This document shows, in pieces, positions 1-33,801 of a stretch of 33,801 nucleotides of DNA; positions within the stretch are counted from its first letter, which is position 1, and every line of letters begins with the position of its first letter. The stretch covers positions 1-33,801 of the forward strand of contig JACOVQ010000007.1 of NCBI GenBank assembly GCA_016177225.1, written 5' to 3'. Source of the stretch: Candidatus Zambryskiibacteriota bacterium. Its GTDB lineage: Bacteria > Patescibacteriota > Minisyncoccia > Phycocordibacterales > Zambryskibacteraceae. A program made the translations under genes and the position numbers. Below the pieces are notes generated by a model. That model did no database searches. It worked only from the letters and a program-made list of their open reading frames with translations, and was not told where the DNA came from.

Positions 1-2
1 CT

Positions 3-119
3 CAAGAAGAAATAGATGAAATCCTTTCCTTCTTGAACGACCGACCGAGAGAATGCATTGGCTTTCAGAGTGCTTCGGAGTATTATTATTCACTAACTAG
101 TGTCCTACTTGAGGGGTAA
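3..119 (+). mobile_element. 3' fragment of IS30-type/integrase-core transposase, truncated by window edge
   Basis: Frame 3 reads QEEIDEILSFLNDRPRECIGFQSASEYYYSLTSVLLEG*; 'LNxRPRxxxGFxxxxE' is typical of the C-terminus of IS30-family transposases. Confidence 0.7.
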
Positions 120-169
120 CTGGAGTCAAGATTTCTACTTTTTATTCTACAACATTTTATCTTAAGAAG

Positions 170-850
170 TCAAATGACGATGCGTATAGGTACATTCTTC
201 ACAATCTCGATAATCTCATCGTGATTATCGGTAATTTGAAATATATTTTCGTCCCCGGTTTCTATCAGGCCGCGGCTTGCCAGTTCTTGGGTCATAAAAT
301 CTTTAATTTTGTTCCAGTATTCGCTTCCGACGCAGATGATGGGCACATCGGTCACTTTGCGGGTCTGCATCAAAGTGATGATTTCGAAAAATTCGTCCAA
401 AGTGCCGAAGCCTCCCGGATAAAAGATAAACGCTTCGGCCGAAAATGAGAGACAAACCTTTCGCACGAAAAAATAATATAAAGCAAACGAGCCATTGATG
501 TATTTATTGGTTACTTGAGCGTGGGGAAGCTGGATTAACAGACCGATGGAGTTGCCACCGGCTTCAAAGGCTCCGCGATTAGCTGCCTCCATGATGCCCG
601 TACTGCCGCCGGTCACAACGCTGTAACCGAGTTCTTTAGCAAGTCTTCCCGCCAGCGTGCGGGCATCTTGGTAATGCGGATTGTCTTCGGTAATTCTATT
701 GCCGCCGAAAAAGGTGACCGACTTGGGATAATTTTCCAGAAACTCGAACCCTTCTTTAAATTCTTTGGAGATTTCGGCAATACGCTCTCTGGCGAGCCTG
801 TGCATCTCTTGCCTGGCGCTCGGCGCAATCTTGCCGGTTGATTCATCCAT
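170..850 (-). CDS. LOG-family protein (TIGR00730-like, putative nucleotide phosphoribohydrolase)
   Basis: Motifs [16 protein letters not shown] and [12 protein letters not shown]. Confidence 0.88.
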
Positions 851-872
851 TGCCTTATCTTATCATATAAGC

Positions 873-1328
873 ATGAATAAAAATAAGACAATCGCGTTGT
901 TTGTGGCGGTGGGATTCATCGCTTACGTTTTGTTCGGAGATACCATAATCGGCTTTTTTAATCCTCAATTAAAACAATCTAATCAAATAGAAAATCAGAG
1001 CCGTCTTATAAAAGAAGATTTAAAAACAGGCACCGGCCCTGCAGCGGCTTCAGGAGACAAGATTACCGTGCATTATATCGGCACTTTGACAGACGGCAGA
1101 GTCTTCGACAGTTCCCTTGATAGAAATATGCCGTTTGAATTTACGCTTGGAGCGGGGGAAGTTATCAGGGGTTGGGACGAAGGAGTGGTTGGCATGAGAG
1201 TCGGCGGCAAGAGAAAGCTCATTATTTCTCCGGAATACGCATACGGTTCCAAGGGGGTCGGAACCATTCCTCCTAATGCAACGCTGGTTTTCCAGGTAGA
1301 GCTTTTAGATGTTCAATCATCACGCTAA
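873..1328 (+). CDS. Membrane-anchored FKBP-type peptidyl-prolyl cis-trans isomerase
   Basis: N-terminal TM segment then [16 protein letters not shown]...[34 protein letters not shown] at 873 preferred over the ORF-track start at 765. Confidence 0.92.
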
Positions 1329-1875
1329 TCTTCTTATAGGAGCCGCGGAAGAGACAGAGAAGTTATTAAAGGACTTTAAGGGTTCGCCAGATTTTTTCAT
1401 ATTTAAAAATGCCACTTTCGGTATTGATGAAGCGAGAGAGCTTATTCTGTCAGCTGGGCGGAAATCTTTTGGACAAAAAAAGGTTTATTTAATCGCTCCG
1501 CAAAAGATAACTCTTGAAGCTCAAAATGCGCTTCTCAAAACTTTTGAAGACCCGGTTCCCGAAACTTATTTTTTCCTCGCGGTAAAAGACGAGAGTCTTA
1601 TAATTCCTACTTTGCGCTCCAGAATGCATATTACTTGCCACTTAGCTGTCCGACAGCTAAGTAATGAAGCGAAGAAATTTATTGAGTTCTCGATTAAAGA
1701 ACGGATAGCGTTTGTTAAAAAATTTATAGACGACGAAAAAAATTTATCCGATTTTCTCGACGAGCTTTTGTTTTTATTACGCCGAGAAGAAATTTACAAA
1801 TTGAGGCTTTTTGCTGACGACCGCTCGGCTTCAGCGCGATTAATTCTTGAGCACTTGGCGCTCGTGTTAAAATAG
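1309..1875 (+). CDS. DNA polymerase III delta'-like (HolB-like) clamp-loader protein
   Basis: [45 protein letters not shown] resembles the delta'/gamma AAA sensor region; no Walker A. Confidence 0.75.
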
Positions 1876-1879
1876 CATT

Positions 1880-2413
1880 ATGTACGATTTCGGAGAATTT
1901 AAGAGGAAGAGCGAAGAAACCTTAGAATGGCTTAAAAAAGAATACACCAACATTCGCACTGGGCGAGCCATGCCGTCTATTTTAGATAGGGTATCCGTAT
2001 CGGCTTACGGCTCTTCCGTGCCTATAAATCAATTAGCTACCGTCTCGGTTGAAGACCCGAAAACTTTGCGTCTGACAGTTTGGGATAAGGCGGCCATTAA
2101 AGATATCGATAAGGCGATACGAGAGTCAAATCTGGGATTGTCGATAGCTGTGGATGCAACTGGACTCAGGGTTTCATTTCCCGAACTCACGGCTGATAGG
2201 CGAACAACGCTCTCGAAAATAGCAAAAGAGAAATTGGAAGAAGCGCGAGTGGCAATAAGGACGGAACGGGAGAAAACCCTTAATAGGGCGGGCAAGAATT
2301 TAAGCGAAGACGAAAAGTTTCGCTTGAAAAGTGATTTGCAAAAAATGGTGGATGAAATCAACAAAAAACTTGAAGAGTTATCCGCCAAGAAAGAAGCGGA
2401 AATTTTAGAATAA
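1880..2413 (+). CDS. frr: Ribosome recycling factor
   Basis: EYTNIRTGRAMPSILDRVSVSAYGSSVPINQLATVSVEDPKTLRLTVWDK. Confidence 0.96.
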   Translation: MYDFGEFKRKSEETLEWLKKEYTNIRTGRAMPSILDRVSVSAYGSSVPINQLATVSVEDPKTLRLTVWDKAAIKDIDKAIRESNLGLSIAVDATGLRVSFPELTADRRTTLSKIAKEKLEEARVAIRTEREKTLNRAGKNLSEDEKFRLKSDLQKMVDEINKKLEELSAKKEAEILE

Positions 2414-3147
2414 TGTCGATAATTATTTTTCTAATCATTCTCTCGGCATTAGTAATCGTCCATGAATTAGGACATTTTTTGGTTGCAAGATATTTCGGCA
2501 TCCGAGTAGATGAATTCGGTATCGGTTTCCCGCCTCGCGCTAAAAACCTTTTTGTTTGGAAGGGGACGCCGTTTACTCTAAATTGGCTGCCGTTTGGAGG
2601 GTTTGTAAAAATTTTCGGGGAGAACCAAGTTGAAACACAGGCAAGACCTGTAGAAGCCACAGGTCTTGCCTGTGGGGAAAGCTTTCAAAATAAAAATCGC
2701 AGTATTCAAGCGGCGGTGCTTGCGGCGGGAGTGGTGTTTAATTTTCTTTTCGCTTGGATTTTAATTTCTCTTGTTTACCATTCCGTTTTTACAGGCTTTG
2801 CGGATACCGTAAGATTTACGGTCGAAACTTTTAAAGCGCTTTTTCATTTTTCTTTCAAAGATGTTAGCGGGCCGGTGGGTATAGTCGGCATAGTGAGGGA
2901 AGCGACGAAGCTGGGAGCTTCGTCGCTAATGATGCTTACGGCGCTTATCTCCGTAAATTTATCCATTATTAATCTTATTCCCGTCCCCGCTCTTGACGGC
3001 GGCAGGCTTGTGTTTGTCGCTATTGAATCAATTACCCGCCGCAAAATTAAACCGAGTGTTTTCAACGCTTTTAATACTATCGGCTTCGCCCTGCTTATCA
3101 TCCTCATGGTTGCCGTTACCATCCAAGACATGCGGAATATTTTCTAA
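2413..3147 (+). CDS. RIP (site-2 protease family) zinc metalloprotease, apparently PDZ-less
   Basis: HELGH motif, GFPPRAKNLFVWKGTPFTLNWLPFGGFVKI, GPVGIVGI, NLIPVPALDGGRL. Confidence 0.93.
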   Translation: MSIIIFLIILSALVIVHELGHFLVARYFGIRVDEFGIGFPPRAKNLFVWKGTPFTLNWLPFGGFVKIFGENQVETQARPVEATGLACGESFQNKNRSIQAAVLAAGVVFNFLFAWILISLVYHSVFTGFADTVRFTVETFKALFHFSFKDVSGPVGIVGIVREATKLGASSLMMLTALISVNLSIINLIPVPALDGGRLVFVAIESITRRKIKPSVFNAFNTIGFALLIILMVAVTIQDMRNIF

Positions 3148-3150
3148 TTC

Positions 3151-3205
3151 ACCTCACCCAGCCCTCTCCTTGCGCCTAGGAGAGGGTGGCGGAGCCGGGT
3201 GAGGT
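3151..3205. repeat. Intergenic inverted repeat (REP-like)
   Basis: acctcacccagccctctcct...aggagagggtggcggagccgggtgaggt; arms complementary with a bulge. Confidence 0.75.
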
Positions 3206-3224
3206 CGGGTAGAATGATTCCGTA

Positions 3225-4427
3225 ATGAAGCAAAGTCAACTATTTACCAAAACGCGTCGGGAGGCGCCGAAAGATGAGATTTCCAAAAATGCCATTCTCC
3301 TTACTCGCGCCGGATTTATTCATAAAGAAATGGCGGGGGTTTACTCTTACCTGCCATTAGGTCTTCGAGTTTTAAAAAAGATTGAAAATATAATCCGCGA
3401 AGAGATGAACGAATTGGGAGCGCAAGAAATTGAGCTAACCGCTCTCCAAGATAAAAATCTTTGGGAAAAAACGAATCGCTGGGACGATAAAATTGTCGAT
3501 ATTTGGTTTAAAATTGCAGACGGTAATTTGGGCTTAGGATTTACGCACGAAGAACCGTTGACGAGAATTATGGCCGAATATATTTCTTCTTACCGCGATT
3601 TGCCGGCATATGTCTATCAGTTTCAAAATAAATTTAGAAATGAACTAAGAGCTAAGTCCGGAATTATGAGAGGAAAAGAATTTTTGATGAAGGATTTATA
3701 CTCTTTCTCTCGTACTGAAGAAGAACATGCGAATTTTTATAATAAAGTTAAAGTTGCTTATGAAAAAATCTTTAATCGCGCAGGCATCGGAAATCGCACT
3801 TACTTCGCCACCGCTTCCGGAGGAAGTTTTGGAAACATCTCCCATGAATTCCAGACTATTTGCGATGCCGGTGAAGATTCTATCTATATTACTAATAAAG
3901 AAAAAAGGGAGGCAAAAAATAAGGAGTTGGGCATAGAAAATCTAGAAGAGAAAAAATCCGTGGAAGTTGGCAATATCTTTCCTTTGGGCATTAGATTCTC
4001 CGAAGCTATAGGCCTCTATTTCAAAGATGAAAACGGGGAAAACAAACCGGTAGTCATGGGTTCGTATGGTATTGGCCTGGGCCGGCTCATGGGCACTGTG
4101 GTAGAAGTGTTGTCGGATAAAAAAGGAATCGTCTGGCCCCGTGAGATATCTCCATTCAGTATTCATTTACTATCTCTGTCAGAGAGTGCCAAAGCATTCT
4201 CTGACGAAGTCCATAAAACTTTAGAAGCGAATAAAATTGAAGTGCTTTATGATGACCGAGACTTGCGCGCGGGAGAAAAATTTGCCGACGCGGACCTCAT
4301 CGGCATTCCCGCCCAAGTTATCATTGGGGAGAAGAGCTTGGCATCTAAAACGTTGGAAGTCAAAAACCGTGCTTCTGGCGAGACCAGAGAAATGACATTA
4401 GAAAATTTAATCAATGAGCTTATTTAA
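3225..4427 (+). CDS. proS: Prolyl-tRNA synthetase, short form without INS editing domain
   Basis: Class II motifs; FRNELRAKSGIMRGKEFLMKDLYSF and SYGIGLGRLMGTVVE; 400 aa. Confidence 0.95.
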   Translation: MKQSQLFTKTRREAPKDEISKNAILLTRAGFIHKEMAGVYSYLPLGLRVLKKIENIIREEMNELGAQEIELTALQDKNLWEKTNRWDDKIVDIWFKIADGNLGLGFTHEEPLTRIMAEYISSYRDLPAYVYQFQNKFRNELRAKSGIMRGKEFLMKDLYSFSRTEEEHANFYNKVKVAYEKIFNRAGIGNRTYFATASGGSFGNISHEFQTICDAGEDSIYITNKEKREAKNKELGIENLEEKKSVEVGNIFPLGIRFSEAIGLYFKDENGENKPVVMGSYGIGLGRLMGTVVEVLSDKKGIVWPREISPFSIHLLSLSESAKAFSDEVHKTLEANKIEVLYDDRDLRAGEKFADADLIGIPAQVIIGEKSLASKTLEVKNRASGETREMTLENLINELI

Positions 4428-5478
4428 TTTTAAAAAACTCAAACAACTTTTCAGCCACGACATAGGCATAGACTTAGGTACCGCTAACACACTTGTCTAT
4501 CTTCGCGGCAAGGGCATTATCATTAATGAACCCTCTGTCGTTGCGGTTAATCAAAAGACTGGACAAGTGGTGGCCATCGGCACCGAAGCTCGTTCGATGC
4601 TTGGCCGCACGCCCGAGCATATCTTGGCTATCAAGCCTTTGGTCGACGGCGTTATCTCTGATTTCGAAACCACCGAAGAGATGCTTAGTTATCTGTTGAG
4701 CCGGGCGGCTGTCGGTTCAAGCAAAATCTTTGCTCCGAGAGTGGTGGTGGGCGTGCCTTCCGGTATTACCAACGTCGAAATTCGCGCCGTGCGGGACGCG
4801 ACGCGCAATGCCGGCGCGGGTGAAGTGCATATCGTCGAAGAACCGATGGCCGCGGCCATCGGCATGCGCATGCCCATTCGCGAACCGATAGGCAATATGG
4901 TGGTAGACATTGGCGGCGGTACGGTCGATATCGCCGTTATCTCTTTAGGCGGAGTGGTCAAGTCGAAAAATTTGCGCGTGGCAGGAGATAAATTTAACTC
5001 TGATATTATTGCCCATGTCAGGAATCAGCACAAAGTGCTTTTGGGAGAAAAGACCGCCGAGATGGTAAAGATCGGCATCGGCTCGGTGCTTCCCACTCAC
5101 GCTCCTCTTGAAATGCCAGTCAAGGGCCGCGACCTCGCCACCGGCTTGCCGAAAGAAATTGTTCTTACGGATAACGATGTGCGAGACGCGCTGTCTCAAT
5201 CGATGGAAAGCCTTGTCGACTCTATTATTGAAGTGCTTGAGTCGACTCCTCCGGATATTTTGAGCGATGTGATGCACCAAGGCATGTATTTGGCCGGCGG
5301 CGGAGCGCTGATTAAAGGGCTGCCTGAACTTTTAGAAAATGAAATTAACATTCCGGTTCATGTTGCCGCAGACCCCTTGACGGCGGTGGCCAGAGGCACC
5401 GGCATTATTTTGGAAGACTTAGACGGCTACAAAGATATTCTTGTCGAACATGAAGGCGAATTACCTATTAAGAAATAA
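4414..5478 (+). CDS. mreB: Rod shape-determining protein MreB
   Basis: DIGIDLGTANTLVYLRGKGIIINEPSVVA; VVDIGGGTVDIAVISLGG. Confidence 0.97.
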   Translation: MSLFNFKKLKQLFSHDIGIDLGTANTLVYLRGKGIIINEPSVVAVNQKTGQVVAIGTEARSMLGRTPEHILAIKPLVDGVISDFETTEEMLSYLLSRAAVGSSKIFAPRVVVGVPSGITNVEIRAVRDATRNAGAGEVHIVEEPMAAAIGMRMPIREPIGNMVVDIGGGTVDIAVISLGGVVKSKNLRVAGDKFNSDIIAHVRNQHKVLLGEKTAEMVKIGIGSVLPTHAPLEMPVKGRDLATGLPKEIVLTDNDVRDALSQSMESLVDSIIEVLESTPPDILSDVMHQGMYLAGGGALIKGLPELLENEINIPVHVAADPLTAVARGTGIILEDLDGYKDILVEHEGELPIKK

Positions 5479-6172
5479 TTACAGGCAATACCGCTCCAAG
5501 AGATTAAAGAGACTTCTTGGAATTTTCTTCTGCATCGTTTTAATATTTATGCTCTACCAAATTGGAGTCATATCTATGGTTAAAAATGGCATAGCTTCCG
5601 CCAAAATCCTTTTCTATAACAAGTCTGAATTAGCTAAAGAAAATGCAGAGCTTAAGGAAAGAGTTATTTTTCTTGAAACAACAGTCACGCTACTTGAAAA
5701 TAACATAATTTCGCAACATGAAGGTAAAAATGTGATTACTGCGAGAGTATTGTCGCGTCCGCCGGAGAATCCATACGACATGCTTACTGTAAGCATAGAA
5801 AGCGGCGGTGTTGCCAAAGTTGGCTCGCCAGCTTTTCTCCCGAACGGTCTTCTGGCAGGCAGAGTTTCTGAATCTTCCGGCAAGGAGGCGAAGGTAAAAC
5901 TTTTTTCAACCGTCAATGAGAAAACATCCGCCATTTTAGAGAGAAATAGTGTACCCGTAGAAACTATTGGCTTAGGTGGCGGTAATTTTAAAGTAAGGGT
6001 GTCCAGAGACGTTTCAGTTGAGAAGGAAGACAAAATTCTCTTTAGTAAATCTCATGACCTTCTTGCAGTTGTGGAAGATATCAGTATGAATCCAACCGAC
6101 CCTTTCAAAGATATTTTGGCTAAAAGTCCTCTAAACATTTTTACTATTGAATTGTTTTTGATAGAACCATAG
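5450..6172 (+). CDS. mreC: Rod shape-determining protein MreC-like
   Basis: Directly downstream of mreB; N-terminal TM, coiled coil, then beta-rich ARVLSRPPENPYDMLTVSIESGG...LLAGRVSE. Confidence 0.85.
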   Translation: MKANYLLRNNYRQYRSKRLKRLLGIFFCIVLIFMLYQIGVISMVKNGIASAKILFYNKSELAKENAELKERVIFLETTVTLLENNIISQHEGKNVITARVLSRPPENPYDMLTVSIESGGVAKVGSPAFLPNGLLAGRVSESSGKEAKVKLFSTVNEKTSAILERNSVPVETIGLGGGNFKVRVSRDVSVEKEDKILFSKSHDLLAVVEDISMNPTDPFKDILAKSPLNIFTIELFLIEP

Positions 6173-6173
6173 A

Positions 6174-7841
6174 ATGCGTCACAGCTATCAAGACATCAAC
6201 CCCGAAGATATATTTCTCGATTCGGCCAATTTGCCGGGCTTTGAAAGCAGTCGTTTCGAAGGTCGGCTTGAGAAGCCGATGAGCCACTCTCTTTTTATCA
6301 TATTGAAGGGAGCGCTTGTCGTTATAGCGCTTATTCTTCTGTCAAAGCTTGCGATTTTATCCGTCATAAACGGCGCCGTTTATGCCGAAATCAGCGAGAG
6401 TAACCGCCTGGAAAAAACGACGGTGTTTGCCAGTCGCGGAATAATTCTTGATAGAAATCGAGTCGAACTCGCCACCAATGCTATAAGAGAGAATGAAAAT
6501 GATTTTGCCGAGAGATTATACGCTCCTATTCGGGGCATCGCTCATACCGTCGGCTATATAAAATATCCCCAAATTGATAAAAACGGTTTTTACTATGAGA
6601 CTAAGTATCGCGGACAAGACGGAGCAGAACTAGTATTCGACGACGAACTTTCCGGCATAAACGGTGTCAAGCTCAAAGAAACCAATGTGCATGGAGAAAT
6701 TACTTCAGAATCGGTAGTCAATAAACCTAAAGACGGCGAAGAACTGGTCTTGTCCATCGATGCCAAGCTTACCGAAGTGCTCTACAAGGCAATAGAAAAT
6801 CTTGCTCATACGGCCGGATTTGTCGGCGGAGCCGGAGTGATTATGAATACAAGAACTGGAGAGATTTTGGCTTTAACAAGTTTTCCGGAATATGACGAAA
6901 ATATTTTAACCGATGGACATAACCAAGAATTCATCACGAGCTTACTTCAAAGCCCCGCAAAACCATTTCTAAATCGAGCTATTGGAGGAGTTTATACGCC
7001 GGGTTCTATATTAAAGCCGATTGTTGCCCTCGCTTCTTTAAATGAAGGCATTATAACGCCAACTAAAAAGATTTTAAGCATCGGCCAGATTAGCGTGCCT
7101 AATCCGTACGACCCGGCTCACCCGACAATATTTAAAGACTGGAAAGCGCACGGTTGGACGGACATGAGAGAAGCGCTGGCTGTTTCCTCAGACACCTATT
7201 TTTATTCGGTAGGCGGCGGCTATGGCGACCAAAAAGGTTTGGGTATTACTCTTCTTGACCAATATTTTAAAATTTTCGGTTTGGATGAAGAAACAGGAGT
7301 TGAACTTAAGGGGGAAGTGGGCGGCACTATTGCAACGCCAGAGTGGAAGGCAAAAAACTTCGGCGGAGATAATTGGCGGCTTGGCGATACTTATATTACC
7401 GTCATTGGCCAATACGGCACGCAAATGACGCCGCTAAATGCGGCGCGATTGGTGGCAGCTATAGCGAACGGAGGCAAGATTTTGAGACCATCCATTCTTC
7501 TTGGCGGCAACAAGTTTCCGATTGAGCGCAGTATCAATTTGAGAAAAGAGGATTGGAAAGTGGTGCGTGAAGGCATGAGGAGGTCTGTTACCGCCGGGAC
7601 TTCCGTTGGTCTCAATGCGCCTTATATTGCCGCCGCCGCGAAAACCGGTACGGCCGAAGTGGGAACCAAGAATCAATATGTGCATTCCTGGTCTGTCGGC
7701 TTTTTTCCGTTTGATAACCCCGGATACGCTTGGGCGGTGGTAATGGAGAAGGGACCGAGCACCAATAGCATGGGAGCCACTTCGGTCATGAGGCAAATGT
7801 TTGATTGGATGGCAGTTTACAGTCCGGAGTATTTCGAGTAA
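6174..7841 (+). CDS. mrdA: Penicillin-binding protein 2-like peptidoglycan transpeptidase
   Basis: PBP motifs SILK, SSDT and KTGTAE; single N-terminal TM; follows mreBC. Confidence 0.92.
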   Translation: MRHSYQDINPEDIFLDSANLPGFESSRFEGRLEKPMSHSLFIILKGALVVIALILLSKLAILSVINGAVYAEISESNRLEKTTVFASRGIILDRNRVELATNAIRENENDFAERLYAPIRGIAHTVGYIKYPQIDKNGFYYETKYRGQDGAELVFDDELSGINGVKLKETNVHGEITSESVVNKPKDGEELVLSIDAKLTEVLYKAIENLAHTAGFVGGAGVIMNTRTGEILALTSFPEYDENILTDGHNQEFITSLLQSPAKPFLNRAIGGVYTPGSILKPIVALASLNEGIITPTKKILSIGQISVPNPYDPAHPTIFKDWKAHGWTDMREALAVSSDTYFYSVGGGYGDQKGLGITLLDQYFKIFGLDEETGVELKGEVGGTIATPEWKAKNFGGDNWRLGDTYITVIGQYGTQMTPLNAARLVAAIANGGKILRPSILLGGNKFPIERSINLRKEDWKVVREGMRRSVTAGTSVGLNAPYIAAAAKTGTAEVGTKNQYVHSWSVGFFPFDNPGYAWAVVMEKGPSTNSMGATSVMRQMFDWMAVYSPEYFE

Positions 7842-7856
7842 ACTCTTACGAACACG

Positions 7857-8321
7857 ATGACAAGTGAAGAATACTTGACCAAAGAGAAGTTTAATGAACT
7901 TGAGAAAGAGCTCGATTATCTTAAAACCAGCAAGCGTAAAGAAATTGCCGAGACGCTTGAGTATGCCAAGTCTCTGGGAGATTTCTCGGAAAATCAGGAA
8001 TATCAGGAAGCTCGCGATGCCCAAGCGGTGCTTGAAGACCGCATTAATCGTTTGGAAGCGATATTAAAATCGGCTAAAATAATTTCCACTCAGAATACGA
8101 GCATTGTAGCTATTGGTTCGGTTATCACTCTTGAAAAAAGCGCCGATAAAATGAAGAAATCTTACACTGTGGTCGGTTCTGAAGAAGCCGATGCCGCCAC
8201 CGGCAAAATCTCCATCCATTCTCCGCTGGGCCAAGCGGCGCTTGGCAAGCCGAAAGGGCAGGAATTCAGTTTCCAAACCCCGTCGGGCGAGATGACATAT
8301 AAAATTATCGATATAAAATAG
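7857..8321 (+). CDS. greA: Transcription elongation factor GreA
   Basis: N-terminal coiled coil LGDFSENQEYQEARDAQ and C-terminal ISIHSPLGQAALGKPKGQEFSFQTPSGEMTYKI. Confidence 0.95.
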   Translation: MTSEEYLTKEKFNELEKELDYLKTSKRKEIAETLEYAKSLGDFSENQEYQEARDAQAVLEDRINRLEAILKSAKIISTQNTSIVAIGSVITLEKSADKMKKSYTVVGSEEADAATGKISIHSPLGQAALGKPKGQEFSFQTPSGEMTYKIIDIK

Positions 8322-8325
8322 TTTA

Positions 8326-9888
8326 GTGGAATACTCTCGTAAATTTGATTTCTCCCAAGTAAAAAATAAATCATCGTGGGCTTCTGCAGTGGCAGATGAA
8401 ATTATTGCCGCGCATTCGGATAAGAAACTTTACACGGTCGCCGCCGGCATCAGTCCATCGGGAGTAGTGCACTTTGGCAACTTTCGCGATATCGCGACAG
8501 CGTATATGGTAAGGTCTGCACTCATGGAGAAGGGCAAGAAAACGCGACTGATTTTCTCTTGGGACAACTTTGACCGGTTTAGAAAAGTGCCTGCCGGAGT
8601 GCCGGAATCTTTTGCAGAACATATTGGAAAGCCGTTAAGCAAAATTCCCGACCCGCAAGGAGAATTTTCTTCGTACGCAGAGCGTTTCCAAAAACCTTTT
8701 GTTGAGGCTATGGAACGCTTGGGCATTGAAATTGAATATCGAAACCAAACTTCTCTATACGAAAGCGGTGTTTATGACGAACAAATTTTTCATGTTTTAA
8801 GAAATCGTGAGAAGATTGCAAACATTTTACTCTCATTCATGTCAGATAAGGCAAAAGGCGAAAAGGGCATAGATCCGGAAGAGTATAGAAAAAATTATTA
8901 CCCCATCTCAATCTACTCCCGCTTTTCCGGCAAAGACCTTACTAAAATTATCGATTACGACGGTAGTTCAAAGGTAACATATTTCTGTGTCGAGACGGGG
9001 AAGGAAGATACAGTCGATTTATCTAAAGACCATATAGCAAAAATCGCTTGGAAAGTCGATTGGCCGATGCGCTGGAAGCATGAGGAAGTGGTGTTTGAAC
9101 CAGGCGGGCATGACCACGCTTCGCCCGGAGGAAGCTATGACGTATCGTCAGTCGTATCTAAGGAAATATTCGATTACCTCGCACCAATTTTTGTCGAGTA
9201 TAAATTTGTGGGAATTCAAGGGCTTGGTTCAAAGATGTCTGGCTCCAAAGGCAACGCCATTTCTCCATTGGAACTTCTTGAAGTTTATGAGCCGGATTTA
9301 CTGAAATGGCTATATTTTCGCAAGTCGCCAAACCAATCTTTCGAATTAGCGTTTAATACTGAAATTTACCGGCAGTACGATGAATATGATGCAGAACATC
9401 CGGAACAAAATACCGTACCGTTTCGCCAAGCAGTCGGTTTCGGACAAGTGGTGCAATGGAAGGAAGATAAACTGAAGGAAGTATTCAAAGCGCTCGGCAC
9501 AAACTACTCTGACAAAAATATTTCCAGCAGGCTCATTCTCGCGCGTAACTGGCTTACAAAATATAATCCTAGTGAAGTAATTAAATTAAACGAGATTCCC
9601 AATGTCGGTTATATCGAAACTCTTTCAAATGAACGTAAAGAACAAGTTAAAAAACTCCATAATGAGTTGGATAAGAATAAAGCAGCGACCATCGCCAACT
9701 TAGATGCGCTTGTATATAGCATTCCAAAATCGCCAGAGTTAAATGACGAAGAGCTGAAAAAAGAACAGCGGGTCTTTTTCAAAGACGTCTATAATCTGCT
9801 TATCGGCAAAGATATCGGCCCCCGCCTCGGCACATTTTTATGGGCGGCAGATAGAGAACGAGTGCTTAAGTTGTTAAAACTTCAGTAA
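8326..9888 (+). CDS. lysS: Class I lysyl-tRNA synthetase (archaeal type)
   Basis: AAGISPSGVVHFGNFRD (HIGH-like) and KMSGSKGN (KMSKS-like); GTG start. Confidence 0.9.
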   Translation: MEYSRKFDFSQVKNKSSWASAVADEIIAAHSDKKLYTVAAGISPSGVVHFGNFRDIATAYMVRSALMEKGKKTRLIFSWDNFDRFRKVPAGVPESFAEHIGKPLSKIPDPQGEFSSYAERFQKPFVEAMERLGIEIEYRNQTSLYESGVYDEQIFHVLRNREKIANILLSFMSDKAKGEKGIDPEEYRKNYYPISIYSRFSGKDLTKIIDYDGSSKVTYFCVETGKEDTVDLSKDHIAKIAWKVDWPMRWKHEEVVFEPGGHDHASPGGSYDVSSVVSKEIFDYLAPIFVEYKFVGIQGLGSKMSGSKGNAISPLELLEVYEPDLLKWLYFRKSPNQSFELAFNTEIYRQYDEYDAEHPEQNTVPFRQAVGFGQVVQWKEDKLKEVFKALGTNYSDKNISSRLILARNWLTKYNPSEVIKLNEIPNVGYIETLSNERKEQVKKLHNELDKNKAATIANLDALVYSIPKSPELNDEELKKEQRVFFKDVYNLLIGKDIGPRLGTFLWAADRERVLKLLKLQ

Positions 9889-9906
9889 TTCCCCAAAATT
9901 CTTCCT

Positions 9907-9946
9907 AATACATAATAACAATGCTATAGCATTGTTATTATGTATT
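9907..9946. repeat. Perfect 40-bp palindrome (copy 1 of the TACATAATAA family)
   Basis: aatacataataacaatgctatagcattgttattatgtatt equals its own reverse complement; overlaps the stop codon of the 9945..10517 gene. Confidence 0.97.
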
Positions 9947-10517
9947 ATTTTATGAGGCCGAAATCCATGCGTAAAAATCTGTCATCTTCAATTTGGTTAA
10001 CAATCATGTAAAGCAAATTTTTCCCAATGCCAAAATCAATTTTCATCAATCCTATAACATCTTCGCAGTCGTATGGGTAAACCCAGACGCTATCTTGTAA
10101 TCGGATAAAGCCGGCATTTAATAGTATTTTCCTAACTTGCTCGCGTATTTTCTTTTTCTTTTCCGGAATGTCAAAAATTATAACTCTCCATTTACCATCC
10201 CATTTTTTTGGTTTTCTAATTTGATAATCTGACATCTGCCATGCGTTCCACAACTTTTCTCCTGAGATAGTGGGAGAGTAAAATCCGTTCTCAAATTTTA
10301 CTAGTCCCTTTCGAGTAAGGCGGCTTGCAGCAGATTTTACCGTTTCCATTTTTCTTGGAGAAGTCTCGAAGAAATTGGTTTCCAAGAAAGAATCTATAAC
10401 TTGTTTTACCAGCATGTCGCTTCCGATTCGGCCTCCGGAAACAATAGCCAAAAGAATTGCTTCCTGAATTCTTGTTTTTCTCACCCTTTTTCTATTAATT
10501 TCCTCGAGTTTTCCCAT
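9945..10517 (-). CDS. PaaX-like / Cas2-like-fold winged-helix regulator
   Basis: N-terminal wHTH-like segment (RLTRKGLVKFENGFYSPT) plus WDGKWRVIIFDIPEKKKKIREQVRKILLNAGFIRLQDSVWVYPYDCED typical of PaaX C-terminal/Cas2-like domains. Confidence 0.72.
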   Translation of the reverse strand: MGKLEEINRKRVRKTRIQEAILLAIVSGGRIGSDMLVKQVIDSFLETNFFETSPRKMETVKSAASRLTRKGLVKFENGFYSPTISGEKLWNAWQMSDYQIRKPKKWDGKWRVIIFDIPEKKKKIREQVRKILLNAGFIRLQDSVWVYPYDCEDVIGLMKIDFGIGKNLLYMIVNQIEDDRFLRMDFGLIK

Positions 10518-10534
10518 GTTGTTAAATATATTGT

Positions 10535-10574
10535 ACTACATAATAAGCATGCTATAGCATTGTTACTATGTATT
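10535..10574. repeat. Imperfect 40-bp palindrome (copy 2 of the TACATAATAA family)
   Basis: actacataataagcatgctatagcattgttactatgtatt; 36/40 identical to copy 1. Confidence 0.95.
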
Positions 10575-10597
10575 TGAGGTTTCTATACAATTTCTTA

Positions 10598-11821
10598 TTA
10601 TTTTTTCTCTTTAATTTCTTCTTTCAGTTTTAAAATTAAGTCCGCTATCGAGGATACACCAAGGTTTCCTTTATCGCGGCTTTCGATGGTAACTTTTTTG
10701 TCAGCCAGTTCTTTGTCGCCAATCACTAGCGCGTAAGGGACCTTTTCCTTTTTGAATTTGGAAATTTTCTTGCCCAAAGTTTCGTCGGAGACATCAAGCT
10801 CAACTCGGATATTTTCAGGCTTAAGTTTATCCATCACTTCTGTCGCGTATAAGAAATGAGACTTACCGATCGGTAAAATTTTTACCTGTACCGGCGCGAG
10901 CCAGAGAGGAAAAGCGCCTTTGTAATGTTCAATGATGACCCCCATAAATCGTTCAAATGACCCCAAAATTGCGACATGAATAATAACTACCTTGTGAAGT
11001 TTCCCATCGTCTCCCACATAGTTCATATCGAAGTTGTCTGGCTGGTTGAAATCCAGTTGGATAGTTGTTAGTTGCCACTCGCGTCCTAAAGAATCCCTGG
11101 CTCTAAAATCTATCTTCGGGCCATAAAACGCAGCTTCACCTTCTTTCACTGTATAACTCACTCCCCATTTTTTTACTGAATTTATAAGTATTTTTTCAGC
11201 CTTTTCCCAAACCTCATCATTTCCAAAATATTTTTCTTTATTTTTTGGATCCCTGACAGAAATTTCTACTTTATAATCTTTGAATCCAAAGATGTTATAG
11301 GCTTTATTGATAAGCCCGAATATCATATCAATCTCCGATTCGATTTGGTCTGGTCTTATGAAATGGTGGGTATCATCTTGGGTTAGATTTTTTACCCTGA
11401 GCAGTCCAGAAAGTTCGCCACTCTTTTCGTTTCTGTAGACAGTAGTATTTTCAGCGATTCTTAGTGGCAGGTCGCGATAGCTTTTCGGCGATGAATTGTA
11501 AATTTCAAAGTGGTGCGGGCAATTCATTGCTTTCATGACAAACTCCTCTCCATTTTCGTCTATCATGGTCGGCATCATGGCGTCATAGCGACCCATGTGT
11601 CCACTCTTTATATAAAGCTCCTTTTTAGCTATGTGGGGAATGTAGACAAATTTATAACCTAAAGCTTCTTTTTCTTCTGTCATAAATCTCTCCAGTTCGC
11701 TTCTAAGCACAGCTCCTCTTGGCAGAAGCATAGGAAGGCCTTTTCCAACTAGGTCAGAGATTACAAATAAACCAAGTTCTTGCCCAAGTCTCCGGTGGTC
11801 ATTATCGCCTAATTCGTCCAT
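10598..11821 (-). CDS. thrS: Threonyl-tRNA synthetase, short form lacking TGS and N2 editing domains
   Basis: MNCPHHFEIY, TQDDTHHFIRPDQ, EGEAAFYGPKIDFRARDSLGREWQLTTIQLDF; 407 aa starting at the catalytic domain. Confidence 0.95.
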   Translation of the reverse strand: MDELGDNDHRRLGQELGLFVISDLVGKGLPMLLPRGAVLRSELERFMTEEKEALGYKFVYIPHIAKKELYIKSGHMGRYDAMMPTMIDENGEEFVMKAMNCPHHFEIYNSSPKSYRDLPLRIAENTTVYRNEKSGELSGLLRVKNLTQDDTHHFIRPDQIESEIDMIFGLINKAYNIFGFKDYKVEISVRDPKNKEKYFGNDEVWEKAEKILINSVKKWGVSYTVKEGEAAFYGPKIDFRARDSLGREWQLTTIQLDFNQPDNFDMNYVGDDGKLHKVVIIHVAILGSFERFMGVIIEHYKGAFPLWLAPVQVKILPIGKSHFLYATEVMDKLKPENIRVELDVSDETLGKKISKFKKEKVPYALVIGDKELADKKVTIESRDKGNLGVSSIADLILKLKEEIKEKK

Positions 11822-11832
11822 AGATATACATC

Positions 11833-14800
11833 CTACAAGGCCTTAATCTTTTCGGCAATGAAGGAAATAACGCCCGAACGGCGAGAGACTCTGCCCTTGA
11901 TGGCTATGCAAGCGTCCGGTTGGACGAAGGCGCGAAACTCGCTGAGCACGCGGGGAAAGATAGCCACTTCTACTGCGCCGGAGAAGTCAGACAATCGCAT
12001 GAAAACCATCCTCTCGTTGTTTTTGGTCAATACATCCCGTGCTTGTTCCACAAGGCCGGCAATAACTGTTTCGGTGTTTTCTCTAAGTTTTGACAATTTC
12101 TCGATATTTATTTTCAGCGCCGAAATCTTTTCTCGATACGGCTCTAACGGATGAGAAGAAATATAAAGGCCAAGCAGTTCTTTTTCCCAGCCGAGCTTCT
12201 CCTTTTGGCTAGCTTCAGGAGCATTTTCAAGGCGAAGAGCCGGCAGAGAAGCAGACTCAAAGAGCGCTTCCTGATTTTTCGGCGCGTTTATTGTTTCTCG
12301 ATAATATTCGAGAAGCCGGTCGAGATTGGTTAAAAGTTTGCCGCGCTCTTCAAATTCGTCAAGCGCGCCGCATTTGATGAGCGCTTCCAGAGATTTTTTA
12401 TTGAGATTTTTATTTTTAATCCGACTGAGAAAGTCCGCCAAATTTTTAAACTTGCCGTTAACTTTTCTCTCGGCAGTGATGGCGCTTGAGATATCTTGGC
12501 CAAAATTTTTAATGGTGGTTAGCCCGAAGCGGATTTTGTACGGCACGGGACCAATAACGCTAAATTGCGAGAAACTTTCGTTGATTGACGGCGGCAAGAC
12601 CTCGATTCCCATTCTTTTGCATTCGTTAACCATGATACCGACGGTCTCTATGTCTCCGGATTCGGCTGTCAGTACCGCCGACATATAAATGGCGGGGAAG
12701 TTGGCTTTGAGGTAGGAAGTAATGTAAGCAATCCAGCCGTAAGAAACGGAGTGGGCTTTGTTGAAGCCGTATGCGGCAAATGGCTCAATCCATGTCCAGA
12801 GTTCCTCCGCTTTTTTTTGCGGCCACTTCGAGTGTTCAACTACACCTTTAATAAATTTCTCTTTCTGGGCGCGCATTTCCTCCGGAATTTTTTTGCCGAC
12901 CGCTTTGCGAAATTTATCCACTTCGCCCCAACTGTATCCGGCGATTTCTTTGGCTATTATTAACAAATCGTCTTGATAAACCAATACCCCATAAGTTTTC
13001 TCCAGTATTGGCTTTAGAGCCGGGTCGAGATATCGCACGAGAGAAGGCTTATGTTTGCGTTCTATGAAGAGCGGGATAAATTGCATTGGCCCGGGACGAT
13101 AGAGAGCAACCATAGCGTTGATGTCGTGGATGGTTGTAGGCTTAAGGTCCATTAAAAATCTCGTCATTGAAGGGCCGTTCAATTGGAAAGTGCCCTCCGT
13201 CTCGCCCCGCGCCAGCATTTCAAACGTTTTTTTGTCGTTGATTGGTATTTTATCCAATTCAAGCTCTTTGCCCTCGATTTTTTTTATCCGCTCAAGGGTA
13301 TCGGCGATAATCGACAGATTTCTGATGCCTAAGATATCAAACTTAAGAAGGCCTACCGTCATATCTCCGCCGGCGTTTGGGTCCAGAGAATACATATCGT
13401 ACTGAGTAATGATTTTTTTCTCGCCTTTAGTATTATCGTACTGAAGCGGAGTGTATTCTATAAGCGGTTTTGGCGAAATGACAACTCCGGCGGCGTGGAC
13501 AGAAACATGTCTGGCATTGCCCTCAATCTTTTTGGCCGTATCCAGAATAGTTTTTGTATCCTTGTCTTCTTCATAAAGTTTTTTAAGGTCCGGATTTTCT
13601 TTCATTGCCCTATCTATAGTCATGGGGAAACCCTGCGCGCCAAAGGGAATAAGCTTGGCAATTTTATCTCCAAGCTCATATGAATATCCAAGCGCCCGCG
13701 TGATGTCGCGGACGGCCCCGCGAGCTAGCATAGTGCCAAAGGTGCCGATTTGAGCCACATGGTCCTCCCCATATTTCTTTATGGCATACCCGATAAGTTC
13801 ATCTCGCCTGTTGTCCGCGATGTCCATATCAATATCCGGCGGAGATGGCCGGTCCGGGTTTAAAAAGCGCTCGAAAGGAATTTCATATTTAATCGGGTCG
13901 ATGTTGGTAATGCCGGCAAGGAAAGTAACCATAGAGCCTGAAACCGAACCCCTGATATTTGAAAGGATGCTGTGCTTGCGAGCGTAATACATAAGGTCTG
14001 CCACTACCAAAAAATATTTGCCGAAGCCTTTGGTCTTGATGATGTTAAGCTCGTATTCCACTCTCTTTACATTCTCGTCGCTCTTCTTCACTTCGCGTTG
14101 CGCGAAGCCTTCATAGACGCGCTGGCGCAATTCTTCATCCGGAGCGAAGCCGCTCTCAATATCGAAATTGGGAAAGACCCATTTGCCGAGCTCCAATTCC
14201 AAATTGCATTTCTCGGCGATTTTCACGCTGTTTTCAAGCGCTTCCGGAATCTTTTTGAAATTGTCTACGGCTTCTTCGGGTGTTCTGAACGAAAGGTCGG
14301 CTTCATCATCAAATGTGCCGGAACGGTTAGGGTGCTCTTGAATGGAACGGATTGTTTCCAGCACCGGCCTATCAGACGGCTCCAGATAGTGCACATTGTA
14401 CGTAGCGACTATAGGTATTCCGTCACTTGGCGGTGAAACCGCCAAGTCGTCTGGACCGATGCCGCGATAGAATCTATTATCGAAAATTTCTCGATAATAT
14501 TTCGGTTCTCGTGCGATAGCGATGAGTCCGTTATTGTATTTTTCTAAGAGTTCGCGGTCGATGCGCGGTTTGTAATAAAAGCCCTCAAGATACGAATAAG
14601 TAACCAGCTTAAGCAGATTTTTATAGCCGTCTAAATTTTCGGCCAATAGCACCAAGCGGCTCTGCCGATTATCAACTCGCGCCTCTTTATCCGTACGGGA
14701 GCGCGCCGCCATGTAGAAATCGACCCCGATAATGGGTTTTATCTCGGCTTCTTTGCATTCTTTATAAAATTCTATGGCGCCATAAAGATTGCCCGAGTCT

Positions 14801-14919
14801 GTCAGAGCCAAAGCTTCGTAGCCCGAAAGCCTGGCTTTTTTGACTAAATTTGGAATCTTCGGTAGAGCTTCAAGCAGGGAATAATGTGAATGCGTGTGAA
14901 GATGCACAAACTTTTGCAT
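11833..14919 (-). CDS. dnaE: DNA polymerase III alpha subunit
   Basis: PHP domain FVHLHTHSHYSLLEA; RGSVSGSMVTFLAGITNIDP; FERFLNPDRPSPPDIDMD; AAYGFNKAHSVSYGWIAY. Confidence 0.97.
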   Translation of the reverse strand: MQKFVHLHTHSHYSLLEALPKIPNLVKKARLSGYEALALTDSGNLYGAIEFYKECKEAEIKPIIGVDFYMAARSRTDKEARVDNRQSRLVLLAENLDGYKNLLKLVTYSYLEGFYYKPRIDRELLEKYNNGLIAIAREPKYYREIFDNRFYRGIGPDDLAVSPPSDGIPIVATYNVHYLEPSDRPVLETIRSIQEHPNRSGTFDDEADLSFRTPEEAVDNFKKIPEALENSVKIAEKCNLELELGKWVFPNFDIESGFAPDEELRQRVYEGFAQREVKKSDENVKRVEYELNIIKTKGFGKYFLVVADLMYYARKHSILSNIRGSVSGSMVTFLAGITNIDPIKYEIPFERFLNPDRPSPPDIDMDIADNRRDELIGYAIKKYGEDHVAQIGTFGTMLARGAVRDITRALGYSYELGDKIAKLIPFGAQGFPMTIDRAMKENPDLKKLYEEDKDTKTILDTAKKIEGNARHVSVHAAGVVISPKPLIEYTPLQYDNTKGEKKIITQYDMYSLDPNAGGDMTVGLLKFDILGIRNLSIIADTLERIKKIEGKELELDKIPINDKKTFEMLARGETEGTFQLNGPSMTRFLMDLKPTTIHDINAMVALYRPGPMQFIPLFIERKHKPSLVRYLDPALKPILEKTYGVLVYQDDLLIIAKEIAGYSWGEVDKFRKAVGKKIPEEMRAQKEKFIKGVVEHSKWPQKKAEELWTWIEPFAAYGFNKAHSVSYGWIAYITSYLKANFPAIYMSAVLTAESGDIETVGIMVNECKRMGIEVLPPSINESFSQFSVIGPVPYKIRFGLTTIKNFGQDISSAITAERKVNGKFKNLADFLSRIKNKNLNKKSLEALIKCGALDEFEERGKLLTNLDRLLEYYRETINAPKNQEALFESASLPALRLENAPEASQKEKLGWEKELLGLYISSHPLEPYREKISALKINIEKLSKLRENTETVIAGLVEQARDVLTKNNERMVFMRLSDFSGAVEVAIFPRVLSEFRAFVQPDACIAIKGRVSRRSGVISFIAEKIKAL

Positions 14920-14939
14920 GGGAGTATTATAATCTATGA

Positions 14940-15536
14940 ATGAGTTATGTCGTAGGCATCGATGAAGCGGGCCGCGGACCTCTGGCAGGACCTGTCTCAG
15001 TCGGAGTTGTTAAGATTCCTGTAAATTTTAATAAAAACTTTTTCAAAAGCATAAAAGATTCAAAAAAATTAACTTCTGAAGACAGAGATTTATGGTTTGC
15101 CTTGGCGCTCGAAGCCAAAAAAGAGAAATTGCTCGACTTTGCGGTCTTGTTAGTATCAGAAAAAATTATAGACAGGAAGGGTGTCGTCTATGCTATACGT
15201 CTTGGCATCAAAAGATGTTTAGAAAAGCTTGCAATAGAAGAAGACTCTCAAATTTTCTTGGACGGTCTGCTTAAAGCTCCGGCGCAATTCAAACACCAGC
15301 TTACAGTCGTAAAAGGGGATGAGAAGATTCCAGTAATATCACTTGCTTCGATTTGCGCCAAGGTTATACGCGACAGGAGAATGGTGCGGCTTTCCAAAAA
15401 GTTTCCCGAATTCAGTTTCCATCAGCACAAGGGTTACGGTACAGTGATGCATCGCGAAGCACTTCAAAAATACGGCTCAACAATAATTCACAGGCAAAGT
15501 TTTCTAAAGAACTTGACAGTAAGACATACTATGTAG
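14940..15536 (+). CDS. rnhB: Ribonuclease HII
   Basis: VVGIDEAGRGPLAGPVSVG; SLASICAKVIRDRRM; HKGYGT. Confidence 0.96.
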   Translation: MSYVVGIDEAGRGPLAGPVSVGVVKIPVNFNKNFFKSIKDSKKLTSEDRDLWFALALEAKKEKLLDFAVLLVSEKIIDRKGVVYAIRLGIKRCLEKLAIEEDSQIFLDGLLKAPAQFKHQLTVVKGDEKIPVISLASICAKVIRDRRMVRLSKKFPEFSFHQHKGYGTVMHREALQKYGSTIIHRQSFLKNLTVRHTM

Positions 15537-15559
15537 TATAATTTAAAGAGGAGGTTCTT

Positions 15560-16006
15560 ATGACCCATTACACATGCGCCATCATCTGGCGCTTTTTACC
15601 CAAAGACCAAGAGTTGGAGTTTTTGGTAATCGACTACCGCTCGATAGACCCGAGTACGGGTCAGAAAACTGAGCGCCAAGTGAAATTTCCCGGCGGTACC
15701 AATACCGATTATTTGGACGAGAAAGTGGAACAGACCCTATTCCGCGAAGTCTTCGAAGAAACGGGTCTGGTAGTGCAAGAGTGGAAGGAAATCTGGAAGC
15801 AAGAAGTTAATCCAGACCACACCAAATATGGATTTCTGGTTAATATAGACAACTGTCAAGGCGGTCTCCGTAGCCATTCGATTAGTGATAACGGCGACGA
15901 AATCGGTCCGCCGTACTGGTTTTCGGCTAAAACCTTGGGGCGGGTGCTCTTTTACTCGCATCAGCCAGCTTATTTGGCGGCTTGCCGTGCGCTTGGCGTT
16001 CTCTAG
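15560..16006 (+). CDS. NUDIX hydrolase
   Basis: Nudix box-like REVFEETGLVVQEW; strong SD agaggagg upstream. Confidence 0.8.
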   Translation: MTHYTCAIIWRFLPKDQELEFLVIDYRSIDPSTGQKTERQVKFPGGTNTDYLDEKVEQTLFREVFEETGLVVQEWKEIWKQEVNPDHTKYGFLVNIDNCQGGLRSHSISDNGDEIGPPYWFSAKTLGRVLFYSHQPAYLAACRALGVL

Positions 16007-16007
16007 T

Positions 16008-16046
16008 GACCGTGTCAACCTGCCAGGTTGACACGGTCTTTCTTTT
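16008..16046 (+). terminator. Rho-independent terminator
   Basis: gaccgtgtcaacctg-c-caggttgacacggtc (15-bp arms) followed by tttcttttt. Confidence 0.92.
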
Positions 16047-16073
16047 TGCTGATTTATTTGCTAAAATAATTTT

Positions 16074-16229
16074 ATGGTAGTACGAATGCGAAGCACCCGG
16101 GGCCATACCGGCAACAGGCGTGCGCATCATAAGCTTGCCAAGCCCGCTTTATCGAAAGATGAATCGGGTAATATGCACTTGCGCCACAGGGCAACCAAAG
16201 TTGGCCACTACCGCGGGCGAAAGGTTTAG
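16074..16229 (+). CDS. rpmF: Ribosomal protein bL32
   Basis: Absent from the ORF track (short). Translation MVVRMRSTRGHTGNRRAHHKLAKPALSKDESGNMHLRHRATKVGHYRGRKV*. Confidence 0.9.
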   Translation: MVVRMRSTRGHTGNRRAHHKLAKPALSKDESGNMHLRHRATKVGHYRGRKV

Positions 16230-16275
16230 TGTAAACGTACGTTTTAAATAAAATTAAATAGTTTTTTTGTTCTTT

Positions 16276-17193
16276 ATGTCAGCAAGACATCTTTCAAGGT
16301 CAATAGTTCTACAAACTCTTTTCGAATGGGATTTTTCCGACTCCGGCAAAGCCAAGCCCGATACGCGCCAACTTTTAGAGAAAAATATCGCCGAGTTTTC
16401 TCCCGGCTCGAATGACAAGCTCTTTATGGAGACTCTTTTGAAGCGCGTACTGGAGAAGAAGCGAGACCTCGATATTATCATAGAGAAAGCGGCTCCGGAT
16501 TGGCCGATAGATAAAATTGCGGTAGTAGACCGCAATATTTTACGTATCGGCCTTTGCGAACTCCTTTTTGCCGACCGCAATGAAGTGCCGCCGAAGGTGG
16601 CCATCAATGAAGCAATAGAGCTTGCCAAAAATTTCGGCGGAGAGACTTCCGGGCGTTTCGTCAACGGTGTTTTAGGCGCGGTGTACAAAGAACTCGGCGA
16701 ACCGGGCAAAAATGATACTTCCAAGCCTCGCAAGAAATACGGCAATGTGCCGCTTGACAAACTGCCGGTGGAGAGACTTGCCGGCGCTGTGGTATATGCC
16801 AAGCACAAAGGAAATATATACCTTGCTCTTGTGCACGACGTCTTTGGCCACTGGACGCTTTCTAAAGGCAAGCTTGAAGGCACGGAGAGCGAACAAGATG
16901 GCTTGACTCGGGAAGCGCAAGAAGAGCTTGGTATTCCGGTTAAAGTCCTAGAAAAGCTGGGAGAGAATTCTTACTCGACGTATCACCCGGAGAAGGGCAA
17001 GCTTGTGAAGCATGTGGCGTATTATTTGGCCGAAGCGCCATTTATAGACTTGACCTTGGAGAAGAAAGAAGAACAGGGTGGGCTTGATGATGTGCGCTGG
17101 TTTAAATTGGCCGACATACTTGACCTGAACTTTTATGATGATATTCTGCCCGTCGTGACTAAGGCTATTACTAAACTGGCCGAAGGCAAATAG
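16276..17193 (+). CDS. nusB: NusB-NUDIX fusion protein
   Basis: N-terminal NusB (VLQTLFEWDF...IDKIAVVDRNILRIGLCELLF...VAINEAIELAKNFGGETSGRFVNGVLG) continuous with a NUDIX domain (WTLSKGKLEGTESEQDGLTREAQEELGI). Confidence 0.9.
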   Translation: MSARHLSRSIVLQTLFEWDFSDSGKAKPDTRQLLEKNIAEFSPGSNDKLFMETLLKRVLEKKRDLDIIIEKAAPDWPIDKIAVVDRNILRIGLCELLFADRNEVPPKVAINEAIELAKNFGGETSGRFVNGVLGAVYKELGEPGKNDTSKPRKKYGNVPLDKLPVERLAGAVVYAKHKGNIYLALVHDVFGHWTLSKGKLEGTESEQDGLTREAQEELGIPVKVLEKLGENSYSTYHPEKGKLVKHVAYYLAEAPFIDLTLEKKEEQGGLDDVRWFKLADILDLNFYDDILPVVTKAITKLAEGK

Positions 17194-17194
17194 A

Positions 17195-17884
17195 ATGGAT
17201 TTTAGTAAATTTGAAGAAAGCGCGGGAATAAATTTCAAAGACAAAAACCTATTAAAACAGGCTTTTACTCATCGTTCGTATATCAACGAAAACCGCACTC
17301 TTGCTCTGGAACACAATGAACGCCTGGAATTTTTGGGTGATGCAGTGCTCGAGCTTGTCATTACGGACCACCTTTTTGGAAGGATGAAAAATGCCAGCGA
17401 AGGAGAATTGACTTCTCTCCGCTCCGCTTTAGTAAACGCTGATACTTGCTCTCGCGTAGCACAGACTCTCGGAGTCAATGATTATCTGCTTCTGTCTAAG
17501 GGCGAAGCCAAGGATACCGGCCGAGCGCGGCAATATATTCTCGCCAACACTCTGGAAGCCGTTATCGGCGCTATTTACATTGACCAAGGATACGGAGTCG
17601 CGAAAGATTTTATACTCAAAAATTTTCTTGCCATCACGGAGGAAATTCTTAAAGAAGGCGCTTGGATAGATTCGAAGTCTCTTTTTCAGGAAAAAGCTCA
17701 AGAGATTATCGGCACAACTCCTTTGTATAAAACTCTTAAAGAATCCGGTCCGGACCACGACAAACATTTCATCGTCGGAGTGTATGTCGGAAAGGAACTA
17801 TACGCCGAAGGCGAAGGTAAATCCAAACAAGACGCTGAACAAGAGGCCGCCAAGAATGCACTGGAAACTCAAGGCTGGAAGTAA
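17195..17884 (+). CDS. rnc: Ribonuclease III
   Basis: ERLEFLGDAVLELVITDHLF; C-terminal dsRBD. Confidence 0.96.
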   Translation: MDFSKFEESAGINFKDKNLLKQAFTHRSYINENRTLALEHNERLEFLGDAVLELVITDHLFGRMKNASEGELTSLRSALVNADTCSRVAQTLGVNDYLLLSKGEAKDTGRARQYILANTLEAVIGAIYIDQGYGVAKDFILKNFLAITEEILKEGAWIDSKSLFQEKAQEIIGTTPLYKTLKESGPDHDKHFIVGVYVGKELYAEGEGKSKQDAEQEAAKNALETQGWK

Positions 17885-17885
17885 T

Positions 17886-19661
17886 ATGTATCTGAAGTCC
17901 ATAGAACTCTCGGGATTCAAGTCTTTCGCCAAAAAGAATGGTTTTGAATTTAATTCTCCCATTTCAGCTATTGTCGGGCCGAACGGTTCCGGCAAGTCCA
18001 ATGTAGCCGAAGCGTTCCGGTTTGTTTTAGGTGAACAATCTATCAAGAGCATGCGTGGCAAGCGCGGCGAAGACCTCATCTGGAATGGAGCGGCGAGCGA
18101 GCCGCGCGCCAACCGCGCTTCGGTTAAAGTAATTTTCGATAATTCCCGAAAAGTTTTTTCTAATGTTGATTTCTCCGAAGTAACGATTGAGAGAGTCGTT
18201 CACAGAGATGGTCTTAACGAGTATTTAATCAACGGCTCGCAAGTCAGGCTTAAAGATGTTTTGGAACTTCTTGCGGGCGCTCATATTGGCATATCCAGCC
18301 ATCACATCATCTCTCAAGGCGAAGCGGATAAAATTTTATCCGCTTTACCTAAAGACAGGAAGAGTATAGTCGAAGACGCTCTAGGCTTGAAAATTTATCA
18401 ATACAAACGGCTGGAATCCGAACGCAAGCTCCAGAAGACTTTTGAGAACATCGGCCAAGTTGAAGCCTTGCGCAAAGAGCTTGCCCCGCATCTAAAGTTT
18501 CTTCAAAGACAAACTGAGAAGTTGACGAAAACGGAGAGTTTGCGAGAAGAGCTGATTGCTGTTTCTAAAGAATACTTTCAGCATAAAACGCCTGCCTCGC
18601 CTGAACTTGCCAAATTAGACGGCATTATTATGGCTGAAGAAGGACTCATAGAAAGGGAGAAAAAACTGGCGCTCTCAGACGAGCATAAAACGGTGCGGCT
18701 TAAAGAAGTGGAAGGCCTGTATCAAGAGGTCAGCAAACTTAACGAAGTAGGATTAATTATAAAAAGAATTGGTGAGTTCATACGAGAGAGAAAGCATGAC
18801 GGCCATTCTGAGAGTGTTGCCGAAGCTGAAGCAAGGATAGAAAAGTTAAAGAAAGAACGAGAGAAACTTGAGGAAGCGGAATTTAAGCGCGAATTAGTTG
18901 AAGTAGAGCGCTTGGTTGGGAAGCTCTCATGGGATAGAGGAAAACTACTGGACGAAACTTGGGATAAACAGGAAGAACGCAGACGTACTCTAGAGAGATT
19001 AAAGATGCGGCTTGAAGATTCTGACATCTCCGGCTCGGGAGAAATTCAAAAAGAATACCGAGAAACTTCCGAGCGAGACGCTTTCTTGGAGCGAGAACTT
19101 TCTGACCTCGACAAATCCGCTAAGTCGCTCGAAGACATTATAAAAGATCTGGAAAGACGTTTAGCGGTCGAGTTTAATACTGGCTTGGAGAAAATTAATA
19201 AAGAATTCGGCAAAATGTTTGCCACGATGTTTGGCGGGGGAGAAGCGGAATTTATTTTAACCAAAGAATCTGCAGAGTCGGAAGGAGACGAAGAGGTAAG
19301 TGTGGAAGAAGGATTGGATATAAAAGTAAGTCTGCCGAAGAAGAAAATCAAATCTCTCATGATGCTTTCTGGCGGGGAAAGAGCGTTAACATCTATCGCA
19401 CTCATTTTTGCTATTTCTCAAGTTAATCCGCCGCCGTTTATCATTCTTGATGAGACAGATGCCGCGCTTGATGAATCTAATTCCAAAAAATATGGAGACT
19501 TGGTGGAAATTCTCTCCAAACATTCTCAACTCATCTTAATTACTCACAACCGCGAGACCATGAGCCGCGCCGGCATTATTTACGGCGTTACTATGGGTTC
19601 AAGCGGTGTCTCCAAACTCCTTTCTATCTCATTCGACCAAGCAGTCGAAGTGGCTAAATAA
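17886..19661 (+). CDS. smc: SMC-family chromosome segregation ATPase, strongly shortened
   Basis: Walker A GPNGSGKSN; QGEADKIL; signature LSGGERALTSIALIFAI; Walker B FIILDETDAALDESN; follows rnc; about 591 aa. Confidence 0.92.
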   Translation: MYLKSIELSGFKSFAKKNGFEFNSPISAIVGPNGSGKSNVAEAFRFVLGEQSIKSMRGKRGEDLIWNGAASEPRANRASVKVIFDNSRKVFSNVDFSEVTIERVVHRDGLNEYLINGSQVRLKDVLELLAGAHIGISSHHIISQGEADKILSALPKDRKSIVEDALGLKIYQYKRLESERKLQKTFENIGQVEALRKELAPHLKFLQRQTEKLTKTESLREELIAVSKEYFQHKTPASPELAKLDGIIMAEEGLIEREKKLALSDEHKTVRLKEVEGLYQEVSKLNEVGLIIKRIGEFIRERKHDGHSESVAEAEARIEKLKKEREKLEEAEFKRELVEVERLVGKLSWDRGKLLDETWDKQEERRRTLERLKMRLEDSDISGSGEIQKEYRETSERDAFLERELSDLDKSAKSLEDIIKDLERRLAVEFNTGLEKINKEFGKMFATMFGGGEAEFILTKESAESEGDEEVSVEEGLDIKVSLPKKKIKSLMMLSGGERALTSIALIFAISQVNPPPFIILDETDAALDESNSKKYGDLVEILSKHSQLILITHNRETMSRAGIIYGVTMGSSGVSKLLSISFDQAVEVAK

Positions 19662-19670
19662 ACACGCTCC

Positions 19671-19768
19671 GCAAATATTACACGAAAACCACACAGTTTT
19701 TTCTTGCTAGAAAAACTGCTCGAACTCGCCTCGACAGGCTCCGTTAGGCTTTTCTTAGTAATATTTGC
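19671..19768. repeat. Nested inverted repeat at smc/RNase R convergent junction
   Basis: gcaaatattac (19671-19681) / gtaatatttgc (19758-19768), enclosing cagtttttt...aaaaactg. Confidence 0.75.
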
Positions 19769-19777
19769 TCCGCTACG

Positions 19778-19819
19778 ACATACATAATAAGAAAGCGACC
19801 GCTTTCTTATTATGTATGT
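19778..19819. repeat. 42-bp palindrome (copy 3 of the TACATAATAA family)
   Basis: acatacataataagaaagcg-ac-cgctttcttattatgtatgt; 20-bp perfect arms. Confidence 0.97.
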
Positions 19820-19841
19820 AATCAAAATACTAAAGTGTAGT

Positions 19842-21755
19842 TTATGCAAACACGAAGTCAAGGGTCTTACGGTCGGTATCAGAATTGATAAGTTTGACGC
19901 GGACTTTGTCGCCGAGAGAATATTTTCTGCCGGTATTTTTGCCCACTATGGCGTAGAGTTTCTCGTTTAATTCATAGAAGTCGTCTTTCATATCGCGGAG
20001 TTTGACCAGACCTTCCGCTTTGGTATTAACTTCTTCCACATAAACTCCCCATTCCGAAACTCCCGAGACTGTCGCATCAAATTCTTGACCAACCAATTCA
20101 GACATATATTCAACCTGTTTGTATTTAATGGAAGTGCGCTCCGCGTCAGCCGCCTCCAGTTCTCTTTCGCTGGCTTCTTTAGCCAGGTATTCGTATTTAG
20201 CGATTTCATCTTGTTCAATACTACCTTTTTGCAAAAAGCGCAGAAGCAAGCGATGCACCAAGAGATCTGGATAGCGGCGGATGGGGGAAGTGAAATGGGT
20301 GTAATAGTCGAAAGCGAGGCCGAAGTGCCCGATATTGGCGGTAGAGTAGATTGCTTTCGACATGGCTCTGATGGAAGCGGTTTTAATCAGTGTTTCTGCA
20401 GAACTTCCTTCGACGGAGCGGAGCATTTTAGTAATATTTTCCGCCGTAGTTTCGCCGTCTTTGTGTTTGAGTTCGAAGCCGAGAGCTTTGACAAAAGTGG
20501 CAAGGTCGATAATTTTCTCCCTGTCCGGTACATCGTGGATACGATAGACGAAAGCTGCACGAGAATCTTTGCCATTAGCCAAATGCATATAAGTAGCTAC
20601 TTCTTTATTTGCTAAAAGCATGAAATCTTCAATCAGTTTGTTGGTATCTTTGCGTTCCTTCTTAAATACTCTGATAGGCTTGCCTAAACTGTCGAGTTCG
20701 AATTTGACTTCTTCCGTTTCGAAGTCGATAGCGCCTTTTCTGAACCTTTCTTCGCGGAGTTTATAAGCCAAATCATTTAGAGTCTGGAGTTCTTCGTAAA
20801 ATGTCCCGGATTTTTGGTCTAAAACTTCCTGCGCTTCTTCGTAGCTAAAGCGCTTGTCGGAGTTAATCAGAGTTTTACCAAACCATCTTTCTTTAACTTG
20901 TCCTGATTTGTCTATCACGAATACTGCGGAAAATGCGTACTTATCTTCATTTGGGTTGAGAGAACAAAGGTCGTTAGAGAGCACTTCCGGAAGCATTGGT
21001 ATAGTGCGGTCTACAAGATAAATTGATGTGCCGCGTTTTTTAGCTTCTTTGTCCAAGTTGGAATTAGGGATAACGAAGTGGGAAACATCGGCAATATGAA
21101 CTCCAATTTCGTAATCGCCATTATCCAATTTCTTGATGGAGATAGCATCGTCAAAGTCTTTAGCATCCGCCGGGTCGATAGTGAAAGTAGTTACATCTCG
21201 AAAATCTTTCCTATCTTTTAACTTATTTTCTTTTTCATGCTTCTCTTTCCAAGCATTAGCTTCCTTCTCTACTTCGGGAGGGAAGTCGACTTCGAATCCT
21301 GATTCATACACAATGCCGAGCATCTCGGCATTGTGTTCTCCGGCAGTTCCGATTCGACGAATAACTTCTCCAGTCGGACTTTTGGAAGGGTCTATCCACT
21401 TTGTAATTTTTACCTGCACCTTTTCTTTATCGAAACCGCCTTGAGCGGAGTCGAAGGGCACGAATATGTCCCGATACATTCTCTTATCGTTCGGTTTTAA
21501 AAAGAAATTTTCGCCGTCCTTCTCTAAAGTGCCGACGAAATCCAATTTGTGTCGTTCGATGATTTCTACGACCTTAGCTTGTTTTCTACCGAATATAACT
21601 TTGCCTAATGATTCAATTTTTACCTTATCGCGGTTGAGGGCAGTATTTAAATTTTCCGGCTGAATCTCCAAATCATCTTCTTTGTCAGACACGGAGAAAT
21701 AACCGACTCCTTTGCCGGTGACACGAATAATTCCTTCAAATATTTGTGAGCCCAT
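19842..21755 (-). CDS. rnr: Ribonuclease R (RNB family exoribonuclease)
   Basis: TIDPADAKDFDDAISIKKLDNGDYEIGVHIADVSHFV; FTSPIRRYPDLLVHRLL; C-terminal S1 domain; likely start MGSQIFEG. Confidence 0.95.
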   Translation of the reverse strand: MGSQIFEGIIRVTGKGVGYFSVSDKEDDLEIQPENLNTALNRDKVKIESLGKVIFGRKQAKVVEIIERHKLDFVGTLEKDGENFFLKPNDKRMYRDIFVPFDSAQGGFDKEKVQVKITKWIDPSKSPTGEVIRRIGTAGEHNAEMLGIVYESGFEVDFPPEVEKEANAWKEKHEKENKLKDRKDFRDVTTFTIDPADAKDFDDAISIKKLDNGDYEIGVHIADVSHFVIPNSNLDKEAKKRGTSIYLVDRTIPMLPEVLSNDLCSLNPNEDKYAFSAVFVIDKSGQVKERWFGKTLINSDKRFSYEEAQEVLDQKSGTFYEELQTLNDLAYKLREERFRKGAIDFETEEVKFELDSLGKPIRVFKKERKDTNKLIEDFMLLANKEVATYMHLANGKDSRAAFVYRIHDVPDREKIIDLATFVKALGFELKHKDGETTAENITKMLRSVEGSSAETLIKTASIRAMSKAIYSTANIGHFGLAFDYYTHFTSPIRRYPDLLVHRLLLRFLQKGSIEQDEIAKYEYLAKEASERELEAADAERTSIKYKQVEYMSELVGQEFDATVSGVSEWGVYVEEVNTKAEGLVKLRDMKDDFYELNEKLYAIVGKNTGRKYSLGDKVRVKLINSDTDRKTLDFVFA

Positions 21756-21782
21756 TTCAAGACAATATAACAAAAAGAGAAA

Positions 21783-21812
21783 GGCTCCGCCATCTTAACC
21801 GACGGCGGAGCC
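21783..21812 (-). terminator. Rho-independent terminator downstream of the pyrE remnant
   Basis: Minus strand: ggctccgcc...ggcggagcc followed by tttctcttttt. Confidence 0.85.
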
Positions 21813-21831
21813 CTTGTGAACCAAAAACGGT

Positions 21832-22257
21832 TCAAGTTGTTTGTGCTTGTTTCCGCGCGAGAAACTCGCGCCCCTTGCCGACATCCGTGTTGACCGGCAC
21901 GTTCTGCTCGCAGAGCGGACAAGTTACTTCGTCCTACGCGTCGAGCTTCACGTTCACGAGTGATGTGAGTTTCGGAACATCGGCCACATCTTGTGTTGTG
22001 ATTCCTCCGCGATTGCAGAGAACGCCGAGACCGATGACGTTACCACCGATTGCTGGCGCGATTACCACTTCCACTTTGTCGTCCACAAACCGCTTGGCGA
22101 TTGCTTGACAGAGGCGAGACGTCTCCGCAGTGTGCGGGTAAACCGCATCTTTATTGACGTATACCGTGCCGTGTTTGCCGGACGTGTAAACAATGTGACT
22201 GTCGGCGATGACCGCTCCGACCTTGCCGAGGACTTGCAGAACTTCTTGCTCGTTCAT
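21832..22257 (-). pseudogene. pyrE: Orotate phosphoribosyltransferase remnant (internal deletion and in-frame TAG)
   Basis: MNEQEVLQVLGKVGAVIADSHIVYTSGKHGTVYVNKDAVYP...VVIAPAIGGNVIGLGVLCNRGG...LVNVKLDA*DEVTCPLCEQNVPVNTDVGKGREFLARKQAQTT*; the PRPP loop between PAIGG and NVIGLGV is absent; TAG at 21934-21936. Confidence 0.8.
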
Positions 22258-22269
22258 GGTTTCTCCTTT

Positions 22270-23133
22270 CTATCGGTACTGGTTGATGAGATCATGGAGC
22301 TTCTCGGTTTCGCGGCGTGCCACTTCCGCGAAGTCTGGGCCATCTGAAGCGAAGATGATACCGCGAGAAGAGTTGATGATCATTCCTCTTCGCTGCTTAT
22401 CTTTGCTTGCCCGAACAGTTTTTTCCAAATCACCGCCTTGCGCGCCGATGCCTGGAATTAGAAGTGGTAAATCGTCGACGAGTCCGCGAACTTCGCGGAG
22501 TTCGTCGGGGTATGTTGCGCCGACGACCAGACCACAATTGCCATTTTTGTTCCACTTCCTCGTAACATTGCGAGCTATTACTTTGTAGAGCGCTTCAGAA
22601 GCTCCCAGGAAGTGTTCGCTGGCAATTTGCAAGTCCTGAAACTCACTCGCGCCAGGATTGGAAGTGCGACAGAGAACGAAAATTCCTTTCTCCGCTCTGT
22701 TCAGAAATGGCTGGAGCGCTTCGGCACCGAGATAGGGATGGACAGTGATAGCGTCAACTTTTAGATAGTCGAATGCCATCTCGACGTAGCCGTTGTTGGT
22801 GTTGCCGATATCGGCGCGCTTGGCGTCTAGAATTACTGGAACGTCTGGTGCGATAATGTGAATATCGACAATCGTACGGTGCAAGGCAGCGATACCATCA
22901 GTGCCATGCGCCTCGTAGAACGCGGCGTTCGGCTTATAGGCACACACGAGGTCTTTCGTCGCTTCCACAATTGCGTGATTGAACGCGACAACCGTGTTGG
23001 GAATGCTGACTTCGCACTCATTACCACTCTTGCGCGCGGACTCAGGAATCTTACTGAATTCGCTGTCGAGTCCAACGCAAACAAAGTTGCTTTGAGACCA
23101 TTGATTCTCAAGCATTTCTCGGAAATTTCTCAT
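22270..23133 (-). CDS. pyrF: Orotidine 5'-phosphate decarboxylase (long PyrF subfamily)
   Basis: FVCVGLDSEFSKIP; YKPNAAFYEAHG; VILDAKRADIGNTNNGY; LLIPGIGAQGG; SD aaagga upstream of ATG 23133. Confidence 0.92.
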   Translation of the reverse strand: MRNFREMLENQWSQSNFVCVGLDSEFSKIPESARKSGNECEVSIPNTVVAFNHAIVEATKDLVCAYKPNAAFYEAHGTDGIAALHRTIVDIHIIAPDVPVILDAKRADIGNTNNGYVEMAFDYLKVDAITVHPYLGAEALQPFLNRAEKGIFVLCRTSNPGASEFQDLQIASEHFLGASEALYKVIARNVTRKWNKNGNCGLVVGATYPDELREVRGLVDDLPLLIPGIGAQGGDLEKTVRASKDKQRRGMIINSSRGIIFASDGPDFAEVARRETEKLHDLINQYR

Positions 23134-23222
23134 AATTATCCTTTCGATGAACAAAATTTGGCTCTTGAATGAGCCAGGTTCCGCGGTTCACAGTATTAAA
23201 GTTGGAAGCTAAAAGCAAGTTT

Positions 23223-23241
23223 GGTGTCGAGGAGAGGATTT
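23223..23241. repeat. Duplicate of the tRNA-Leu 3' end (19-bp direct repeat)
   Basis: gtgtcgaggagaggatttg identical at 23223-23241 and 23338-23356. Confidence 0.85.
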
Positions 23242-23338
23242 GGTCACGAGTATTTTTCTGCTGAAAAATCTCGCGACCCCGCCTTGGCTCGTCAGCCTCC
23301 GGCCTTCAAATCTACGACACAATTAACTTCGTCAATTG

Positions 23339-23420
23339 TGTCGAGGAGAGGATTTGAACCTCCATGAGTTACCCCGCTGCGTCCTAAGCGCAGTGCGTCT
23401 ACCAATTTCGCCACCTCGAC
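23339..23420 (-). tRNA. tRNA-Leu(TAG)
   Basis: Minus strand gtcgaggtggcgaaattggtagacgc..ctgcgcttaggacgcag..ggttcaaatcctctcctcgaca; cloverleaf with long variable arm. Confidence 0.92.
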
Positions 23421-23439
23421 AATAGTGCCTTCGCACTTG

Positions 23440-23512
23440 TGCGCCCACCAGGGGTCGAACCTGGGACATTCTCCTTAAGAGGGAGCTACTCTACCAGCTG
23501 AGTTATGGGCGC
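23440..23512 (-). tRNA. tRNA-Lys(CTT)
   Basis: Minus strand gcgcccataactcagctggtagagtagctccctcttaaggagaatgtcccaggttcgacccctggtgggcgca. Confidence 0.92.
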
Positions 23513-23575
23513 AAGCACTTCGTATTATTTCAGAAAAGCGGGCTCTTTTCAATTATGATAATGTGTATCAGTATT

Positions 23576-23647
23576 GGCCTAGTGGCGAAGGGGTAACGCG
23601 GCTGTCTGCAAAACAGTTATGCGCCGGTTCGAGTCCGACCTAGGCCT
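23576..23647 (+). tRNA. tRNA-Cys(GCA)
   Basis: ggcctagtggcgaaggggtaacgcggctgtctgcaaaacag...ccggttcgagtccgacctaggcct. Confidence 0.93.
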
Positions 23648-23673
23648 CAAGAAAGCTCCCTGGAGCTTTCTTG
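23648..23673. terminator. Palindromic hairpin after tRNA-Cys
   Basis: caagaaagctcc-ct-ggagctttcttg. Confidence 0.6.
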
Positions 23674-23713
23674 TAGCTGAAAAGCTTTTTGGCATTGTAC
23701 AATTATGTACATT

Positions 23714-23797
23714 GCTCGAGTGGCGGAATTGGTATACGCGCAACACTTAAAATGTTGTGACCGCAAGGTCATGTGAGTTCGATTCTCACCTCGAGCA
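23714..23797 (+). tRNA. tRNA-Leu(TAA)
   Basis: gctcgagtggcggaattggtatacgcgcaacacttaaaatgttg..gtgagttcgattctcacctcgagca. Confidence 0.93.
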
Positions 23798-23808
23798 CTT
23801 GTTAGAAT

Positions 23809-23879
23809 GCGGGTATGGTTTAGTGGTAGGACGCAACCTTCCCAAGGTTGAAACGCGAGTCCGATTCTCGCTACCCGCA
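23809..23879 (+). tRNA. tRNA-Gly(CCC)
   Basis: gcgggtatggtttagtggtaggacgcaaccttcccaaggttgaaacgcgagtccgattctcgctacccgca. Confidence 0.92.
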
Positions 23880-23884
23880 CTGAA

Positions 23885-25384
23885 TTATTTTATTACTTTT
23901 GTAATTACTTCCAATGTATCTCCCGGGGCGATTTCAAATTTTGATTCTATAAGAGCGCCGAACTCCTCTCCTTCGTTAGCACTTGAAGTCGCAACCCTTC
24001 CTTTTTGAAGCTCTTTTACTTTGCCGCGCCCGATTTCTGATTCGCGCCTGATAATTTTAATTTCTGTGTCTTGCCGAAATGTACCGGAGAGCACTTTTCC
24101 CCCTATAACCTGTTTATTTTTGGCGGTGCTAAATATTTTTAAGACTTTTATTGAACATTCGATTTGTTCGGTTTCAACTCTCGGCTCTTTTTCAGCTAAA
24201 AGTTCCTGAATTTTATCTGTCAACTCGTAAATAATGTTAAAAGTTAAAATAGCGATACCGGAGCGCTCCGCAAGATTTGCCGCTTGCGAATCAACTTTCG
24301 TATTGAAGCCGATGATATAAGTGTCTGGAGCGGTAAGAGCAGATTTAACATCGTTTTCATTGATGGCGCCGACGCCGGAGGAAATAATTTTCGGCGTAAT
24401 TTTCTCGCGGGAAATTTTATTAAGCTCATTTGACACCACTTCTAAACTTCCCGCCGTATCTGTTTTAAGTACTATCGGCAGCGCAACCACTCCTTCGCTC
24501 TCCAAGGTCTTGCTCCCTAAGGTCGAACCTTGGGAATCAGTACCTAAGGTTCGACCTTTCTCTGCGAAGGATTCTGCGTACGTGAGCGCGTCCTCTTTTT
24601 TTAAAAACGTCTTAAATTCCGCTCCAATCATGGGCATTTTATCCCACCCAATGATCTGCACCGGGCTTGAGAAACTTAATTCTTCAACCGTGTTACCTTC
24701 AGTGTCTAACAAAAATCTGATTGGAGCAATAGTTCCGGAAGAAGCCGCGAAAAGACCTTGTTTAACGGTACCTTCTTGAATTATTCCTACCGCCGTAATG
24801 CCACGCTTGGGGTCGAGCCTCGATTCAATAATCACTCCCGAACCCAAAACATCTCTCTCGGCAGTTTTACCCTCAAATTCTGACAAAAGCCCAATCATGT
24901 CGAGCAAATCATCTACTCCCTGCCCGGTTACCGCGGATACCTCGACAACAGAAATATTACCGCCATATCCTTCCACATACACTTCGTTCTCGGCGAGACT
25001 TTGTTTGACTCGTCCTATATCGGCGTTGGTTTTGTCCACTTTGGTAATTGCGACCAGATAAGGAAGATTGCATTCTTTAATATATTTAATAACCTCAACC
25101 GTCTGAGGTCTCACTCCGTCTTCGGCGGAGACTATCAATATCGCAATATCAGCGACACTGGCACAGCGAGTACGAATTGAGGTAAACGCTTCGTGTCCCG
25201 GTGTGTCGATAAATGTAATGTGTGTTCCATTGGTACAAGTGATTTCATACACACTTGGATGTTGAGTAATACCTCCTGCTTCCTTTTCTACGATATTAGT
25301 TTTGCGAATGTAGTCTAACAGACTCGACTTGCCGTGGTCGATATGTCCAAGCATTGCTACTACTGGTGGGCGTAATTCAGCCAT
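23885..25384 (-). CDS. infB: Translation initiation factor IF-2, N-terminally minimal form
   Basis: VVAMLGHIDHGKSSLLDYIR...AGGITQH; FIDTPGHEAFTSIR; 499 aa, starts essentially at the G domain. Confidence 0.95.
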   Translation of the reverse strand: MAELRPPVVAMLGHIDHGKSSLLDYIRKTNIVEKEAGGITQHPSVYEITCTNGTHITFIDTPGHEAFTSIRTRCASVADIAILIVSAEDGVRPQTVEVIKYIKECNLPYLVAITKVDKTNADIGRVKQSLAENEVYVEGYGGNISVVEVSAVTGQGVDDLLDMIGLLSEFEGKTAERDVLGSGVIIESRLDPKRGITAVGIIQEGTVKQGLFAASSGTIAPIRFLLDTEGNTVEELSFSSPVQIIGWDKMPMIGAEFKTFLKKEDALTYAESFAEKGRTLGTDSQGSTLGSKTLESEGVVALPIVLKTDTAGSLEVVSNELNKISREKITPKIISSGVGAINENDVKSALTAPDTYIIGFNTKVDSQAANLAERSGIAILTFNIIYELTDKIQELLAEKEPRVETEQIECSIKVLKIFSTAKNKQVIGGKVLSGTFRQDTEIKIIRRESEIGRGKVKELQKGRVATSSANEGEEFGALIESKFEIAPGDTLEVITKVIK

Positions 25385-25426
25385 ACAGAGACTTTACCTT
25401 ATCATAAAAATATATAAAATGGCGAA

Positions 25427-26392
25427 ATGAATTGGTTTAAACGAAAAAGAATTTTTCTGGACTATGCGTCTGCGACTCCGGTTTTGCCGGAAGTTTTAAA
25501 GACGATGGAGAATTACTGGTCGCGCGAATTTTATAATCCGAATGCAATTTATGCGGAGGGAGAGACGGTGAAAAAAGAGATGAAAAAGTGTCGTCACGCG
25601 ATAGCCAGTATCTTGGGAGTGAACGTGGATGAAGTCATCTTCACCTCTGGCGGTACGGAAGCCAATGTTCTTGCGGTGAGAGGGGTACGCCCTGGCAAAA
25701 TAATTTTTGAGGAAGAAAGCCATCCATCTGTATCCGAAGCGATTGTTGAAAATAAATCTAAAGAAGTCGTTTTGGTCTCAAGTGTGACTACGGACAACAA
25801 GCTTGGGCGCCAGATTCGCAAGGAAAGGAAAAAGAATCCGCCAACTGGCGGACCGCTTCTCCACGTCGATGCTTCGCAGACAGCACAATATTTTGACGTT
25901 AGTTTAGAACGGCTTTCTTGCGACATGCTTACCCTTGATAGCGCCAAACTCTACGGGCCAAAAGGTATTGGGGCGTTGGTGGTGAGAAGGGGCGTGAAGC
26001 TCAATCTTCCTCCCCGCGGCACGCTACCCGCACCTCTCATTGTAGGTTTTACTAAAGCTCTCGAGATTGCTGTAAGGGATAGAGAAAGTGAGTTTAAGCG
26101 GCTCGATAAGTTGGCTGACGATTTTGCCAAAGAGATTCAAAGTAATCTGCCTAACGTGGAAGTTAATAAAATTTCACCAAACATCGTGAATGTTTCTGTC
26201 CCGGGGATTCTCCCGGAATTTCTAGTGCTCAAGCTTGATAGTGGGGGAGTGATGGTTTCTGCTGGGCCTGCATGCAATGCCAATAAACCTGAACCTAGAG
26301 ATATGCCCGTACGTTTCTCCCTAGGCCGCTTCACTACTCTCTCCGATCTAAAACGCGCCACCGCAATCCTAATTAAACTTATTAAGTCCTAG
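25427..26392 (+). CDS. Cysteine desulfurase (NifS/IscS-like), shortened
   Basis: IFLDYASATPVLPEV; FTSGGTEANVLAV; HVDASQTAQ; DSAKLYGPKGIGALVV; SAGPACNAN. Confidence 0.88.
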   Translation: MNWFKRKRIFLDYASATPVLPEVLKTMENYWSREFYNPNAIYAEGETVKKEMKKCRHAIASILGVNVDEVIFTSGGTEANVLAVRGVRPGKIIFEEESHPSVSEAIVENKSKEVVLVSSVTTDNKLGRQIRKERKKNPPTGGPLLHVDASQTAQYFDVSLERLSCDMLTLDSAKLYGPKGIGALVVRRGVKLNLPPRGTLPAPLIVGFTKALEIAVRDRESEFKRLDKLADDFAKEIQSNLPNVEVNKISPNIVNVSVPGILPEFLVLKLDSGGVMVSAGPACNANKPEPRDMPVRFSLGRFTTLSDLKRATAILIKLIKS

Positions 26393-26440
26393 AAACATTC
26401 TCAAGTTCTCAAGAATTTGAGAATAAAATAAAAAGAAATC

Positions 26441-26460
26441 CGGCACCCTTGCGAGTGCCG
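26441..26460 (-). terminator. Terminator for the small membrane-protein gene
   Basis: Minus strand cggcac tcgcaagg gtgccg followed by gatttctttttatttt. Confidence 0.75.
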
Positions 26461-26470
26461 AATCTAGTTT

Positions 26471-26692
26471 TTACTGACGGCCATGTCTTTTACGAACCGC
26501 TGCTGTATCGTCGCATATCAACGGCAGTTGCTCCCAGTTGTCATGCGGGAAATACGAGCAGGTGCGGCCATCTCGCCGCTCGACATACTTGAGGCCTCTA
26601 TATTCGTACCGCACAGGTCGAAGATAGAGATATATTCCAATCACAAGAAGTGTGCATGCTATGGCCAGAGCCATCTTTGTTACAAGCGCCAT
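26471..26692 (-). CDS. Small single-TM protein, unknown function
   Basis: MALVTKMALAIACTLLVIGIYLYLRPVRYEYRGLKYVERRDGRTCSYFPHDNWEQLPLICDDTAAVRKRHGRQ; strong SD aagaaggagg 6-8 nt before ATG. Confidence 0.65.
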   Translation of the reverse strand: MALVTKMALAIACTLLVIGIYLYLRPVRYEYRGLKYVERRDGRTCSYFPHDNWEQLPLICDDTAAVRKRHGRQ

Positions 26693-26842
26693 AATTGACC
26701 TCCTTCTTAAATCGTACACTATTTCACATAAAAAGTCAAGTATTGGCTATAAAACCCCATAGAATAAAAACTTTTTGAAGTCTTTTGCCAGACGTGCCGT
26801 TTTATAGTAAAATGCAACTACCTAGTAGAAAGTAAAAATAGA

Positions 26843-29554
26843 ATGCAACCATTTAACCACTTCACGACCAAGGCGAAAGAAGTTATCAGGAAAGCCCACG
26901 AGCTTGCTATTGAGCGCGGGCAAAATCACGTTAATCCGATGCATCTATTGGCGGCGTTGCTTTTACAGGAAGAGAGCATGGTTATTTCCATTCTCGATAA
27001 AATGGAAGTCGACACTATCCTTCTCTCTGACTCCGTCCTTGATGTTATAGAGAGTCCGGAAGCCGGCTCAACTTTGTCTCCTTCCTATCAAATTTATCTG
27101 ACTCCGGAATTGGCGCATACTATCGAATCTTCTTCGAAGGTAGCACAGTCTCTTGGCGATGAATTTGTTTCCACCGAACATCTCTTCATCGCCGTGCTTG
27201 ACATCCCAGGCGAAGCGCGCGAACTTCTTTTAAAATTTAAGATTGACAGGCAAACCGTCATTAAAGTTTTGGAAGAGCTCAAAAAGGTCGGACCTGCTGA
27301 ACCAAAAGAAAATAAAAAGTATAAATCGCTGACCAAATTTACCCGCTCTCTAACCGCACTCGCAAAAACAAACAAACTCGACCCGGTCATCGGCCGCGAC
27401 GACGAAATTTCGCGCATCATCCAAATCCTTTCCCGTCGTACCAAAAATAATCCTATTCTAATTGGCGAAGCCGGCGTTGGTAAAACCGCCATTGCCGAAG
27501 GCCTGGCGCTCCGCATGGCTTCCGGCAATGTGCCCGAGTCGCTTAAAGAAAAAGAGCTCGTATCGCTCGACGTCGGGCTCTTAATTGCCGGCACCAAGTA
27601 TCGCGGCGAGTTTGAAGAGCGGTTGAAAAATATCATCAAAGAAATAGAAAAGTCGGAGGGTAAAATCATCCTCTTCATTGATGAGATTCATACTATTGTT
27701 GGCGCCGGTGCGGCCGAAGGCTCAATGGATGCCTCCAATATGCTCAAACCATCTCTCGCGAGAGGCGAGTTGCGCGCTATCGGTGCTACCACACTCCGCG
27801 AATATCAGAAACATATTGAGAAAGACCCGGCTCTGACTCGCCGCTTCCAGCCGGTCTACGTCCAAGAGCCTTCAGTCGAAGACGCTATGACCATTCTTCG
27901 CGGCCTTAAAGGACGCTACGAACTTTACCACAGCGTTCACATTACCGATGACGCCATACAAGTTGCAGTATCACTCTCCGCTCGTTATATTACCGATAGG
28001 TTTTTGCCGGACAAAGCGGTTGACCTGATAGACGAAGCCGCTTCATTTCTCAAAATTTCTCTGGAAAACATGCCGCCAATTTTACAAGAAGCGCAGTCGA
28101 AAATCATGAAATTGGAAATCGAGAAAGAAGCGTTAAAGAAAGAAACGAAAAATTTGAAAGTAAAAGCGCGTCTTAAGATTATCGATAAAGAAATTGCCGA
28201 CCTCAAAGAGCAAACTTCAGAAATAGAACTCAAGTGGAAAAACGAAAAGGAAACGGTAGGAGAAATAAAAGAAATTAAGAAAAATCTTGAAACCTTGCGC
28301 CTCGAGACTGAAGCGGCTGAAGCGCACGCCGACCTTTCTCGCGCGGCCGAATTGCGCTATGGCAAGATTCCACATTTCGAAAAAGAGCTTGATGCTAAAA
28401 CCAAGCGTCTTAAGAAACTTCAAGGCTCGCGAAGAATTCTTAAAGAAGAAATTACCGCTTCAGATATTGCCACTGTCGTTAGCCGCTGGACCGGCATTCC
28501 GGTGTCGCGAATGCTCGAAGAAGAAGCGGAAAAACTTTATCGCATGGAAGATTTTCTCAAGAGGCGCATTGTCGGACAAAACGAAGCGGTCAAGAAAATT
28601 TCTGACACCGTTAAGCGCTCTCGCGCCGGGATTTCAGACCCGCATAAACCTATCGGTTCCTTCATCTTCCTCGGACCTACTGGTGTCGGCAAGACGGAGC
28701 TTACCAAAGCGCTGGCGGAATTTATGTTTGATGACGAGAAAGCTTTGATTCGCGTCGATATGTCGGAATTGATGGAGAAGCACTCTGTCTCGAAGCTCAT
28801 CGGCGCGCCGCCTGGTTATGTCGGCTTTGAAGAAGGTTCGAGCTTTGCTGAATCTGTGCGCCACAGGCCGTACTCCGTCATTCTATTTGATGAAATAGAG
28901 AAAGCTCATCCGGAAGTCTTTAACATTCTCTTGCAAATTCTTGATAACGGCCGGCTGACAGACGCCAAGGGCAGGGTAGTCAACTTCAAAAACACGGTAA
29001 TCATCATGACCTCAAATATCGGCGCGCAATATATCGATAAAATGCAAACCATCGGCTTTTCCAAGGGCGAAGCGGAAGACTACGGAGGCGTGAAGGATAA
29101 AGTACTTGAGTCTTTGAAAGAACACTTCCGCCCGGAGTTTATCAATCGTTTGGATGATATCATCGTCTTTGACATTCTCTCTAAAGAGGCGATTAAAAAT
29201 ATTGTTAAAATTCAGGTGGATATTGTGAGGAAGCGTCTGGCAGAAAAGGAGATTGACTTATTTGTGACAGAACCGGTGTTAGAACTGTTAACCAAAGAAG
29301 GATATAACCCGCAGTATGGCGCGCGTCCGCTCAAGAGACTGATACAAGAAAAAATTCTCAATTCTGTAGCTTCAATGATGATATCCAATAAAGTGCTCTC
29401 GGGAGGAACGGTTACAGTAGACGTGCGAGGCGGAAGCTTTGCTTTTGATGTGAGCAAGAGCAAGCGTTCCGGCTCGGTTAGCACTATAGTTTCGAAAAGG
29501 CCCGCCCGCCTCGCAAGCGAGAGCGTTGCGGGCGGGGAAGCGGTTATGAAATAA
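26843..29554 (+). CDS. clpC: ClpC/ClpB-type AAA+ unfoldase
   Basis: Clp_N repeats ([34 protein letters not shown]); two Walker A motifs GEAGVGKTA and [23 protein letters not shown]. Confidence 0.93.
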
Positions 29555-29556
29555 AA

Positions 29557-29617
29557 GAGCCGCTGGTAGTCCCCCATGAGGATTGCTCCTCGAACTAGCC
29601 AGCGGCTTGAGTGTCTC
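29557..29617. terminator. Long structured hairpin downstream of clpC
   Basis: agccgctgg (29558-29566) / ccagcggct (29599-29607), with inner gagga-ttgc-tcctc. Confidence 0.6.
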
Positions 29618-29736
29618 TAAGTTCACGACTTCGAGGAGAGAACAACGAAGTGGCTACTAGGGAGACATCAATTTAACAGTACCAGCTATATTTTGTTTTT
29701 GCAACCACAGCTTTTGTATATTAAAATAGCCAAATT

Positions 29737-29820
29737 GCGTCGGTGGCGGAGTGGTCAATCGCACTAGACTGTAAATCTGGCGGCCTTAGGCCTACGCAGG
29801 TTCGAATCCTGCCCGGCGCA
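29737..29820 (+). tRNA. tRNA-Tyr(GTA)
   Basis: gcgtcggtggcggagtggtcaatcgcactagactgtaaatctgg..gcaggttcgaatcctgcccggcgca; acceptor stem pairs with one G-T wobble. Confidence 0.92.
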
Positions 29821-29854
29821 CTCGACTTTTTATAATTTATATTGTGTAATTGAA

Positions 29855-29895
29855 AACGCCCGGCGCGACGCGGTGAGGTGTCGGTGCCGGGCGTT
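29855..29895 (-). terminator. GC-rich terminator hairpin
   Basis: aacgcccggc...gccgggcgtt; minus strand continues tttc. Confidence 0.75.
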
Positions 29896-29909
29896 TAGGG
29901 TAAGTGCGT

Positions 29910-30104
29910 TCATGAAGTCGTCCTTTCGCGGCGGGGTCGGTTTTCTTTAAGCCACTCTTCTAAGTCGGCCATGGCTTCTTCTAAATCTGCTTTAGTGTTT
30001 CTGGCTAGACGCAAGAGATTTTGCCCAGCCGGTACCAATGTTGGGTCCGCTTTTTCTAGAAATGTCCGCAAGTGCTTTGCTGTTACTTGAACTTGCGTAC
30101 TCAT
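29910..30104 (-). CDS. Small helical protein, unknown function
   Basis: MSTQVQVTAKHLRTFLEKADPTLVPAGQNLLRLARNTKADLEEAMADLEEWLKENRPRRERTTS; SD aaaggaggtgatgatt-ATG. Confidence 0.65.
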   Translation of the reverse strand: MSTQVQVTAKHLRTFLEKADPTLVPAGQNLLRLARNTKADLEEAMADLEEWLKENRPRRERTTS

Positions 30105-30199
30105 AATCATCACCTCCTTTCGGGAACAAATTCTGCGTTAATTTTATATTTGTTTAAGCCTTATTGTCAATTGTTTTGTCTTGATGTAAACTACCCGCC

Positions 30200-30373
30200 A
30201 TGTCACAAGACCATCTCATAAAGTTAGTTTCGGTAGGGAACGAAAAAGGCGCCGGCAAAGGCCACACATATTACTCGCGCAAAAACCGCAAGTCCGTCGA
30301 GCACAAACTCGAATTTAAGAAATATAACCCAATAGTTCGCAAACATACCGTTTATAAGGAGAAGAAAGCCTAA
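30200..30373 (+). CDS. rpmG: Ribosomal protein bL33 (Cys-less)
   Basis: Absent from the ORF track (short). Translation MSQDHLIKLVSVGNEKGAGKGHTYYSRKNRKSVEHKLEFKKYNPIVRKHTVYKEKKA*. Confidence 0.88.
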   Translation: MSQDHLIKLVSVGNEKGAGKGHTYYSRKNRKSVEHKLEFKKYNPIVRKHTVYKEKKA

Positions 30374-30395
30374 ATCGTGCTAATATACGCTCAAA

Positions 30396-30466
30396 GGGCG
30401 ATTAGTTAAGTGGCATAACGTTCGTCTCCAAAACGAACATCGGGGGTCCGATTCCCTCATCGCCCG
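30396..30466 (+). tRNA. tRNA-Trp(CCA)
   Basis: gggcgattagttaagtggcataacgttcgtctccaaaacgaacatcgggggtccgattccctcatcgcccg; all arms pair. Confidence 0.93.
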
Positions 30467-30474
30467 CATAGTTT

Positions 30475-31155
30475 ATGAATGGTCAAATTACGAAAGGTAT
30501 TCCAGTAGAAGAGATAAAGAAGATTATAATTAAGGAGACCAATGAGTTTCTAGTTGAAATTTTAGAAACAGATAAATTATCTTTACTAAAAGAACACAAA
30601 TATCTAGATGCCCGCTTAAGAGAATCAGCTCAAAAGTTGTTATATGTTGCGGCCAGTTACTTGCCTAATGGGTATAAATTATTCGTCGTCACTGCATATA
30701 GACCTATCTGGATGCAAAAGGAGTTATATAGACGAAGAGAAAAGCAATTAGCCATCAAGCATCCTTTATTAATGATTTTTCAGCATTCAAAATGGAGAAA
30801 ATTGGTAAACAGATACACTTCTCCTCCTGGTGGCTCATCTCATCAATATGGAGGTGCTGTGGATATAATGGTTATAGATTCAAAGGGAAATAGGTTGGAC
30901 ATGGGCACGACCTTAACAGATTTCGGAATGAAAGTTCATACGGAGAATAATTTGATTACTGAAAAACAGAGAAAAAACAGGAAAACTTTATATGATGCTA
31001 TGACCAAAGCTGGATTTGTTAATTATCCTCTTGAGTGGTGGCACTATTCTTACGGAGATCGGATGTGGGCGGCCTACACCAATCGCAAAGAATGCTTTTA
31101 TGGTCCTATGAACATGGATGCCGATTCGGAGATAAATGATTTTGTGGTAGTATAA
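30475..31155 (+). CDS. VanX/DdpX-like D-Ala-D-Ala dipeptidase (M15 family)
   Basis: Zn-site motif SSHQYGGAVD, AYRP arginine motif, and EWWHYSYGDRMWA. Confidence 0.85.
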   Translation: MNGQITKGIPVEEIKKIIIKETNEFLVEILETDKLSLLKEHKYLDARLRESAQKLLYVAASYLPNGYKLFVVTAYRPIWMQKELYRRREKQLAIKHPLLMIFQHSKWRKLVNRYTSPPGGSSHQYGGAVDIMVIDSKGNRLDMGTTLTDFGMKVHTENNLITEKQRKNRKTLYDAMTKAGFVNYPLEWWHYSYGDRMWAAYTNRKECFYGPMNMDADSEINDFVVV

Positions 31156-31183
31156 ATGGAGACGACAATAGGAGGCGATTGGT

Positions 31184-31360
31184 ATGAGAGTTTTCGTTTA
31201 TTGGGAATACGGAGTTTGTTATGCTGTTTTAAACGATTATCCAGAAATATCGGGTTCTGGAAAATCTGAAACAGAAGCGATTGGAGACCTGATTATGTCA
31301 CATCAGGAACTCTGTCACTTTGAGATAAGGGAAGATAAAGGTAAGCAGATTGCGGTGTAA
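31184..31360 (+). CDS. HicB-like small protein
   Basis: Absent from the ORF track (short). MRVFVYWEYGVCYAVLNDYPEISGSGKSETEAIGDLIMSHQELCHFEIREDKGKQIAV*; SD aataggaggcgattggt-ATG. Confidence 0.55.
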   Translation: MRVFVYWEYGVCYAVLNDYPEISGSGKSETEAIGDLIMSHQELCHFEIREDKGKQIAV

Positions 31361-31366
31361 TGCTTG

Positions 31367-31396
31367 ATGCCCGGCGTACATTTTGTTGCCGGGCAT
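31367..31396 (+). terminator. Terminator-like hairpin
   Basis: atgcccggc gtacattttgtt gccgggcat. Confidence 0.7.
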
Positions 31397-31427
31397 ATCT
31401 GTTTATATGTTTGTAAAACAACCGAAT

Positions 31428-31498
31428 GGGCGATTAGTTAAGTGGTATAACTATGGCCTCCAAATCCGCTATCCGAGATTCGATTCCTAGATCGCCCG
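31428..31498 (+). pseudogene. Degenerate tRNA-Trp(CCA)-like copy
   Basis: 71 nt, 54/71 identical to 30396-30466; acceptor and D arm intact, anticodon loop ctccaaa intact, but anticodon and T stems each carry two mismatches. Confidence 0.75.
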
Positions 31499-32812
31499 CT
31501 AGTTTATTAAAGATATATCTGCGCCTATGTTATTAAGCCTTTTTGCTATATTTTCATATCCCCGCTGTATAGAATAGACGTTTCGTAAGATAGATTCTCC
31601 ATTGGCCCCGAGCATTGCTACCAAGACTATCATGGCGGGGCGGAGAGCTGGCGGACAGACGATCTCATTGCCGTGAAGCTCGGTAGGTCCCTTGATAATA
31701 ACGCGATGTTGGTCAGCCAAAATGATATCTGCTCCCAGTCGAGATAATTCAGTAAAGTAGATGGCGCGATTTTCCCACATCCAGTCGTGGATAAGCGTAC
31801 TACCTAGGGCTTGAGTTGCGATAGGCACGAAGAATGGCAGGTTGTCCACATTAATCCCCGGGTACGGAGTAGCATGAATCTTGTCGTGCAGAGCCTTAAG
31901 CTTGGAAGGATAAATCGTAAGGTCGCAAAGGCGCGTGCGTCCATTTCGAGCCAAGTAAATTTTAGACTTTTCGTATTTCAAGCCCATCTTCTCCAGCTTA
32001 AGAATCTCGAGCGATAGAAAGTCGATAGGGCATCTAGTAATTTTTAATTTTGAGCCTGTCATTATGGCGCTTGCTATAAACATCATCGACTCCGTAGGGT
32101 CCTCGCTATTCCAATATTCGATTGACTTATTTATTTCTTTCACTCCGTGGATAACGAGGGTGCTTGTGCCTATGCCTTCAATTTTTACGCCGCATTTTTC
32201 TAAAAAGAAACAAACTTCTTGCACTTGATAATTTGGCGGAGTGAATCTCAAAGTAGTTTTGCCCGGAATAAGTGCGGCAGCGATAAGTAAATTTTCTGTT
32301 GCGGTGTCGCTTGCTTCATAGAGCACCAGGTCAGCCGGTTTCAATCTGTTGCTTTTGATTTGATAGTAAGTATCTTTGGTTGTAATTTTTGCTCCTAAGC
32401 TCTCGAGCCCATATCGGTGCGCCGCTATAGTTCTCTGTCCCATTTTGCATCCGCCGGCATGCGGGATACGAAAATCTTTTTCAAAATGCACCAAAGCTCC
32501 TATCATCATTAGAATCGAGCGTATTCGCGATGAAGCATTTTTATCAATTTTCTCTAAGTGAAATTTTTTCGGCGGCGTGATAATGACGGAATTTTTGTTT
32601 ATCCACTTGATTTTTACCCCTATACTTTCAAATATTTCTATAATTCTCGCTATCTCTTCTATCTTCGGAATGCCATGAAGAGTAGTCGGTTGCTTGTTTA
32701 GAAGAGAAGCACAGAAGAGTCCCAAAGCGCCATTTTTAGAAGTATTGGTTTCGATAGTGCCAGAAAGCTTCTTGCCCCCGATAATTTTAAAATCATCCGT
32801 TTCTTTTTGCAT
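31499..32812 (-). CDS. murA: UDP-N-acetylglucosamine 1-carboxyvinyltransferase
   Basis: TNTSKNGALGLFCASLL; HAGGCKMGQRTIAAH (catalytic Cys); likely start MQKETDDFKIIGG. Confidence 0.93.
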   Translation of the reverse strand: MQKETDDFKIIGGKKLSGTIETNTSKNGALGLFCASLLNKQPTTLHGIPKIEEIARIIEIFESIGVKIKWINKNSVIITPPKKFHLEKIDKNASSRIRSILMMIGALVHFEKDFRIPHAGGCKMGQRTIAAHRYGLESLGAKITTKDTYYQIKSNRLKPADLVLYEASDTATENLLIAAALIPGKTTLRFTPPNYQVQEVCFFLEKCGVKIEGIGTSTLVIHGVKEINKSIEYWNSEDPTESMMFIASAIMTGSKLKITRCPIDFLSLEILKLEKMGLKYEKSKIYLARNGRTRLCDLTIYPSKLKALHDKIHATPYPGINVDNLPFFVPIATQALGSTLIHDWMWENRAIYFTELSRLGADIILADQHRVIIKGPTELHGNEIVCPPALRPAMIVLVAMLGANGESILRNVYSIQRGYENIAKRLNNIGADISLIN

Positions 32813-33635
32813 AATTTTCAATGTCTTTATATTGTGACGGGTCAAACCATCTTATATTTTTATTGCGTTTAAACCAAGTCATCTGGCGCTTGGCATAACG
32901 GACGGTATCTCTGAACAAGCTTTCCTCAGTCGGATGCCAGTATTCAAAACCCAGTTCCATAAGTCGCTTCTCTGATACACCAGACCTTTTTAATTTAGAA
33001 ATCTCTCTTAAAAGCCCTTTCTTAAACATTTGTTTTACTCTCTTTATAATTCGTTCTTTCAAATCATTTGGTCTTAAGCCAATATAAATGAATTTATACT
33101 TGGAAGTTGAACTTCCAAGTTGAGGCACAGAACCATATTTATCAATTATTTCTAATGCTCTAATCAACCTGACTTTGTTATTTGCGTCAATTGTTTTTGC
33201 CCGCTTGGGGTCTTTCTTCCTCAACATTTCAAAAAGTCTTCTGTTATCTAACTTATTCAGCTTTCTCCTTAGTAATTTATTAGGACCTACATCAGGGAAG
33301 CTAGTTCTGCCAGTCAGCGCATCAATATAGAATCCCGTCCCGCCAACTACAATAGGGAGAGCTTTTTTAGCTTCGATAAGCTTTATAGCTTCATTAGCTT
33401 TAGATGTAAATTCGCTTGCACTGAATTGTTTCTTCGGATTAATTAGATCCAACATATGATGCGGAACGCCTCGCATTTCTTTCTTGGTAATTTTGCCAGT
33501 ACCGATATTGAGGCCTTTATATACTTGTCTTGAGTCTGCGGAAATTATTTCGCCATTGAGTTTCTTGGCTAATCGAACTGCCAAATCACTTTTACCCGAA
33601 GCTGTTGGCCCGACAACTACTAAAACCTTTTTCAT
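32793..33635 (-). CDS. miaA: tRNA dimethylallyltransferase
   Basis: VVVGPTASGKSDLAVRLAKKLNGEIISADSRQVYKGLNIGTGK; VPHHMLD; VVGGTGFYIDALTG. Confidence 0.96.
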   Translation of the reverse strand: MKKVLVVVGPTASGKSDLAVRLAKKLNGEIISADSRQVYKGLNIGTGKITKKEMRGVPHHMLDLINPKKQFSASEFTSKANEAIKLIEAKKALPIVVGGTGFYIDALTGRTSFPDVGPNKLLRRKLNKLDNRRLFEMLRKKDPKRAKTIDANNKVRLIRALEIIDKYGSVPQLGSSTSKYKFIYIGLRPNDLKERIIKRVKQMFKKGLLREISKLKRSGVSEKRLMELGFEYWHPTEESLFRDTVRYAKRQMTWFKRNKNIRWFDPSQYKDIENYAKRNG

Positions 33636-33710
33636 TTGTTTACACTGAATTTATTGAAGTGTGTCTCTATTGTACCAAGTTAGAACCTATTTCCAAAATC
33701 GGTAATGAGG

Positions 33711-33727
33711 CACGCGCGGAGCGCGTG
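33711..33727. repeat. GC-rich small inverted repeat
   Basis: cacgcgc gga gcgcgtg. Confidence 0.6.
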
Positions 33728-33801
33728 ATGACTCTGAATTAAATCGTACGCTCCACGAAAGCCCCGCCACCGCCTCGCTTCACTCGGCAACCCCAAAAAG
33801 A

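Follow-up and report, generated by a model that had tools for sequence, protein, structure and literature searches.

We consider an SMC protein of only 591 aa that is encoded in the window, by which we mean the whole stretch of 33,801 nucleotides that was analysed. It is the sole SMC detected in this Patescibacterium, and it probably works as a condensin together with ScpA and ScpB, with an apical helical hairpin in the place of the hinge. The hinge is usually regarded as a defining and essential part of an SMC, and long arms as important for its action on DNA. If our reading is true, the conserved requirement of an SMC would be dimerisation at the tip rather than the fold of the hinge or the DNA-binding surface that it offers, and a large bacterial lineage would run SMC-ScpAB hinge-free, on arms that can be as short as about 100 residues and, in some natural versions, with a hook. 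The small hinge-less SMCs would then be proteins for direct tests of SMC motor models.

The smc gene occupies positions 17886..19661 (stop codon included, + strand), as given by the ORF listing, the orthologue matches and the Pfam/NCBIfam models, and the N-terminus of its 591-aa product reads MYLKSIELSGFKSF. The ATG at 17886, directly after the rnc stop codon (17882-17884), is the likely start. An alternative frame from the ATG at 17784 would start within rnc, while the orthologue matches begin at 17886. Directly upstream is rnc (RNase III, 17195..17884, +), as in canonical rnc-smc loci, preceded by a conserved neighbour, a NusB-Nudix fusion gene (16267..17193, +). The earlier note had stated that smc follows rnc as in canonical loci, and this is borne out: the gene upstream is indeed rnc, and 19 of the 20 relatives examined keep the order NusB-Nudix, rnc, smc. 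The fusion itself, NusB joined to a Nudix hydrolase beside rnc, is found order-wide, and 19 of 20 relatives align with it over about 300 aa. Elsewhere in the window, a PyrE-like ORF on the reverse strand (21934-22257) adjoins an OMP decarboxylase-like ORF and looks short at only 107 aa, with no obvious continuation in the other frames; a translation initiation factor IF-2-like ORF (23885-25384, reverse strand, 499 aa) has an apparently short N-terminus.

The first question is "does this short ORF encode a genuine SMC?" The ABC-type ATPase head is complete. Its N-terminal half (aa 1-168, 17886..18389, +) contains the Walker A motif GPNGSGKSN (17976-18002, +) and the Q-loop QGEADK (18315-18332, +), and its C-terminal half (aa 425-591, 19158..19658, +) contains the LSGGE signature as LSGGERALTS (19365-19394, +) and the Walker B motif ILDETDAALDESN with the catalytic Glu (19443-19481, +); the halves are delimited by AlphaFold and the motifs, and the motifs are read in the translation. 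The description of complete N- and C-heads in an SMC of about 591 aa, made earlier from the DNA alone, thus stands, with every head motif located. Pfam assigns SMC_N with E=3.8e-64, and the best NCBIfam model by far is TIGR02168 (507 bits, under its 567-bit cut-off); the RecN model reaches 34 bits against a cut-off of 408 and so gives no membership. The heads are nearest to SMC in both sequence and structure, and it is confirmed that the ORF is a genuine SMC with intact heads, the only one detected in the genome. The genome is 455 kb in 15 contigs and 95.6% complete, and a profile search of it found no second SMC or hinge-bearing protein; a second full-length SMC was named in the earlier note as a finding that could overturn its reading. 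The one other PF02463 match in the genome, below the family cut-off on contig C12, was rejected as a second SMC because it falls in an ABC-transporter-like ORF.

The partners of a condensin are also found. As for the presence of ScpA and ScpB, a check that had been proposed for this genome, scpA and scpB lie side by side (L174:6473-7759). Among 60 genomes of the order, scpA is found in 56 and scpB in 56. In the phylum sample, SMC and ScpA occur together in 67 genomes, SMC only in 2, ScpA only in 7 (several of which are incomplete genomes) and neither in 116 (Fisher p=7e-41; the genomes are related, and the p-value overstates their independence). The condensin assignment is based mainly on this linkage of SMC with ScpA and on the intact ATPase motifs. 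Alternatively, the protein could have left chromosome organisation for a different task, for example Rad50/SbcC-like repair. PF02463 also covers RecN and RecF, the genome has no other member of this family above the cut-off, and a zinc hook is present in some relatives, all of which would fit such a move; the head profile, however, is that of an SMC (507 bits for TIGR02168, only 64 for the best Rad50 model), the rnc-smc synteny is kept, and the presence of the protein is coupled with that of ScpA. We regard a change of role as quite improbable. Three genomes of the order depart from the usual set: in G042 (97% complete) SMC, ScpA and ScpB are all undetected and the whole condensin may have been lost, and in G054 and G055 scpA and scpB are found and the SMC head is not found by profile, owing to a missing contig or a very diverged SMC.

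We turn our attention to the region between the heads. The window protein (L159) has no match to SMC_hinge (PF06470) in the Pfam search, an HMM search that the earlier note had suggested; the AlphaFold model contains no hinge, and the CxxC zinc hook is absent from this copy. The stretch of roughly 250 aa that the note had given for this region corresponds to about residues 169-424. Its picture of the stretch is correct in that there is neither a globular hinge nor a CxxC, and needs amending in that the middle is not featureless, since it contains a helical hairpin at the apex in which hydrophobic positions are conserved. With no hinge by HMM or structure model, and no hook, we accept that a different dimerisation mode is needed. 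A hinge might still be present and have diverged beyond HMM detection, as could be expected from the fast evolution in these lineages, and the hinge-less forms of 850-1070 aa could conceal a domain. Against this, among the short sequences only the hinged L139 is matched significantly by a custom hinge HMM built from 48 hinged SMCs, the 1000-1070-aa hinge-less forms are not matched either, and the hinge-less middle is poorer in Gly+Pro (a median of 8 vs 14 in the richest 100-residue segment, with overlapping ranges). In the window copy, moreover, the arm helices are only about 50 aa apart, too little room for a hinge, which takes up 116 Pfam positions. A hidden hinge is already largely refuted for this copy, and we hold it to be highly improbable.

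The missing hinge is not particular to this protein. SMC_hinge is found in 0 of the 397 order genomes searched (first in 0 of 60), with 10 of 14 control genomes positive and the same models matching the hinged controls. In the phylum sample, SMC is present in 69 of 192 genomes and SMC_hinge above the cut-off in 5, all of them SMC-bearing and from two families only; the genomes searched are kin, so these counts are not independent events. The genome collection is that of the Patescibacteria/CPR, including Kaiserbacteria, Lloydbacteria, Ryanbacteria, Azambacteria, Moranbacteria, Uhrbacteria and others. For the order, and for most genomes of the phylum that carry an SMC, the hinge-less form is the standard one. 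What had first been taken for a one-off oddity is, as far as the absence of the hinge is concerned, real, and it is a lineage-wide trait of which the window copy is the extreme. The lengths of the hinge-less SMCs range from 591 to 1071 aa (median 744.5, n=92, including L145, a near-duplicate of another sequence), and the window copy is the shortest. The sister genomes, for which a length comparison had been recommended, have same-genus SMCs of about 700-740 aa in those examined, except for one of 601 aa (G013).

In the AlphaFold model of the window SMC (mean pLDDT 82), the head is normal and an antiparallel coiled-coil arm with a head-proximal joint is predicted. The N-terminal arm helix (aa 169-263, 18390..18674, +) is broken at aa 234-238 and appears as helices 169-233 and 239-263. 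The C-terminal arm (aa 311-424, 18816..19157, +) has SMC-joint-like breaks at 345-358 and 379-383, with helices at 311-344, 359-378 and 384-449; both arms are delimited by the model and the alignment of the relatives. The PDB entry that matches the model best is 5XEI, which contains the head, coiled coil and joint of a Pyrococcus SMC, and the B. subtilis joint segment as crystallised comprises residues 188-253 with 922-1011 (PMC5526789). Combining these two, the head and the joint seem to be kept and nearly everything beyond them seems to be gone.

What distinguishes the window copy from its lineage is that its two arm helices have become shorter still, and by matching amounts. When compared with the relatives of 702-706 aa, 49 residues are absent from the N-arm, next to the break at aa 234-238, and about 47 from the C-arm, and the joint loop is also about seven residues shorter. 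This leaves arms of about 15 nm, or roughly 95-110 residues. That both antiparallel helices lost matching lengths fits selection on a paired coil and is unexpected from an assembly collapse. The two gaps relative to most proteins of the same genus might nevertheless be put down to such a collapse or to an in-frame deletion artefact; this would require two separate in-frame gaps of matched size, one per arm. The junctions of both gaps are identical in the 601-aa orthologue G013, which comes from a second species of the genus, was assembled independently and is only 76% identical, so that an artefact is extremely unlikely. A mosaic origin of the short arm was also considered, the arm-apex region being 74% identical to that of G013 and 42-59% to those of other genus members. 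The head sequences do not reject the window protein and G013 as one clade (AU p=0.10); one shared deletion therefore suffices, and recombination is not claimed.

What could hold two such short arms together? The apex (aa 262-310, 18669..18815, +), delimited by AlphaFold, conservation and the motif scan, is the candidate hinge replacement. It contains short helices at 272-282 and 289-304, placed at low model confidence (pLDDT block means 52-70). A 741-aa relative (L064) is built alike, but its arm is longer and its hairpin more distinct (328-346 and 351-370, pLDDT about 74-78), and an apical helical hairpin of about 50 aa is present in both models. The apex of the order follows roughly the pattern VxLxEVExL...IxxAxxxxDIxxIKxxLxxIxxLLxxFI, with the other positions varying; the hydrophobic positions that stand out are V270, V275, L278, I295 and F298 in the window numbering. 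A stronger conservation of the apex than of the arms was considered and rejected: its mean conservation is lower, with only a few hydrophobic positions standing out, and in the window protein it averages less conserved than the rest. The apex HMM is weakly significant outside its training set, and the argument is therefore built on position tests instead. When 53 hinge-less SMCs that did not serve for training (some of which are close kin of the order) are scanned with a 29-residue apical motif trained within the order, the nine best matches are all located at 0.47-0.49 of the coil, and five of these nine exceed every reversed-sequence and hinged control score. In the same scan the motif is undetectable in most of the more distant hinge-less SMCs, so a shared apical element is claimed for part of the phylum only. 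As modelled, the helical hairpin is a candidate replacement dimeriser of the window SMC.

The best natural evidence for the apex as the site of dimerisation is a hook swap in one genus (g67) within one family of the order. Three of its genomes (G220, G317 and G325) have SMCs with a CPxCG motif of the Rad50 hook type at the apex (RCPMCGSVIKE, RCPLCGSVIKK and RCPLCGSEIKE in L202-L204), where their congeners carry the helical element. The G317 and G325 proteins are each 71% identical to that of G220 across the whole protein. Judging from the motif, the three SMCs would bind zinc, and they would represent a natural SMC/zinc-hook chimera, the counterpart of a functional one engineered in B. subtilis. 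In that organism, replacing the Smc hinge with the zinc hook of P. furiosus Rad50 gives normal growth in rich medium (PMC5344682), so there it is the tip dimeriser, and not the hinge fold, that matters.

Putting these pieces together, a mechanism can be proposed. The ABC-type heads would bind and hydrolyse ATP and the kleisin ScpA would bridge them, as the intact motifs and the co-occurrence suggest. What would be retained is the head with the joint and the coiled coil next to the head, and the globular hinge would have given way to the small apical helical hairpin, which may link the tips of two protomers, probably in a four-helix bundle. The matched deletions in both antiparallel helices would have cut the arm distal to the joint still further in the window species and one relative, and the resulting complex would be a rod or ring that has very short arms and dimerises by something other than a hinge. 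It is also conceivable that there is no stable apical dimeriser, and that ATP-engaged heads bridged by ScpA/ScpB form only a clamp of the RecF or ABC type, not a ring. The very short arm would suit a clamp, as would the shortness of this copy's apex, its weak average conservation and its low model confidence. Across the order, however, the apex keeps its hydrophobic positions, a known dimeriser (the zinc hook) substitutes for the hairpin in three relatives, and the matched arm deletions argue for the preservation of a paired functional rod. We judge the clamp unlikely, while granting it some real weight, and keep the hairpin-dimerised condensin as the preferred reading.

How did the hinge-less form arise? 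In a head tree of 67 rows, a single clade holds the hinged Patescibacteria (Magasanikbacteria and relatives) and is nested within the hinge-less SMCs; its hinged sequences are L138-L141 and L077. Parsimony gives two changes of the hinge on this tree, and without a regain at least about five losses. We lean, by a little, toward the view that most SMC-keeping Patescibacteria swapped the hinge for an apical helical element and that one genus then exchanged this for a Rad50-type hook. This would make a natural series of dimerisers on a working SMC-ScpAB, with arms as short as the roughly 15 nm of the window copy, the hinge having disappeared either in at least about five separate losses or in a single one followed by a regain.

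Finally, we compare the window SMC with known systems. It resembles bacterial Smc-ScpAB (B. subtilis Smc; TIGR02168, PF02463) in the head motifs, the joint, the rnc-smc order and a single SMC with scpA-scpB in the genome, and differs from B. subtilis Smc in lacking PF06470, in arms of about 95-110 instead of 344 residues and in a length of 591 instead of 1186 aa. Like Rad50/SbcC, it has heads and a coiled coil with no globular hinge, and three relatives have the CPxCG hook; unlike them, it has an SMC head sequence, no hook in the window copy itself and co-occurrence with ScpA. An earlier report of hinge-less SMCs (Sussfeld et al. 2025, PMC12153180) concerns marine environmental ORFs that were assigned to Actinobacteria. 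These marine Actinomycetes proteins likewise have SMC heads, no hinge and no CxxC zinc hook, and what differs here, compared by description, is the occurrence in Patescibacteria, the genome context, the ScpAB linkage, the apical hairpin and the relatives with a hook. For Patescibacteria, no paper on hinge-less SMCs was found in the open-access literature searched (most subscription journals and preprints lie outside this search). The closest designed parallels are the B. subtilis hook chimera and Mini-Smc (Burmann et al. 2017, PMC5344682), which share a non-hinge dimeriser and shortened arms. Prokaryotic SMC arm lengths are reported to cluster at 238, 341 and 515 residues, and engineered B. 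subtilis Smc arms work near full length (321-344 residues) and again at 253-267 (PMC5344682). The shortest functional arms in that work, 253 residues, are man-made, whereas those of the window SMC are natural and much shorter; being far below the working engineered lengths, they count against the preferred reading and imply that the function of the arm must differ here or be relaxed.
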